A DNA stretch of 64,000 bases, taken from the NCBI RefSeq assembly GCF_021654335.1, contig NZ_AP023423.1, positions 2,169,001 through 2,233,000 on the forward strand, written 5' to 3'. Under the pieces are notes generated by a model. That model was not told the origin of the DNA. It was given only the letters and a program-made list of their open reading frames with translations, and did no database searches. This document shows positions 1 to 64,000 of the stretch, piece after piece (the first letter of the stretch is position 1; every line of letters starts with the position of its first letter). The stretch is from Sideroxyarcus emersonii. GTDB lineage: Bacteria > Pseudomonadota > Gammaproteobacteria > Burkholderiales > Gallionellaceae. A program made the translations under genes and the position numbers.

Positions 1-2237
1 GCAGCGGCGAACTGGTTGTCGCCACCACCCGTCCCGAAACCCTGCTCGGCGACGTCGCGGTGATGGTGCATCCCGAGGACGAGCGCTATAAACACCTCAT
101 CGGCAAGCAGGTCACGCTGCCGCTGTGCAATCGGGCCATCCCCGTCATCGCCGACGAATACGTGGACAAGGAATTCGGCACCGGCGTGGTGAAGGTCACG
201 CCCGCGCATGACTTCAACGACTATGCCGTCGGTCAGCGTCATAAGCTGGAAATGATTTCCATCCTGACATTGGATGCGAAGATCAACGAACACGCGCCCA
301 AGCAATACCAGGGCATGGATCGCTTCACCGCGCGCAAACAGATCTGCGCCGACCTCGAAGCCACCGGCCTGTTCATCAAGGCGGACAAACACAAACTGAA
401 GGTGCCGCGCGGCGACCGCACCGGCGTGGTGATCGAGCCGATGCTGACCGACCAGTGGTTCGTCGCAATGAGCAAGCCCGGCGACGGCGGCAAGAGCATC
501 ACCGAGCAAGCGCTGGAATGCGTGAGTTCGGGCGAGATCAGGTTCCACCCCGAGAACTGGGTCAACACCTACAACCAGTGGCTGAACAACATCCAGGACT
601 GGTGCATCTCGCGCCAGCTGTGGTGGGGTCACCAGATCCCCGCTTGGTATGACGAACAGGGCAACGTTTATGTAGCACACAGCGAAGAAGAGGCGGTAGA
701 ACTCTGCAAGAAGCATTCTGCTCAAATTGTGGAACAGTATGGTAGTTCGCAGCCAGACGATCCAAGAATTATTAATGCAGCAAAAAATCTCCTTGGCGGC
801 ACCTTACGTCGCGACAACGACGTGCTCGACACCTGGTTCTCCTCCGCGCTGTGGCCGTTCTCCACGCTGGACTGGGATATGTCCAAGCCCTACGAACAGC
901 AATCGCAACTGGTGAAGCAATACCTGCCGTCCTCGGTGCTGGTCACCGGCTTCGACATCATCTTCTTCTGGGTAGCGCGCATGGTGATGATGACCAAGCA
1001 CATCACCGGCAAGATCCCGTTCAAGGACGTGTACGTGCACGGCCTGATCCGCGACGCGGAAGGCCAGAAGATGTCCAAGTCGAAAGGCAACGTGCTCGAC
1101 CCCATCGACCTGATCGACGGCATCGACCTCGATTCGCTGGTGAAGAAGCGCACCACCGGCCTGATGAACCCCAAGGATGCCGAGAAGATCGAGAAGCGCA
1201 CGCGCAAGGAGTTCCCGGAGGGCATCCCCGCCTTCGGCACCGACGCGCTGCGCTTCACCTTCGCCTCGCTCGCCTCGCCCGGCCGCGACATCAAGTTCGA
1301 CATGCAGCGCTGCGAGGGCTACCGCAACTTCTGCAACAAGCTGTGGAACGCCACGCGCTTCGTGCTGATGAACTGCGAGGGCAAGGATGTCGGCCAGGAC
1401 GAAAGCCTGCCGCTGGAATTCTCCGCTGCCGACAAGTGGATGATCGGCGAACTGCAGAAAGCCGAAGCCGAGATGGCGACGCACTTCGCCGACTACCGCT
1501 TCGACATGGCCGCGCGTACCGTATACGAACTGGTGTGGAACACCTACTGCGACTGGTATGTGGAACTGGCCAAGGTGCAGCTGAACGGCAGCGAAGCGCA
1601 GCAGCGCGGTACCCGCCGCACGCTGGTGCGCGTACTGGAGACCATCCTGCGCCTGGCACATCCCATCATCCCGTTCATCACCGAAGAGCTGTGGCAGTCG
1701 GTCGCGCCGATGGCCAATGCCAAAGGCGACAGCATCATGCTGCAAGCCTATCCGCAGGCCGACAGCAGCAAGATCGACGCTGCCGCTACCGCACAGATCG
1801 CGCTGCTGCAGGAACTCGTCAACGCCTGCCGCAGCCTGCGCAGCGAGATGAACCTGTCGCCTGCCGCGCGCGTGCCGCTGATCGCCGCGGGCGATGCCGC
1901 CACGCTGAAGGCGCTCGCCCCCTACATCAGCAGCCTCGCGAAGTTGAGCGAAGTGCAGATCGAGAGCGAACTGCCGGAAGGCGACGCCCCCGTTTCCATC
2001 GTCGGCCAATTCAAGCTGATGCTGAAGGTGGAGATCGACGTCGCCGCCGAACGCGAGCGCCTGGACAAGGAGATCGCGCGCCTCACCAACGAGATCGCCA
2101 AGGCCAATGCCAAACTCGGCAACGAGAGCTTCGTGGCACGCGCGCCGGCGGCGGTGGTGGAGCAGGAAAAGAAACGGCTGGAAGAATTCGGTGCGACGCT
2201 GGTGCAGTTGCAGGCACAGCGGAAAAAGCTCGGCTAA
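1..2237 (+). CDS. valS: valyl-tRNA synthetase, 3' part (5' end outside window)
   Basis: Charges tRNA-Val with valine in the cytoplasm. The frame is open from the window edge, so the N-terminal catalytic half is missing. Visible parts are the TTRPET motif of the editing (CP1) domain right at the start, the class I signature KMSKSKGNV near residue 340 of the visible part, the anticodon-binding domain, and the C-terminal coiled coil that is typical of ValS. After KMSKS there is a short basic insertion before the [10 protein letters not shown] motif, as I expect for proteobacterial ValS. About 140 bp around positions 660-800 are clearly richer in A+T than the rest of the gene. The gene ends convergently with the TusA-like gene. 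Confidence 0.97.
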
Positions 2238-2264
2238 ACCACCCGGCCCGCAAGCCAATAGAAA

Positions 2265-2299
2265 CGGCGACCTTCAGGCATGCAGCCCGAAGGTCGCCG
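2265..2299 (-). terminator. hairpin between convergent valS and the TusA-like gene
   Basis: An 11-bp perfect inverted repeat (CGGCGACCTTC and GAAGGTCGCCG) with a 13-nt loop lies between the two convergent stops. On the minus strand it is followed by a T-rich stretch (TTTCTATT), so it fits best as the terminator of the kinase-rhodanese-TusA operon. It may stop valS transcription as well. A smaller GCCGCC/GGCGGC hairpin lies at the TusA stop itself. Confidence 0.55.
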
Positions 2300-2377
2300 A
2301 TTCCAGGTGACTTTCACGATAAATGCCTGAAGAACCCCTATTTGCAAGGCTTGCAGGGCATCCGGTGTCCTGCCGCC

Positions 2378-2614
2378 TTAGCGGCGGCGGATCAGGAAGA
2401 TGAATTCGCCGCCGACTTCCGTCGACGACAGCAGTTCGTTGCCGGTCTTGCTGCAGAAATCCACGAAGTCCTTGGGCGAACCCTTGTCCGTCGCGACTAT
2501 CCTCAGCACCTGTCCTGCGCTCATCGCCGACAGCGATTTCTTGGCGCGCAGGATGGGCAGCGGACAGGCCAGCTGCCGCACATCCAGTTCGACATCGAAT
2601 GCGGTACCGCTCAC
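2378..2614 (-). CDS. TusA-family sulfurtransferase (SirA-like)
   Basis: Small cytoplasmic sulfur-carrier protein of about 78 residues, the normal size for the family. The hallmark CPLP motif is present in the run RQLACPLPILRAKK, where Cys would carry the persulfide. I chose the GTG at 2614: it gives the family's usual N-terminus (a short strand, then LDVRQLACPLP) and overlaps the rhodanese stop as GTGA, a typical translational coupling. An upstream extension in this frame has no similarity to TusA. A rhodanese directly before a TusA suggests a sulfur relay (rhodanese to TusA). Which acceptor it serves (tRNA thiolation, sulfur oxidation or cofactor sulfur) cannot be told from this window. Confidence 0.85.
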   Translation of the reverse strand: MSGTAFDVELDVRQLACPLPILRAKKSLSAMSAGQVLRIVATDKGSPKDFVDFCSKTGNELLSSTEVGGEFIFLIRRR

Positions 2615-2943
2615 GCGACGATCTCTCCGCCCGCCTGCGCCCAGGCCATGATGCCGCCCTGCAGGTTGTAGACGTCCGACAACCCCTGCGCCGCGGCGAA
2701 TGCGGCTGCCTGCGCGGAACGTCCACCCATCTGGCAATAGAACACCGTGGTCTTGCCGGCATCGAGATCCTGCAGGCGCATCGGCAACAGATGCAGCGGC
2801 AAGCAGATCGCGCCGCCGATGCGGCCGCGCGCGATTTCGGCATCGGTGCGCACATCCACCAGTTGCACCTTGCCGCTGGACAGCAGTTTGGGTAATTCGT
2901 TTGCGGTAATAATCTTGAAATCAGCCACTTCTACTTTCTCCAC
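2611..2943 (-). CDS. single-domain rhodanese-like sulfurtransferase
   Basis: 110-residue single rhodanese domain. The active-site loop is CQMGGRSA, with Cys as the persulfide residue, preceded by the conserved VDVRTDAEIARG segment. No signal peptide is visible, so it is probably cytoplasmic. It starts 9 nt after the stop of the kinase gene and overlaps the TusA-like gene by 4 bp, so the three genes should be one transcript. The likely role is to pass sulfane sulfur to the TusA-like protein. Links to the kinase are inferred from position only. Confidence 0.9.
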   Translation of the reverse strand: MEKVEVADFKIITANELPKLLSSGKVQLVDVRTDAEIARGRIGGAICLPLHLLPMRLQDLDAGKTTVFYCQMGGRSAQAAAFAAAQGLSDVYNLQGGIMAWAQAGGEIVA

Positions 2944-2952
2944 TTCAAAAAA

Positions 2953-4251
2953 TCATTGTTCGTCGCCATGGTCGCTCAACAGCCGCGCGATGCGCGTGTT
3001 TGCCATGGACAACCGTTTCACCAGTATCTCCAGGAACGCCTCGCTGAACCGGTAACGGCAGTTCGCCGTGGCGCGCTCCAGCATCTCCGGATCGACCTCG
3101 ATCAGCGAGACCTCCGTCTTGGTGATCACGTCGGTGGTGCGCCGCGCCTCCTTGCCCGAGAGATGCGCCATCTCGCCGAAGCAATCACCCTTGTGCAGCA
3201 GGCTCAACAGCCTGCCCTGCTTGACCACGCGCACCGAACCGCTGGCGATAATGTAGAAGCGATGCCCCTCCTCTCCTTCGCGGATGATCGCTTCATCCTT
3301 TTCCACCTTGTGCCATTCGCTGATGCGCAGCACTTCCCACAGTTCGACGTCGCTGAAATCCTTGAAGAAATTCAGCGCGCGCAAGGTGTCGAACTTTTCG
3401 GTGTCGAAGATCTCTTCCTGCTGCGGCACGTTGTGGGTGATGAACGCCACCAGGTCGCGCGCGAATTCGTCCCAGGTCTGGTAGCGGTGTTCCGTCTCCT
3501 TGCACATCGCGCGCAGCACGATGGCATCCAGTTCGGGCGGGATCTCCGGGCGATAGGTGCTGGGCGGCGGCGGATCGATGTTCATGATCTGGTAGATCAT
3601 GCTATAGCTGTTGGCCGCCTCGAACGGCAGCTTGCCGGTGAGCAGCCGGTACATGGTCACGCCCAGCGAATAGATATCGGTCTGGTGCGTCAGCGGCTGT
3701 TCCTTGATCTGTTCCGGCGACATGTACGCCGGCGAACCCACCCCGCTCACCTGGGTACTCTGCTGGTTATCGACGACTGCCGAGCCGAAGTCGGAGATCT
3801 TGATGTCGTTCTCGCCGCTGATCAGGATGTTGGCCGGCTTGATATCGCGGTGCGTAACCCCCTGATGCTGCGCGTATTCGAGCGCCTTGCAACACTTGTA
3901 GATGATCTCGGCGATATGCCCGAGATCCATCAGGTGGTCGACCTCGCCGTATTTCTCCAGCGTCTGGCCCTCGACGTATTCCATCACCATGTAGTTCACT
4001 TCGCCATCCATGACGGCGTCGTAGATCTTCACGATGTGCGGGTGCGACAGCTTGCCGGCGAGCGAAGCCTCGGTGAGCAGCAGTTTGCGATAGGCCTTGG
4101 CGCGCATCGAGTCGTGCAGCACGTTCAGGTTGAACACCTTGAGCGCAACCTGCTGCTGGCTGAAGGGGTCGAGCGCGAGGTACACGGTGCTGGTCGCGCC
4201 GTGTCCCAATTCCTTGACGATCTCGTATTTGCCGACCTTGTCCATCGCCAT
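2953..4251 (-). CDS. Ser/Thr protein kinase with C-terminal cyclic-nucleotide-binding domain
   Basis: 432 residues. An N-terminal Hanks-type kinase occupies about residues 8-270: glycine loop GHGATSTVYLA, Lys38 in VALKVF, HRDIKPAN with catalytic Asp near 135, DFG near 153, and GSPAYMSPEQ. All catalytic residues are present, so it should be active. Residues of about 290-415 form a cNMP-binding (CRP-like) beta-barrel with a phosphate-binding cassette GDCFGEMAHLSGKEARRTTD. No transmembrane helix or PASTA repeat is seen, unlike the usual bacterial membrane-bound PknB type. The order kinase then cNMP domain is reversed compared with eukaryotic PKG. It is the first gene of an operon with the rhodanese and the TusA-like protein. 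The substrate is unknown. Confidence 0.93.
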   Translation of the reverse strand: MAMDKVGKYEIVKELGHGATSTVYLALDPFSQQQVALKVFNLNVLHDSMRAKAYRKLLLTEASLAGKLSHPHIVKIYDAVMDGEVNYMVMEYVEGQTLEKYGEVDHLMDLGHIAEIIYKCCKALEYAQHQGVTHRDIKPANILISGENDIKISDFGSAVVDNQQSTQVSGVGSPAYMSPEQIKEQPLTHQTDIYSLGVTMYRLLTGKLPFEAANSYSMIYQIMNIDPPPPSTYRPEIPPELDAIVLRAMCKETEHRYQTWDEFARDLVAFITHNVPQQEEIFDTEKFDTLRALNFFKDFSDVELWEVLRISEWHKVEKDEAIIREGEEGHRFYIIASGSVRVVKQGRLLSLLHKGDCFGEMAHLSGKEARRTTDVITKTEVSLIEVDPEMLERATANCRYRFSEAFLEILVKRLSMANTRIARLLSDHGDEQ

Positions 4252-4351
4252 ATAATCCCTCAGAGGCGCGCATTCTGAGTGTTAGACACTGCCCTGTCCA
4301 GAGGCCCTGCGCCGGCGGCGACTGGCGGCCCGGAAACACGGCAAAACTCGG

Positions 4352-4360
4352 TGCTATCAT
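4352..4360 (+). promoter_or_regulatory. possible extended -10 promoter of the M48 protease
   Basis: TGCTATCAT fits an extended -10 (TGnTATnAT). It ends only 7 nt before the ATG at 4368, and no clear Shine-Dalgarno sequence lies between. If this is the promoter, the mRNA would start at or next to the start codon (leaderless). The -35 region is poor. Confidence 0.35.
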
Positions 4361-4367
4361 AACGGCC

Positions 4368-5804
4368 ATGAAAAAATTCCTTCTTTACGCGTTCTTCACA
4401 CTGCCCCTGTTCGCATACGCCGACGGCCTGCCCGATCTGGGCGATGCCTCGCAGGAACTGATCTCGCCGCAGATGGAACAGCAGATCGGCGAGCAGAGCA
4501 TGTTCCAGATCCGCTCCAGCAGTACCTACATGGACGACCCGGAGTTGTCCGACTATCTCAACAACCTGGGCGCGCGTCTCGTCGCCAACAGCCCGGAGCC
4601 GGGACAGCCGTTCGTGTTCTTTGCCATCAACGACAACGCCATCAACGCCTTCGCCCTGCCCGGCGGTTTCGTCGGGGTGAACACCGGCCTGATCCAGCTG
4701 GCACAGACTGAATCCGAGCTCGCCTCGGTGCTGGGCCACGAAATCTCGCACGTCACGCAGCACCACTATGCGCGCCTGGTCGCCGGCCAGCGCTACGACT
4801 CTCTCGCGTCGCTGGCGACCCTGGCCGTGGCCATCCTCGCCGCACGCAACAGTCCGGACGCCGCCATGGCGGGTGTCATCGGCTCGCAAGCGGGGGCCAT
4901 GCAGCACCAGCTCAACTTCACGCGCCAGCACGAGCAGGAAGCCGACCGCATCGGTCTCGGCATCCTGGAGAAGTCCGGTTTCGACACCCGCGCCATGCCG
5001 GCTTTCTTCGAACGCATGCAGAAAGCCACCCAGCTGGTGGAGGGGAACACCCCTTCCTATCTGCGCACGCACCCGGTCACCGCCGAGCGTATCGCCGATG
5101 TGGACGGCCGCGTGCAGCAGACGCCCTACCACATGGTGCCGGACAGCCTGGATTTCCAGCTGATGCGTTCGCGCATCACCGCCATGCAGATGATCCCGCA
5201 GGAGGCCGTTGTCTACTTCGACGATGCGCTGGGCGCGAAACGCTTCGGCAATCCCGTCGCCCACCGTTACGGACTGGTGCTGGCCTTGCTGCGCAACAAC
5301 CAGCCGCAACGCGCGGAGCAGGAGTTCGCCACGCTGCAAAAGCAGGCGCCGAACAATGCGACCATCGAAACGCTGGGCGGCAGGATCATGCAGCTGGAAA
5401 AACCCGACAAGGACGTCATTGCCTACTACCGTGCAGCGCTGAAGAATTTCCCCCAACACCACGCGCTGATCTACGACTATGCCGAAGTGCTGCTGCAGGA
5501 CCAGCGCTACACGGATGCGCTCAAGCTGCTGGACGAGCAGGTCAACCGCGACGGCAACGACCCCAAACTCTACGACCTGGAAGCACGCGCCTATGCAGCG
5601 CTGGGCCGGCGCCAGGAAGAACACCACATGCTGGCCTACTTCCATATCCTGCACGGCGATCTGGGTGGCACCATCGAACAGCTCGAACTGGCCAAGCAGG
5701 CGGGCAACGACTACTACCAGCTCTCCACCATCGAGACCGAGCTCAAGCAGTACCGCGAGATCGCCGAAGCCTACGACGAGAAGAAAAAGAAGAAGAAAAG
5801 ATAG
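4368..5804 (+). CDS. periplasmic M48-family metalloprotease with TPR repeats (BepA/YfgC-like)
   Basis: 478 residues. A signal peptide is visible (MKKFLLYAFFTLPLFAYADG), so it is periplasmic. The zinc motif HEISH (HExxH) is at residues 124-128, and the third ligand lies in EQEADRIG near residue 190. The C-terminal half is a TPR-like helical repeat region. This is the layout of BepA, which degrades or assists misassembled outer-membrane proteins such as the LPS transporter. The protein ends in a run of lysines. It is divergent from the kinase operon with a short promoter gap. Family assignment is firm; the exact BepA role is inferred. Confidence 0.92.
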   Translation: MKKFLLYAFFTLPLFAYADGLPDLGDASQELISPQMEQQIGEQSMFQIRSSSTYMDDPELSDYLNNLGARLVANSPEPGQPFVFFAINDNAINAFALPGGFVGVNTGLIQLAQTESELASVLGHEISHVTQHHYARLVAGQRYDSLASLATLAVAILAARNSPDAAMAGVIGSQAGAMQHQLNFTRQHEQEADRIGLGILEKSGFDTRAMPAFFERMQKATQLVEGNTPSYLRTHPVTAERIADVDGRVQQTPYHMVPDSLDFQLMRSRITAMQMIPQEAVVYFDDALGAKRFGNPVAHRYGLVLALLRNNQPQRAEQEFATLQKQAPNNATIETLGGRIMQLEKPDKDVIAYYRAALKNFPQHHALIYDYAEVLLQDQRYTDALKLLDEQVNRDGNDPKLYDLEARAYAALGRRQEEHHMLAYFHILHGDLGGTIEQLELAKQAGNDYYQLSTIETELKQYREIAEAYDEKKKKKKR

Positions 5805-5853
5805 GCCGCACCCTGCCGCCAGCCGGGGAGATACCCATCCCCTGCAGCCGTGA

Positions 5854-6666
5854 TCAGGCTGGCGCGGAAGCGCGCTGGCTGTAACGCGCGAACAGGAAGC
5901 AGGCCGCCACCACGCCGATGATGGCAAAACCGATGGTCAGTTCCCTGCCTTCCTGCCATGCGGATGCCTCGGGAAAGAACTTGCGCGACAATCCCAGCGC
6001 CGCCACCAGCAGGCTCAGCAACGCCACCGCGACGCCCATGATGCGCGAGGCGGCGCGCGCCGTGGCATCGGCGCGCTGCAACAGGTGCGAGATCCATAAC
6101 CCGTTGGCCGCATCGGTCGCCATCATGCCCGCCATGAAACAGGAGGCCAGCAGCAAGGCATGGGAAATGCCGCCGTATTGCGTCGCCGTGGTGGAAAACA
6201 GGGCCGCCTGAGATAGCGTATCGAAGGACAATGCAAACAGCGCACCGACCAGCGCGATCAATAGCGGATGGCTGGCACGCCTGAAGCTGCCCAGCCAGCG
6301 CCCCTTGATGCCGATCATCTGCACCATCTCATGCGACGGGGTGGAAAACACGGCATGCAGATTGAGCATGCCCAGCAACAGCAGGAAGAACGCCGACACC
6401 CAGGCGCCCACATCGTCCATCCAGGCCGGCACCGCACCTTGCTGGAACAGGATGCTGGTGGCAACGGCCACCACGCACACAACCAGGCCATGGCCGACCG
6501 AGAACAGGAAACCGCACATGCGCGCCAGTCTGCGCCGCCCGGCAGCCGCGTTGAAGCGGGTCAGGCCGTCGATGGTGGCCAGATGGTCGGCATCCATGCC
6601 GTGCTTCATGCCCAGCACGAAGGCCAGTGCCACCAGGGGATAAATGCCGCCATGCATCGCATCCAT
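5854..6666 (-). CDS. HoxN/NixA-type nickel permease
   Basis: About 270 residues with several membrane helices. The signature of nickel/cobalt permeases is present near the N-terminus: HGMDADHLATIDG, which matches HxxxDH. I chose the ATG at 6666 because GGAGG lies 4 nt upstream; an upstream TTG in frame has no such site. It is the last gene of the hyp operon, 64 bp after hypE, so its job is very probably to import Ni2+ for [NiFe]-hydrogenase maturation. It is convergent with the M48 protease gene. Confidence 0.88.
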   Translation of the reverse strand: MDAMHGGIYPLVALAFVLGMKHGMDADHLATIDGLTRFNAAAGRRRLARMCGFLFSVGHGLVVCVVAVATSILFQQGAVPAWMDDVGAWVSAFFLLLLGMLNLHAVFSTPSHEMVQMIGIKGRWLGSFRRASHPLLIALVGALFALSFDTLSQAALFSTTATQYGGISHALLLASCFMAGMMATDAANGLWISHLLQRADATARAASRIMGVAVALLSLLVAALGLSRKFFPEASAWQEGRELTIGFAIIGVVAACFLFARYSQRASAPA

Positions 6667-6730
6667 AACGCCTCCATCGGGAAGGTTCAAACTGCCTTGG
6701 TAACGGGAATTATGCCAGCAATCGCAGCCG

Positions 6731-7780
6731 TCAACAGATCCGCGGCAATTGCTCTCCGGCCAGCCAATCCACCACGCGGCGACCGCCCAGCCGGGTGGTC
6801 ATCTGCACAAAACCGTGCGCATCCGCCAGCACCTCGCCGATGACGGCGGCATCCCGGCCGAACGGATGGGCACGCATCGCCGCCAGCAAGCGATCCGCAT
6901 CTGCCGGCGCGCAGATCGCCACCAGCTTGCCTTCATTCGCCACGTACAGCGGATCGAGGCCGAGCAACTCGCATGCCGCCTCGACCGGCTGATTCACCTT
7001 GATCGCGGACTCGTGCAGCATCATGCCTACGCCGGATTGCCTGGCGATCTCGTTCAGCGTCGTGGCCAGCCCGCCGCGCGTCGGGTCGCGCAGCACGCGC
7101 AGCCTGACACCGCTATCCAGCATCGCGGCAATCAGGCCGTGCAGCGCGGCGGTGTCGGAAACGATGGGGGCGGAGAAGGTCAGCCCCTCGCGCTGCGACA
7201 GGATCGCCATGCCGTGGTCGCCGATGGAGCCCGACAACAGGATCTTGTCGCCCGGCCGTGCCTGGTCGCCGGAAAGATGGATACCATCCGGCACCACGCC
7301 CACGCCGGTGGTGGTGATGAACACGCCGTCGCCCTTGCCTTGCTCCACCACCTTGGTGTCGCCGGTGACGATGGGCACGCCCGCTGCGCGCGCCGCCTGC
7401 GCCATCGATTCGACGATGCGATTCAAATCGGCCAGCGGAAAACCTTCTTCGAGGATGAACGACGCCGACAGGTACAGCGGTTTCGCCCCCATCACCGCTA
7501 CATCGTTGATGGTGCCATGCACCGACAGGCAACCGATATCGCCGCCGGCAAAGAACAGCGGCGACACCACATGGCTGTCGGTCGCCATCACCAGCCGCCC
7601 TTGCGCCTGCGGCAGCAATGCGCCGTCGTTGCCCTGCGCCAGGTATTCGTTGTCGAACGCCGCCGCGAACAGCTCGGCGATCAGTTGTGCCATGGCGCGG
7701 CCGCCGGAGCCGTGCGACATGTCGACGCGACCGTGCTTGAGGTCGAGCGCGCGGGTGTAGTTGGGTTTCACCGTATTCAT
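6731..7780 (-). CDS. hypE: hydrogenase maturation protein HypE (carbamoyl dehydratase)
   Basis: 349 residues, the normal length. Belongs to the PurM/SelD-like ATP-binding family. HypE takes a carbamoyl group from HypF on its C-terminal cysteine and dehydrates it to a thiocyanate, the source of the CN ligands of the NiFe site. The C-terminus here is the conserved PRIC, so the acceptor Cys is present. The N-terminal segment MSHGSGGRAM is also typical. The ATG at 7780 overlaps the hypD stop by one base (TGATG). Confidence 0.97.
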   Translation of the reverse strand: MNTVKPNYTRALDLKHGRVDMSHGSGGRAMAQLIAELFAAAFDNEYLAQGNDGALLPQAQGRLVMATDSHVVSPLFFAGGDIGCLSVHGTINDVAVMGAKPLYLSASFILEEGFPLADLNRIVESMAQAARAAGVPIVTGDTKVVEQGKGDGVFITTTGVGVVPDGIHLSGDQARPGDKILLSGSIGDHGMAILSQREGLTFSAPIVSDTAALHGLIAAMLDSGVRLRVLRDPTRGGLATTLNEIARQSGVGMMLHESAIKVNQPVEAACELLGLDPLYVANEGKLVAICAPADADRLLAAMRAHPFGRDAAVIGEVLADAHGFVQMTTRLGGRRVVDWLAGEQLPRIC

Positions 7781-8892
7781 CAGGCAGTCTCTCTGAACCG
7801 TCCGTAACTGTAATGCGCCGCGCACGCGCCTTCCGAGGAGACCATGCACGAGCCCACCGGATTCTCCGGCGTGCACACCGTGCCGAATATCTTGCACTCC
7901 TGCGGGCGCTTCTGGCCGCGCAGGATGGCAGCGCATTCGCAGGCCTTGTTGTCCGGCACGGCCACGTAATCGACCTTGAATTTCTGCTCCGCATCGAAAG
8001 CGGCGAATTGGGGACGCAGTTTCAAGGCGCTGTGCGGCACGCTGCCGAGGCCGCGCCATTCGAACGCGTCGCGCAGCTCGAACACCTCCGCCACCAGTTC
8101 CTGCGCCTTGAGGTTGCCCTCGCGCGTCACCGCGCGGGTGAACTCGTTCTCGACGGCGGCGCGGCCGTCGTTCACCTGGCGCACCAGCATCAGGATGGCC
8201 TGCATCACATCCAGCGGCTCGAAACCGGCGATGACCACCGGCTTGTGGTAATCGTCGGCGAAAGGTTCATAGGGTTTGCTGCCGATGACGGTGGAGACAT
8301 GTGCCGGGCCGACGAAGCCATCCAATGCGACGCCGCCTTCCACCGCGAGGATCGCGTGCATGGCGGCCGGCGTCAGCACGTGGTCGCACAGGATGCTGAA
8401 ATTCTTCAGTCCTTCGGCGGCGGCCTGCCTGATCGCCACCGCAGTCGGCGGCGTGGTGGTCTCGAAACCGATGGCGAGGAACACCACTTCGCGCTGCGGA
8501 TTGTCGCGCGCGATCTTCAGTGCATCCTGCGTCGAGTAGATCATGCGCACGTCGGCGCCGCCGGCCTTGGCGCGCATCAGCGACAGGTTGGCGGAAGCGG
8601 GTACGCGCACGGTATCGGCATAGGTGCACAGGATCACGTCCTGCTCGCGTGCCAGGCGGATCGCCTGGTCGATGCGGCCGATGGGCAGCACACATACCGG
8701 GCAGCCGGGGCCGTGGATCATGCGCACGTTCGGCGGCAAAAGATCGGCAAGGCCGTAGCGCGAAATGGCATGGGTATGCCCGCCGCAGAACTCCATCAGG
8801 CGGTAGGCACGTCCCGCATGCGCCTCGCCTGCGATGTTGGCGGCAATGTTCTTCGCCAGATCGCCGTCGCGGAATTCATCTACGTATTTCAT
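7780..8892 (-). CDS. hypD: hydrogenase maturation protein HypD (iron-sulfur scaffold)
   Basis: 370 residues. HypD with HypC assembles the Fe(CN)2CO unit. Conserved cysteine motifs are all visible: FCGGHTHA, GPGCPVCVLP, and the C-terminal [4Fe-4S] cluster region with CECAAILRG, CKIFGTVC and GSCMVSSEGAC. I chose the ATG at 8892 (MKYVDEFRD), which is the family's usual start and has GAGGG about 8 nt upstream. The longer frame to 8949 overlaps the end of hypC. HypC is immediately upstream and hypE downstream. Confidence 0.97.
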   Translation of the reverse strand: MKYVDEFRDGDLAKNIAANIAGEAHAGRAYRLMEFCGGHTHAISRYGLADLLPPNVRMIHGPGCPVCVLPIGRIDQAIRLAREQDVILCTYADTVRVPASANLSLMRAKAGGADVRMIYSTQDALKIARDNPQREVVFLAIGFETTTPPTAVAIRQAAAEGLKNFSILCDHVLTPAAMHAILAVEGGVALDGFVGPAHVSTVIGSKPYEPFADDYHKPVVIAGFEPLDVMQAILMLVRQVNDGRAAVENEFTRAVTREGNLKAQELVAEVFELRDAFEWRGLGSVPHSALKLRPQFAAFDAEQKFKVDYVAVPDNKACECAAILRGQKRPQECKIFGTVCTPENPVGSCMVSSEGACAAHYSYGRFRETA

Positions 8893-8938
8893 ACAGGCAC
8901 CCTCACGAAATCCTCCTGCCGGCATGACGGGAGCGCCA

Positions 8939-9193
8939 TCATGCTGCACCTCCGGTCAGCTCCTCGCGCAACTCATCCAGCTGCCCCATCTCGGCGAACA
9001 GTTGCAGCGTGCGCTCTGCCTCCTCCTGGTCCAGTTTCTGCAAGGCGTAGCCGACATGCACGATCACATATTCGCCGACTGCGGCATCGTCCACCAGCGC
9101 CAGCGAGATTTCCTTGCGCACTCCCCCCAGGTTGACGATCGCGTTGCCCGGGGTCGTCAGTTCTTCGATGCGGGCAGGTATGGCGAGGCACAT
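8939..9193 (-). CDS. hypC: hydrogenase maturation chaperone HypC
   Basis: 84 residues. HypC/HupF chaperone that carries the Fe(CN)2CO moiety with HypD and delivers it to the hydrogenase large subunit. The N-terminus MCLAIPARI contains the essential Cys2 that becomes N-proximal. The start is fixed by that motif. It follows hypF by 2 nt and precedes hypD by 46 nt. Confidence 0.97.
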   Translation of the reverse strand: MCLAIPARIEELTTPGNAIVNLGGVRKEISLALVDDAAVGEYVIVHVGYALQKLDQEEAERTLQLFAEMGQLDELREELTGGAA

Positions 9194-9195
9194 GG

Positions 9196-11499
9196 TCAGG
9201 CTCCTTGATTGATGCGTTGCAGGGCGATGCTGGCCTGCCCGAAAGAGATGGCGCCATCGTTGGGCGGCAATTGCTGCGCGGTCAGCACGTGCAAGCCCTG
9301 CGCCGACAAGCTGTCGCTCAACGCCTGCGTCAATATGCCGTTCAGGAAACAGCCGCCGCCGAGCGCAACGCGGTCGATGCCGGAACGCCCCGCGGCGCGC
9401 AGCACCCAGGTGCACAAGCCTTCGGCCAGCGTGGCATGGAACAGCGCAGCGCCGTAGGCTGCATCCTTGCAGTCGGCGAGCGCGATCAGCAATGGGCGGA
9501 AATCCAGGTCGCTCTGGGCGGTGTGGATGTATCCCAGCGCCAGCGGCGCCACTTTGCCATGGCGTTCCGCCAGGCTCTCCAGCAGCATCGCCGCCTGTCC
9601 TTCATACCCTTGCACCTCGCTCACGCCCAGCAACCCGGCTGCCGCATCGAAGTAACGCCCCATGCTGCTTGAGGTGACGCAGTTCAACCGGCGTTGCAGC
9701 ATGCCGACGACCATTTCTGCACCGCCCTGGCCGGGGAAACGGCGCACGATCTCGCCGGCACGCTGCATGTCGAACAAGACCGCCGCCGCCATCCGCCAGG
9801 GCTCGCGTGCTGCCCGGTCGCCGCCGGGCAGGGTCAACGGCGCGAGATGTCCGAAACGCTGGAAGTGCGTACCGTCCACATGCAACAGCTCGCCGCCCCA
9901 TGCACTGCCGTCGCTGCCCAGGCCCACCCCGTCCAGCGCCAGCCCGAGCACCGGCCCGGTGATGCGATGTTCGGCGCAAACGGCGGCGATATGCGCGTGA
10001 TGGTGCTGCACCGCCATCATCGGCAGCTTGTGTTGCGCGGCATACGCCTGCGCGAACTGCGTGCTGTAGAAATCCGGATGCAGGTCGTGCGCCACCGCCT
10101 CGGGCCGCACGCCGAGAATATCGCCGAGGTAGGCAACGGTCTCCTCCAGCATCAATCGCGCGCCGGCATGGTCGAGATCGCCGATGTGCTGCGATACGAA
10201 CGCTTCGTTGCCGCGCGTGAGACACACGGTGTTCTTCAGCCATGCCCCGCAGGCCAGCACCGGCGGTCCCTCGAACGGCAGCACGATGCGGCGGGGGGTA
10301 TAGCCGCGGGCGCGACGGACGAAGGCGGGCGCAATGCCCTGCCACTTCATCACGCTGTCGTCGCAGCGATGCAGAATGTCGCGGTCGTGCGTCAGGAAGG
10401 CGTCGGCCAGGCCGGACAGCGACAGGCGCGCTTCGCTGTCGTCCTTCACCAGCGGCTCGCCGCCGGGATTGGCGCTGGTCATCACCAGCGCCAGCGGCGC
10501 ACCCTGTTGCAGCCAGTCCCGCCCGGCGGGCCGGCCGAGCAGTTCGTGGAACAACAGGTAATGCAATGGCGCATACGGCAACATCAGGCCGATGCGTGAC
10601 AGGCCGGGGGCGATGCCTGGCAGTTCGCGTTCGCCACCCGCCGACTGGCGCAGCAGCACGATGGGACGCTCGCCAGTCTGCAACAGCGCGGCATCCTGCT
10701 CGCGGAACTGCGCGTAAGGCCGGGCAGACGCCGCATTCAGCACCATCACCGCGAACGGTTTCTCCTCGCGCTGTTTGCCGCCGCGCAAGCGTGCCACGGC
10801 GGCGACATTGCGTGCGTCGCACACCAGGTGGAAACCGCCGATGCCCTTGACGGCAACGACCTCGCCGGCGCCGATGCGCGCGGCGGCAATCGCCACGGGA
10901 TCGTTGCCCGCAAGCAGATTCCAGTGCGCATCGAACATGCTCAAACGCGGGCCGCACTCCGGGCAGGCATTGGGTTGTGCGTGGAAACGGCGCGAGGTCG
11001 GCGTATCGTATTCCTGCTGACAGGCCGGGCACTGCCTGAACTTCGCCATGCTGGTGTTGGCGCGGTCGTAGGGCAGGCGCGCAGTCAATGTATAGCGCGG
11101 ACCACACTGGATGCAATTGATGAAAGCATGACGATAACGCCGGTCGGCAGGATCGAACAGCTCCGCCAGACAATCGGCACAGATCGCGATGTCGGGCGCA
11201 ATGCCGGTCAATACCTTGCCATTCCGGCTCTCTGCGATGGTGAATCCCTGCAGTCCCGTGGTCGCCTGCGCCAGGTCGTGGGTGACCTTTTCCACGCGCG
11301 CCAGCACCGGCGGCTCGCTTTGCAGGCGTTCGATCAGGCGCATCACCTGCGGCCGGTCGCCCTCGACCGCGATCTCCACCCCTTCGCTGTCGTTGCGCAC
11401 CCAGCCGGCCAGGCCGAGCTCATGCGCCAGCCTGTAGACGAACGGCCGGAAGCCCACGCCCTGCACCTGCCCGGAGACCCTGATTTGCGCGTGGATCAT
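9196..11499 (-). CDS. hypF: carbamoyltransferase HypF
   Basis: 767 residues, full length. HypF makes the carbamoyl group for the CN ligands from carbamoyl phosphate and ATP. Domains in order: acylphosphatase (1-90, with VQGVGFRPFVYRL), two zinc-finger-like segments (CADC...CIQC and CPAC...CPEC), a YrdC-like domain (about 200-380), and a Kae1-like domain with the metal site HHHAHIAAV. All signature residues are present, so it should be functional. The start ATG at 11499 gives the usual acylphosphatase N-terminus. hypB ends 18 nt upstream. Confidence 0.98.
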   Translation of the reverse strand: MIHAQIRVSGQVQGVGFRPFVYRLAHELGLAGWVRNDSEGVEIAVEGDRPQVMRLIERLQSEPPVLARVEKVTHDLAQATTGLQGFTIAESRNGKVLTGIAPDIAICADCLAELFDPADRRYRHAFINCIQCGPRYTLTARLPYDRANTSMAKFRQCPACQQEYDTPTSRRFHAQPNACPECGPRLSMFDAHWNLLAGNDPVAIAAARIGAGEVVAVKGIGGFHLVCDARNVAAVARLRGGKQREEKPFAVMVLNAASARPYAQFREQDAALLQTGERPIVLLRQSAGGERELPGIAPGLSRIGLMLPYAPLHYLLFHELLGRPAGRDWLQQGAPLALVMTSANPGGEPLVKDDSEARLSLSGLADAFLTHDRDILHRCDDSVMKWQGIAPAFVRRARGYTPRRIVLPFEGPPVLACGAWLKNTVCLTRGNEAFVSQHIGDLDHAGARLMLEETVAYLGDILGVRPEAVAHDLHPDFYSTQFAQAYAAQHKLPMMAVQHHHAHIAAVCAEHRITGPVLGLALDGVGLGSDGSAWGGELLHVDGTHFQRFGHLAPLTLPGGDRAAREPWRMAAAVLFDMQRAGEIVRRFPGQGGAEMVVGMLQRRLNCVTSSSMGRYFDAAAGLLGVSEVQGYEGQAAMLLESLAERHGKVAPLALGYIHTAQSDLDFRPLLIALADCKDAAYGAALFHATLAEGLCTWVLRAAGRSGIDRVALGGGCFLNGILTQALSDSLSAQGLHVLTAQQLPPNDGAISFGQASIALQRINQGA

Positions 11500-11517
11500 G
11501 GCGTCCCTGTTTACCAG

Positions 11518-12411
11518 TCAAACCGCCTGCCTGGCGGCAACCGCTTTGCGGCAACCTGCCTTGATCCATTTCAGCCACTCGTCCATCCCCTCGCCGCTGG
11601 TAGCCGAGGTGCGGATCACCTGGATGCCGGGATTGACGCGGCGCGCATTGGCGACGGCCAGTTCGGCATCGAAAGCCAGGTAAGGCAGCAGGTCGCACTT
11701 GTTCAGCAGCATCAGGTCGGCGGCGCGGAACATGTCGGGATACTTGAGCGGCTTGTCCTCGCCCTCGGTCACCGACAGGATGGCCACCTTGTGCGCCTCG
11801 CCCAGGTCGAAACCGGCCGGGCACACCAGATTGCCGACGTTCTCGATCAGCAGCAGGCTGTCGTCGTGCAGGCCAAGTTGCTGCATGGCACGGCCCACCA
11901 TGTACGCATCCAGGTGGCAGCCCTTGCCGGTGTTGATCTGCAACGCAGGTGCGCCGGTGGCGCGGATGCGCGCCGCATCGTTGTCGGTCTGCTGGTCGCC
12001 TTCGATCACAGCGAGTTTCAGTTCGCCGTGCAAGGCTTCGATAGTCCTGACCAGCAGCGTGGTCTTGCCTGAACCCGGGCTGGACACAAGATTCAGCGCG
12101 AAGATGCCGTGCTCCGCCAGATAGCTGCGATTTTCCTCGGCATAGCTGTCGTTCTTGGCCAGGATGTCGCGCTCGATCTTCACCATGCGCGCCTGGCTCA
12201 TGCCCGGTGCATGGGCACCTGCCGGACCGTTGCCGAAATCGATGGCGCCGTGGCGATGGCCCTGCTCGTGCTCGTGAGCATGCTCGTACGAACGATGTGC
12301 ATCTTTGTCATGCACGCGATATTGCAATTGCGCGGAGGGTTTGCGCACCTGCTTCAATGCATGTCCCCCGATGAGCGTTTGACCCGAACCGCAGCCGCAT
12401 ACCTTACACAT
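11518..12411 (-). CDS. hypB: hydrogenase nickel incorporation GTPase HypB
   Basis: 297 residues. GTPase that with HypA inserts nickel into the hydrogenase large subunit. The N-terminus has the high-affinity nickel motif CxxCGC ([10 protein letters not shown]). A histidine-rich stretch follows (residues about 45-60, [13 protein letters not shown]), probably a nickel store. The P-loop SPGSGKTT and the G-domain motifs follow. It lies 9 nt after hypA. Confidence 0.97.
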
Positions 12412-12420
12412 GCTCTCCTC

Positions 12421-12762
12421 CTATTCCACGTCGAGTTCCTTGACCCGCATCTCGTTGCCGCCGGTCACCTGCAACTGATGGCTGCCGCAGTTCGGGCAGG
12501 TGTCGTACAGCGCCTGCACTTGGACGGTTTCCGCACACTGCAGGCACCAGGCCTGCCCCGGGGTCTCGATGATCTCCAGCTTCGCATCCTGGGCGACGCT
12601 GTCGCGCACCACTGCATCGAAACAGAAGCGCATCGCCTCGACCTCCACGCCCGCCAGCTGTCCGATCTCCAGCCATACCGTCCTGACGCGGCTGAAGTTT
12701 TGCGCGTGCGCTGCATCCTCGATGATCTGCAGCACCCCTTCCGCCAGCGACATCTCATGCAT
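12421..12762 (-). CDS. hypA: hydrogenase nickel metallochaperone HypA
   Basis: 113 residues, normal size. It hands nickel to the large subunit together with HypB. The N-terminal MHEMS carries the nickel-binding His2. A zinc-ribbon with CLQC and CPNC pairs lies in the C-terminal half. The ATG at 12762 is set by the MHE motif and overlaps the end of the HupK-like gene by 8 bp. Confidence 0.97.
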   Translation of the reverse strand: MHEMSLAEGVLQIIEDAAHAQNFSRVRTVWLEIGQLAGVEVEAMRFCFDAVVRDSVAQDAKLEIIETPGQAWCLQCAETVQVQALYDTCPNCGSHQLQVTGGNEMRVKELDVE

Positions 12763-13813
12763 CCAGCACCTCGATTTCGTATGCCACGCAGGGATCGAGC
12801 GACAAGGCGGCGATCTGCACCGCCTGCTGCAATCGTCCCCTGTCGCGCGCGGCCAGTCCGCGCATGTCCTGGGCAAAAGCACCGTCCGGATGGAAGTTCC
12901 ATTCCGTCGGCGCGACGATGGCGTAGCCTGCCACCTTCTCCGCCGCCAGCCGCACATGGTGCATCAGCAGCCCGCGCGCGGTGCGCACCACGGCGACTCC
13001 TTCGCCCGGCGCCGGGCTGGCCGCATCGAGCCGCGGCGCGGCCTGGCCGCCTGCCATCTCGACCACATCGATGACCCTGGCGAGCAACCTCGCCAGCACC
13101 CTCGATCCGCTGCCTCGCCACACCTCTTGCAACATCGGGTCGGCGGCATGGTAGCTCCATGCACCGGCTTCCGCCGCCGCGCCCTGCCAGTCGGGCCGCG
13201 CCGAAAAATCCGCATCCCATCTTCCGGCGCAGGCCTGCTGCGCCTCTGCCGCCGTCCACAACGGCAGCAGCCTGGTCTCGTCCGTACCGTGGCCGTCGCA
13301 TTCGTCCAGCGCCGACAGCAATTGTGCCACCGGACTATCCGCTTTTCGCCACCACGTGCGCAACTCGGGATAGCCGACCATGCCGCGCCATTCTGCCATC
13401 GGCATGCCGAGCCCATCGCGCTCGAATTCGCGCCGGAACACCTCCATGCCGATCTCGCCTGCCGCGACCTGGCGCAGCAACGCATACCACGCGGCGAACC
13501 GCTGTTCCTGCGGCGCCATCCCCAGCAGCTTCGGCCAGTCGAGCAGCATGCGCCACAGATGTTCCTGCATGGCCTCGCACAGGATCGCCTGTTCCGCCTG
13601 CGCGGCCTCCGGCCACGGCTGCTGCCGCGCCGCCTGCAGCGCGGCATGGGACGCCGCCCCTTGTGCCTTGCCGCACACGCTGAACAGCAAGGGCACGATA
13701 TGCAGCACCTGCGCCGGAGTCTTGCCCGGCAACAGCTGCGCGGCCATCGGGCGCGAGGAACGGATAGCCGTCGCGCGCACCGTCGCACCGTCCCAGATCA
13801 CCCCAAGAACCAA
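12755..13813 (-). CDS. HupK/HoxV-like hydrogenase maturation protein (large-subunit-like scaffold)
   Basis: About 352 residues that resemble a [NiFe]-hydrogenase large subunit but have lost the metal site: FSVCGKAQGA stands where the large subunit has RxCGxC, and the C-terminus reads DPCVAYEIEV in place of DPCxxC, with only one Cys of each pair left. This is the pattern of HupK/HoxV, thought to act as an assembly scaffold for the Fe(CN)2CO unit of group 1 uptake hydrogenases. The start is uncertain. I place it at the TTG of 13813, just before the first conserved strand; the frame stays open back to a GTG at 13930, but those extra residues look non-native. It overlaps hypA. Confidence 0.8.
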   Translation of the reverse strand: MVLGVIWDGATVRATAIRSSRPMAAQLLPGKTPAQVLHIVPLLFSVCGKAQGAASHAALQAARQQPWPEAAQAEQAILCEAMQEHLWRMLLDWPKLLGMAPQEQRFAAWYALLRQVAAGEIGMEVFRREFERDGLGMPMAEWRGMVGYPELRTWWRKADSPVAQLLSALDECDGHGTDETRLLPLWTAAEAQQACAGRWDADFSARPDWQGAAAEAGAWSYHAADPMLQEVWRGSGSRVLARLLARVIDVVEMAGGQAAPRLDAASPAPGEGVAVVRTARGLLMHHVRLAAEKVAGYAIVAPTEWNFHPDGAFAQDMRGLAARDRGRLQQAVQIAALSLDPCVAYEIEVLDA

Positions 13814-13911
13814 CTTGCCGATATCCGCCAAACCCGCATCCCCACAAAATCGCCGTACAGAAAATCCGCCTGGATATGATCGTACACCACCCGGCAAATA
13901 TCGCACTCCAT
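13798..13911 (-). pseudogene. decayed rubredoxin-like remnant (HupI/HoxR-like)
   Basis: A 37-residue frame beginning MECDICRVVYDH keeps the first rubredoxin knuckle CxxC, the following VYD, then D, G and G at exactly rubredoxin spacing, and a Trp 10 residues after the last Gly (W of the LPxxW element). Two codons before the stop the second CPxC knuckle should appear but is missing; the frame ends WFLG-stop. It overlaps the start region of the HupK-like gene, the place where hupI/hoxR sits in uptake hydrogenase operons. It cannot bind iron as a rubredoxin. Chance similarity is possible, since the frame is short. Confidence 0.45.
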
Positions 13912-13986
13912 CCCGCCGCAAGGATGGCACATGAACGCATCAACTGCGGATTTCGCAACGTAATTGCCGCGCCCCCACTCGATCAA

Positions 13987-14335
13987 TTTAAAAAATTCAT
14001 ATTTTTATTCATTAAGTTACAAGACATCCCCATTTTTACATCCGCGCGAAGCAAGGCATAGCAAACGAGGCACAGGGGGATGCGTCCGGGCGCCCTCTCG
14101 AATGTGAGAATGGCGTCAAAACGGCGGAAATGACGAATTGACCGGTTAATATCCTGTTGTTCCGCTCAATAAATCGGATTACTTGCCGTTAGAGTACCCA
14201 GCGAGCGGATGACTGGAAGCATCGGAGCCCATCGGGGGACCTACTCCAGCAGATCACATGTCTTACCCAACAGGCTGCGCGAAGTTTAAAGACAGCCTGG
14301 AAAATAACGAACGATAGACCACAGGGATGAGAAAA
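13987..14335. other. AT-rich intergenic region between the hyp operon and the chemoreceptor
   Basis: No gene seen. The part next to the hyp operon (13985-14035) is strongly AT-rich; on the minus strand TTGTAA, 15 nt and TATGAA could be a weak promoter for the hyp genes. The part next to the chemoreceptor contains TTGACC (14138) and AT-rich stretches, but I see no convincing -10 and no sigma-28 site. No hydrogenase structural gene remnant other than the rubredoxin-like frame is present. Confidence 0.5.
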
Positions 14336-15949
14336 ATGCCAAATTTCATCAAATCGAGTATCGCCGTCAAAGTCCAGCTCACCGTACAGCTCCTGCTGCT
14401 GGTGGTAAGCATCATAACTGCCGTCTCGTTCTACCGCATTGAAAGCGAGGCCAACATGCGCGGAGCGGAAAACAAGATACGGGCGCTGGCGGACGGCGTG
14501 ATCAACGGCGCAAACATGCTGATGCTGAACGGCATCATCAGCGACGTCGAGCAGCGCAAACTGTTCATCACCAAGATGGGTTCCGGTGAAGACATCAAAT
14601 CCCTGCGCCTCATCCGCAACAAGCTGGTGCAGGAACAGTTCGGCAAAGGGCTGCCGGAAGAGCAGCCCGAGGGCGAGGCGGAACACAAGGCGCTGGACGA
14701 CGGCAAGGAAGTGTACGAGCAGCGCGGCGACGTGCTGCACGGCATCGTGCCCTACACCGAAAGCAAGAACTTCAGGGGCACCAACTGCCTGATGTGCCAC
14801 AACGTGCCCGAGGGCTACCATAACGGCGCTTCCGTGGTGGATCTGGATATCTCGGCCAACAATGCCGAACTGCGCATGCTGGTGTGGATATCGATCGCCG
14901 TCATCGTGACCGTGCAGATCGTGCTGTTCTTCCTGTTCAGATTCATCCTGCACAAATTCGTGTCCGACCCGGCCGGCCGCATGCGCTCCGCGATCATGGA
15001 GATCAGCAGCACCGGCGACTTCACCCGCCGTGTCCAGGTGGACAGCGAAGACGAGATCGGCCAGACCGCGCAATCGTTCAACGAATTGATGGGCAACCTG
15101 CAATCCGCCTTCCGTCAGGTGCATGACGGCATCGAGAAGGTCGCCGAATCCTCGCATTCGCTGTCGACTTCCTCACAGCAGGTGGCCAGCAGTTCGACCA
15201 ACCAGAGCGAAGCCGCTGCAGCCATGGCGGCCACCATCGAACAGATCACCGTGAGCATCGCGCAAGTTTCGGAAGGCGCACGCGAAGCGCTGAGGATATC
15301 GCGCAGCTCGGGCGAACTGTCGGACAAGGGCGGCGAGATCATCCACCGCACCGCGGAGGAAATGAAGAAGATCGCCGAAACCGTGCGCCAGACCTCGGTC
15401 TCGATCGGCAACCTCGGCGAGCAATCGACCAAGATTTCCTCCATCGTGAAAGTGATCAAGGAAATCGCCGACCAGACCAACCTGCTGGCGCTGAATGCCG
15501 CCATCGAGGCGGCGCGCGCCGGCGAACAGGGACGCGGCTTTGCGGTGGTGGCAGACGAGGTGCGCAAGCTGGCGGAACGCACTACCCAGTCCACGCAAGA
15601 GGTGACGCAGATGATCGACACCATCCAGAGCGCCTCCCAGGCGGCGGTGAGCGGCATGGATTCGACCGTGCTCCAGGTGGACAGCGGCGTGGCGCTCGCC
15701 CAGCAGGCCGGCGATGCCATCAACCAGATCAAGATCGAATCCAGCCAGGTACTGCAGACCGTCAGCGGCATCTCCGCCTCGCTGGAAGAACAGAGCAAGG
15801 CCAGCAACGACATCGCGGCCCATATCGAGAAGGTCGCCCAGATGACCGAGCAGAACAGCAAGGCCGCAGACCAGACCGCCGAGTCCGCCAACCGCCTGGC
15901 GGAACTGTCCGACAACATGCAGACCACGGTGAACCGCTTCAGGATCTGA
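14336..15949 (+). CDS. methyl-accepting chemotaxis protein with periplasmic haem-binding motif
   Basis: About 537 residues. One N-terminal membrane helix, a periplasmic sensor domain, a second helix ([19 protein letters not shown]), HAMP domain and a long cytoplasmic signalling coiled coil with the conserved tip [20 protein letters not shown]. The periplasmic domain ends with [13 protein letters not shown]: a CxxCH c-type haem attachment site, as in the Tll0287-like/DUF3365 sensor domains. It could therefore sense redox state, O2 or NO. I chose the second ATG because AGGG lies 9 nt upstream of it but abuts the first ATG at 14327. A strong terminator follows. Confidence 0.93.
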
Positions 15950-15978
15950 CCCGCCGCCTCAGCTCAGCAGAAAATGAA

Positions 15979-16007
15979 AAGCCTCGCATCGCTGCGAGGC
16001 TTTTTCT
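15979..16007 (+). terminator. rho-independent terminator of the chemoreceptor gene
   Basis: Stem AGCCTCGCA / TGCGAGGCT with a TCGC loop followed by TTTTTCTT, 30 nt after the stop codon. Confidence 0.9.
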
Positions 16008-16275
16008 TGCGCGGCCCAAACCGGCGCGCTATTGCGGCGGCGCGAGGTCACGGTCGTACCGGGAGAGCGGCATATTGCTTCCGGGCTGCCCAGCCCCTGC
16101 GGTAGTGCGCTGGATAGCGGCCGCGAAGCCGGGCGCGATTTCGGGAGCTGCGATGCGGTGGATACTGATGCGAGTTCCTTTGCTCGACAGCTAACGCAAC
16201 ATGCCTGACCTGCCGCAGAATATTCTAGAATGAGCGCCCGCTCCCGGCCTGTCGCCGAATTACCAGGGTCACCCC

Positions 16276-16482
16276 ATGATTGAAGAACGTTTAATCAACA
16301 TCGAAACAAAGATTGCCTTCCAGGAAGACCAGGTCGAGGAACTGAACAAGACCGTCTATCAGCAGCAGCAAAAACTGGAACGGCTTGAAGCGATCTGCGA
16401 AGCGCTTGCCAGGCAAGTACGGTCGCTGTCTGAAGCAAGGAATGAAGGCATGCCGGCGAATGAAAGGCCGCCGCATTACTAG
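16276..16482 (+). CDS. slyX: SlyX family protein
   Basis: 68 residues, mostly one coiled coil (heptads through about residue 52) and the C-terminal PPHY that marks the SlyX family. Cytoplasmic; the function is unknown in any organism. The 270 bp before it (16008-16275) hold no gene that I can see. A short GC-rich hairpin-prone stretch is all that stands out there. Confidence 0.9.
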   Translation: MIEERLINIETKIAFQEDQVEELNKTVYQQQQKLERLEAICEALARQVRSLSEARNEGMPANERPPHY

Positions 16483-16521
16483 CCTGCCGTCCTGCCGAGG
16501 AATTTATCCGTTTGCGATAGC

Positions 16522-18870
16522 CTAAAGGCCTTGATACAGATAACGCTGAAACCCGGTAAACAGGTTGCGTATCTCCGCAATATCGCCGCCCAGGTCTGCG
16601 ACTGCATCGGGAATCGAATCGTGGTATTTGAGCCGCAGCAGCTTGGTCAGCTTCTCCTGCTCCAGCTCTTCCACACCCTCGTGCACATAGTGCGATAGCA
16701 CGAAACCAAGAAAAGCCTGCTGCTTGTCGCTGAAATGATCGTGTATTTCCTGATGCGCGGATGCAGCCCGCTCCTTGCGCGTGATCGGCTGCATGGCGAA
16801 TGCCACATGCGCCAGCACGTCGAACAGATCGCTGTTCTCTGCATCGATAATCTTTTGCATCTCGGCTAGCTGCTCCTTGCCGAAGCCTTTTTCTGCCAAA
16901 CCCTCCAGCAGCTTCTTGCGTGTGTCCGGCAAACTCCACAGCGTACGCAGCTCGTCTTCATCCTTGAAGAACTCCGGTAGCTGACCGAACAGCAGCGTCA
17001 GGAATTCTGCCGCCGAAATCGGCTTGCCATCCGGTCCCCAGAAAGTTGTCACCGAAATATGCTGAATGGTGCGCTCCTTGCCATCGCGCAGTTTCACGCG
17101 CACCTTGGGTTTGCTCTCATATTCTGGGCGCGGCTGCCTGGCTTCCGGCGGCGTCCTGGGTTCGATAGGCGGAAAGGCCTTATCGCCGCCGTTATCCACC
17201 TCCGCCTCGCCATCCCACTCCGGGTCGTTGAACAGCTTGTGCGCTTTCACGAAGTCGTAAATGGTGAAGTAGTCCTTGCCGTCGTACAGTCGCGTACCGC
17301 GCCCGATGATCTGCTTGAACTCGATCATCGAATTGATAGGCCGCATCAACACGATGTTGCGCACGTTGCGCGCATCCACTCCCGTAGAAAGTTTCTGCGA
17401 AGTAGTAAGGATGGTCGGGATGCTCTTTTCATTATCCTGAAAATCGCGCAGGTACTGCTCGCCCAGCGCACCGTCGTTCGCCGTCACCCGCACGCAATAC
17501 AGCGAATCGGTGCTGACCGTCTTCAACTGGTTGATCAGGTCGCGCACCAGCAGTGCATGGGCCTGATTGGCACAGAACACCAGCGTCTTTTCGCGCTGGT
17601 TGATGGAATCCATAAAAAGCTTAACGCGATACTTCTCACGTTCCACGATCTCGATGCTGCGATTGAAATCCTTTTCCTCATACAGCTTGCCCGCCTCGAT
17701 TTCGCCCTCGACCAGCCTGTCGTCCGAGGTGTAGCGATATTCGTCCAGCGTGGTGGCGTACTGCTTCACGCGGAACGGCGTGAGGAAGCCGTCGTTGATG
17801 CCTTCCTTCAGCGAGTACACATACACCGGCTCGCCGAAGTAGGCGTAGGTGTCGGCATTGTCTTTGCGCCTGGGCGTGGCGGTCAGGCCGAGCTGCACCG
17901 CAGGCGCGAAGTATTCGAGGATGCCGCGCCAGGTGCTTTCGTCGTTCGCCCCGCCCCGGTGGCACTCGTCGATGATGATGAAGTCGAAAAAGTCCGGCGG
18001 GTATTCGCCGAAGTACGGTGTTGGCTCCCCTCGCCCTTCGGGAGAGGGGCCGGGGGTGAGGGCCTGCCCGCTCATAAAAGTCTGAAAAATCGTAAAAAAC
18101 ACACTCCCATTCTTCGGCACGCGCCCCTTCTTACGAATGTCATCCGGCGCGATGCGCACCAGCGCATCTTCCGGAAAAGCCGAGAAAGAGTTGTACGCCT
18201 GATCCGCCAGAATGTTGCGGTCGGCGAGGAACAGAATGCGCGGCTGGCGCGCCGCATCGCGCTTCAGGTTCCAGCGCGACTTGAACAACTTCCACGCCAA
18301 CTGGAACGCAATGAAAGTCTTGCCCGTCCCCGTCGCCAGCGTCAGCAGAATACGCTGCCGGTTATCGGCAATCGCCTCCAGCACAGCGTTGATCGCGCTG
18401 TCCTGATAGTAGCGCGAACCCCACATGCCGCCCTTGTCCTCGAACGGCACGGCAGCAAAACGCTCGCGCCAATCGTTCGCCACGGCGAAGGTACGATTCC
18501 ACAATTCTTCGGGAGAGGGATAAGCATCCACATCGCCCTCCACCCCGCTCTGCATATCCACGCCGTAGATGCGCAGCCCGTTCGTGGCATAGGTGAAGCG
18601 CGCCCCGATCTTGCCCGCGTACTGCTTGGCCTGCGCCAAGCCCTCGGTGTAGGGCAGGTCGCGGCGCTTCGCCTCCACCACCGCCAGCTTGTGGTTGCGA
18701 TACACCAGCACATAGTCCGCAATCTCCGGCTTGCTGCGTTGCCCTGCCCCCTGCAAGCGCCCCTCGGTGATGCGGTATTCGCGCATCACCCGGCTGCCCT
18801 CCACCTCGCCCCAGCCTGCGGCTTTCAGCGCGGGGTCTATATGTTCGGCGCGGGTTTCGGCTTCATTCAT
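16522..18870 (-). CDS. hsdR: type I restriction enzyme R subunit (EcoEI type)
   Basis: 782 residues. DNA-translocating ATPase and endonuclease subunit. The N-terminal PD-(D/E)xK nuclease has E-I-A-D-Y then VVEAKRR (residues about 48-70). Walker A is ATGTGKT, the DEAD-box is DECHRGG, motif VI region is QIIGRGTR, and the C-terminus matches the EcoEI-type HsdR domain. Between FMSG and the conserved PYFGEYPPDFFDF there is an in-frame insertion ALTPGPSPEGRGE encoded by a genomic repeat. Motifs on both sides are intact, so the enzyme may still work. It starts 8 bp inside the end of fic, so the two are coupled; hsdM and hsdS are upstream in the same direction. Confidence 0.95.
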   Translation of the reverse strand: MNEAETRAEHIDPALKAAGWGEVEGSRVMREYRITEGRLQGAGQRSKPEIADYVLVYRNHKLAVVEAKRRDLPYTEGLAQAKQYAGKIGARFTYATNGLRIYGVDMQSGVEGDVDAYPSPEELWNRTFAVANDWRERFAAVPFEDKGGMWGSRYYQDSAINAVLEAIADNRQRILLTLATGTGKTFIAFQLAWKLFKSRWNLKRDAARQPRILFLADRNILADQAYNSFSAFPEDALVRIAPDDIRKKGRVPKNGSVFFTIFQTFMSGQALTPGPSPEGRGEPTPYFGEYPPDFFDFIIIDECHRGGANDESTWRGILEYFAPAVQLGLTATPRRKDNADTYAYFGEPVYVYSLKEGINDGFLTPFRVKQYATTLDEYRYTSDDRLVEGEIEAGKLYEEKDFNRSIEIVEREKYRVKLFMDSINQREKTLVFCANQAHALLVRDLINQLKTVSTDSLYCVRVTANDGALGEQYLRDFQDNEKSIPTILTTSQKLSTGVDARNVRNIVLMRPINSMIEFKQIIGRGTRLYDGKDYFTIYDFVKAHKLFNDPEWDGEAEVDNGGDKAFPPIEPRTPPEARQPRPEYESKPKVRVKLRDGKERTIQHISVTTFWGPDGKPISAAEFLTLLFGQLPEFFKDEDELRTLWSLPDTRKKLLEGLAEKGFGKEQLAEMQKIIDAENSDLFDVLAHVAFAMQPITRKERAASAHQEIHDHFSDKQQAFLGFVLSHYVHEGVEELEQEKLTKLLRLKYHDSIPDAVADLGGDIAEIRNLFTGFQRYLYQGL
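18024..18063 (-). repeat. GC-rich palindromic repeat inserted in frame in hsdR
   Basis: On the minus strand this reads as a CTCACCCCCGGCCCCTCTCC-type sequence followed by a C-GAAGGG-G palindromic part, a repeat family I recognise from many proteobacterial genomes, where it usually lies between genes. Here it is read as LTPGPSPEGRGE within the helicase part of HsdR. Its edges are approximate. A related GC-rich hairpin closes the window at 63941-63981. Confidence 0.7.
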
Positions 18871-19930
18871 CGTTCAGGCTGATCTGTGTCAACAGGTTGA
18901 ACAAAGGGCGGTTGATATAGAAATTTGTGCGCCCGATTTTTTTCTTTTCCACAAAACCGTTTTGCGCCAATGTATCCAGATGCTTTGCCGCCGTAATCCG
19001 CGACACGCCCAAATCCTTTTCGACGAATTCGATCTTGGTGTAAGGATAACGGAACAAGTTGTTCAGCAACTCCTGGCTGTAAATCCTGGGTAACTCGCCA
19101 CGCAGCCGGTGTTTGGTAGCTTGCATCAGCTCACGCAAATTCTTGATCAGCCTGATCTCGCTCTTGGCGGTAATCGCCACCCCCTTCACGACATATACGC
19201 ACCAGTCCACCCAATCCCCGCTTTCGCGAGTTGTTTGCAGCAAGCGGTAATATTGGTCCTTGGTCGCGGTGATATAGCGGCTTAGATACAGTACGGGCAA
19301 ATCCATCAAGCCATCGCGCTGCAACATCAGCAGATTCAGAATGCGCCCGGTACGGCCATTTCCATCGTAAAACGGATGGATGCTCTCGAACTGGTGATGC
19401 GCAATCGCCATGCGCAACAGAGGATCGAGGTCGTCGTCCGCATGGATGAAATCCACCAAATCCGTCATCAGCTTTTCGATCAGCACGGCATCTTGCGGCG
19501 GTTCATAGACCGTAGCCCCCGTCGTCTGGTTACGCAGTACCGTCCCCGGCACTTTTCTGAACCCGGCGTTGTTCTGCTCAACTTCTTCCTGCACCCGCAA
19601 GATCGTACTCATGCGGATCAGGCCGGATTTCACCACATCGGTAAACCCCACCTTCAGCGCCGCAATGTAATGCTGCACTTCCTTGGCCGCAGGCGAAGCC
19701 GAACCGCCCTGATCGTAGGCATATAGCTCGTCATGAGTGGTAACAATGTTCTCGATTTCCGAGCTGTCCTTCGCCTCCTGAATCGCCAGCGTATCCAGCA
19801 AAATGGCGCGATTGGGCAGCGACTCGCACAAGCCCTTCAGCTCGGCCAAATGCCGATGCGCCTCGGCAAGCGCTTGCCAGACCGCCTTGACCTCAAGGCT
19901 GGCAGGGTCGGGAATGTTCAGTTCTTTCAT
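18863..19930 (-). CDS. Fic-domain protein (AMPylator-like) with winged-helix C-terminus
   Basis: 355 residues. The Fic motif HPFYDGNGRTGR is complete at residues 185-196, so catalysis (transfer of AMP from ATP to a protein hydroxyl) is expected. The N-terminal inhibitory-helix motif (S/T)xxxE(G/N) is present as SSEIEN at 56-61, so this is a self-inhibited Fic. The last 70 residues look like a winged helix (IEFVEKDLGVSRITAAKHLDTL), a DNA-binding reader of a kind common in such Fic proteins. It is coupled to hsdR by an 8-bp overlap. A strong GGGGGA Shine-Dalgarno precedes the ATG. The target is unknown. Confidence 0.93.
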   Translation of the reverse strand: MKELNIPDPASLEVKAVWQALAEAHRHLAELKGLCESLPNRAILLDTLAIQEAKDSSEIENIVTTHDELYAYDQGGSASPAAKEVQHYIAALKVGFTDVVKSGLIRMSTILRVQEEVEQNNAGFRKVPGTVLRNQTTGATVYEPPQDAVLIEKLMTDLVDFIHADDDLDPLLRMAIAHHQFESIHPFYDGNGRTGRILNLLMLQRDGLMDLPVLYLSRYITATKDQYYRLLQTTRESGDWVDWCVYVVKGVAITAKSEIRLIKNLRELMQATKHRLRGELPRIYSQELLNNLFRYPYTKIEFVEKDLGVSRITAAKHLDTLAQNGFVEKKKIGRTNFYINRPLFNLLTQISLNDE

Positions 19931-19947
19931 CTTTCCCCCTGAACGAA

Positions 19948-20019
19948 CGTGATAAGAAATCGCAAATATCTTAACACGTCACCCATGACGTGTATAAATT
20001 TCACGGTTTTCTTATCACG
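19948..20019. promoter_or_regulatory. nested concentric palindrome upstream of fic-hsdR (putative operator)
   Basis: Outer arms CGTGATAAGAAA (19948-19959) and TTTCTTATCACG (20008-20019) form a perfect 12-bp inverted repeat. Inside it, ACACGTCA (19974-19981) and TGACGTGT (19986-19993) form a perfect 8-bp inverted repeat. Both pairs are centred on exactly the same point (19983.5). The element starts 18 bp before the fic start codon, where the promoter should be. It looks like a two-tier operator. The winged helix of the Fic protein is the nearest candidate to bind it; that is inference. Confidence 0.7.
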
Positions 20020-20068
20020 CCATAGGACATATGTTCAAAAAAGAGCATTTCTTAAACATATCCCCGCC

Positions 20069-20122
20069 GCAACCGGTGACAAATTGACGCCGGTTGCAGT
20101 CGGTTACGATCTGTAACCGACT
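20069..20122 (-). terminator. tandem hairpins at the end of hsdS
   Basis: Stem 1 is AGTCGGTTAC / GTAACCGACT with loop GATCT (20098-20122); its last base pair is inside the hsdS stop codon. Stem 2 is GCAACCGG / CCGGTTGC (20069-20097) immediately next to it. There is no T-run on the minus strand, so this is not a classical intrinsic terminator; it may protect the hsdS mRNA end or separate hsdS from fic-hsdR. A weaker ATATGTT/AACATAT pair lies at 20029-20061. Confidence 0.5.
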
Positions 20123-21348
20123 CACAACGCCCCGCTGAACGCCTGATGCAGCAGCGACCTCTTCAGTTCGGCTAGGGCGGCGAGCTTGCGCTGGTAGAGG
20201 GATTCGAGGCGTTGGGTTTCTGGAACAAGCTCATCGAGCTTTTCGACAATTTTCTGTTGCTCACCCAGAGAAGGGAATTTGAAATGCAAATTAAGTTGTT
20301 TCGTAATTCCGATATAAGCTCGCGTTGAACCATCCGCAGCCCCATCTATTATTTGCTGCTGAAATTCAGAGCTCATGAAGTAGTAACGAACGAATCGGTT
20401 GAGCAATTTGCTGTGATCCTTGATACGGTATGCAGTCACCTGCGGAGTCAGCATAATGTAATCATCTGCCGTACTCACAATAGCGGATCGACCGATAGTA
20501 CCCTTGTGCGAAATCAAAACATCACCATCTTTTGCGAACCCCACTCGGAGAGAATCCGCCAGTTTCCGTGAAATGAATTTGCAACGGTCGGTATCAACGC
20601 CGCCATTTACCAAGTCGGATGCCATAATGAACGGTACGCCTGATTCTGTGTAATCAGCTCGCGTTGGATGGATCTCGCCATGATTCCCATCGAATGGCTT
20701 GACCAAAACTCCTTCATCAACCAACTCGCCTACACTTTTTTCCACCCACCCCTCGCCGCGCTGGGTAAAGACGGATTGTAGATGGCTTTCGAACAGGGCG
20801 CGGGCGTTTTGCAGGTTCTGTTCGGCGTTGGCTTTGGCGGTGGCGATGCCGTCAAACGCTTCGTCGAGGATGCGGACGATGCGCTGCTGTTCGGGGAGCG
20901 AAGGGAAGGAAATCCCGACCTCTTTCAACTTTCCACCCGACAACTCTTTGAACGTCGCTCCGCTACCAAGATCATTGAGCAAATCAACGATGCTACTCAA
21001 GTAGTAATACAAAAACTTGTAGTGCAGTTGATCGCTCGGCACCAAACCTTTGCAGCCCTGATTGGTTGCCATCGGTTCGGTATTGATAACCAAATGACCG
21101 ATAGGCGCACGTGATGACAGGATGACTGAGTATGGAGGCAGCATGCGAGCCGAGCTGTTTTGAAGCCCCGCATCAGTGACGGTTCGCTCGGTTTCACAAA
21201 TGTATGGACTATTGCGTTTCCCCATTTCGGCTGGCGTTATCCACTGATGCGCTCCGCCCCAGTATTCCTTGATGCCTGTCTTTGGTGTCCCGCCGTTAAC
21301 GACCTCGCAAACTTCGCCAATGGCTTTAGTCTGCCACCCTGCCTTCAT
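20122..21348 (-). CDS. hsdS: type I restriction-modification specificity subunit S
   Basis: 408 residues with the normal two-target layout: target recognition domain 1 (about 1-150), a conserved helical spacer with the PSLPEQQRIVRILDEAFDGI motif, domain 2 (about 200-345), and a second spacer with PSLGEQQKIVEKLDEL. It determines the DNA sequence methylated and cut. The two target domains are richer in A+T than the flanking genes, as is usual for exchangeable domains. The start overlaps the MNT stop by 4 bp (ATGA). Confidence 0.95.
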   Translation of the reverse strand: MKAGWQTKAIGEVCEVVNGGTPKTGIKEYWGGAHQWITPAEMGKRNSPYICETERTVTDAGLQNSSARMLPPYSVILSSRAPIGHLVINTEPMATNQGCKGLVPSDQLHYKFLYYYLSSIVDLLNDLGSGATFKELSGGKLKEVGISFPSLPEQQRIVRILDEAFDGIATAKANAEQNLQNARALFESHLQSVFTQRGEGWVEKSVGELVDEGVLVKPFDGNHGEIHPTRADYTESGVPFIMASDLVNGGVDTDRCKFISRKLADSLRVGFAKDGDVLISHKGTIGRSAIVSTADDYIMLTPQVTAYRIKDHSKLLNRFVRYYFMSSEFQQQIIDGAADGSTRAYIGITKQLNLHFKFPSLGEQQKIVEKLDELVPETQRLESLYQRKLAALAELKRSLLHQAFSGAL

Positions 21349-21653
21349 CGTGACGCCCCATCGTCCCTCTGATAAAACACTACGCCAACGCGGTCGATAT
21401 GCTCTTTCAGCTCTTCATGCTTGAGGCTTTCGTAATGCGTCACGTCGAACAGATAAGGCGTGGGCAGTTCGTCGAGCGCGGCCAGCAATGTCGCCGAGAT
21501 GTCGGTTGGGCTGCTGAACGCCAGATCTATGTCCGAGCCCCGCTCGTAATTGCCCTTGGCGCGAGAGCCGTAGATTTTGGCCCAGACGATTTCGGGGTGT
21601 TGTTGCAGGCAGGCGTGGATGGCGGCCAGGGTTTGTTCGCTTAATCCGAACAT
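21345..21653 (-). CDS. MNT-domain nucleotidyltransferase (MntA-type antitoxin)
   Basis: 102 residues. The minimal nucleotidyltransferase motif GSx10DxD is present (G29 S30 ... D41 I D43). In HepT/MntA modules this protein AMPylates the HEPN partner and so disarms it. It overlaps the HEPN gene by one base (TGATG) and hsdS by four. The start ATG at 21653 is fixed by that coupling. It lies inside a type I restriction operon, an accessory position. Confidence 0.9.
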   Translation of the reverse strand: MFGLSEQTLAAIHACLQQHPEIVWAKIYGSRAKGNYERGSDIDLAFSSPTDISATLLAALDELPTPYLFDVTHYESLKHEELKEHIDRVGVVFYQRDDGASR

Positions 21654-22057
21654 CAAGCCAGCCTTGCGCACAGGTATTGATGCAGTTGTTCCAACCCTGC
21701 CAGATAACGCCGGCAGATGTGATCGATCGCCTCGAGCGCGCGGGCTTCGTCGTAGGTATGCGCCATCAGGTTGCGGTCTTCGAGCATGTCCATCCACATC
21801 TGTCCGTCGGTGATGAGGTCGGTGGCAAACGCCTGCTTGATGATTTCTCGCGGCAGCTTTACGTCGATGCCGTTGTACTTGAGGTAATCCTTCATGGTTT
21901 TCCATGACAGTTCAAACGTCATCTCGAAGGATTTGATGAGCGCCATCTGGATGAGTTGATTGTCGGGCGCTTGTTTGTTGGCGGCGACTGCTTCTTGCAG
22001 TCGCGAGTAAGCCGATTGCAGGTTGTCGAAGCGTTGTTGCCAGCGTATGTCTTGCAT
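21653..22057 (-). CDS. HEPN-domain toxin (HepT-type RNase)
   Basis: 134 residues, all-helical. The catalytic motif Rx4HxY is complete as RNLMAHTY (R95, H100, Y102). In the known HepT/MntA system the HEPN protein is an RNase toxin and the tyrosine of this motif is the site of AMPylation by MntA. It starts 11 nt after hsdM with GGAGAAC as Shine-Dalgarno, so it is part of the hsd operon. Some annotations call such proteins nucleotidyltransferase substrate-binding proteins. Confidence 0.9.
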   Translation of the reverse strand: MQDIRWQQRFDNLQSAYSRLQEAVAANKQAPDNQLIQMALIKSFEMTFELSWKTMKDYLKYNGIDVKLPREIIKQAFATDLITDGQMWMDMLEDRNLMAHTYDEARALEAIDHICRRYLAGLEQLHQYLCARLA

Positions 22058-22068
22058 GATGTTCTCCT

Positions 22069-23523
22069 TTACAGCAAGGCTCGAATATTACCCAATACCT
22101 GCGCGCTCTGCTCATCCAGCGCGGCGATCTCGTCCATGATGTCCTGCGGGCTGCGATGCACCACGGCCTCATTGCCATTCGGGTTCTTCACCGACAAATC
22201 GAATGTCGCGGGGTCGATGCCTGCCGCATCCACGCTCCAGCTCTTGGGCGAATCGGCGAAGGTCTTCTGCAACTCAATGAATTCGGCAAGGTCGGCGTCG
22301 TTGAGCGGGTTGGTCTTGCCCATGTTGCGGCCGGGGTCGAGCTGGTAGTACCAGACTTTGCGCGTCGGCGCGCCTTTCTCGAAGAACAGCACCACGGTTT
22401 TCACGCCCGCGCCCTGGAAGGTGCCGCCGGGGCAATCGAGCACGGTGTGCAGGTTGCAACTTTCCAGCAGGTGTTTGCGCAGGCTCACCGAGGCGTTGTC
22501 GGTGTTGCTGAGGAAGGTGTTCTTGATGACGATTGCGCCGCGTCCGCCTGCTTTCAAAAACTTGATGAAGTGCTGCAAGAACAGGAAGGCGGTTTCGCCG
22601 GTCTTGATGGGGAAGTTTTGCTGCACTTCCTTGCGTTCCTTGCCGCCGAAGGGCGGGTTGGCGAGGACGATGTCGAAGCGGTCCTTGTCCTGCACGTCGG
22701 CGAGGTTGAGCGCGAGGGTGTTGGCGTGGGCAATGTTGGGCGCTTCGATGCCGTGCAGGATCATGTTCATGATCGCGATGACGTAGGCGAGGCTTTTCTT
22801 TTCGATGCCGTAGAAGGTAGCTTCCTGCAGGGTCTTGAGGTCGCGCGTGGTGAGCTGCGGTTTGGCGCGCAGATAGTCGAACGCTTCGCACAGGAAGCCC
22901 GCGCTGCCGCAGGCTCCGTCGTAGATGGTTTCGCCGATCTTGGGATCGACCACTTGCACCATGGCGCGAATGAGCGGGCGCGGGGTGTAGTACTCGCCGC
23001 CGTTGCGCCCGGCGTTGCCCATGTTTTTGATCTTGGCTTCATACAGGTGCGAGAGTTCGTGCTTCTCGGCCTGCGAGCCGAAGCGCAATTCGTCGATGTG
23101 GTCGATGATGTCGCGCAGGTTGTAGCCGCTCTGGATCTTGTTTTTGATCTCGCCGAAGATTTCGCCGATCTTGTACTCCAGCGTTTTGGAGTTGGCGGCT
23201 TTTTCCTTGAAGCGGTGCAGGTAGGGAAACAGGGTCTGGTTGACGAAGTCGCGCAGATCGTCGCCGGTCATGGCGGCGTTGTGGTCGATCTTGCCGTCTT
23301 TTCCCTTGGGCGCGGCCCAGGTTTCCCAGCGGTAGGGCGGGTCGATCAGCCAGGTGTATTTCTTGCCTTCCAGCTCGGCTTCCATGGCCTTGCTGTGTTC
23401 GAGCGCATCAAGATATTTGAGGAACAACAGCCAGGAGCTTTGTTCGGTGTAGTCGAGTTCGCTGGCGCAGCCGGCTTCTTTGCGGAGTACGTCGTCGATA
23501 TTCTTGAAGGCTTGTTCGAACAT
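22069..23523 (-). CDS. hsdM: type I restriction-modification methyltransferase subunit M
   Basis: About 484 residues. N-terminal HsdM helical domain (FEQAFKNIDDVLRKEAG), then the N6-adenine methyltransferase with SAM motif YDGACGSAGFL (near 205; the family usually has DPACGSGG) and catalytic NPPFGG (near 285). I chose the ATG at 23523, preceded by AGGTGG; a GTG two codons earlier is equally in frame. First gene of the island, 107 bp from the tRNA gene. The region between (23530-23596) holds no strong promoter. Confidence 0.95.
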   Translation of the reverse strand: MFEQAFKNIDDVLRKEAGCASELDYTEQSSWLLFLKYLDALEHSKAMEAELEGKKYTWLIDPPYRWETWAAPKGKDGKIDHNAAMTGDDLRDFVNQTLFPYLHRFKEKAANSKTLEYKIGEIFGEIKNKIQSGYNLRDIIDHIDELRFGSQAEKHELSHLYEAKIKNMGNAGRNGGEYYTPRPLIRAMVQVVDPKIGETIYDGACGSAGFLCEAFDYLRAKPQLTTRDLKTLQEATFYGIEKKSLAYVIAIMNMILHGIEAPNIAHANTLALNLADVQDKDRFDIVLANPPFGGKERKEVQQNFPIKTGETAFLFLQHFIKFLKAGGRGAIVIKNTFLSNTDNASVSLRKHLLESCNLHTVLDCPGGTFQGAGVKTVVLFFEKGAPTRKVWYYQLDPGRNMGKTNPLNDADLAEFIELQKTFADSPKSWSVDAAGIDPATFDLSVKNPNGNEAVVHRSPQDIMDEIAALDEQSAQVLGNIRALL

Positions 23524-23596
23524 GGCCACCTGCGGTTTCTGAACCTGACGCGGAGTTGCGTCCGCCGCCAGGATTCGAGGATTAACTCACATAAAC

Positions 23597-23621
23597 AAAA
23601 ACCCCGCATTCCTGCGAGGCT
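23597..23621 (-). terminator. rho-independent terminator after the tRNA gene
   Basis: On the minus strand CCTCGCA / TGCGGGG (one G-U pair) with loop GGAA, followed by TTTTTG. It ends the rpoD-tRNA transcript just before hsdM. Confidence 0.8.
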
Positions 23622-23630
23622 TTCAGTTGT

Positions 23631-23707
23631 TGGTGGGCCCTCCCGGACTTGAACCGGGGACCAAAGGATTATGAGTCCTCTGCTCTAACCAACTGAGCTA
23701 AGGGCCC
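23631..23707 (-). tRNA. tRNA-Ile2 (anticodon CAU, lysidine-type)
   Basis: 77 nt including an encoded CCA. The acceptor stem GGGCCCT pairs with AGGGCCC, the D-arm has TAGCTCAGTTGGTTAGAG, the anticodon loop is CTCATAA (CAU) and the T-arm is closed by GGTTCAAGTCC. Base choices (TTAGCTC after the acceptor stem, GGTTCAAGTCC in the T-arm) resemble the minor isoleucine tRNA that TilS modifies to lysidine, rather than elongator tRNA-Met. It begins 6 bp after the rpoD stop, so it is probably cut out of the rpoD transcript. Confidence 0.9.
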
Positions 23708-23713
23708 GTGGAC

Positions 23714-25675
<1,962 letters not shown>

Positions 25676-25843
25676 TTTGAGGATTCCCAAAGTTGATTCG
25701 TACTCGAAATACCCGGCCCACTAAAAAACGGGTGCCGTCGAAAAGGGCGCGGATTATACCCGATTTTCCAAAACATTTCCGCAGCTTAGCTGCATTTTCA
25801 GCAACGCCCAAGGCCAGCAAATAGCGTGCCCGCCCCGTGTCAT

Positions 25844-27589
25844 TCAGCCGGGCTGCGCCTTCAGCTGTTTGAGTTCTTCCTTCAGCTGTTCGTGGCGCGC
25901 CCGCTCAGCGGCATCCATGCCCAGCCCCTTGCCGTGCAGCAATGCGGCCATCTCGGCTTCGATGGCATCGCGGCGGATCTTGCGCAGGATGCCATCGAAA
26001 TCCGCCCGGACATCGTAATCGTCGCCCAGATGCATGATCTCGCCTTGTGCGGCGGCGAACACGGTTTCATGGGCCGCGCCCTGGAAATGCTGGATCAGCG
26101 CCGCCGTGCTGGCCTCGTCGGCGGATTCCTGCAGCCAATCGGCCAGCGCGGAGATGGCCGCGCCTTCGGCGCCCTCGGCATGTCCTTCCCGCAGCCAGTC
26201 GGCAGGCAGTTCGCGCGCCAACTCCGGCTTCATCACCAGGCAGCGCAGCAAGGTGCGCAGGCTGGAAGGCGCGGCGCGCCTGGCCTTGGGCGGTGCGGCA
26301 CGCGGCGCTGCCGCAACCGGCTTGATCGACCACAGCGCTTCCAGTTCGGCCTGCGTGACGCCGGCCAAAGCGGCCACTTCCTTGCGCAGCAGCAGCGCCG
26401 TGGTAGGCGCGGTGATGGCGGTGATCAGCGGCTGCGCGTTTTTGAGCAGGGTGCTCTTGCCTTCCTGGGTGCGCAGGTCCACCTGCGCGGTCAGTTCGCG
26501 CAGCAGGTAGCCCGACAGCGGCAGCGAATTCTCCAGTTCGTGCTCGAAGGCCTCGTGGCCGTATTCGCGGATGTAGGTGTCGGGATCGTGTTCTTCCGGC
26601 AGGAAAAGGAAACCGAGGCGCTTGCCGTCCTGCAGTTGCGGCAGCGCGTTCTCCAGCGCGCGCCACGCCGCCTTCTGGCCGGCGCGGTCGCCGTCGAAAC
26701 AGAACACCACCTGGTCGCACAGGCGCAGCAGCTTCTGCACATGGTACGGCGTGGTGGCCGTGCCCAGCGTGGCGACGGCATATTCCACGCCGTGCTGCGC
26801 CAGTGCCACCACGTCCATGTAGCCTTCGACCACGATGACGCGTTGCTGGGCGCGGATGGCCTTTTGCGCCTGGAACAGGCCGTAGAGTTCGTGGCCTTTT
26901 TCGAACAGCGGCGTTTCCGGCGAATTGAGGTATTTGGGCTCGCCCTTGTCCAGCACGCGCCCGCCGAAACCGATGACCTGGCCGCGCACGTTGACGATGG
27001 GGAACATGATGCGGTCGCGGAAGCGGTCGTAGCGCTTGCCCTCTTCCCCCGCGATCACCAGGCCGGTCTCGACCAGGCTGGCGTCCTGATAATTCGGCAC
27101 GGCAGCCTTCAGGTTCTGCCAGTCGTCCGGCGCATAGCCGATGCCGAAGCGCGCGGCGACTTCGCCGGAGAGGCCGCGCCCCTTGAGGTAGTCGATGGCG
27201 CGCGGGGTCTTTTTGAGTTGTTCGCGGTAATAGCGCGTGGCGGATTGCATCAGCTCATAGAGATCGGGCGCAACCTTGTGCTGCGGCACATTGGAAGCTT
27301 CCTTGGGAACGGTGACGCCGATGCTCTTGGCCAGCTCTTCCACCGCCTCGACGAAACCCATGCCGGTGTGCTCCATGACGAAGCCGATGGCGGTGCCATG
27401 TGCGCCGCAACCGAAGCAATGGTAGAACTGCTTGGACTGGCTGACCGTGAAGGACGGGGATTTTTCGTTATGGAAGGGGCAGCAGGCGACGTAGTTGGCG
27501 CCGGCCTTCTTGAGCGGAAGGTAGCGCTCGATCACATCCACGATGTCGAGGCGATTGAGCAGATCCTGAATGAAACTTTTTGGAATCAC
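25844..27589 (-). CDS. dnaG: DNA primase
   Basis: 581 residues. N-terminal CHC2 zinc finger (CCPFHNEKSPSF...CFGCGAHG), the TOPRIM catalytic core (EGYMDVVAL and the later FCFDGDRAG), and a C-terminal helicase-interaction domain. It makes RNA primers at the replication fork. The start is the GTG at 27589, with GAGGGCGGA upstream. A 168-bp gap with no gene separates it from rpoD. Confidence 0.98.
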   Translation of the reverse strand: MIPKSFIQDLLNRLDIVDVIERYLPLKKAGANYVACCPFHNEKSPSFTVSQSKQFYHCFGCGAHGTAIGFVMEHTGMGFVEAVEELAKSIGVTVPKEASNVPQHKVAPDLYELMQSATRYYREQLKKTPRAIDYLKGRGLSGEVAARFGIGYAPDDWQNLKAAVPNYQDASLVETGLVIAGEEGKRYDRFRDRIMFPIVNVRGQVIGFGGRVLDKGEPKYLNSPETPLFEKGHELYGLFQAQKAIRAQQRVIVVEGYMDVVALAQHGVEYAVATLGTATTPYHVQKLLRLCDQVVFCFDGDRAGQKAAWRALENALPQLQDGKRLGFLFLPEEHDPDTYIREYGHEAFEHELENSLPLSGYLLRELTAQVDLRTQEGKSTLLKNAQPLITAITAPTTALLLRKEVAALAGVTQAELEALWSIKPVAAAPRAAPPKARRAAPSSLRTLLRCLVMKPELARELPADWLREGHAEGAEGAAISALADWLQESADEASTAALIQHFQGAAHETVFAAAQGEIMHLGDDYDVRADFDGILRKIRRDAIEAEMAALLHGKGLGMDAAERARHEQLKEELKQLKAQPG

Positions 27590-27638
27590 TCCGCCCTCGC
27601 CTAAGACTTATTAAGAAACCAGAATTCTATCGTGAAGC

Positions 27639-27762
27639 TTGAAAACCGTAGCGAGCGGCCAGAGTGCAAGGCGCACGGAGCGCAGAAACCGGAATGTACT
27701 CAAAGTACATGAGGATTTCGGGCACCGCGCAACGCAGCAATCTGGTCGCGCAGCAGGTTTTC
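27639..27762. repeat. palindromic interspersed repeat (MITE-like) between dnaG and yqeY
   Basis: About 120 bp form one long imperfect palindrome. The centre is TGTACT-CAAA-AGTACA (approx. 27693-27708), and the flanks pair as GCGACCAGATTGCTGCGTTGCGC against GCGCCTTGCACTCTGGCCGC. Sequence of this type (with GGAATGTACTnnnAGTACATGAGG) recurs between genes in many proteobacteria, from my memory of such genomes. There is no ORF in it. Confidence 0.7.
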
Positions 27763-27763
27763 G

Positions 27764-28210
27764 TTACTTGGTGAGCTGGGCCTTGATCAGGCCGGAAACC
27801 TTGCCCATGTCGGCGCGTCCGGCCAGCTTGGGCTTGACCACGCCCATCACCTTGCCCATGTCTTGCGGACCGGCGGCGCCCGTCGCAACGATGGCTTCGG
27901 CGATGGCGGCGGCGATCTCGGCTTCGCCGAGTTGCTGCGGCATATAAGCCTGCAAGATCGAGACTTCGAATTTCTCGACATCGGCCAGGTCCTGGCGACC
28001 AGCAGCCTCATACTGGCTGATGGAATCGCGACGCTGCTTCAGCATCTTTTCGATGACGGCCACCACATCGGCGTCGGTCAGTTCGATGCGCTCGTCCACT
28101 TCGCGCTGCTTCATCGCGGCAAGCAAAAGGCGGATGGCCCCGAGGCGCGCCGTTTCCTTGGCCCGCATCGCGGTTTTCATGTCCTCAGTGATCTGCTGCT
28201 TCAGACTCAT
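27764..28210 (-). CDS. yqeY: GatB/YqeY domain protein
   Basis: About 148 residues, helical. YqeY proteins resemble the tRNA-binding tail of GatB/Asp-tRNA amidotransferase; the cell role is unclear. It is the normal second gene of rpsU-yqeY-dnaG-rpoD operons. I chose the ATG at 28210, with AGAGG about 6 nt upstream, over a GTG two codons earlier. Confidence 0.92.
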   Translation of the reverse strand: MSLKQQITEDMKTAMRAKETARLGAIRLLLAAMKQREVDERIELTDADVVAVIEKMLKQRRDSISQYEAAGRQDLADVEKFEVSILQAYMPQQLGEAEIAAAIAEAIVATGAAGPQDMGKVMGVVKPKLAGRADMGKVSGLIKAQLTK

Positions 28211-28277
28211 GTGCACCTCTGCGCAAAAACAAACGCCGCAACCTCCAAGGATTGCGGCGTCGCCTTATTGAAAAGGA

Positions 28278-28490
28278 TCAGTACAGCTTCGGAGGCAGAG
28301 TCTGGCTGCGCAGGCGCTTGTAGTGGCGCTTCACGGCAGCGGCCAGCTTGCGCTTGCGCTCTGCGGTGGGCTTTTCGTAAAACTCGCGGGCGCGCAACTC
28401 GGTCAGCAGGCCGGTCTTTTCCACAGAACGCTTGAAGCGGCGCATCGCCACTTCGAACGGCTCATTCTCTTTAACACGTACGGTTGTCAT
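28278..28490 (-). CDS. rpsU: 30S ribosomal protein S21 (bS21)
   Basis: 70 residues, very basic. [21 protein letters not shown] is the typical start. S21 helps mRNA engagement on the 30S subunit. The ATG at 28490 is chosen by alignment with the family; the frame runs seven codons further upstream. First gene of the operon that continues with yqeY, dnaG and rpoD. Confidence 0.98.
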
Positions 28491-28526
28491 GAACAAACTA
28501 CCTTCTACCAAAAAATCGAGGGCGCG

Positions 28527-28555
28527 ATTCTACAAAACAACGGCTTATTCCACAA
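28527..28555 (-). promoter_or_regulatory. sigma-70 promoter of the rpsU-yqeY-dnaG-rpoD operon
   Basis: On the minus strand TTGTGG, 17 nt, TAGAAT; the -10 lies about 37 nt upstream of the rpsU start codon. Confidence 0.75.
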
Positions 28556-28667
28556 CCGATATTTTCCGCAAGGCCGGCCATGACCGGCGGGCCGGCGGGG
28601 GCAAAAGCCACCTGACCGAGCCAAGGACTTGTTCTCCGGCGGCAGATTATCGGACAGCGGGCGCCCG

Positions 28668-29144
28668 CTAGCGTCCTTTGCGGCGCCTGTTCAGCACGAA
28701 CAGGAAATTGAACAGTCCGGCCAGGACGATCAGGTAGAACAGCATGCCGTGCAGCATGTGGGCGAAGTTGTCGTTGTAAACGTGGGTCAGCCAGAACGAG
28801 CCGTCCTTGCCGAGTGCGTAACCGCTGTCCGGCACCAGGAAGATGAGGGCGCCGGTGAACGGCAATGCCCTCAGCACATGGAAGATAAGCCGGTGCACGG
28901 TGCGGGTGACGTCTTGCGGCGAGGCGGAATGCAGGCGCGAGGCGATGTCCTTGTTGCCGGGATGCAGATAGAACATGCCGACGCCGAAGAATGCGGCCGC
29001 CGCGAAAATATGCGCCGCGTAATACAGCACAAGCAAGGGAGAGGTCAGATGGTCATGGATGATGTAGCCGCCGAACCAGGTCGCCGCCAGCAGGCTGTAC
29101 TGCAGCCAGTGCGAAACGAATACGTACTTGATCCAACCGAGCAT
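28668..29144 (-). CDS. four-helix membrane protein, possibly cytochrome b561-like
   Basis: 158 residues with four predicted membrane helices (about 15-32, 38-58, 87-105, 130-150). Each helix or its edge carries histidines (H12, H28/H30, H45, H84/H89, H129/H132), which is the pattern of di-haem b-type cytochromes such as b561. No name can be given with confidence. It follows tyrS by 74 nt in the same direction. Confidence 0.7.
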   Translation of the reverse strand: MLGWIKYVFVSHWLQYSLLAATWFGGYIIHDHLTSPLLVLYYAAHIFAAAAFFGVGMFYLHPGNKDIASRLHSASPQDVTRTVHRLIFHVLRALPFTGALIFLVPDSGYALGKDGSFWLTHVYNDNFAHMLHGMLFYLIVLAGLFNFLFVLNRRRKGR

Positions 29145-29218
29145 GCACGCCTTTCACTGCGCCTTCCACGGCCCGGAAAGCTTGCCCCTGTAGCGGTTCG
29201 TGCGAGGCGGCACCGGCA

Positions 29219-30415
29219 TCAGCCGATGCTGACGCGGCCGAACTTGCGCTTGCCGACCTGCGCCACCACGACCGCACCGGCCTTGAGCTGCAGCGCCTTG
29301 TCGCTGACCTTTTCGCCATCCAGCTTGACGCCGCCCTGGTCGATCATGCGCAGCGCTTCCGAGGTGCTGGCGACGAGATTGGCCTGTTTGAGCAGGCTGG
29401 CGATGGCGATGCTGCCGTTGACCGATTGCACGGCAAGTTCGGGCATGTCCTCCGGCAGCACGCCTTTCTGGAAGCGCGCCTCGAATTCCGCCAGCGCGTC
29501 TTCGGCTGCCTTTTGCGAGTGGAAGCGTGCAACGATCTCCTGCGCCAGCATCACCTTGATGTCGCGCGGGTTGCGCCCTTGCGCGACTTCTTCCTTGAAA
29601 TTGGCGATCTGTGCCAGGCTGCGGAACGACAGCAGTTCCAGGTAGCGCCACATCAGGTCGTCGGAAACGGACATGAGCTTGCCGAACATGTCCTGCGGGG
29701 TATCGGTGATGCCGACGTAGTTGCCCAGCGACTTGGACATCTTGTTGATGCCGTCGAGGCCTTCCAGCAGCGGCATGGTGAGCACGCACTGCGCCGGCTG
29801 ACCGAAATGCTTCTGCAGTTCGCGCCCCATCAGCAGGTTGAACTTCTGGTCGGTGCCGCCAAGTTCGATGTCGGCCTTGAGCGCGACCGAATCGTAGCCC
29901 TGCACCAGCGGGTAAATGAATTCGTGAATGGCGATGGGCTGGTTGCCCTTGTAGCGCTTGGAAAAATCGTCGCGTTCCAGCATCTGCGCCACGGTATGGG
30001 TGGCGGCGAGCCGGATCAGGTCGACCGCGCTGAATTTGTCCATCCAGGCGGAGTTGAACACCACCTCGGTCTTGTCCGGATCCAGCACCTTGAACACCTG
30101 GTCGCGGTAGCTCTGCGCATTGGCAAGCACCTGCTCGCGCGACAGCGGGGGGCGGGTGGCATTCTTGCCGGTAGGATCGCCGATCATGCCGGTGAAGTCG
30201 CCGATCAGGAACAGGGCATGGTGCCCGAGGTCCTGCAATTGGCGCATCTTGTTGAGCAGGACTGTGTGGCCGAGGTGCAGGTCTGGCGCGGTGGGATCGA
30301 AGCCTGCCTTGACGCGCAACGGACGCCCTTGCGCCAGTTTTTTCTCCAGTTCGGATTCGAGCAGCAGCTCGTCGCTGCCGCGCTTGATTTGATTGAGGAT
30401 TTCCTGTTGATCCAT
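29219..30415 (-). CDS. tyrS: tyrosyl-tRNA synthetase
   Basis: About 398 residues. Class I signature [10 protein letters not shown] (HIGH) and [11 protein letters not shown] (KMSKS), with a C-terminal S4-like RNA-binding domain ([15 protein letters not shown]). It charges tRNA-Tyr. The ATG at 30415 is the conservative start; a GTG eight codons upstream is also possible, and neither has a good Shine-Dalgarno. Confidence 0.96.
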
Positions 30416-30573
30416 GTCGAAAGACCGCTTGTCTGTCACTTGTTCGTCGCTTGAGCGGATTTTGAGGGGTTGCCGCTTTCTGTTAAAGTGGCGCCCTAAA
30501 ATTCAATAAGTCATTGTGTTTGCCGTTAAAGATGCACGGTCATTCACAGGCTCTACCGCCTTGGGAGGCGCGA

Positions 30574-31872
30574 ATGTTACCGCAAAACACCTTGTCACAC
30601 GCGCACAAAATGAAGCTGCGATGGTTCGTCACCTTGTCCAGCCTGCCTTTGCTAGGGGTGGTGACTGCTTTCGGCATCATGCCGCAGACGGACGTGATTT
30701 CGGGTGCGCAACAGACCGTGATCGAGGATATCGCGCTGCCTTCCGCCACGGCGGTGGCCACCAGTGCAACGAGCTTCTGGCGCAACGAGCGCATCCAGCG
30801 CGGCGATACGATTGCCGAACTGCTGCGCCGGCTGAACGTGGAAGACCAGGCCGCCAGCGATTACCTGCGCAAGAACAAGGCTGCCGAAGGGTTGCGCCGG
30901 CTGTCCGTGGGCAAGGAAGTCCAGGCCGAGACGGACGCCAACGGTGCACTGCTGGCGCTGCGCTATCCGGACAGCGACGGCAACCAGGTCGTCATCGAAA
31001 AGAACGGCGGCGGGTTCAAGGTAAGCAGCCTGCCCGCGGTGACCGAAAAACGCATCCAGATCCGTACCGGCGAGATCAAGACCAACCTGTTCGCCGCAAC
31101 CGACGAGGTCGGCCTGCCCGACCCGGCCGCCAACCAGCTGGCCGACATCTTCGGCGGCGACATCGACTTCCACCGCGATCTGCGCAAGGGCGACAAGTTC
31201 ACGGTGATCTACGAGATGAACTACGTCAACGGCGAACCAGCCCGCACCGGCCGCATCCTCTCCGCCGAGTTCATCAACCACGGGCATGCATTCCGCGCCG
31301 CCTATTTCCAGACTACCGAGTACACCGGCGACTATTACTCGCCGGAAGGCAAGAGCATGCGCAAGGCTTTCCTGCGTTCGCCGCTGGAGTTCTCGCGCGT
31401 CAGTTCCGGCTTCAGCAAGTCGCGCTTCCATCCGATCCTGAACAAGTGGCGCTCGCACAAGGGCGTGGATTACGCGGCAGCGATGGGTACCAAGGTCAAG
31501 GTCACCAGCGACGGCGTCGTTTCCTTCGTCGGCAAACAGGGGGGCTACGGCAACGTGGTGATGGTCGACCACCAGGGTCGCTTCTCCACGGTCTACGGGC
31601 ACTTGTCGCGTTTCGCCAGCGGCCTGCACAAGGGCCAGCGCGTAGGGCAAGGCCAGATCATCGGCTACGTCGGCATGACCGGTCTGGCCACCGGACCGCA
31701 CCTGCATTACGAGTTCAAGATGAACGGCGTGCAGCGCGACCCGCTGAAAGTGGCGCTGCCCGACGGCAAGCCGATCAGCGAAGCGCAGCGTACCGCCTTC
31801 AGCGCGGCAACCGGTGCGCTGTTCGCCCAGCTGGACACCTATCACAATACCCGCATCGCCAATCTCGACTAG
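30574..31872 (+). CDS. M23 family murein DD-endopeptidase (MepM-like)
   Basis: About 432 residues. An N-terminal membrane anchor (WFVTLSSLPLLGVVTAFGIM), a LysM/OapA-like region (RGDTIAELLRRLNV), and a C-terminal LytM peptidase with the zinc ligands in HKGVDYAA and HLHYEF. It should cut peptide cross-links in peptidoglycan to allow wall growth. I chose the ATG at 30574 because GGGAGG lies 6 nt upstream; an earlier ATG at 30514 has none. anmK follows with no gap. Confidence 0.93.
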   Translation: MLPQNTLSHAHKMKLRWFVTLSSLPLLGVVTAFGIMPQTDVISGAQQTVIEDIALPSATAVATSATSFWRNERIQRGDTIAELLRRLNVEDQAASDYLRKNKAAEGLRRLSVGKEVQAETDANGALLALRYPDSDGNQVVIEKNGGGFKVSSLPAVTEKRIQIRTGEIKTNLFAATDEVGLPDPAANQLADIFGGDIDFHRDLRKGDKFTVIYEMNYVNGEPARTGRILSAEFINHGHAFRAAYFQTTEYTGDYYSPEGKSMRKAFLRSPLEFSRVSSGFSKSRFHPILNKWRSHKGVDYAAAMGTKVKVTSDGVVSFVGKQGGYGNVVMVDHQGRFSTVYGHLSRFASGLHKGQRVGQGQIIGYVGMTGLATGPHLHYEFKMNGVQRDPLKVALPDGKPISEAQRTAFSAATGALFAQLDTYHNTRIANLD

Positions 31873-32973
31873 GTGAGTACGGCTCCCGACCTCTATATCG
31901 GCATCATGTCCGGCACCAGCCTGGACGGGATCGATGCCGCACTGGTCGATCTTTCGCAAACCTCGCCCCGCCTCGTCGCCAGCCATTACCAGCCGTATGC
32001 GGGGCCGCTCAGGGAAGCGCTGCTCTCGCTGCACCAGGTCTCGCATAACGAACTGCACCAGGCCCAGCTTACCGCCAACCAGCTGGCGCGCGAATACGCC
32101 AGCGCCACTCAGGTCTTGCTGAACAAGGCTCGAATGACACCGGAACATGTGCAGGCCATCGGCTGTCACGGCCAGACCGTGCGCCACCGCCCCGAACACG
32201 GCTATACCATTCAGCTCAACAACCCGGCCCTGCTGGCGGAACTGACCGGCATCCATGTGGTGGGTGATTTCCGCAGCCGCGACATCGCAGCAGGCGGTCA
32301 GGGAGCCCCGCTGGTTCCGGCCTTTCATGACCGGGTCTTGCGCCATTCCGGCATCCATCGGGTGATCGTCAACATCGGCGGCATCGCCAACCTGACCGAC
32401 CTTCCGCCCGGCAGCACGACGACGGGATTCGACTCCGGCCCCGGCAACCTGCTGATGGATGCCTGGATCGCCCGCCACCAGGGTCATGCCTATGATCGGG
32501 ACGGCGCCTGGGCTGCCAGCGGCAAGATTATCCCCGCCCTGCTGCAGCGCCTGCTGGCCGAGTCCTATTTCGCCACCCTCCCGCCCAAAAGCACGGGGCG
32601 AGACCTGTTCAACCTCGCCTGGCTGGAACGACACCTGAGCGGAGAAGAGTCCCCGGCTGACGTGCAGGCGACCCTGCTGGCGCTCACTGGCGACAGCATT
32701 GCCGCTGCCGCGCAACGCTTCTGCACCGGTGCCGAAGAACTCTACCTGTGCGGTGGCGGCGCGCACAACGCAGCGCTGGTCTCGCACCTGCAACGCGCAT
32801 TGCCGCACTGCCGCATCCTGAAGACCGAGACCTTGGGCATCGCCGCCGACTGGATGGAAGCCATCGCCTTCGCCTGGCTGGCGCAACAGGCCTTGCACCT
32901 GCACCCCGCAAACCTGCCTGCCGTCACCGGGGCGAAACACCCCTGTGTACTGGGTGCGATCTATCCCGCATAA
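31873..32973 (+). CDS. anmK: anhydro-N-acetylmuramic acid kinase
   Basis: 366 residues. Phosphorylates and opens 1,6-anhydro-MurNAc released during wall turnover, sending it to GlcNAc recycling. Typical N-terminus IGIMSGTSLDGIDAALVD; ATP-site GGGAHN near the C-terminus. The GTG start follows the TAG stop of the peptidase directly (TAGGTG), so translation is coupled. Pairing with an endopeptidase makes sense for wall recycling. Confidence 0.96.
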   Translation: MSTAPDLYIGIMSGTSLDGIDAALVDLSQTSPRLVASHYQPYAGPLREALLSLHQVSHNELHQAQLTANQLAREYASATQVLLNKARMTPEHVQAIGCHGQTVRHRPEHGYTIQLNNPALLAELTGIHVVGDFRSRDIAAGGQGAPLVPAFHDRVLRHSGIHRVIVNIGGIANLTDLPPGSTTTGFDSGPGNLLMDAWIARHQGHAYDRDGAWAASGKIIPALLQRLLAESYFATLPPKSTGRDLFNLAWLERHLSGEESPADVQATLLALTGDSIAAAAQRFCTGAEELYLCGGGAHNAALVSHLQRALPHCRILKTETLGIAADWMEAIAFAWLAQQALHLHPANLPAVTGAKHPCVLGAIYPA

Positions 32974-32974
32974 A

Positions 32975-33001
32975 ACAAAACGGGGCGCTCTCGCGCCCCG
33001 T
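32975..33001 (-). terminator. terminator of the argC-erpA operon
   Basis: ACGGGGCGC / GCGCCCCGT, 9 bp stem with TCTC loop (32980-33001). On the minus strand it is followed by TTTTGTTTTA, so it serves erpA; it may also reduce anmK read-through in the other direction. Confidence 0.85.
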
Positions 33002-33024
33002 CCTTGCAACAATCCGCTTCAAAC

Positions 33025-33375
33025 CTACGCCGAGAACGACGAACCGCAACCGCAGGTCGTGGTGGCATTCGGGTTCTTGATGACGAACTGGGAACCTTCC
33101 AAGCCTTCGGTATAGTCGATCTCAGCGCCAACCAGATACTGGAAGCTCATCGGATCGATCAGCAACTGCACGCCGTTCTTGTTCATCACGGTGTCGTCGT
33201 CGTTGACCATCTCGTCGAAGGTGAAGCCGTACTGGAAACCGGAGCAGCCGCCGCCCGTCACGAACACGCGCAGTTTCAGTTCGGCATTGCCTTCCTCTTC
33301 GATCAGTTGCTTCACCTTGTTCGCAGCGCTGTCGGTAAAGAGCAGCGGGTCTTGTATATCGGTCACTGTATTCAT
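33025..33375 (-). CDS. erpA: iron-sulfur cluster insertion protein ErpA
   Basis: 116 residues, A-type carrier of Fe-S clusters. The three conserved cysteines are seen: [11 protein letters not shown] and C-terminal [16 protein letters not shown] precedes the ATG by 4 nt. It is last in a minus-strand run argC, DUF6776-like, bactofilin, erpA. Confidence 0.96.
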
Positions 33376-33396
33376 ATTGCCTCCTAAAATGTTTGA

Positions 33397-33804
33397 TTAA
33401 GACTCGGCTGCACCGAGTTTGAATGCCACTACCTTGTCTTCCGCTTCCGCCAAATGAATCAGTCTGCCTTCGACGATCGCGCCCAACTGTATCTCCAGCG
33501 TCTTATAGTGCACATCTCCTGTGACCTTGGCCTTGCTCTGCAGTTCCAGGTATTCCGAGGCGTTCACGGGCCCCACGACGGTGCCGTTCACCACCAGATG
33601 GGTAACCCTGATCTCGCCATCCACGCGCGCATGCTCGCTCAGCACCAGGGTGCTCGGCCTGCTCAGATCAGCAATGACATTGCCCTTGATCTCTCCGTCC
33701 ACGCGCAAGCCGCCGGTAAAACTGACGTTGCCATCGATCCGGGTCCCGGCGCCGACCAGGGAGTCGATACGGTTCTGCGGTTTACTATTCCGACTGCTGA
33801 ACAT
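33397..33804 (-). CDS. bactofilin (polymer-forming cytoskeletal protein)
   Basis: 135 residues. The central part is a right-handed beta-helix of short repeats (IDGNVSFTGGLRVDGEIKGNV...LVVNGTVVGPV), the hallmark of bactofilins. These self-assemble into filaments used in cell shape and wall enzyme placement. 21 nt before erpA and 13 nt after the coiled-coil gene. Confidence 0.92.
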   Translation of the reverse strand: MFSSRNSKPQNRIDSLVGAGTRIDGNVSFTGGLRVDGEIKGNVIADLSRPSTLVLSEHARVDGEIRVTHLVVNGTVVGPVNASEYLELQSKAKVTGDVHYKTLEIQLGAIVEGRLIHLAEAEDKVVAFKLGAAES

Positions 33805-33817
33805 GCCTGCCTCTCCT

Positions 33818-34573
33818 TTACGACGGCAAGTTGACCGTCTGTTGCACCTTGGGTTCCTGCATCCCTTTTTCGAACACCCGCACCTGGACGCTCTCGACCT
33901 TCATCTCCGGCGGCAGCTTGAAACCCTTGTCCACACGCTGGTAATACTTGAAACTCAGCTGGTAACCCGCCACATCCGACGGCGAGTCTTCCTGCGGGAA
34001 TTGTAGCACTACTTTTCTGCCATCTTGCTCGCCGTTGACCACCAGCTGCATATTCCCCTGGAACGCCTTGCCCCGTTGCTGCACGCTCTGCACCAGCAAC
34101 ATGCGGCACAGATATTCGCCGGGCAGCGAATCCGGCTCGATCTTCAGCCGGTGGATGGACAGCTCGGCCTCGCGTGCGCCGGTCAGCGGCAGGTTCTGGA
34201 AGAACAGCAGATCCTCCTTCAGGCGCGCATTCTCGTCGTTCAGACTTCTCAGCTGTGCCTCGATGCCCTGGGTCGACGCCTGCTCGATCTGCCCCTGGCG
34301 TTCATAGGCTGCGATCTGATTGGCCTGGGAAGCATTCTCGCTTTCCAGGTAATGCACCCGTTCGCGCAGTTCGGTCAGTTCCTTCTCTGTCTGGCCGCGG
34401 TGGAATCCCGCGAATTCCAGCCCGGAATTGTAGGCCCACCAGACCAGCAGGCCGAACAGCGCCAGAATCGGCAACACGATCGCCCAGCGCACATACCACG
34501 GCACATGCGGGCGTACCGACAGCCGCGGAGCCGAGATACTGAATTTGCGCCTTAAGCTCCGTATCATCGCCAT
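33818..34573 (-). CDS. membrane-anchored coiled-coil protein (DUF6776-like)
   Basis: 251 residues. One membrane helix near 28-50 (WAIVLPILALFGLLVWWAY), then a coiled coil (about 60-125), then a beta-rich C-terminal domain. This fits the DUF6776 family found next to bactofilin in betaproteobacteria. I infer it anchors or partners the bactofilin. It starts 2 nt after argC. The function is unknown. Confidence 0.8.
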   Translation of the reverse strand: MAMIRSLRRKFSISAPRLSVRPHVPWYVRWAIVLPILALFGLLVWWAYNSGLEFAGFHRGQTEKELTELRERVHYLESENASQANQIAAYERQGQIEQASTQGIEAQLRSLNDENARLKEDLLFFQNLPLTGAREAELSIHRLKIEPDSLPGEYLCRMLLVQSVQQRGKAFQGNMQLVVNGEQDGRKVVLQFPQEDSPSDVAGYQLSFKYYQRVDKGFKLPPEMKVESVQVRVFEKGMQEPKVQQTVNLPS

Positions 34574-34574
34574 G

Positions 34575-35603
34575 TCAGGGCAACAGTGGAACCACGTTCA
34601 ATCCGGTCGACTCGGGCAAACCGAACATGATGTTCATGTTCTGCACCGCCTGCCCCGCCGCCCCTTTCACCAGATTGTCGATCACCGACAGCACCACCAC
34701 GGTATCGCCGCCTTGCGGCCTGTGCACCGCGATGCGGCACAGGTTGGAGCCGCGCACAGAACGCGTCTCCGGCAGGCTGCCGGCAGGCAGCACATCGACG
34801 AACGCTTCGTTGGCATAGCGCTGCTCGAACAACGCCTGCAAGTCGGCATCCTGCTTGAGCCGCCCATACAATGTGGCATGGATGCCGCGTATCATCGGCG
34901 TCAGGTGCGGCACGAAAGTCAGCCCGACCGGTTTGCCGATCACGTTCGCCAGGCCTTGCCTGATCTCCGGCAGGTGCCGATGGCCTGCCACTCCGTAAGC
35001 CTTGAAATTGTCGCCCGCCTCAGCGAACAGGGTGTGGATCTCGGCCTTGCGCCCAGCCCCGGACACACCGGATTTGGCATCGGCGATCAGCGAACCGTCC
35101 TCGATCAGCCCAGCCTCCAGCAAAGGAATGAAACCCAGCTGCACCGCGGTCGGATAACACCCCGGATTCGCCACCAGCCGCGCCTGCCTGATCTGCGCCC
35201 GGTTCACTTCCGGCAGGCCATATACGGCCTCGGCAACCAGGTCCGGGCAGGCATGGCTCATGCCGTACCACTTCTCCCAGACGGCGATGTCCTTGATACG
35301 GAAATCGGCAGCCAGGTCGATCACCCGCACCCCGGCTTCCAGCAAGGCGCGCGCCTGCTGCATGGCAATGCCATTGGGAGTGGCGAAGAACACCACATCG
35401 CACTGGTCGAGACCCGCCTGGTCCGGATGGGTAAACGCAAGGTCGACGTAGCCACGCAAGCTGGGGAACATCTGGCTCACCGGCATACCGGCATCGGCAC
35501 GCGAAGTGATCGCCCGCAACTCGGCCTGCGGATGTCCCGCCAGCAACCGCAGCAACTCGACTCCGGTATAACCCGTACCGCCTACGATCCCGATCTTCAA
35601 CAC
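34575..35603 (-). CDS. argC: N-acetyl-gamma-glutamyl-phosphate reductase
   Basis: About 342 residues. Third step of arginine synthesis. NADP-binding [18 protein letters not shown] at the N-terminus; the catalytic Cys lies in [14 protein letters not shown]. The start is the GTG at 35603 (VLKIGIVGG), with GGTGAG 4-5 nt upstream, which gives the family's normal length. A longer frame reaches back to 35654. Confidence 0.96.
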
Positions 35604-35641
35604 AGTTCTCACCCCAAAAATCAGCTGTAAATGATAAAGGA

Positions 35642-35666
35642 AAAAGCCGCCCAAAGGCGGCTTTTT
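35642..35666 (-). terminator. terminator after rpsI
   Basis: AAGCCGCC / GGCGGCTT with CAAA loop and a T-run on both strands, between the rpsI stop and the argC start. Confidence 0.9.
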
Positions 35667-35692
35667 CTGTCCTGCGAACCCCCTGCAAGGGA

Positions 35693-36085
35693 TTAACGCT
35701 TGGAGAATTGCTTCCTGCGACGCGCCTTGCGCAGACCGACCTTTTTACGCTCGACTTCACGCGCATCTCGGGTCACCAGGCCTGCCTTGCTCAAGGTGGA
35801 CTTGAGGTTGGCATCGTAGTCAATCAATGCACGGGTAATGCCGTGGCGCACCGCACCGGCCTGACCGGATTCGCCGCCACCGGTGACGTTCACCATGATG
35901 TCGAATTTGCCCACCGTCTCGGTCAGTTCCAGCGGCTGACGCACCACCATGCGGCCTGTCTCGCGGGAGAAGAACACGTCGATCGGCTTGTCGTTGACGA
36001 TGATTTCGCCCTTGCCAGGCTTGATGAACACACGTGCCACCGCGCTCTTGCGACGGCCCGTTCCGTAGTTATAAGTCACGCTCAT
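35693..36085 (-). CDS. rpsI: 30S ribosomal protein S9 (uS9)
   Basis: 130 residues, basic; starts [15 protein letters not shown] and ends with the conserved [11 protein letters not shown] tail that reaches the P-site tRNA. 2 nt after rplM. Confidence 0.98.
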
Positions 36086-36087
36086 GA

Positions 36088-36525
36088 TTAAGCCTTCAAC
36101 AGATCGATGGGTTTCGGTTGCTGCGCGCTGTGCGGATGGGTCGCACCGCCGTACACCTTGAGCTTGCTCAGCATGGCGTAGCCCAGCGGGCCTTTCGGCA
36201 ACATGCCGCGCACGGCCTTTTGCAGCACGCGCTGCGGATGGCGCTGTTGCAGCTTGGTGAAATTCGTTTCGTACAGGCCGCCCGGGTAAGTGGAGTGGCG
36301 GTAGTACATCTTGGCCTGTGCCTTGTTGCCGGTCACGCGCAACTTGTCGGCATTGACGACCACAACGAAATCGCCGGTATCGACGTGCGGCGTATAGATG
36401 GCCTTATGCTTGCCGCGCAAACGGGCTGCGATCTGGCTGGCCAAACGCCCCAGTACTTGATTGCTGGCATCGACCAGCAGCCAGTCGTGCTGGACTTCGT
36501 GCGGCTTTGCGGAAAATGTTTTCAT
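36088..36525 (-). CDS. rplM: 50S ribosomal protein L13 (uL13)
   Basis: 145 residues. [20 protein letters not shown] and the core [17 protein letters not shown] are typical. First gene of rplM-rpsI. Confidence 0.98.
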
Positions 36526-36572
36526 GGCATTTCCTAAAACTAAAAATGGATAACAGACTGCGAAGGGCGCGC

Positions 36573-36601
36573 ATTCTATGCGAGACCTCCCCCCGTGTCA
36601 A
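36573..36601 (-). promoter_or_regulatory. sigma-70 promoter of rplM-rpsI
   Basis: On the minus strand TTGACA, 17 nt, TAGAAT: near-consensus. The -35 ends 4 bp from the stop codon of the FGGY kinase gene, which runs the same way. Confidence 0.88.
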
Positions 36602-36605
36602 ACAT

Positions 36606-38021
36606 CTATCCGTTGATCCGCTCCGCCTGCCCCGGAGCCCGGTTGCGCAGCACCCCGTCCAGCCACGCCTTCCAGCGCCCATATTTCCCCGGCAACCCGG
36701 ATGGAAACTGCGGTACCTCTATGTTTGCGGCCGCTCTGCCGTACGTACCATCCATTCCGGCAGCCAGCCGGGCCGCCCCGACCAGGCCAGCCTCAGCCTG
36801 CACCAGCCGCTGGATGGGGAAAGGTGCGCAAAGCGCGATCCCTTGCTGCAGGCACTCCAGGCCGGACAGGCCGCCGGACAAACAGGCGCGCCGGATGCCG
36901 CATTCGCGCTGGAAATCCTCCAGTATCCGCGCCACGCGGAAAATGATGCCTTCCAGCAGCAGGCCGGCGACCCGCTGCGGCGGCAGGTGCCCCACCGGCG
37001 CCGAGAACGTCACGCCCAGATCGCTGCGAAAATACGGCGCACCCAGTCCGCTCGGCTCGGCCAGGCAGAAGATATCGTCGCAGGCCAGCTCTTCCACCCG
37101 GCACATCGCCGCCGGATAAGGCGCCAGCGCGGCCGCGATGGAATTGAGCGTCCCCTCGCAGGCCAGGTATGCCCGCCGCGCCCCGTCCTGCCAAACCAGC
37201 GTCTGCAAATAGCCGTCTGGGGCACTCCTGCCTTCAGGCAGGTAACAGACGACGAACCCGCCGGTCCCCAGGTTGACCAGTGCTTCCGGCTGCCCGGCGG
37301 GGATACTGGCCACCAGCGCGGCCGACTGGTCGCCCATGCTGGCCTGCAGGACCAAACCATTGTTCAACGGGATACCGAGGCCGGTCGAAGGTCCTATCTG
37401 CGGCAAGGCCTGCAAAGGGATGTCGAACAGTCCGCACAATTCCGGCGACCACCGCCGGCCATGGATATCCATCAACAAGGTGCGGGCCGCCATCGAAACA
37501 TCGGTCAGATACCGCTCGCCGCCGGTCCAGCGCCAGATGAGAAAGGTGTCCAGCGTCCCCAGCAGCCATTCGCCGCTCAGCAACCGCTCGCGCCATGCCG
37601 GCTGCCCTTGCAGCAAGGCCCGCAGTTTCGGCGCCAGGTAATACGGCGTCAGCGGCAATCCGGCCAGCTTGCGGATGACGCCCTCATGCTCGCGCAATGC
37701 GGCACAGCTCTCCTTGCCCCTGTCATCCTGCCAGGAGATGAGCGGCGTGACCGGCTTGCCGCTGACGCGCTCCCACAGCAGGAAAGAAGAGCGCTGGCTG
37801 CACAGACCCAAGAGCTGGCGGGAATCCGTCTGCGCCAGACATTCGGCCAGCACCACATCGGCAGCCTGCGCATAGGCCAGTGCATCGCTCTCATACCGTC
37901 CGCCGTCCGCGACGATCTCGGGTGCCGGCCGAACCACGATACTGCTGAGCGTACCGTCCTGCGACAGCAGGCCCGCCTTGATCGCCGTCGTTCCCAGGTC
38001 GAGCGCGACGGCGGCGATCAT
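36606..38021 (-). CDS. FGGY-family carbohydrate kinase (glycerol-kinase-like)
   Basis: 471 residues. Two FGGY actin-like domains: N-terminal ALDLGTTAIKAGLL, mid SMGDQSAALVAS, and C-terminal SGGLSGLECLQQGI. ATP-dependent sugar or polyol kinase. Its substrate is not clear from motifs; last position after glpD in a glycerophosphodiester operon makes glycerol or a related polyol likely. The start overlaps the glpD stop by 4 bp (ATGA). Confidence 0.88.
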   Translation of the reverse strand: MIAAVALDLGTTAIKAGLLSQDGTLSSIVVRPAPEIVADGGRYESDALAYAQAADVVLAECLAQTDSRQLLGLCSQRSSFLLWERVSGKPVTPLISWQDDRGKESCAALREHEGVIRKLAGLPLTPYYLAPKLRALLQGQPAWRERLLSGEWLLGTLDTFLIWRWTGGERYLTDVSMAARTLLMDIHGRRWSPELCGLFDIPLQALPQIGPSTGLGIPLNNGLVLQASMGDQSAALVASIPAGQPEALVNLGTGGFVVCYLPEGRSAPDGYLQTLVWQDGARRAYLACEGTLNSIAAALAPYPAAMCRVEELACDDIFCLAEPSGLGAPYFRSDLGVTFSAPVGHLPPQRVAGLLLEGIIFRVARILEDFQRECGIRRACLSGGLSGLECLQQGIALCAPFPIQRLVQAEAGLVGAARLAAGMDGTYGRAAANIEVPQFPSGLPGKYGRWKAWLDGVLRNRAPGQAERING

Positions 38022-39577
38022 GCGCAACAAGCCCCGGTCTCCTGGACGATCCTGGCTTCGTCCCAGCCCAGAACCGGCGCCACCAGTTCCGCCAGATGAC
38101 GCACCGCACGGGCGTCCAGCCGCGCCAGGATCAGCAACGGCATGCGCCGGCGCAACAGGTCGGACAGGTGTACCGCCATCTCGTCGCGCGCGCACAGCAG
38201 CAGATCGGCATAGACGAATGGCAGCGCCGGCACGATGCGCGCGGCCAGCTGTGGCGTTTCCTCGACCATGCGCAAGACCTGATCGACGCGGGCGCCGTGG
38301 CGATGCAGCAGCCATCCCGCGCACTCCGCATCGATGCCGAAGCGCTGCGCCGTCGCCACAGCATCAGCCGACCAGGCCGCAAAATCCTGCAGGGGCTCCC
38401 AGGGGAAGCCCCCGCCCCGGGTAGCACAGCCGGCCGCCACACCAAGCCGGGCGCATACCGTATCGACGATCACGGTCGCGTCTTCGCGCGCCGAGGTGAG
38501 CTTGCCGCCGATGGCGTAAAGCAGGCCGTTGGCGGCGGCCTTCAGTTCCCAATCGCGGCTGGCGTCAGAAGGATGCGCGGCATCGCTCCGCTTCATCACA
38601 CGCAAGCCGGCATAGCTGCCGATGACATCCGCCCGGGTCCACGCCGTCTTCAGGTAGCGGCTGGCGGCGGCCAGCAGGTATTCCACGTCAGCCTCTTCGA
38701 CCATCACATGCTCGATGTCGCCACGATAATCGGTATCGGTAGTGCCGAGCAGCGTGCGCCCGTACCACGGGATGACAAAGAACACGCGTCCGTCCTCTTT
38801 CGTCGTGAGCAGGATCGCCTCGTTCGTCGGCAAGGCCGGCAGCACCAGATGGATGCCCTTGCTCAGGCGGCACCATGACCTGCCTTGTTCCGTCGCAGCC
38901 GTCCATTGCCCGGCTGTGCTCACGCATTGGCTGGCGCGCACTTGTGTCGTGATGCCGCTCTCCACGTCCAGCACCGTGGCGCCGCACACCTGCGCGCGCT
39001 CCTCGTTCCATGCCACGAGCCTGGCATAATTGACGCACACCGCGCCATGCGCCATCGCACCTGCTACCAGCTCCAGCACCAGCCGCGCATCGTCGGTCTG
39101 CGCGTCGCCGTAGGTGAAGCCGCCCTTCAGGGTGGCATCGTCCAGAAACGGGAAATGAGCGGAGAATTCCTGCTTGCCGTGGTAACGATGCCGCATCGGC
39201 TCGTCCGGGAACCCGGCCAGCATGTCGTACAAGGTCAGTCCCGCTTTCAGCAACAAGGTGCCGTTGCGGCTGTCCGCATACACCGGCACGCCGAAGCGCA
39301 GCGGCCACACGCGATGCGGTGCCGCCTGCAACAGCAGGCTCCGCTCCTTCAGCGCCTTGCGCACCAGCCGGAAATCGTAGGTCTCCAGATAGCGCAGGCC
39401 GCCGTGGATCAGCTTGCTCGACGCCGACGAGGTCGCGCCCGCCCAGTCGCCCTGCTCTACCAGCGCGACCCGCAGACCGCGCAGTGCCGCATCGTAAGCA
39501 GTCCACGCGCCGTAGATGCCGCCGCCGCAGACCAGCAGGTCGAACTCCCCGCGCAGCGCGGAAAAGTCGCGCTTCAT
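38018..39577 (-). CDS. glpD: FAD-dependent glycerol-3-phosphate dehydrogenase
   Basis: 519 residues. FAD-binding GGGIYGAWTAYDAALRGL at the N-terminus, the substrate-site SSKLIHGGLRYLE, and GKLTSAREDA near 385. It oxidises sn-glycerol-3-phosphate to dihydroxyacetone phosphate and feeds electrons to the quinone pool. It overlaps both neighbours by 4 bp (phosphodiesterase and kinase). Confidence 0.95.
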   Translation of the reverse strand: MKRDFSALRGEFDLLVCGGGIYGAWTAYDAALRGLRVALVEQGDWAGATSSASSKLIHGGLRYLETYDFRLVRKALKERSLLLQAAPHRVWPLRFGVPVYADSRNGTLLLKAGLTLYDMLAGFPDEPMRHRYHGKQEFSAHFPFLDDATLKGGFTYGDAQTDDARLVLELVAGAMAHGAVCVNYARLVAWNEERAQVCGATVLDVESGITTQVRASQCVSTAGQWTAATEQGRSWCRLSKGIHLVLPALPTNEAILLTTKEDGRVFFVIPWYGRTLLGTTDTDYRGDIEHVMVEEADVEYLLAAASRYLKTAWTRADVIGSYAGLRVMKRSDAAHPSDASRDWELKAAANGLLYAIGGKLTSAREDATVIVDTVCARLGVAAGCATRGGGFPWEPLQDFAAWSADAVATAQRFGIDAECAGWLLHRHGARVDQVLRMVEETPQLAARIVPALPFVYADLLLCARDEMAVHLSDLLRRRMPLLILARLDARAVRHLAELVAPVLGWDEARIVQETGACCA

Positions 39578-40317
39578 TCGTCCCTCATCCGCAACGCCAT
39601 CTGCGGCACGTCGCTGATCAGCACATCCACTTCCAGCGCCAGCGCGCGGCCGATCTCGGCTTCGCTGTTGCAGGTATACACGGCGATGCGTTTGCCGCGT
39701 TCGCGCACCAGACCCATCATATCAACGTCCAGCGTGGAGATGTGGACACACAGGCCATGCAGGAAGGGCTGTCGGGTCAATGTCCGCCGCGCGAAATCCA
39801 CATCGTGTTCCGGCTCAAGATTGAACACCAGCGGGCAACGGGGATCGATGCGATGCGCATAGACCAGGCTGTCCAGGTTGAAGGAAGAGACCATGATGCG
39901 GTCGTCCGCCGCCGGCCCGGCCAGCGCCAGCGTCTGCCTGACCTTCAACTCCTGGCGCGCGACAGATTCCCAGTCGCGATTCTTGATCTCCAGCAGCAAA
40001 CGGCAGCGCGCGCGGTAGGCGGCAATGAACTCCCGCAGCTGCATCACCCCTTCGGGAGTAGCCGATGCGCCGAAATGCGCGGCGAAATCCATCGCCTGCA
40101 ACTGTGCCAGGTCGAAATCGTCGATGCGCTTGCCGGGCAGCTCCAGTTTCTTCAGGTCGCGGTCATGCCACAGCACGGCGATCTCGTCGCGGCTCAGCTG
40201 CACATCGGTCTCGATGCCGTCTATCGGGTAATGCAGTGCCTTGTCGAAAGCGGTGCGCGTGTTTTCAGCCGCCTCCCTGTTCGCGCCGCGATGGGCGAAG
40301 ACCAACGTTCCGTTCAT
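39574..40317 (-). CDS. glycerophosphodiester phosphodiesterase (UgpQ-type)
   Basis: 247 residues, cytoplasmic (no signal peptide). HRGANREAAENT (catalytic His and the E-N pair) and DGIETDVQLSRD are the GDPD signature. It hydrolyses glycerophosphodiesters, the deacylated phospholipid head groups, to glycerol-3-phosphate and alcohol, which GlpD then uses. The ATG at 40317 overlaps the hydrolase stop by 4 bp. Confidence 0.93.
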   Translation of the reverse strand: MNGTLVFAHRGANREAAENTRTAFDKALHYPIDGIETDVQLSRDEIAVLWHDRDLKKLELPGKRIDDFDLAQLQAMDFAAHFGASATPEGVMQLREFIAAYRARCRLLLEIKNRDWESVARQELKVRQTLALAGPAADDRIMVSSFNLDSLVYAHRIDPRCPLVFNLEPEHDVDFARRTLTRQPFLHGLCVHISTLDVDMMGLVRERGKRIAVYTCNSEAEIGRALALEVDVLISDVPQMALRMRDE

Positions 40318-41453
40318 GGCAATTCCTCGATGAATCTCTGCATGGACGCTTCCATCGCAGCATAGTGCGGGTTGTACATCAGGCGGCGCAACAAGCCCCG
40401 GCCGAGATACTGCGGATCCACCTCGCCCAGCCAGGCGTCCTGCGGCTGCGTCATGCAGGCGCGATAGCGCTCGCCATCCTTCTCGCAATAATGCAGGCAG
40501 TTGGCATAATCCCCGGCCGCGCCGTAGTGCGGGTCGTCCGGCGGCATGACGATGGCGGTATGGGCACTGCTCAGGATGCGTCTTTCGGGGATGGCGCTAT
40601 CCACCCATTCCACATTGCGCCGTTCGATCTTTTCGGTCGAGTACCAGACCAGCCTGCTGCATGGATGCCGCGCACGCTGCATGAACCGCAGGGTCGCGGC
40701 CGGCATCACCGTGGCATCGTCCGCACTGGCGGCGGCGAATACCGGGATGTCCATGTCGCATTGCGGCAAGGCCTGCGTCAGCGCGTGCATCTGCGCTGCC
40801 GCGTTCTTGCAGAACGACTCATATTTATACAGGTCCTTGTCCTGCATCACGCTGACCCACGCCGCAGCGGGCATCAGCCAGCTATAGAGCTTATGCAGGT
40901 TGGCCCAGCGCGCCAGCGGGGTGATCTCGAAAGCCGGCGAGAACAGGAACAGGCCTCGCACCCGCAAATCCTGCACGGCCTGCAGCACGCTCAATGCGGC
41001 GCCCGCCGAGAAACCGGCCAGGTAAATCTCGTCCGCCTCGGCGGCGAGGCAGTCGGCACCATAGGCCACGGCCGCCGCCCATTCGCGTCGGTGCATCTCG
41101 AGCAGGTCGCCGGGCTGGGTACCATGCCCCGGCAGCAGCACCGCCATCACGCGAAAGCCGTTGCGCTGGAAGAACGCGGCCAAATGCCGCATGTGATAGG
41201 GGGAATCTGTCAGGCCGTGCGTCAGCAGCACGCCGCGCCGGCAAGGCTTGTCGCGCCCCTGCCGATAGTCGCCCGCAGGATGCAGCTCGAAAGGGGAGTT
41301 GCCCGTGACGATCCTTTCCGCTTCATTCTTCCCTTCATGAAGCTGTCGCAGCATCGCCTGCGTTTGCGACACGTAGTCCGCGAATGGCCATCCCTTGCCG
41401 GCAAAACGTGCGTTCACGCCGGAAGGTCGGTGCCGCAAGCCAAGTATCCCCAT
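40314..41453 (-). CDS. alpha/beta hydrolase (lipase/esterase-like)
   Basis: 379 residues. Oxyanion region LLTHGLTDSPYHM, nucleophile elbow GFSAG, then a late Asp and the His in SSAHTAIVMPPDD. No clear signal peptide. I chose the ATG at 41453 with GGGGAG just upstream; a TTG 17 codons earlier is possible. It heads the operon with GDPD, glpD and the FGGY kinase, so an acyl-lipid (lysophospholipid or acylglycerol) substrate is plausible, but this is inference. Confidence 0.85.
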   Translation of the reverse strand: MGILGLRHRPSGVNARFAGKGWPFADYVSQTQAMLRQLHEGKNEAERIVTGNSPFELHPAGDYRQGRDKPCRRGVLLTHGLTDSPYHMRHLAAFFQRNGFRVMAVLLPGHGTQPGDLLEMHRREWAAAVAYGADCLAAEADEIYLAGFSAGAALSVLQAVQDLRVRGLFLFSPAFEITPLARWANLHKLYSWLMPAAAWVSVMQDKDLYKYESFCKNAAAQMHALTQALPQCDMDIPVFAAASADDATVMPAATLRFMQRARHPCSRLVWYSTEKIERRNVEWVDSAIPERRILSSAHTAIVMPPDDPHYGAAGDYANCLHYCEKDGERYRACMTQPQDAWLGEVDPQYLGRGLLRRLMYNPHYAAMEASMQRFIEELP

Positions 41454-41460
41454 CTTCTCC

Positions 41461-41482
41461 CCGTCATATTCGCGTAACAAGC
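41461..41482 (+). promoter_or_regulatory. weak Pho-box-like pair before the EAL-CBS-GGDEF gene
   Basis: CCGTCATATTC followed by GCGTAACAAGC: two 11-bp units with T-C-A / T-A-A in the same register. Only the first unit is close to CTGTCAT. It lies between two divergent operons. Weak by itself; listed because better arrays occur nearby. Confidence 0.3.
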
Positions 41483-41526
41483 CGGAGTTATCGTCCGCTC
41501 CCAAATCAGGCTAGCAGGAGGACTCC

Positions 41527-43389
41527 ATGCTCGGCATTCTACCTGTCGAAAAGTACCGCACCACCGCCCGCGCACAGTTTTTGGCAAGACTACCCTTGCC
41601 GCGCATGAAGGAGCAAGCAATGACGCCTCTCCGCGAAATCCTGGAACAGCGACGCTTGAGCGCACTGTTCCAACCCATCATCGATCTCAAGAGCGGCGAG
41701 TTCCTGGGCTTCGAGGGATTGATACGCGGTCCGGCGGACAGTCCGCTGCATTCCCCGATCAACCTGTTCGGCGCCGCGGAACAGCAGGGGCTGCAGCTGG
41801 AACTGGAGATGCTGTCGCGCCAGACCGTGCTGGAAACATTCGCCCGGCTCAACCTGCCCGGCAACCTTTTCCTCAACGTCAGCCCGCTGACCTTGACCAA
41901 CCCGAGCTTCAAGAACGGCCAGACGCTGGCCTTCCTGAGCCAGCTGGGCCTCAACCCGGAACGGGTCATCATCGAGATCACCGAGAACCAGCCGACCTTC
42001 GATTTCGAAGGCATGCGCAATGCGTTGCTGCACTACCGCTCGATGGGCTTCAAGATCGCCATCGACGACCTGGGCGAAGGTTTCTCCAGCCTGCGCCTGT
42101 GGTCGGAACTGCGCCCGGAATTCATCAAGATCGACATGCATTTCGTGCAGGGCGTGGATCACGACCCGATCAAGCTGCAGTTCCTCAAATCCATCCAGCA
42201 CATCGCCGAGAGCTGCGGCACCCATGTCATCGCCGAAGGGGTGGAGACCGAAGCCGAGCTGCGCGTAGTGAAGGACATCGGCATCGCCCTGGGCCAGGGC
42301 TATTTCATCGCACGCCCCAGCCCGACGCCACCGCTGCTGGCCTCCTCCGAGACCAGCAGCATCATCAACTCGACCAACATCGCCGTCTTCCCCAAGGCCG
42401 AACTGAACCGGCGTTCGCAGATGAGCGCACACAAGCTGCTGACCTACGTCGAGCCGGTGCATCCCGAGACCCTGAACGATCATGTGTTCCAGCGCTTCAC
42501 CGACAATCCCGCGCTGCGCACCATCCCCGTGGTCAAGGGCGGCAAACCGCATGGGCTGATCAACCGCTACCAGTTCATCGACCGCTTCGCCAAGCCCTAC
42601 CAGCGCGAACTGATGGGCCGGAAACCCTGCGGGGGGCTGATCGCGGGGGAACCGCTGCTGGTGGAGAAGAGCATGCCCATCGAGGAGCTCAGCCACTTCC
42701 TGGCGGAAGCCGACAGTCGCCATTTTGCCGACGGCTTCATCATCACCGAAAACGGACGCTACATCGGCGTCGCCTCGGGACAGGACCTGTTGCGGGAGCT
42801 GACGCAGATGCAGCTGGAAGCCGCACGCTACGCCAACCCTCTCACGCTGCTGCCGGGCAACGTGCCGATCAATGAGCACATCGAACGCCTGCTGCAGGCG
42901 GACACCCCCTTCGTCGCCTGCTATTGCGACCTCGACCACTTCAAGCCCTTCAACGATACCTACAGCTATCGCAAGGGCGACGAAATGATCCAGCTCACCG
43001 GCCGCATCCTCAGCTGGGCCTGCGATCCCAAACTCGATTTCATCGGCCACATCGGCGGCGACGATTTCATCCTGCTGATGCAGAGCCGCGACTGGCGCAG
43101 CCGTTGCGAACAGGCGCTGCGTTCGTTCGAACAGGCTGCCGAACTGATGTTCCGGGAAGAGCACCTGGCCGCCGGCGGATACAGCAGCGAGGGGCGCGAC
43201 GGCACCGTCACGTTCCATCCGCTCACCAGCCTGTCCATCGGCGCGACGCAGATCCAGCCGGGGCTGTTCATGTCGCATCACGAAGTCTCCGCCGCCATGA
43301 CCGACGCCAAGAAGATGGCCAAAAAAACTGCCGGCAACAGCCTGTTCATCGAGCAACGCAGCCAACCGACCACCAGGAGCATGCCATGA
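41527..43389 (+). CDS. EAL-CBS-GGDEF protein (c-di-GMP turnover)
   Basis: 620 residues. An EAL phosphodiesterase domain (about 33-275) comes first: EGLIRG (EAL variant), LFLNVSP, IEITEN, DDLGEGFSS, KIDMHF, AEGVET are all conserved. A CBS-pair-like region follows (about 305-430), then a GGDEF domain with GGDDF in the active site. Both enzyme domains look intact, so it may make or degrade c-di-GMP. The start has AGGAGG 5 nt upstream. The stop overlaps the next start (ATGA). Confidence 0.92.
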   Translation: MLGILPVEKYRTTARAQFLARLPLPRMKEQAMTPLREILEQRRLSALFQPIIDLKSGEFLGFEGLIRGPADSPLHSPINLFGAAEQQGLQLELEMLSRQTVLETFARLNLPGNLFLNVSPLTLTNPSFKNGQTLAFLSQLGLNPERVIIEITENQPTFDFEGMRNALLHYRSMGFKIAIDDLGEGFSSLRLWSELRPEFIKIDMHFVQGVDHDPIKLQFLKSIQHIAESCGTHVIAEGVETEAELRVVKDIGIALGQGYFIARPSPTPPLLASSETSSIINSTNIAVFPKAELNRRSQMSAHKLLTYVEPVHPETLNDHVFQRFTDNPALRTIPVVKGGKPHGLINRYQFIDRFAKPYQRELMGRKPCGGLIAGEPLLVEKSMPIEELSHFLAEADSRHFADGFIITENGRYIGVASGQDLLRELTQMQLEAARYANPLTLLPGNVPINEHIERLLQADTPFVACYCDLDHFKPFNDTYSYRKGDEMIQLTGRILSWACDPKLDFIGHIGGDDFILLMQSRDWRSRCEQALRSFEQAAELMFREEHLAAGGYSSEGRDGTVTFHPLTSLSIGATQIQPGLFMSHHEVSAAMTDAKKMAKKTAGNSLFIEQRSQPTTRSMP

Positions 43390-43529
43390 GAAAAACCGCC
43401 GCAGGAAACGCAGCAGTCTCCGAAAAAACCACGCCCAGCATCCGCAGCCTGCTGCTCACCTGCGGCATCGGCGGCGCACTCGACTACCTGTGCACCTTCT
43501 CGGTGTTCTCCGTGCTGTCGGCAGCGTGA
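43386..43529 (+). CDS. small membrane protein of 47 residues
   Basis: Starts MRKTAAGNAAVSEKTTPSIR and continues as one hydrophobic segment of about 27 residues to the stop. It overlaps the EAL-GGDEF stop (ATGA) and its own stop overlaps a GTG start of the acyltransferase (GTGA), so all three should be translationally coupled. No family recognised. It could be a real single-pass peptide or a decayed longer gene. Confidence 0.6.
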   Translation: MRKTAAGNAAVSEKTTPSIRSLLLTCGIGGALDYLCTFSVFSVLSAA

Positions 43530-44431
43530 AGCGGGAGAACGACTTGGCCAGACGACTGATCGCCCTGTTCCGCGCCGTGCGCCTCGCGCTGCACATCGGC
43601 TACGGCCTCGCCCTGGCCGTGGCCTATCCATGGTTCAGCCTGGCCTTGCAGCGGCGCATCCTGCAGCGCTGGTCGTCCGGCTTGCTGGACATCTTCAATG
43701 TGCGCATCGAGATCGATGACGCCGATCCGCTACGCTCGCTGCGCCACGGCCTCATCGTCACCAACCACATCTCGTGGCTGGATGTGTTCGTGCTGAATGC
43801 CGTGGTGCCGATGCGTTTCGTCGCAAAATCGGAAGTGCGCCGCTGGCCGGCGATCGGCTGGCTGTGTGCGCGCGCGCAGACCCTGTTCATCGAACGCGGC
43901 AAGGCTCGCTCCGCCGCGCGCATCAACGTGCAACTGGTCGAGCTGCTACAGCGCGGCGGCTGCCTTGCGATCTTCCCCGAAGGCACCACCACCGACGGCA
44001 CCCGGGTGGCGCATTTCCATGCCTCGCTGCTGCAACCCGCCATCGACGCCGGCGCCCAGGTACATCCCGTCGCCATCCGTTATCAGGACAGGAACGGCGC
44101 ACACAGCATGGCCGCCGCCTATATCGACGATATGTCCTTCGGCGCTTCGATGTGGAACATCCTGAGCGAACCGGAACTGCACGTCCGCCTGGTCGCCACC
44201 CCGCCGCTGGAGGCGAGCGGCACCGACCGGCGCATCCTGACGAATTCCGTGCGGCACCACATCAGCATGGCGCTGGCCGACATGCATGCCGCGCCCATCA
44301 TGTCACCGCAGCTCGCCGATCCCGCACATGTCATCGCGCGCATGGAAGCCGAACAGCACTTCCAGTCGCTCTACTGCGTCCTGCTCTATCCGTCGCTCGC
44401 ACACGAGGCCTCGCCGCACCAGGCCAAGTGA
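43526..44431 (+). CDS. 1-acylglycerol-3-phosphate / lyso-ornithine-lipid O-acyltransferase (OlsA-like)
   Basis: About 301 residues. PlsC-type motifs: NHISWLD (Hx4D) and FPEGTTTDG; an N-terminal hydrophobic anchor. Directly upstream of olsB, so the probable role is the second acylation in ornithine lipid synthesis (OlsA); a PlsC role in phospholipid synthesis is the alternative. Start: GTG at 43526, coupled to the 47-residue gene; a TTG at 43544 with GGGAG 7 nt before it is the other candidate. Confidence 0.88.
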   Translation: MKRENDLARRLIALFRAVRLALHIGYGLALAVAYPWFSLALQRRILQRWSSGLLDIFNVRIEIDDADPLRSLRHGLIVTNHISWLDVFVLNAVVPMRFVAKSEVRRWPAIGWLCARAQTLFIERGKARSAARINVQLVELLQRGGCLAIFPEGTTTDGTRVAHFHASLLQPAIDAGAQVHPVAIRYQDRNGAHSMAAAYIDDMSFGASMWNILSEPELHVRLVATPPLEASGTDRRILTNSVRHHISMALADMHAAPIMSPQLADPAHVIARMEAEQHFQSLYCVLLYPSLAHEASPHQAK

Positions 44432-44463
44432 CTTCATCAATTTTTCATATTCCCTTAACCCCG
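44431..44463 (+). promoter_or_regulatory. Pho-box-like array upstream of olsB
   Basis: Three consecutive 11-bp units: ACTTCATCAAT, TTTTCATATTC, CCTTAACCCCG, each with TTCA/TTAA at the same place. This is the direct-repeat layout of PhoB sites (CTGTCAT every 11 bp). A possible -10 (CAATAT) follows at about 44468-44473. Binding by PhoB is inferred, not shown. Confidence 0.5.
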
Positions 44464-44514
44464 CTGCAATATCCGCTCGCTAACCTGCTCCCATCAATTC
44501 AACGGGAGAACACA

Positions 44515-45273
44515 ATGCTGGACCTGATCAAGCAAGAGCAGCGCGAAACACCCGGCAGGCTCACTTTCAGCCTGGCACGCACGGTCGCCGAAGTGGCGGA
44601 AGCCCAGCGTGTCCGCTTCAAGGTCTTCGCCGAAGAGATGGGGGCCAAGCTGCCCAGCGCCGCACTGGGCCTGGATATCGACCGTTTCGACGAGTTCTGC
44701 GACCACCTGCTGGTGCGCGACCATGGCAACGACAAGGTCGTCGGCACCTACCGCATCCTGCCGCCGGAGCAGGCGGTGATCGCGGGCGGCTATTACTCCG
44801 AGACCGAATTCGACCTGTCGCGCCTGATGCACCTGCGCGACCGCATGGTCGAAGTCGGACGCTCCTGCGTGCACCCCGATTACCGCGACGGCGCGACCAT
44901 CACCCAGCTATGGAGCGGCCTGGCCGACTACATCGGCAAGCACGGCCATGAATACCTGATCGGCTGCGCCAGCATCAGCATGGGCGACGGCGGCCACTAT
45001 GCCGCCAGCGTCTACAACAAGGTGCACAAACTGCACGGCGCCCCCGCCGAATACCACGTGTTTCCGCACTGCCGCCTGCCGCTGGAATCGCTGAACCAGA
45101 ATCTGGATGTCACCATCCCGCCGCTGATCAAGGGGTACCTGCGCCTGGGTGCCTATGTCGCCGGCGAGCCGGCATGGGATCCCGACTTCAATTGTGCGGA
45201 CCTGTTCATCCTGATGCCGGTATCGCGCATGAACGCCCGCTACGCCAAGCATTTCATGCGGAAGGCCGCCTAG
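44515..45273 (+). CDS. olsB: L-ornithine N-alpha-acyltransferase OlsB
   Basis: 252 residues. GNAT-like acyltransferase of the OlsB/hemolysin-like family: it transfers a 3-hydroxy fatty acid to the alpha-amine of ornithine, the first step of ornithine lipids, which carry no phosphate. Motifs seen: RFKVFAEEMGA, DEFCDHLLVRD, VGTYRILPP, VEVGRSCVHPDYRDG. The start has GGGAG 7 nt upstream. Its own promoter region carries the Pho-like array, and OlsA-like is just upstream. Confidence 0.93.
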   Translation: MLDLIKQEQRETPGRLTFSLARTVAEVAEAQRVRFKVFAEEMGAKLPSAALGLDIDRFDEFCDHLLVRDHGNDKVVGTYRILPPEQAVIAGGYYSETEFDLSRLMHLRDRMVEVGRSCVHPDYRDGATITQLWSGLADYIGKHGHEYLIGCASISMGDGGHYAASVYNKVHKLHGAPAEYHVFPHCRLPLESLNQNLDVTIPPLIKGYLRLGAYVAGEPAWDPDFNCADLFILMPVSRMNARYAKHFMRKAA

Positions 45274-45300
45274 TTCCCGATTGCGTTTCCCCCTCCCATT

Positions 45301-45331
45301 ACGCGCACGCAGTCCGGTGCGCGTTCTTTTT
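45301..45331 (+). terminator. terminator after olsB
   Basis: ACGCGCAC / GTGCGCGT, 8 bp stem with an 8-nt loop, followed by TCTTTTT. Confidence 0.85.
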
Positions 45332-45356
45332 GGCGGGAGGGAACTGCTGTTATATT
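45330..45356 (+). promoter_or_regulatory. promoter of dgkA
   Basis: TTGGCG, 15 nt, TATATT with TG one base before the -10 (extended -10). It overlaps the end of the olsB terminator and lies 40 nt before the dgkA start. Confidence 0.5.
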
Positions 45357-45396
45357 GCTGCAGCACATTGATGTCATACATTTCAGGAGCCGTTCG

Positions 45397-45765
45397 ATGG
45401 AAAGTCCGTATAAAGGTAAGACAGGTCTGGTACGTTTGTGGAACGCTTTCGGCTATTCGCTGGCCGGGTTCCGCGCCGCGTACAAGCACGAGGATGCGTT
45501 CCGGCAGGAAGTGCTGCTCGCCATCGTCATGATCCCGCTGGCGCTGTGGCTGCCGGTGAGCCACATCGGCAAGGCCTTGATGATCTCCAGCGTGCTGCTG
45601 GTGATCGTGATCGAATTGCTCAACTCCGCCATCGAGGCCACCGTGGACCGCATCTCGCTGGAAAACCACGATCTGGCCAAGCGTGCTAAGGACATCGGCA
45701 GCTCGGCAGTCCTGGTGAGCCTGATCAATGTGCTGGTGGTATGGGGGCTGGTGCTGACGGCATGA
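45397..45765 (+). CDS. dgkA: diacylglycerol kinase DgkA
   Basis: 122 residues, the standard DgkA size, three membrane helices. The motif NSAIEATVDRIS(L) in ELLNSAIEATVDR is the active-site signature. It phosphorylates diacylglycerol to phosphatidic acid, returning lipid to phospholipid synthesis. AGGAG precedes the chosen ATG at 45397; an earlier ATG at 45355 lies in the promoter. Confidence 0.96.
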   Translation: MESPYKGKTGLVRLWNAFGYSLAGFRAAYKHEDAFRQEVLLAIVMIPLALWLPVSHIGKALMISSVLLVIVIELLNSAIEATVDRISLENHDLAKRAKDIGSSAVLVSLINVLVVWGLVLTA

Positions 45766-45786
45766 GCATCGGGCGCGGACAGGTTC

Positions 45787-45830
45787 CGTTCATCAACTCT
45801 TCAAGAAAATTTAATCAAATATTCACACGC
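45787..45830 (+). promoter_or_regulatory. four-unit Pho-box-like array upstream of the glycosyltransferase
   Basis: Four tandem 11-bp units: CGTTCATCAAC, TCTTCAAGAAA, ATTTAATCAAA, TATTCACACGC. The TTCA/TTAA core falls at the same place in each unit. This is the most regular array in the window. It ends 11 bp before the ATG at 45841, so any transcript starting downstream of it would be almost leaderless, or the start is the ATG at 45850. Confidence 0.5.
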
Positions 45831-45840
45831 GCGCGGCAGC

Positions 45841-47064
45841 ATGCGCCGTATGAATACACCAAACGAAAACCTCACTTCGTCGGCGCAACTGAACATCGCG
45901 CTGGTCACTGAAACCTACCTGCCCGAGGTGAACGGTGTCGCCATCACCATCGGGCGCATGGTGCAAGGCCTGCGCCGCCGCCAGCATCGCATCCACATGA
46001 TCCGCCCTCGCCAATCCAGACAGGACGTGGCGGCAAAAGAGGATGGCTACGAGGAAACGCTGGTGAACGGCATGCCCATCCCAGGCTATCCCGAACTGAA
46101 ATCCGGGCTGCCCGCCAAGGGCCTGCTGGTGCGCCTGTGGAAGCTGCAGCGCCCGGACATCGTGCACATCGCCACCGAAGGCCCGCTGGGCTGGTCGGCG
46201 CTGTCCGCCGCACGCAAGCTGGACATCCCGGTGAGCACCGATTTCCACACCAACTTCCACAGCTATACGCAGCACTACGGCGTCGGCCTGCTGAAGAAAC
46301 CGATCGCCGCCTACCTGCGCCACTTCCACAACAAGGCGGCCTGCACGCTGGTCCCCACCACTTCACTGCAGCAACAGCTGGAGTTCGAGGGATACAGGGA
46401 CGTGCTGGTGGTCTCGCGCGGCGTGGATGCGGAACTGTTCCACCCGGCCAAGCGCAGCAACGAATTGCGCGCATCCTGGAACGCGGACGAGAACACGCCG
46501 GTGGTCATGCTGGTGAGCCGCATCGCGCCGGAAAAGAACCTGCACGTGGTCATCCAGGCATTCGAGCAGATGCGCAAGGTCAACCCGCTGGCCCGGCTGG
46601 TGATGGTCGGCGACGGCCCGGCACGCGCCGAGCTGGAGAAGCAGCACCCGCACGTGATCTTCGCCGGGATGCAGACCGGCGAACCGCTGGCGACGCACTA
46701 CGCCTCCGGCGACATCTTCCTCTATCCCAGCCTGACCGAGACCTACGGCAACGTCACCGTCGAGGCGATGGCCAGCGGCCTGGCCACCATCGCTTACGAT
46801 TACGCCGCCGCACGGCAGCACATCCAGCACGACGTGAACGGCTTGCTGGTCCCCTTCGCCGACACCGATGCGTTCGTGACCCAGGCCCGCGGCCTGGTCT
46901 CGGACATGGACCGCGTACAGCGCCTGCGCATCGCCGCACGCCAGACGGTGGAGTCGCTGACCTGGGAACACATCATGGGCGAAATGGAAGCCGTGCTGCT
47001 CGACATCGTCCGCAAACAGGGAGCTCAACATGTCCAACCTGAACTTTCCCCTGCAACAGATTAA
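45841..47064 (+). CDS. GT4-family glycosyltransferase (diacylglycerol or mannosyl type)
   Basis: 407 residues, GT-B fold. N-terminal acceptor half LVTETYLPEVNGVAITIGRM, C-terminal nucleotide-sugar half with VVMLVSRIAPEKN, GDGPARAELE and the EX7E motif (ETYGNVTVEAMASG). It resembles MgtA/SqdX-type enzymes. In this setting a diacylglycerol glycosyltransferase making phosphate-free glycolipid is the likely role; a cell-surface mannosyl role is the alternative. An ATG at 45850 is also possible. Confidence 0.85.
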   Translation: MRRMNTPNENLTSSAQLNIALVTETYLPEVNGVAITIGRMVQGLRRRQHRIHMIRPRQSRQDVAAKEDGYEETLVNGMPIPGYPELKSGLPAKGLLVRLWKLQRPDIVHIATEGPLGWSALSAARKLDIPVSTDFHTNFHSYTQHYGVGLLKKPIAAYLRHFHNKAACTLVPTTSLQQQLEFEGYRDVLVVSRGVDAELFHPAKRSNELRASWNADENTPVVMLVSRIAPEKNLHVVIQAFEQMRKVNPLARLVMVGDGPARAELEKQHPHVIFAGMQTGEPLATHYASGDIFLYPSLTETYGNVTVEAMASGLATIAYDYAAARQHIQHDVNGLLVPFADTDAFVTQARGLVSDMDRVQRLRIAARQTVESLTWEHIMGEMEAVLLDIVRKQGAQHVQPELSPATD

Positions 47065-47563
47065 GACCTGGGACATGGAGCTGTGCGCGTTCTGCAACCG
47101 GCAGAGCCGCAGCTTCACGGTGCGCAACCTGTTCCGCCTCGTCAGCCGCCTGGGCGACGGCGTGTTCTGGTATGTGCTGATGATCGTGCTGCTGCTGCAA
47201 TACCAGGGCGCCGCATTGCCAGCGGTGGTGCACATGATCGCGGTCGGCCTGGTCGGCACCGCGCTCTACAAATTCATCAAGGGCAAGACGCTGCGTCCGC
47301 GCCCGTTCAACGTCTATCCGGCCATCGTCTGCGTCGGCAAGACGCTGGACCAGTTCAGCTTCCCGTCCGGACACACGATGCACGCCGTCGGGTTCGGCAT
47401 CGTCGCAGTCGCCTACTTCCACGGGCTGATCTGGCTGGTGCTGCCGTTCAGCGTGCTGGTTGGGCTGTCGCGTCCGATACTCGGCCTGCACTACCCGAGC
47501 GACGTGCTGGCAGGCGCAGCGCTCGGCGCTGCCGTCGCCGGACTGTCCTTCGCCCTGATCTGA
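47030..47563 (+). CDS. PAP2-family membrane phosphatase
   Basis: 177 residues, several membrane helices. The three PAP2 motifs are complete: KGKTLRPRP (Kx6RP), PSGH, and SRPILGLHYPSD (SRx5Hx3D). It could dephosphorylate phosphatidic acid to diacylglycerol, or undecaprenyl pyrophosphate. It overlaps the glycosyltransferase by 35 bp, so the two are made together, which favours supply of diacylglycerol to the transferase. Confidence 0.92.
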   Translation: MSNLNFPLQQIKTWDMELCAFCNRQSRSFTVRNLFRLVSRLGDGVFWYVLMIVLLLQYQGAALPAVVHMIAVGLVGTALYKFIKGKTLRPRPFNVYPAIVCVGKTLDQFSFPSGHTMHAVGFGIVAVAYFHGLIWLVLPFSVLVGLSRPILGLHYPSDVLAGAALGAAVAGLSFALI

Positions 47564-47602
47564 CCCACCCATCCACCATTCCATATTTCGGAGATCCCGA
47601 AC

Positions 47603-49222
47603 ATGCGTTCCATCTCACTGCTCAAGACACTGACCCTGCAACAACAGCTGCGCCTCATGATGGGCATATCGGTAATCGGCATGGTCACCGTCATCGCCTT
47701 CGTGATGATCAACCTGAACCAGCTGCGCCAGGAATTCCACACCAGCCAGACCATGCAGCTGATGGACAAGAGCCTGATCGAGATCAAGGCGACCGCACTG
47801 GCGATCAGCCGCGGCGACCCGATCCTGGGCGAGACCGCAACCCAGCTGGATCAAGCCGATGCCCACATCCAGGAACTGCTGCAGCGAGCCGGCGATGCGT
47901 CGCCGCAGCCCGACCTGCGCGAGCAGCTGGCAGCCATATCCAGACAGTGGGGCGCCTACGTACAGGGCTTCAGGAACGCGATCAAGATCGCGGCGACCAG
48001 CCCGAACGACGCGTTGCAGATCCCAGACGCCATGTACGGCATGTACCTCGCGCCGATGGTGCAGCAGCTGGACAAGCTGGCCACGGTGAACAAGGCAGCC
48101 GAGTCCGACTCAGAACACAGGATAGAGGCGGTGATGAGCAAGGTGCTGTGGGTGGTGCTGCTGCCGCTGGTCGCGCTGGGGATCATCACTGTGGTCGCCG
48201 AGACCCTGTTCGGCCGCCACCTGCGCAAGCGTCTGGAAGACATCGTCGGCGAGATCAACCACCTGCACAACGGCGACCTGAGCCGGCGGCTGACCGCATA
48301 CAACAACGACGAGATCAGCCACCTGTCCAGCACGATCAACAATTTCATCGCGCGTTTCGAGACCATCCTGCACGAGGTGCACGTTTCGGCCAACCAGACG
48401 CACAAGACGGCGCACGGGGTCAGCCAGATGGCGCACTCGGTCACCGCCAACGCCAAGGAGCAGTCGGCCAAGGTGTTCCAGGTGAGCGATGCCATCGATG
48501 CCATGGGCAACACCATCAAGAAGATCGCCACCAACGCGGCGAATGCCTCTTCCGCCGCCAAGCAGACCCTGACGCTGGTGCAATCCGGCGGCGAGACCGG
48601 CAAGTCCACCATCCTCGCCTTGGGGCAGATCGACCAGACCGTCAGTTCCTCGGTCAAGACCATGAACGAGCTGAACCATGCGATCCAGCGTATCGGCAGC
48701 GTCAGCAGCATGATCAAGGAGATCGCCGAGCAGACCAACCTGCTGGCACTCAACGCCGCCATCGAGGCGGCGCGTGCCGGCGAACAGGGACGCGGCTTTG
48801 CGGTGGTGGCGGACGAGGTGCGCAAGCTGGCGGAACGCACCACCAGCGCGACCTCGGATATCACCAAGATCGTGCAGCTGATCGAGAGCGAAACCGACCA
48901 GGCGACCAAGGCCATGACGCTGGCCAAGCAGGAAGTGGCTCAGGGCGTGTTGCACGGCGAGAACATGGGACAACTGCTGCACCGGATCGAGGAATCCGTA
49001 CTCATCGTCACCGAGATGATGCGCCAGATCGCCTCTTCCACCGAAGACCAGTCGGCAGCGGGGGAAAACATCTCGCTCAACATCAATTCGGTCGCCACCA
49101 TCAGCGCCAGCACCGCCACCGACATCGAGCAGGCGCGCAACGAGATGCTGAGCCTGGCCAATGCATCGAAAGCACTGTTCGAGACGCTCGGCCAGTTCAA
49201 GCTGGCACGGGCGGCGGCCTAG
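47603..49222 (+). CDS. methyl-accepting chemotaxis protein
   Basis: 539 residues. Membrane helix 1 (about 20-40), a helical periplasmic domain of about 140 residues, helix 2 (about 175-200), HAMP, and a signalling domain with the tip [20 protein letters not shown]. No haem motif here, unlike the receptor at 14.3 kb. Its tip region is almost identical in DNA to that gene over about 120 bp. The stop shares the palindrome CTAG with the stop of the convergent phospholipase C gene. Confidence 0.93.
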
Positions 49223-50067
49223 GCCTCGCTGAACACGTCCTGCGGCAGCGGCATGCGATGCCGCAATTGCAGCGGATTGACCAGCTCGATGCGCCGGCGC
49301 ACAACAGGATCATCGGCATGCGGATTGGCATCCCACACCGGCGCTTCTCCCAGCAGGATGCGGTCGATGTGGGTCAACCGCGCACCGGTCTCGCTCAGGT
49401 AATAGTTGAAGCGGCGCTGCATCCCGGCATCGAGCCAGCGCGCACCGCGATAGCACAGATGCGACAGACGGCTGAAACGCAGCAGGCTCTCCGCACCGGC
49501 CAGCATACCGACGCCGCGCCGCGCCAGGCTCGGCGGACAGGAAAAATGCTGCGCGACATATTCGGCCAGTTCGGCACGGTGCGTCTGCATCAGTTCGGCC
49601 GGCTCGGCAAACAACTGCGTGCGGATGTGCATGTCCATCGCCCACTCGCATGCGGCATGCGTCAGCACGGGGACGTTGCCCCACATCTTCTCGTGCGCGG
49701 GAACGAAGTGGTTGTGCGCAATCACGTCGACCAGCAAGTGGCTGACAAAGCCCAGCGAGAGCGCGTATTCCTCGTCGCTCCGGGCATCGTCCAGCAGTTT
49801 GCGCGCACGCTGCCATTGATGCGTGCTCGAGAACGGCTCGCCCCAGGATTGTTCGCTCAACAGCGCAAGATCCGGCAGGCAGGCGCCGGCCAGCACCAGT
49901 CTGGGGAAGGACTTGATCGCGCGGCGATAGCGCGGATCGGTAAGCGGGACCGCCCACAGCAGCAGCTGGGCGAAATAGACATGGGTGTAGAGTCCCCATG
50001 CATGGGCATCTGCACTCCACAGCAGCAGCGGTATATACCAGCGCCAGTATTTGAGCAGACTCTTCAT
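49219..50067 (-). CDS. zinc-dependent phospholipase C family protein
   Basis: 282 residues with a cleavable-looking signal ([14 protein letters not shown] then [11 protein letters not shown]). The mature N-terminus begins with Trp, as in zinc-dependent bacterial phospholipases C, whose N-terminal Trp is a zinc ligand. PDLALLS, THQWQ and [15 protein letters not shown] provide the further His/Asp ligands. It should cut phospholipids to diacylglycerol plus phospho-head group at the cell envelope. A Pho-like array lies upstream. Confidence 0.85.
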
Positions 50068-50097
50068 GCCGGCCAGTGTCGCCGCCGCATGCGAAAC

Positions 50098-50130
50098 TTT
50101 AATGACACACAGATGATTTTATTGTGACGC
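50098..50130 (-). promoter_or_regulatory. Pho-box-like array upstream of the phospholipase C gene
   Basis: Read on the minus strand: GCGTCACAATA, AAATCATCTGT, GTGTCATTAAA. Three contiguous 11-bp units with TCA at positions 4-6 of each; the last is close to CTGTCATAAAT. It lies 31 bp before the start codon. Confidence 0.55.
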
Positions 50131-50224
50131 GCTCGGCCATTTTTCGGCCTTCTGCGATAATGGACCGCGGACGGGCCGGTCGATCCGGTTGTCCGCAAAT
50201 CCATTTCCATCGAGGCTTGAATAT

Positions 50225-50974
50225 ATGACCTGGTTCGTCACCAATCTGATCAGCGCCTTCCTGCTGCCGCCGCTCGATTTGCTGCTCATCGCGGTCCTCG
50301 GGTTATGGCTGTGGAGCAAGCGTCCGCTGATCGCGCGCTTGCTGCTCGGCACGGCAGTGACGCTGCTGTGGCTGCTTTCCACGCCGTTCTTCGCCGAGGC
50401 GATGCTGCAAGGCCTGGAAGGCCAGCCTTATGCCGTCGATACCCGAAAACCGCTGGCGGATGCCATCGTGGTGCTGGGCGGCGGCACCAATTTCCGCGCA
50501 CCGGAATACGGCGGCGATACGGTAAAGAAAGAGACACTGGAACGCCTGCGCTACGCCGCCAAGCTGTACCGCGAGACCGGCAAACCGATCCTGACGACGG
50601 GTGGCACGCCGCTGGGCAACAGCGTGTCCGAGGCCGAGCTGATGAAGCAGGTACTGGAAAAGGAGTTCAACGTACCCGTGCGCTGGGCGGAGGGAGCCTC
50701 GGACAACACGCAGGAGAATGCCCAATTGAGCAGACAGCTGCTCAAGCAGGATGGCATCAGGCGCATCTATCTCGTCACCCATGCCTGGCACATGCCGCGT
50801 GCGGTGCAGGCGTTCCAGGCCGCCGGCTTCCAGGTCGTTCCCGCACCGACCGCCTACACCACGCGTTACCGCATCGACTTGCTGGCTTTCCTCCCCAGCG
50901 CCAGCGCCTTGCTGGACAGCAGGATTTTCCTGCACGAATTGATCGGGATGTTCTGGTATCAGCTAAAATCGTGA
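50225..50974 (+). CDS. YdcF/ElyC-like DUF218 membrane protein
   Basis: 249 residues. Two N-terminal membrane helices (about 5-25 and 30-55), then a DUF218 domain with DAIVVLGGGT, TGGTP, SDNTQENA and THAWHMPRA. This matches the ElyC/YdcF/SanA family, linked to envelope (peptidoglycan precursor) maintenance. I chose the ATG at 50225 (MTWFVTNL) since membrane helix 1 begins there. Confidence 0.88.
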   Translation: MTWFVTNLISAFLLPPLDLLLIAVLGLWLWSKRPLIARLLLGTAVTLLWLLSTPFFAEAMLQGLEGQPYAVDTRKPLADAIVVLGGGTNFRAPEYGGDTVKKETLERLRYAAKLYRETGKPILTTGGTPLGNSVSEAELMKQVLEKEFNVPVRWAEGASDNTQENAQLSRQLLKQDGIRRIYLVTHAWHMPRAVQAFQAAGFQVVPAPTAYTTRYRIDLLAFLPSASALLDSRIFLHELIGMFWYQLKS

Positions 50975-51119
50975 CCATCCTTTCCCGTTTGCCTGGGTTG
51001 GTGCTGGATACTCCTTGCGGGTGATGGCAGCAATTTAGTATTCTCGTCGACAATATCCGGGAACGGTGTTGCCGGTTCGCGGACGAAACAGACAACTGGA
51101 TCATTCAACGGGGTGTCAA

Positions 51120-51536
51120 ATGAAAGCACGCATCAAATGGGTAGAAGAGGTTTCCTTCATCGGCGAGACCGAAAGCGGTCATGCGGTAGTGATGGACGGC
51201 CCGCCCGCAGGCGGCGGACGCAACTTGGGACCGCGACCAATGGAGATGTTGCTGATCGGTACCGGCGCTTGTACCGCTTACGATGTGGTGACCATCCTGA
51301 AAAAAGGGCGGCAGCAAATTTCCGATTGCGTAGTGGATATCCAGTCCGACCGCGCCGAAACCGATCCCAAAGTGTTCACGAAGATTCACCTGCACTTTGT
51401 GGTGACGGGCAAAGACCTCAAGCGCGAACAAGTCGAGCGCGCCATCAAGCTCTCCGCGGACAAATACTGCTCCGCCTCCATCATGCTGGGAAAGACTGCC
51501 AAGGTGACGCACGATTTCGAGATCGTGGAAGGATAG
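51120..51536 (+). CDS. OsmC-family protein (YhfA-like)
   Basis: 138 residues. Two cysteines at OsmC positions: GTGACTAYDV and DKYCSAS, separated by about 60 residues; these form the peroxide-reducing pair in OsmC/Ohr. General peroxide or stress role; the substrate is unknown. GGGGTGTCAA precedes the ATG. Confidence 0.9.
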   Translation: MKARIKWVEEVSFIGETESGHAVVMDGPPAGGGRNLGPRPMEMLLIGTGACTAYDVVTILKKGRQQISDCVVDIQSDRAETDPKVFTKIHLHFVVTGKDLKREQVERAIKLSADKYCSASIMLGKTAKVTHDFEIVEG

Positions 51537-51561
51537 CTTTTACTCATCCAGCACGCATTAC

Positions 51562-51676
51562 CGTCATTCCGGCGAAGGCCGGAATCCAGTGAAAGATAAA
51601 AACCCTCGCATCGCGAGGACAAACCCAACTGCATGATTGGTCAAACCGCTGGATTCCGGCCTTCGCCGGAATGACG
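51562..51676. repeat. inverted-repeat element with two dRS3-like hairpins
   Basis: Arms of 28 bp (51562-51589 and 51649-51676) are perfect inverted copies. Each arm is itself a hairpin, ATTCCGGC-GAAG-GCCGGAAT, similar to the dRS3-type ATTCC-N10-GGAAT repeats of Neisseria and other betaproteobacteria. The 59 bp between hold CCTCGC-ATC-GCGAGG. No coding capacity. The element ends one base before the coq7 stop codon. Confidence 0.85.
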
Positions 51677-51677
51677 A

Positions 51678-52304
51678 TCAAACCCAGTAAACCGTCTTCG
51701 TCATCACCTTCGACATCCCGCGCATCGCCAGCTTCACCGGCAGCGGCAACTCCGCCGCACCCAGTTCCAGCGCCATATCGGCGTGCCCGACTTCATCCAC
51801 ATACATCTGCTGCGCCACGGCGCGGCTCTTGGCATCCTGTTTCGGAAGTCCGTCCAGGTGGCTCTGCAGGTGGGCGCCGACCTGTCGCTCGGTCTCGGCC
51901 AGGAATCCCAGGTTCCACTTGTCGCCCAGTGCGCCCGCCAGGGCACCCAGCGCCAGCGAACCGGTGTACCAGAACGGATTGAGCAGGCTCAGGCGCCCGC
52001 CCAGTTCATGCACGCGATGCGAAGTCCAGGCCAGATGCTCGGTCTCCTCCCACGCGGCATGATTCAGTCTTTCCTGCACCGCAGGATCGCGTGCGGTCAG
52101 CGCCTGTCCCTGATACAAGGCCTGCGCACAGATCTCGCCGGTATGGTTGATGCGCATCAGCGCCGCGGCATGCTTCTTTTCCGCTTCGCTCATCTCGGTA
52201 TCGGCGATGTTCGCATCGGGATAAGGGCGAGCGGTCGGCGCATCCGCAAACAGCGTGCGCAAACCTTTATCGAATTCGATGATGAGACGGTCCAGATTCA
52301 GCAT
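51678..52304 (-). CDS. coq7: 2-polyprenyl-3-methyl-6-methoxy-1,4-benzoquinol hydroxylase (Coq7)
   Basis: 208 residues. Di-iron monooxygenase of ubiquinone synthesis (needs O2). Iron ligands seen: [20 protein letters not shown] (ExxH), and [10 protein letters not shown] (ExxH). It has the long form found in betaproteobacteria. It stands alone between the repeat element and the porin terminator. Confidence 0.95.
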
Positions 52305-52361
52305 GATGATCTCCTGTGGCGAATGGCGACAATCTAGGCAATCGAAGTTGCACTGTCAAAT

Positions 52362-52387
52362 AAAAACGGCCACCCGAAGGTGGCCGT
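52362..52387 (-). terminator. terminator of the first porin gene
   Basis: ACGGCCACC / GGTGGCCGT, 9 bp stem with CGAA loop; TTTTTA follows on the minus strand. Confidence 0.9.
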
Positions 52388-52431
52388 TCAGTTCTACACC
52401 GGTTGAACCGGCTCACTCCGCAGAAGCCAGA

Positions 52432-53520
52432 TCAGAACTTCTTGTTCAGACCGACCGCGAACAGGGTAGAGCTGCCACCGGCAGTCATCGCACCGCCCGC
52501 CAGCGCGTTGTTGATCACGCTGTACTGGGTACCAGCCGAACCGTTGCTCACCTTGGTCACTGTTGCATAAGCAGTTGTCATCTTGGACAGACCTTGCAGC
52601 CAGCCCACGGTGTAACCACTGCCGTTCTGGCTGGTGACAGTACCAAGGGTCGACTTGGCATAGCTGAACAGCACCGAGCCAGGGCCGACCGGGGCCAGGG
52701 CGCTGAAGGACATCGCCTTGTTGGCAGTGCCAGCAACACCCGCGGCATCCGTTTTGGTCTGCTGGTAGGTACCGAACAACTTGACCACGCTCAGATCGTA
52801 AGATGCACCCAGAGCGTAATCAGTTGTTGAAGGTGTCGCTGTAGGAGCGGAAGTCTTGGCGTACACGCCGCCGACGGACAGCGCGTTCCAGTCGTAGTTG
52901 ACGGAAGCCAATGTTGCGGAAGTCTTGACGTCGGCAAGGTTAGAAGCAACCGTCAGGTTACCCACGCCAGCCAGCGCAGTGGCATAGTTCACGGCAACGG
53001 TAAAGCCGCTCATGTTCGGAGAAATATAGGCCAATGCGCGTTGAGCACGAGCAGCACCTGCAGCGGAGCCAATCAGGAAGCCGTTGGCGCCAGTCATGCT
53101 TTGCAGCGGAGATACCAGAGAATCGGCAGTCGGGTCGAACTTGACCGCGAAGTCATAGCCGGTGGTCTGCAGATAGCCGGTTGCAACGGTGCCGAAGCCG
53201 CCAGCCAGGGCCAGCATTTGCTGACGTGCAATAACGTTCGTATTGCCCACGCCACCAGAACCGATTGCTGTGTTGGATTGCGTATCCAGACCGTATTCGA
53301 TATTGACCACGGCCTTCATGCCGTTACTCAGATCTTCTGCGGCCTTCGCGCCGATACGGGACTGGGACAGACCGCCAGAAACGGCCAGCAGGTCGCTCTT
53401 CTGACCGTCAGCGGAAGCGCGCGCCACGGCTGCGTCAACAACGCCATACATGTTCACATCAGCGAATGCCGGTGCAGAAAAAGCAGCAGCGATAGCCAGT
53501 GCGATGATTTTCTTTTGCAT
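52432..53520 (-). CDS. Gram-negative general porin, 362 residues
   Basis: Trimeric outer-membrane beta-barrel of the betaproteobacterial porin family. Signal peptide MQKKIIALAIAAAFSAPAFA, then a first strand VNMYGVVDAAVARA; many alternating strands; C-terminal Phe (LNKKF) needed for insertion. The signal peptide differs by one residue from that of the porin at 62-63.3 kb. A pair of Pho-box-like units lies about 160-180 bp upstream, so it may be a phosphate-limitation porin. Confidence 0.93.
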   Translation of the reverse strand: MQKKIIALAIAAAFSAPAFADVNMYGVVDAAVARASADGQKSDLLAVSGGLSQSRIGAKAAEDLSNGMKAVVNIEYGLDTQSNTAIGSGGVGNTNVIARQQMLALAGGFGTVATGYLQTTGYDFAVKFDPTADSLVSPLQSMTGANGFLIGSAAGAARAQRALAYISPNMSGFTVAVNYATALAGVGNLTVASNLADVKTSATLASVNYDWNALSVGGVYAKTSAPTATPSTTDYALGASYDLSVVKLFGTYQQTKTDAAGVAGTANKAMSFSALAPVGPGSVLFSYAKSTLGTVTSQNGSGYTVGWLQGLSKMTTAYATVTKVSNGSAGTQYSVINNALAGGAMTAGGSSTLFAVGLNKKF

Positions 53521-53680
53521 TTGAAGATCTCCTCAGGGTTGAAATTCGTTTTCGTATCGGGCCCATCCCTCAACGAAACCAATGATTCGGCAGGTCACCC
53601 CGCCTAATCCGGAGCGCAAGGTAGCACCCCGTTCATCGCAATTTCAATAACCACCCCAATAAAGCAGGATCTTCTGTTTC

Positions 53681-53713
53681 ATTTTTGACACAAATTTGAC
53701 GCATATTGATCTG
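53681..53713 (-). promoter_or_regulatory. Pho-box-like units upstream of the first porin
   Basis: On the minus strand two contiguous 11-bp units, GCGTCAAATTT and GTGTCAAAAAT, both with GTCAA in register and close to CTGTCATAAAT, preceded by CAGATCAATAT, which is one base out of register. Confidence 0.5.
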
Positions 53714-53719
53714 GATCAA
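53706..53719. promoter_or_regulatory. FNR/ANR-type palindrome
   Basis: TTGATCTGGATCAA fits the FNR consensus TTGAT-N4-ATCAA perfectly. It overlaps the outer Pho-like unit and is followed by a second palindrome CAACAAAT-N5-ATTTGTTG (53717-53737). It lies upstream of the first porin on the minus strand, after the efflux operon's last gene. Confidence 0.55.
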
Positions 53720-53767
53720 CAAATGCGCAATTTGTTGCATCCAGTTGAATTTATTATCAATAAATTT

Positions 53768-55195
53768 TCAGCGTTCGGCCATCTGGGTACTATCCCAGCC
53801 GCCGCCGAGTGCGCGAATCAGGTTGACACTGGCTTGCAAGCGCCTTCTGCGCAGGTTGAGTTCGTCCAATTGCACCTGCTGCGCCGCGGCTTGCGCGGTC
53901 ACGACTTCCAGGTAACTGGCGATTCCTTCGCGATAACGGTTCATGGCGATATCCAGCGTGCGCTGCGTATCGACAACCGCAGCCGTCAGAGCCTTGCCCT
54001 CCTCGGTCAGCTCGTTCAGCAGCGACAGGTTATCTTCGACCTCCCGGAAAGCCTGCAGCACAGTGGCACGGTATCTGGCGCCGGCCACCTTGAAGGCGGC
54101 CTCTTCCTGCGCCACCACGGCCTCGCGTCGGCCTGCATCGAATATGGTCATCAGCGCACTCGGCCCGATCATCCAGTACAGGTTAGGCGCATTCAGCCAT
54201 CCCGCCTGGTTGGTGCTTTCATATCCGCCAGCGGCATTCAGATTGAGGGTCGGGAAGAATGCCGATTTGGCCACGCCGATACGCGCATTGGCTGCCGCCA
54301 GATTGCGTTCCGCCGCAGAGATATCCGGCCTGCGCTGCAACAGCGTGGTCGGCACCCCCACCGGGATGGAAGGCAACTGGATATCCACCACGGCAGGTGC
54401 GATGACAAAGCTGGAAGCCGATTCGCCGACCAGCGTGGCGATCGCATGCTGATATAGCGCCCTGCTCGCCGCGATGTCGGAAATCTTGGCTTTGGCCGTC
54501 TCGAGCTGAACCTTGGCGCGGGAGACATCCAGGGCCGAATCGATGCCACCCTGGAAGCGGTTCTGGGTGAGCGTCAATGCCTTGGCATAAGCATCGACCT
54601 CATCCGCCAGCAATCTGGATTGCGCATCCAGCATGCGCAAGGTCAGGTAATCGTTCGTCAGTTCGGCTCGCAGGCTCAGATGGATCGACTCCAGTTCCGC
54701 CGCTGCCGCTTGCGCACCGGCTTCGCCCGCTTCCACCTGATTGCGCACGTGTCCCCACAGGTCAACCTCGTACGAGGCGGCCAGGCCGAGTGCGTTATCG
54801 TTGTATAGATTCGGCTGCGCCGCAGAACGCAGCGCCCGGGTCTGGGACTGCTTGTTGCGCGTCGAATAGGCGCCCGCCGAAAGCGTCGGGAAATAGCCCG
54901 CTCGGGCTTGCGCGGCATAGGCGTTCGCCTGGTCGAAATGCGCCACGGCCACGGCCAGATCGGGGTTCGCCGCATCCAGCCGCACCACCAGATCGTCCAG
55001 CGTCGAGTCCTTGTAGGCCTTCCACCAATCGCCGCGCGGCAGATGATCCGCAGGCTGTGCCGGTTGCCAGACCGAGGCATCCCCCTGGTAGGCCGCAGGC
55101 GCAGCAACCTTGGGCGTCTCGTAGACAGGCGCCTCGGAACAGCCGATCAGGATGGAAATACCCAGCATCGACGATGCCAGCCGCATATATCTCAT
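53768..55195 (-). CDS. RND efflux outer-membrane lipoprotein (NodT/OprM type)
   Basis: 475 residues. Signal peptide with lipobox LIGC (mature Cys near residue 19), then the repeated TolC-like helical-hairpin domains: ARAGYFPTLSAGA and ARIGVAKSAFFPTLNLNA mark the two halves. Third gene of the efflux operon; the start overlaps the adaptor stop by 4 bp. Confidence 0.94.
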   Translation of the reverse strand: MRYMRLASSMLGISILIGCSEAPVYETPKVAAPAAYQGDASVWQPAQPADHLPRGDWWKAYKDSTLDDLVVRLDAANPDLAVAVAHFDQANAYAAQARAGYFPTLSAGAYSTRNKQSQTRALRSAAQPNLYNDNALGLAASYEVDLWGHVRNQVEAGEAGAQAAAAELESIHLSLRAELTNDYLTLRMLDAQSRLLADEVDAYAKALTLTQNRFQGGIDSALDVSRAKVQLETAKAKISDIAASRALYQHAIATLVGESASSFVIAPAVVDIQLPSIPVGVPTTLLQRRPDISAAERNLAAANARIGVAKSAFFPTLNLNAAGGYESTNQAGWLNAPNLYWMIGPSALMTIFDAGRREAVVAQEEAAFKVAGARYRATVLQAFREVEDNLSLLNELTEEGKALTAAVVDTQRTLDIAMNRYREGIASYLEVVTAQAAAQQVQLDELNLRRRRLQASVNLIRALGGGWDSTQMAER

Positions 55196-56379
55196 GGCGC
55201 AGCCTCTTTCTTGTGGTCGCCGGCTTGCGCGTCCGCCCCCTGGATGCGCACGATGTCGCCCTGCACGATGGAATCGTTGGGGCTGTCGATCACACGGTCG
55301 CTGCTTTCGATCCCGCTGGACACTTCCACCACGCGCCCAAGGTCGCGCGCCAGGGTGATGGATTTGAGTACAACCCGGTTATCCGGCCCCACGGTCGCCA
55401 CTTCCAGCCCGTCCTTGCGGAACAGCAGCGCGCTCACCGGCAAACGGTAAATCTGGGCGCTGGAAGGAAGGTCGAAATGGACTTCCGCATAGCTTCCCGA
55501 GAACACCTTGCCATTCTTGTTATCCATCAGCAGCTCGACCGTGGTGGTGCGCGACGATTCGCGGATCGCATTGGCGGTACTCAGCACGCTGGCCGTGAAA
55601 GGCTGCCCCGGCAATTCCGGGAAGTAGATCTTCACCGGCATCTTCTGCTTGATCAGATAAGCGAAGCTCTGTGGCACCTCGGTATATATCCGCAGCCTGC
55701 GGTTGTCGACCACGCGGAACAACGCCTGGCCGTTGTTGCTGCCCGGATTGATCAACTTGCCGATATCGGTGTTGCGCTCGGTGACCACCCCGTCGAACGG
55801 CGCCACGATGCGCTGGAACGACTGGCTCGCCAGCAGGCTATCCAGATTGGCTTTCGCCGCATTCAATATGTCGCGCTTGGATTTGGCATCCGCTGTCTTC
55901 TCGTCCGATTCCTGGCGGGAAACGGAATCGGAAGCGACCAGATTCTGCCAGCGTTTGGCGGTGACGTCCGCGATCTCCCAGTTCGACTGGGCGGACGCCA
56001 CATCGGCCCGCGCCCGCATGATCTGCTGGTCGAGTTCCGGCGTCTCGATCTCGCCCAGCAACTGTCCCTTCTTGACGCGGGCCCCGATGTCGGTCTCCCA
56101 TGTCTTCAGATAACCGCTCACCCTCGCATAGATCGGCGCATCCAGATCGGCGCGCACATTTCCCGGCAGGATCAGTTCCTGCGTGCTGGGACCGAACTGC
56201 GGCGACACGACCTTCACCGTGACATGCTGCGACTCGACCGCTTTTTCCAGGTCATTCGCGTGATCGATGCGCATGTAGATGCCGACGACGGCAATGGTGA
56301 CCGCGACTGCGGCAAAAATCCCGCCAGCCAGACGCAGACGACGGCCAGACAAGGCAGGTTGAGGATGGTTATCAGACAT
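55192..56379 (-). CDS. RND efflux periplasmic adaptor subunit
   Basis: 395 residues. N-terminal membrane anchor (LAGGIFAAVAVTIAVVGIYM), lipoyl-like half-motifs DLDAPIYARVSGYLKTWETDIGARVKKGQLLGE and IVAPFDGVVTERNTDIGKL on each side of a coiled hairpin, then a beta-barrel domain. Links the permease to the outer-membrane channel. Overlaps the permease by 8 bp. Confidence 0.94.
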   Translation of the reverse strand: MSDNHPQPALSGRRLRLAGGIFAAVAVTIAVVGIYMRIDHANDLEKAVESQHVTVKVVSPQFGPSTQELILPGNVRADLDAPIYARVSGYLKTWETDIGARVKKGQLLGEIETPELDQQIMRARADVASAQSNWEIADVTAKRWQNLVASDSVSRQESDEKTADAKSKRDILNAAKANLDSLLASQSFQRIVAPFDGVVTERNTDIGKLINPGSNNGQALFRVVDNRRLRIYTEVPQSFAYLIKQKMPVKIYFPELPGQPFTASVLSTANAIRESSRTTTVELLMDNKNGKVFSGSYAEVHFDLPSSAQIYRLPVSALLFRKDGLEVATVGPDNRVVLKSITLARDLGRVVEVSSGIESSDRVIDSPNDSIVQGDIVRIQGADAQAGDHKKEAAP

Positions 56380-59300
56380 TGTTTTGCTCCACGTTTAATG
56401 TTTCAGCATGGGATACCGTGCTCTTCCCTTTATCCCTGTGCACCAGACTGAACACCACCGGCACAAAGAGCAGTGTTGCGACTGTCGCGAACGACAGGCC
56501 GCCGATCACAGCCCGGCCCAGCGGGGCATTCTGTTCGCCGCCATCGCCCAGACCCAGCGACATCGGGATCATACCGATGATCATGGCAAGGGCGGTCATC
56601 AACACCGGACGGAAACGGACAAAGCCCGCCTCCACCGCTGCGGCGATGCCGTCGTCGCCCATCTGCAGCCGTTCCCGCGCAAAGCTGATCACCAGGATAC
56701 TGTTGGCCGTCGCCACCCCCATACACATGATCGAGCCGATCAGTGCCGGCACCGACAAGGTGGTCCCGGTGGTGAACAACATCCAGATGATGCCCGCAAT
56801 GGCCGCCGGCAGCGCAGTGATGATGACGAAAGGATCCAGCCACGACTGGAAGTTGACCACGATCAGCAGATACACGAACACCACGGCACCGAGCAGGCCG
56901 AACAGCAGTTCGCTGTACGAATCGCTCATCGCCTTGACCTGGCCGCGCACCTCCACGAACGAGCCCTTGGGCAGATCGTTCGCGGTCTCCTCCAGCACCT
57001 GGTTGATATCGTGCGCCACGCTGCCGAGATCGCGCTGCTGCGTGGTGCCGAAGATATCGATGGTCGGCTGCACATCGTAATGGGACACCACCGACTCGCC
57101 CTGCCCTCTAGAAATCGTGGCCACGCCGCTAAGCAATTGCGATTCCGATGTCGAATCGCCGCTCGACAAGACCGGGATGTTTTGCAGATCGTTCAGCGTA
57201 TCCAGCCGGTACTGCGGCACTTGCACGACCAACGGATAGGAGACGCCGTTAGACGGGTTGACCCAGAAGTTCGGTGCGGTCTGCAAGCTGCCGGACAGGG
57301 AGACCAGCAGGTTGGTCGCAATATCGTGCTGGGTCAATCCCATCTCGCGGGCACGGGTGCGATCCACGTCCACATGCAATTCCGGCTGGTTGAATGCCTG
57401 CTGGACGCGCAAGTCGACCAGGCCGGGAATCTTCTTCAGGCGCGACATGATCATCGCGGCATATTTCTGGTTCTCGGCGCGCTTGAAACCGATGACCTGG
57501 ATATCGATCGGCGAAGGCATGCCAAAATTCAGGATCTGGCTCACGATATCGGCCGGCAGGAAAGCGAAGGTCGCTCCCGGGAAATCGTCGGCCAGACGGG
57601 CGCGCAGCATCTCGACGTATTGCTCGGTGGGGCGATGCCCCTCCTTCAACGTGATCATCACATCCGCATCGCCGGGACCGATCGGTGACGAGTTGCTGTA
57701 AGTCAGGTTGATACCGCTGACCGGCAAGCCGATGTTGTCCACGATATTGTCGATCTCTTCGACGGGAATGTATTGCCGGATCCGGTTCTCGACCTCGTCG
57801 CACAACCTTGCCGTTTCTTCCAGCCGGGTGCCGGTCTGCGCCCGGATATGCAGCTTGATCTGTCCGCCATCCACGACCGGGAAGAAATTGCGCCCCAGCC
57901 AGGGCAGGAGCATGAACGAAGCCAGCACGAAGCCGAGGAAACCTGTGATGAATTTGCGGCGATGCGTCATCGCAAGCAGCAGCAACTGGCGGTAGGTCTC
58001 GCGCACGCGGGTGAAAACGTTCTCGAAGCCATGCTGGAAGCGCACCAGCGGATTCTTGGGCACCACATGCTCTCCCTCATGGTGCGGAACATGCGGACGC
58101 AGCAGGTATTTCGCCAGCGTCGGCACCAGGGTACGCGACAGGATGAAGGAGGCGATCATCGCGAATATCACCGCCTCGGCCATCGGGACGAACAGGTATT
58201 TCTGCACGCCGCTGAGGAAGAACATCGGGATGAACACGATACAGATGGAAAGCAGCGACACGAAGGCCGGCACCACGATCTGGTTCGCCCCGTCGAGGAT
58301 CGCGCCTTCCACGGGTTTGCCCTGCTCCAGGTGCCAGTTGATGCTCTCGATCGTCACCGTGGCCTCGTCGACCAGCACACCGACCGCCAGCGCCAGGCCG
58401 CCCAGTGTCATCACGTTCAGCGTCTGGCCGAAAGCCGACAGCGCGATGATCGCGGATAGGACCGACAACGGAATGGAGATCGTCACGATCAGGGTCGAAC
58501 GCCAGCTGCCCAGGAACAGCAGGATCATCAGGCCGGTCAAGCCGGCCGCGATCACGCCTTCGCGGATCACGCCGTCGATGGAAGACCGGACGAAGATGGA
58601 CTGGTCACCCACCAGGTCGACGTTCAGGCCGGCCGGGGCACCCGCCTCGATGCGCGGCAGCAGCTCCTTCACGTGTTCGATGATATCCAGCGTGGAAGCG
58701 CTGCCGTTCTTCTGGATGGTGGTCAGCACCGAGTGCTTGCCATCGACGCGCACCATGTTCTGCTGCGGCGAGTAACCGTCGCGCACATGCGCCACGTCGC
58801 GCACCAGGATCGTCGCACCATTGACCGTCTTGATCGGCAGGTCGTTCAGCTCGTCGAGAATATTGGTACTCGCATTCAGCAACACGTTATATTCGAACGT
58901 GCCCATCTTCTCCGTGCCTGCCGGCAGGATCAGGTTCTGCTTCTGGATCGCATTGCTGACGTCGCTGGGGACCAGCCCCTTGGAACGCAAGGCCTGCATG
59001 TCCAGGTCGACGATGATCTGCCTGTTCTTGCCGCCATAGGGCGAAGGTACTGCCGCTCCCTCGACCTGCGCCAATTGCGGGCGGATGAAGTTGTTCGAGA
59101 TATCGAACAACTGGTTATCCAGCAGCGTATCGCTGGACAGCGCCAATTGCAGGACCGGCACGCTCGATGCGTTGTAGCTCAGAATCAGCGGCGGCGTGAT
59201 ACCCGGCGGCAGGCGTTTCAGAACGGTCTGGGAAAGCGCCGTCACCTGGCTCACGGCGGCATTGATGTTGGCGTTTGGCTGGAAGAATATCTTGACGACC

Positions 59301-59572
59301 GCCACGCCCGGAAGCGATTGCGACTCGATATGCTCGATATCGTTGACCGTGGTCGTCAGGTTACGCTCGTAGAAGGTCGTGATCCGATTGGACATGTCGG
59401 TGGGCGGCATGCCGTTGTAGTTCCACACTGCGCTGACCACCGGCACCTTGATGTCCGGGAAGATGTCCGTGCGCATGTTCACGTAAACCAGCGGTCCAAG
59501 AATCAAGATCAGCAGCGCCAGCACCATGAAGGTATACGGGCGGCTTAATGCGATTCGGACAATCCATATCAT
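56372..59572 (-). CDS. RND efflux inner-membrane permease
   Basis: 1066 residues, full-length AcrB-like transporter: 12 membrane helices in two halves with large periplasmic loops (starts MIWIVRIALSRPYTFMVLALL). In helix 4 the proton-relay pair of AcrB (D407 D408) reads D-E in GVLVDEATV. In helix 10 the AcrB Lys940 position reads Ala in GVATANSIL. So the usual Asp-Asp-Lys relay is altered. Substrate not predictable; the neighbouring two-component system probably controls it. Confidence 0.94.
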   Translation of the reverse strand: MIWIVRIALSRPYTFMVLALLILILGPLVYVNMRTDIFPDIKVPVVSAVWNYNGMPPTDMSNRITTFYERNLTTTVNDIEHIESQSLPGVAVVKIFFQPNANINAAVSQVTALSQTVLKRLPPGITPPLILSYNASSVPVLQLALSSDTLLDNQLFDISNNFIRPQLAQVEGAAVPSPYGGKNRQIIVDLDMQALRSKGLVPSDVSNAIQKQNLILPAGTEKMGTFEYNVLLNASTNILDELNDLPIKTVNGATILVRDVAHVRDGYSPQQNMVRVDGKHSVLTTIQKNGSASTLDIIEHVKELLPRIEAGAPAGLNVDLVGDQSIFVRSSIDGVIREGVIAAGLTGLMILLFLGSWRSTLIVTISIPLSVLSAIIALSAFGQTLNVMTLGGLALAVGVLVDEATVTIESINWHLEQGKPVEGAILDGANQIVVPAFVSLLSICIVFIPMFFLSGVQKYLFVPMAEAVIFAMIASFILSRTLVPTLAKYLLRPHVPHHEGEHVVPKNPLVRFQHGFENVFTRVRETYRQLLLLAMTHRRKFITGFLGFVLASFMLLPWLGRNFFPVVDGGQIKLHIRAQTGTRLEETARLCDEVENRIRQYIPVEEIDNIVDNIGLPVSGINLTYSNSSPIGPGDADVMITLKEGHRPTEQYVEMLRARLADDFPGATFAFLPADIVSQILNFGMPSPIDIQVIGFKRAENQKYAAMIMSRLKKIPGLVDLRVQQAFNQPELHVDVDRTRAREMGLTQHDIATNLLVSLSGSLQTAPNFWVNPSNGVSYPLVVQVPQYRLDTLNDLQNIPVLSSGDSTSESQLLSGVATISRGQGESVVSHYDVQPTIDIFGTTQQRDLGSVAHDINQVLEETANDLPKGSFVEVRGQVKAMSDSYSELLFGLLGAVVFVYLLIVVNFQSWLDPFVIITALPAAIAGIIWMLFTTGTTLSVPALIGSIMCMGVATANSILVISFARERLQMGDDGIAAAVEAGFVRFRPVLMTALAMIIGMIPMSLGLGDGGEQNAPLGRAVIGGLSFATVATLLFVPVVFSLVHRDKGKSTVSHAETLNVEQNNV

Positions 59573-59783
59573 GTGAGGCTACTCCAGTCGAAATCGGTGT
59601 CTTTATTCATGGAACGGCCAGCATGAAAGCTGGCCGATTCCAATAACTGCGGGATTATAACCAAGCGACACCTGTCAAAACTTCTATAAAATTAATTTAA
59701 TCAAGCAGATTCTGATCCATGACCGGCCCGAAAACCAGCCGCTTTCCGGGGTATTGCCGAAACTGGCGAAATCCGATACCTGC
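59573..59783 (-). promoter_or_regulatory. intergenic region with probable efflux operon promoter
   Basis: Minus-strand TATAAT at 59654-59659, about 85 bp before the permease start. TTGACA (59673-59678) lies only 13 bp before it, too close for a normal sigma-70 promoter, so an activator, for example the adjacent response regulator, may be needed. AT-rich stretch TTAAATTAATTTTATAG upstream of that. No gene. Confidence 0.45.
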
Positions 59784-61145
59784 CTATTCCCCAAGCGACC
59801 AGCAGAACACCGTTGCCCGCGTGCCCGGCTTGGCTGCCGCCAGTTCGAAACCGAAATCGTGCAGGCGGATGATCGCCATCACGATGCTCAATCCCAAACC
59901 GAAACCGGGGGCCTGTATTTCGTTCTGACCGCGATAAAAACGGTTAAGCACGGCAGTCCTCTCGCTTTCGCTGATGCCGGGGCCGCTATCGACGATATCG
60001 ACCTGAGGCCCGCGCTCCCCTTGCGCCAGCCTGACCTCGATCCGCCCGCCCGCGGGTGTGAATTTGATCGCATTGTCGAGCACGTTGACGAAGACCTCGA
60101 ACAGCAGATCGCCATCCCCGAGGATGGGATTGACGCTGCCCGCCGTGAGCGAAAGCCGGATCAGCTTGTCCTCTGCCAGCGGGATGAGAAAATTCACCGC
60201 CTGCTCCAGAATGTCCTGCAGCTTCACCTGCTTGAAACCCGCCCTTCTCTGCTTGTTCTCGATCTCGGAAATCCGCAGCAGGGCGCGGAAGCGCAACAGC
60301 AGCGAATCCACCTCGCCGATCACCTGCTCCACCATGGCCTGCTGGGCCGGCATACCCTCCATTTGCTGCTGCATGCGGTAAAGCACGGCGCGCAAGCGGG
60401 TCAACGGGGTACGCAGATCGTGCGCGATGTTGTCGCCCACGCTCTTGACCTCGGACATCAGCCTTTCGACCTCGTCGAGCATGCGATTGACGATGGCGGA
60501 CAGCATATCGAGTTCGTCGCGGTGCCGGCTCACGGGCAGGCGCTGGCCGATATCGCCGCGCATGATGAGCTCGCAAACCTGCTGTATCTGTTCGACGCGG
60601 CGCAGCGGACGGAAACTCAGGATCAGCCCGAATGCCAGGCCGAGCAGGATGGTCAGCGAACCGCCCCAGAAGAAGGTTTTCCTGGTGATCTCGCCGAACT
60701 CGGTGAGCTGCAGCACATCGTGGCCGATCAGCAGCGTATTCCCCGCGCCGATGTTGATCAGCAGCGCGCGCGCCGGCAGCGGCTCAGGCTGCAGATCGGT
60801 CACCAGCCGGGTGTCATAGATATAACCGTCCACCGGCACGCCATACGGCAACTGGAAAACGTTGCCGGTCAGGCGCTGCCCGCCCGGTGCGAACAACCCG
60901 TAGAAATAGACATGGCGCTGGTCGCGCTGGATGCTCCTGTCGATCTCTGCAGCCAGGCGATCCGGGGCAATCTCGCCGAAACGGATGTTCTCCAGCGTCA
61001 GCACCTGGTCGACGCGGCGCGTCATCTCCGTCGCCGTCTGCCAGTAGATGAAACCCAGCAGCATGACCACGCAGACCGCAAAGAACAGGCTGTAGAACAG
61101 GGTCAGCCGGAAGGCGACCGTGCGCGAGAGTTCAGCTATGCTCAC
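59784..61145 (-). CDS. sensor histidine kinase
   Basis: 453 residues. Membrane helix 1 (about 10-33), periplasmic sensor about 130 residues, helix 2 (about 165-182), HAMP, then HisKA with the phospho-acceptor in GDNIAHDLRTPLTRL, N-box FVNVLDNAIKFT, G1 DSGPGI and G2 GLGLSI. Active kinase expected. The start overlaps the regulator by 14 bp. It lies directly upstream of the efflux operon. Confidence 0.95.
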   Translation of the reverse strand: MSIAELSRTVAFRLTLFYSLFFAVCVVMLLGFIYWQTATEMTRRVDQVLTLENIRFGEIAPDRLAAEIDRSIQRDQRHVYFYGLFAPGGQRLTGNVFQLPYGVPVDGYIYDTRLVTDLQPEPLPARALLINIGAGNTLLIGHDVLQLTEFGEITRKTFFWGGSLTILLGLAFGLILSFRPLRRVEQIQQVCELIMRGDIGQRLPVSRHRDELDMLSAIVNRMLDEVERLMSEVKSVGDNIAHDLRTPLTRLRAVLYRMQQQMEGMPAQQAMVEQVIGEVDSLLLRFRALLRISEIENKQRRAGFKQVKLQDILEQAVNFLIPLAEDKLIRLSLTAGSVNPILGDGDLLFEVFVNVLDNAIKFTPAGGRIEVRLAQGERGPQVDIVDSGPGISESERTAVLNRFYRGQNEIQAPGFGLGLSIVMAIIRLHDFGFELAAAKPGTRATVFCWSLGE

Positions 61146-61812
61146 TTAACATGTACCCCGAACCGCGCACCGTATGGATGAGCGAAGACAGGCCCGGCAT
61201 ATCGACCTTGCGGCGCAGGCGGCCGATATGCACGTCGATGATGTTGGTCCCCGGATCGAAACGGTAGCCCCAGACCGATTCGAACAGCATGGTGCGGGTC
61301 AGCGTCTGCCCGAAATTGCGCATCATGTACTCCAGCAAACGGAATTCGGTCGGCAACAGGTCCAGCTCCACATTGCCGCGAATGGCCTTGCGTTCCACCA
61401 GGTCGAGTTCGAGATCGGCTACGCGCAGCTTGGTCTGGCGTTCCGAGCGGCTTTTGCGCCGCAGCAGCACTTCGACCCGCGCCGCCATCTCTTCCGAGGC
61501 AAACGGTTTCACCAGATAATCGTCGCCGCCCGCGCGCAAGCCATCCACGCGCTCGTCCACATCGCTCAGCGCGCTGATCATCAGCACGGGCGTCTCGATC
61601 TCCCTTTCCCGCATCGCGGTGACGATGGTCAAGCCATCCACGAAAGGCAGCATGCGGTCCAGCGTGACCAGATCGTAACTTCCGCTCAGCGCCCGATCCA
61701 GTCCCTCCTTGCCGTCTTTTGCCCACTCCACCTCGAACCCATGGTTGCTGAGCTCGTCCACGATCTCCTGCGCTGTGGTCGCGTCGTCTTCAATCGTCAG
61801 AATCCTGGTCAT
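61132..61812 (-). CDS. OmpR/PhoB-family response regulator
   Basis: 226 residues. Receiver domain (DD at 8-9, phospho-Asp in LVTLDRMLPFVDG, Lys in VKPFASEE), then a winged-helix DNA-binding domain (FRLLEYMMRNFGQTLTRTML...VDVHIGRLRRKVD). Pairs with the overlapping kinase. Likely targets are the efflux operon and perhaps the porin next door. Members of this family bind 11-bp direct repeats. Confidence 0.95.
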   Translation of the reverse strand: MTRILTIEDDATTAQEIVDELSNHGFEVEWAKDGKEGLDRALSGSYDLVTLDRMLPFVDGLTIVTAMREREIETPVLMISALSDVDERVDGLRAGGDDYLVKPFASEEMAARVEVLLRRKSRSERQTKLRVADLELDLVERKAIRGNVELDLLPTEFRLLEYMMRNFGQTLTRTMLFESVWGYRFDPGTNIIDVHIGRLRRKVDMPGLSSLIHTVRGSGYMLSEHS

Positions 61813-61964
61813 CCGTCAGCCCCCTGTCCGCGGCAAATGCCGCAGACTACCGATTACACAAGGCAAAATAACATATCGGCCACAGCCATAGATGAACAAA
61901 ATTTTATCCGCTCCACACCGGAATGGCTCGCCGCAACGGGGGCGCACGCTGACGAACCAGCAAA

Positions 61965-61999
61965 GAAAAAACCCACTGTGTTTCCACAGTGGGTTTCAA
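61965..61999 (-). terminator. terminator of the second porin gene
   Basis: AACCCACTGTG / CACAGTGGGTT, 11 bp stem with TTTC loop; followed on the minus strand by TTTTTTC. Confidence 0.9.
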
Positions 62000-62035
62000 G
62001 GTTTCCAAACTCCGACTGGCTAAGCCAGCAAGCGA

Positions 62036-63352
62036 TTAGAACTTGACGCGCACACCAGCACCGTAGGTGTTGAAGGTGGCGATGCTGCCCGGGCCAGTTG
62101 CAGCCACGTTCAGTCCACCAGACTTCTTGTCCAGCATGAATGCACCGTACAGGTTGGTCTTCTTGCTCAGGTTGTACTCAACCATGGCCGAGTAGTACTT
62201 GTCGTCGCCAGTGGCAGTCGATGCACCGAATGCAGGAATCTTGGCATCGTAGAAACCAGCAGACAGCTTGGTTGCAGAAGTCAGCTGATAGTTGGCACCG
62301 AACCAGAACACGTTGATATTCTTCTGTGCGCCTGTAAATGCTGTCGCTGCGGAAGAGAGGTTATATCCGTAGATTTGTTGGATGGTCTGATCGGCTGCAA
62401 AGTTGCTTGGTGCGGAGATTTGCATACGCTCGTAACCAGCCTTCAATGTCAACGGCTCGATTACCTGATAACGTCCTGCCAACATGTAGGAGGTCAGATT
62501 TTCGAAAGTAGCAGTCACCGTCCCTGGAGTTGCACCTGCTCCAAGCGAAGTCGTATCTTGCGCATATTGCACTGCAGCCTGAACACCGAAAGTATCCGCT
62601 TCGTAGCCCACGTTCGCCTGGAAATTGCTGCGTGCGGATGTCGCGTTCGCCATTCCGCCCATGCCGTACAGGGCATTCACGTTGAAGTTGCCGAACTTTT
62701 TGGCGTACTTGATCGCATTGTCCACGCGAGAGTTGTCGGTTGCACCGCCGCCGCCGTAAGAGCCGGAGAAGTTGATCGGCGAGAACATCTGCGCGTTAAC
62801 GGGGTCATATCCACCGCCAACGGAACCGATGATGTCGAGTTGCAAGCTGTACTGGCGACCAAAGGTGACAGTACCCAGATCATTGTTGGACAAGCCAACC
62901 AAAGCCATGCGGTTGAACAGCTGACCATTCAGCGCTGTGTCTGCGATCATGGCGCGGTTATTGACACCACCAACAGCTGTATTACCACCAGCCAAGCCAG
63001 AAGTTGCCACGCTGCCAGTACCCAGGCTGAATGCGGATTCCAGTTGGAAGATCGCGCTGTTGCCGTCACCCAGGTCTTCGCTGCCCTTGATACCCCAGCG
63101 CGATTGCGACTCGCCACCGTTCATCATGCCGCGCACAGTACCGACACGCGCGTTATTGCCGTTACCAGTTGGGTTGGCACCGGTCACGAATTGCGAGCTG
63201 AAGTTACCAGCGTTGGTCATTTGAGCAACGCCCACATCCAACACGCCGTACAGGCTGACGCTGGTGCTGCCCGAATTGACGGTCAGGTCAGAAGCAAATG
63301 CCGGTGCCGAGAAAGCGGCGGCAACAGCCAATGCGATAATTTTCTTTTGCAT
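62036..63352 (-). CDS. Gram-negative general porin, 438 residues
   Basis: Larger member of the same porin family: signal MQKKIIALAVAAAFSAPAFA, then SVSLYGVLDVGVAQM, KGSEDLGDGNSAIFQLE (the eyelet loop region of these porins follows), and C-terminal Phe (VRVKF). Shares almost the whole signal peptide with the porin at 52.4 kb, but the mature part differs and is 75 residues longer. AGGAG is about 10 nt before the ATG. Confidence 0.95.
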   Translation of the reverse strand: MQKKIIALAVAAAFSAPAFASDLTVNSGSTSVSLYGVLDVGVAQMTNAGNFSSQFVTGANPTGNGNNARVGTVRGMMNGGESQSRWGIKGSEDLGDGNSAIFQLESAFSLGTGSVATSGLAGGNTAVGGVNNRAMIADTALNGQLFNRMALVGLSNNDLGTVTFGRQYSLQLDIIGSVGGGYDPVNAQMFSPINFSGSYGGGGATDNSRVDNAIKYAKKFGNFNVNALYGMGGMANATSARSNFQANVGYEADTFGVQAAVQYAQDTTSLGAGATPGTVTATFENLTSYMLAGRYQVIEPLTLKAGYERMQISAPSNFAADQTIQQIYGYNLSSAATAFTGAQKNINVFWFGANYQLTSATKLSAGFYDAKIPAFGASTATGDDKYYSAMVEYNLSKKTNLYGAFMLDKKSGGLNVAATGPGSIATFNTYGAGVRVKF

Positions 63353-63933
63353 GTCTTATGAACTCCTATATGTAGATATCAACAAACCGGTAAACTCCCA
63401 AACCGCCTGCACTGCAATTATTAAGGTTACGTTACAAACCTTACAGTCAGCTTACGTCAGTCTGGGTTCGCCTCATCGGCAAGCAAGCCCACCGATGCAT
63501 TCAACCAAATTCCCCTGAGTGAGAATTCGCGGCGGATTATGCCTAAAAAATTATTTAAATCCGGCTTGTCATAAATAATTCACACAGACTGTGTCTATTG
63601 CGCAACAGCACAACGACTCGGCATTAAATTTGAATTTAAATTGCATAAAGGAATTGTTAATTTTCGCGCAAAACCCCAATGGCAAAGGCCTTTTATTAAC
63701 AGTGCCATTATGTTCAACGGCAATTGCGCAACAAAAAACTCACCTGACGAGCGCGCATTTCGCTGCGACGCTCGATCGTTTTTTCAGCGATGTGCCCTGC
63801 TCCCTCTCGATTCAAAAAACCGTCATATCGATTCGCTGCATATCGCACTCACCATTGTCAGCTTGCAACCAACCCAACAACACAGCAGACATTCTGGTAG
63901 TCTGAGCATGCAGTACGCGCGATCCTGAAATCG
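63353..63933. other. AT-rich non-coding region upstream of the second porin
   Basis: I see no gene with support. A frame of 104 codons at 63591-63905 has no coding-like composition or ribosome site. The part at 63520-63660 is very AT-rich. The porin's control region lies at 63422-63460 (see separate entry). Confidence 0.5.
63422..63461. promoter_or_regulatory. palindrome and 11-bp direct repeats before the second porin
   Basis: TAAGGTT-N8-AACCTTA (63422-63443) is followed by CTTACAGTCAG and CTTACGTCAGT, an 11-bp direct repeat (63440-63461). OmpR-type regulators bind sites spaced like this. The response regulator at 61.1-61.8 kb is a candidate; binding is inferred. Confidence 0.4.
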
Positions 63934-63981
63934 AAAAAAGGCCCCTCCCCCCAAAAGGGGAGAGTGGGATGGGGGAGGGGC
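63934..63981 (-). terminator. GC-rich hairpin at the window end, probable terminator and repeat copy
   Basis: GCCCCTCCCCC and GGGGGAGGGGC form a perfect 11-bp stem with an inner CCCC-AAAA-GGGG. On the minus strand TTTTTT follows, so it would end a minus-strand gene located past the window edge. The sequence belongs to the CCCTCCCC-rich repeat type common in such genomes. Confidence 0.6.
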
Positions 63982-64000
63982 AGGGAAAACGCTTGCTGGT

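Follow-up and report, generated by a model that had tools for sequence, protein, structure and literature searches.

What controls the gene for a predicted zinc-dependent phospholipase C (hereafter PLC) in Sideroxyarcus emersonii, and does the short repeat in front of it place this enzyme in the phosphate regulon, together with lipid genes of the same neighbourhood? In Pho boxes of the E. coli type, 7-bp repeats resembling TGTCA recur every 11 bp along one face of the DNA; the last of them stands 10 bp ahead of the -10 element, and the repeats replace the -35 element. PhoB binds such direct repeats, called pho boxes (PMC10294691). The genome encodes a PhoB of its own (G000:C1:257207; TIGR02154 at 358.6 bits, cut-off 296.2). 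The window that we analysed is the whole stretch of 64,000 nucleotides at positions 2,169,001 to 2,233,000 of contig NZ_AP023423.1, and window coordinates are counted from its first letter. The elements around the PLC start are the following.

50124..50130, minus strand: Pho-box unit 1, GCGTCAC (T[CA]A core in 33 of 33 close orthologues)
50113..50119, minus strand: Pho-box unit 2, AAATCAT (core in 32 of 33 close orthologues, TGA in L025)
50102..50108, minus strand: Pho-box unit 3, GTGTCAT, the unit nearest to CTGTCAT (core in 33 of 33 close orthologues)
50091..50097, minus strand: weaker unit 4, GTTTCGC, in the 11-bp register (the glk-linked clade, among others, has a full TCAY unit here)
50075..50080, minus strand: -10-like hexamer GACACT, 10 bp past unit 4 (spacing as in the orthologues and in pstS/phoB)
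49219..50067, minus strand: zinc-dependent phospholipase C (PF00882), 282 aa, with a predicted signal peptide ending AHA before W24

A preliminary description of this window had reported three TCA units exactly 11 bp apart on the minus strand at 50098-50130, and this is what the DNA contains: from 50130 to 50102 it reads GCGTCAC, AAATCAT and GTGTCAT, with the TCA cores in an exact 11-bp period. The array and its promoter run on past the end of that segment, to include unit 4, the GACACT hexamer and the start codon, so that the full minus-strand reading is GCGTCAC AATA AAATCAT CTGT GTGTCAT TAAA GTTTCGC ATGCGGCGGC GACACT GGCCGGC ATG. Unit 4 and GACACT are each a poor match on their own. No sigma-70 -35/-10 pair was found in the PLC promoter region, which is as expected if the promoter is activated by PhoB. 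The ATG at 50067 lies 7 nt beyond GACACT and has no Shine-Dalgarno sequence, for which reason the PLC mRNA is probably leaderless.

The PLC promoter works like a PhoB promoter and shows each feature of one that can be tested by computation: TGTCA-type heptamers (three at the exact spacing and one weak) with an 11-bp period, and a set distance to a -10 element without a -35, the same 10 bp being found in most orthologues and in pstS and phoB. It resembles the E. coli type in its direct repeats, its period and its distance to the -10, and differs from it in having four units, the fourth weak, instead of two, and in a start codon so close to the -10 that a leader is probably absent. A Pho box serving the divergent DUF218 gene was considered as well and rejected, the conserved element there being a GATAAT -10 on the opposite strand.

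How similar is the array to the PhoB sites of the same genome? The phoB promoter reads CTGTCAT GTTA CTGTCAT, followed after 10 bp by TACCAT, and the pstS promoter ATGTAAT AATT GTGTAAC, followed after 10 bp by TAAGAT; six of the seven letters of PLC unit 3 (GTGTCAT) match the CTGTCAT unit of phoB. The preliminary description had called the array Pho-box-like and had proposed a matrix scan as a check. With a unit matrix trained only on the phoB and pstS units of relatives, the PLC array comes first among the three-unit arrays of the window and second among the four-unit arrays, behind that of the olsB-like gene (see below), and since phoB and pstS are themselves preceded by units of this type in this geometry, the name appears well chosen. 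As a two-unit arrangement (a single 18-bp Pho box) the PLC site scores 10.75 bits and ranks only ninth in the window, versus 24-29 bits for phoB and pstS of the same genome. It is thus mediocre as a two-unit box, and its strength lies in the tandem array.

By this matrix the highest-scoring pair of Pho-box-like units in the window is located elsewhere, at 41461-41478 on the plus strand (CCGTCATATTCGCGTAAC), 50 bp ahead of an EAL/GGDEF open reading frame at 41527. Further matches in the genome to a Pho box plus -10, each with one mismatch, are found at G000:C1:2526342 (L153), 2113101 (L152) and 934349 (L150).

One may ask whether the repeat is simply a chance series of TCA triplets in an AT-rich upstream stretch. 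By chance, 0.03 copies of the pattern TCAY-N7-TCAY-N7-TCAY are expected in the window but about 1.3 in the 2.74-Mb genome, and the individual units are imperfect, which would suit a chance origin; the genome holds three exact copies (none for a reversed-pattern control), and this count alone would not be convincing. What makes the array convincing is its location and its conservation. On that strand of the intergenic region only about 3e-5 copies are expected, and of the other two exact copies in the genome, one is the Pho box of phoB, immediately in front of that gene. Across 34 genomes of the genus the pattern has 134 matches versus 14 for the reversed pattern, and the sites that recur (from a list read by eye) are the PLC promoter, in about 28 genomes, and the phoB promoter, in about 29. 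The third exact genomic match, at G000:C1:1414773 (L117), resembles a repeated or coding motif more than a Pho box, because similar TCACCAGGGAATCACC sequences recur across the genus.

Conservation was followed in a close set of 33 orthologous PLC promoters, nearly all from the genus, and in a further set of 26 upstream regions, one of them from another genus of the same family at 63% identity and the rest at 46-53%; the gene itself is present in 57 of 399 sampled genomes of the order, from 25 genera. In the close set the TCA/TAA cores of units 1-3 keep a constant distance to the start, with the single exception in unit 2 noted above. The array is retained across three gene contexts, including a clade in which the divergent neighbour is, by reading, glk-like, and it is retained where PLC diverges from a pstS paralogue. 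In the glk-like-neighbour clade it reads TCTTCAT CAAA ATCTCAC GCAC TTGTCAT CTGC GCTTCAT, a sequence very different from that of the query, with the phase kept and a better unit 4. Among the further orthologues the best upstream array exceeds the 95th percentile of control DNA in 25/26 regions and the 99th in 22/26 (median score 14.3, versus -0.2 in the control). Most of these have the -10 at 10 bp past unit 4, and the start codon follows the -10 at 6-7 nt or, preceded by a Shine-Dalgarno sequence, at about 22 nt; the -10 thus keeps its position where the start has moved, and the promoter geometry is held independently of the start codon. A chance origin is hard to reconcile with a phase and position kept in both sets, including clades whose array sequence is different, and we give it a negligible probability. 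In L064 (G016) and L069 (G020), an insertion of over 100 bp separates the conserved promoter and start from the codons of the PLC signal peptide.

Which other genes carry such arrays? Of the four genes listed below, all on the plus strand of the window and within 6 kb of PLC, it is the olsB-like and glycosyltransferase (GT4) genes, 3-6 kb away, that do.

43526..44431, plus strand: OlsA-like O-acyltransferase (PF01553); best NCBIfam matches are OlsA models, under their cut-offs
44431..44470, plus strand: four-unit array ahead of the olsB-like gene (ACTTCAT, TTTTCAT, CCTTAAC, CTGCAAT)
44481-44486, plus strand: olsB -10, TAACCT
44515..45273, plus strand: OlsB-like N-acyltransferase (PF13444); best NCBIfam matches are OlsB models, under their cut-offs
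45397..45765, plus strand: DgkA-type diacylglycerol kinase, named by reading of the sequence, with no NCBIfam match
45787..45826, plus strand: four-unit array ahead of GT4 (CGTTCAT, TCTTCAA, ATTTAAT, TATTCAC)
45837-45842, plus strand: GT4 -10, CAGCAT
45850..47064, plus strand: GT4 glycosyltransferase; start at 45850 preferred, 7 nt past the -10

In the olsB and GT4 arrays the units are 11 bp apart with 10 bp to the -10, and each of the 11 genus loci that we compared keeps this arrangement; no array was found upstream of dgkA. The true start of GT4 is probably 45850, an upstream ATG being replaced by ATA in L159, and when started there the gene appears to be leaderless. The nearest named families of GT4 are GlcN-PG synthase and monoglucosyl-DAG synthase, both makers of glycolipids, under their cut-offs; given that none of OlsA, OlsB and GT4 reaches the curated cut-off of a named enzyme, the lipid products are uncertain. 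PLC, GT4, dgkA and olsBA keep their synteny in the genus and their linkage across the order. In distant genera the array exceeds the 95th percentile before GT4 in 11 of 11 cases (before dgkA in 2 of 11), and the 99th before olsB in five of five. The preliminary description had suggested that PLC is controlled together with glycolipid and ornithine lipid synthesis, and the arrays of the same architecture before GT4 and the olsB-like gene, in a linkage kept across the order, lend support to such a joint control at the level of sequence.

What the three promoters have in common is limited. Nine columns of their alignment are invariant. Seven of these fall in the units, being T and A in each of the first three and C in the second, and the remaining two fall in the -10. 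A full-column profile built from olsB and GT4 with PLC held out (R2) found olsB and GT4 and missed the PLC promoter, both in the genome and in the window. It follows that the three share repeat cores and geometry and not overall sequence; the miss is a test of one common promoter sequence and not of a defining feature of Pho boxes. A profile from all three promoters (R1), a circular search, returned only those three sites and one more at E 0.17.

It may then be asked whether the array is bound by PhoB itself or by another regulator of the OmpR/PhoB family that answers to some other signal, of the envelope or of nutrients. Direct repeats of 11 bp are bound by further members of the OmpR family too, and 41 proteins of the genome match the PhoB model at E<=0.001, mostly OmpR-family paralogues; it is nevertheless a matrix trained on phoB and pstS that puts the PLC array first. 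Most units before olsB and GT4 have TTCA and not GTCA, which would suit another regulator, whereas PLC has GTCAC and GTCAT among its units, like phoB, and the arrays of distant GT4 and PLC genes are textbook CTGTCAT/CTGTCAC. Moreover, in some clades PLC diverges from pstS, whose side has its own Pho box of standard geometry. We consider another regulator quite improbable, and retain PhoB. An OmpR-family response regulator is encoded at 61132-61812 on the minus strand, near an RND efflux operon (53768-59572); it is a local candidate that we do not think acts on PLC.

The enzyme was named a zinc phospholipase C in the preliminary description, and its sole Pfam match, PF00882 at 75.5 bits (cut-off 26.8), agrees with this. 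The closest named orthologues belong to metagenome-assembled genomes of Gallionellaceae and Sideroxydans. Nine residues are invariant in 21 orthologues (W24, H29, D66, H83, H110, D114, H120, H137 and E141), of which W24 is the first past the predicted signal cleavage site, and by their spacing they match what we take to be the zinc ligands of the Bacillus enzyme. Indeed, the H-x3-D-x5-H and H-x3-E spacing and the N-terminal Trp of the mature chain are presumably shared with the phosphatidylcholine-preferring phospholipase C of Bacillus cereus, another member of PF00882, which is secreted by a Gram-positive organism and whose production is repressed by phosphate. This relation holds at the profile level only, since phmmer found no solved structure matching PLC at E<=1, and an AlphaFold2 model (pLDDT 41.5) is too poor for checking the zinc ligands. 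Phospholipase C activity and secretion are thus predicted properties of the protein.

An exported enzyme under PhoB could mainly degrade phospholipids outside the cell for their phosphate, with no remodelling of the membrane. A signal peptide is predicted, after which the mature chain would begin with Trp; this would fit such a role, as would the adjacency of pstS to PLC in G001, G009, G014 and G311. The remodelling reading has, for its part, a difficulty of location: with PLC predicted to be exported and GT4 expected in the cytoplasm, diacylglycerol would need to cross the membrane. PLC is, however, linked with GT4 in 11/15 distant regions, five of which also have olsB, and this linkage, with the common geometry of the arrays, points to a use of the diacylglycerol. 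We therefore regard scavenging alone as unlikely, although clearly less so than another regulator, and think that remodelling is the better account.

The locus can be compared with known remodelling systems. The PlcP-Agt pathway, for which our comparison covers Sinorhizobium, Phaeobacter, SAR11 and Pseudomonas aeruginosa, has a Pho-box-controlled phospholipase C beside a glycosyltransferase, and ornithine lipid is made when cells are stressed for phosphate (PMC4796936, PMC8528852). The present locus is similar in having Pho-box-type arrays on both its phospholipase and its glycosyltransferase genes, and different in that its phospholipase is a predicted exported PF00882 zinc enzyme and not PlcP. 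PlcP is a metallophosphoesterase of the calcineurin type, and of the five PF00149 proteins that a search of the genome gave, LpxH and ApaH included, none was recognisable as such; the search was made with no PlcP query and hence leaves its absence unproven. The locus works like PlcP-Agt remodelling and is yet not a member of it, because PlcP itself is missing from the locus. In Burkholderiales, Pho boxes have been predicted before olsB, and P. xenovorans forms ornithine lipid when phosphate is low (PMC7814305); the olsB part of that work treats no linked PLC or GT4, whereas the olsB-like gene of the present locus sits in a conserved island. Our literature search found no relevant paper on phosphate starvation in Sideroxydans, and none that connects the Pho regulon to a zinc phospholipase C.

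Taken together, it is highly probable, in our opinion, that the PLC element is a PhoB-dependent promoter in a locus for lipid remodelling in phosphate starvation, with PhoB binding and a response to phosphate that we infer from the DNA. Under phosphate shortage, PhoB in its phosphorylated form would occupy the tandem 11-bp units, three good ones and a weak one offering room for two PhoB dimers. It would stand in for the missing -35 and bring RNA polymerase to the -10 hexamer that follows after 10 bp. The transcript would begin at the ATG or immediately beside it, as a leaderless mRNA for the exported zinc phospholipase C, which would cut the head groups from phospholipids, releasing phosphate esters for reuse and diacylglycerol. 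The same regulator would induce GT4, which may convert diacylglycerol into a glycolipid, and OlsB/OlsA, which may make ornithine lipid; these putative phosphorus-free lipids would take the place of phospholipids and save phosphorus, while DgkA would return surplus diacylglycerol to phosphatidic acid.

How far does this extend? We see an even chance that in part of the order (Betaproteobacteria, with iron-oxidising Sideroxydans relatives among them) phosphate starvation sets off a replacement of lipids through an exported zinc PLC that stands in the place of PlcP and is driven, together with GT4 and OlsBA, by four-unit PhoB arrays, two of the genes being leaderless. Iron oxidisers live among iron oxides, which bind phosphate tightly, and a lineage of this kind would have a predicted pathway for saving phosphate in its membrane. 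The probable leaderless start would tie activation by PhoB to translation without a Shine-Dalgarno sequence. Finally, if this is true, a zinc phospholipase C that is exported can do the work of PlcP, and surveys that take PlcP as the marker of remodelling would therefore miss these bacteria.
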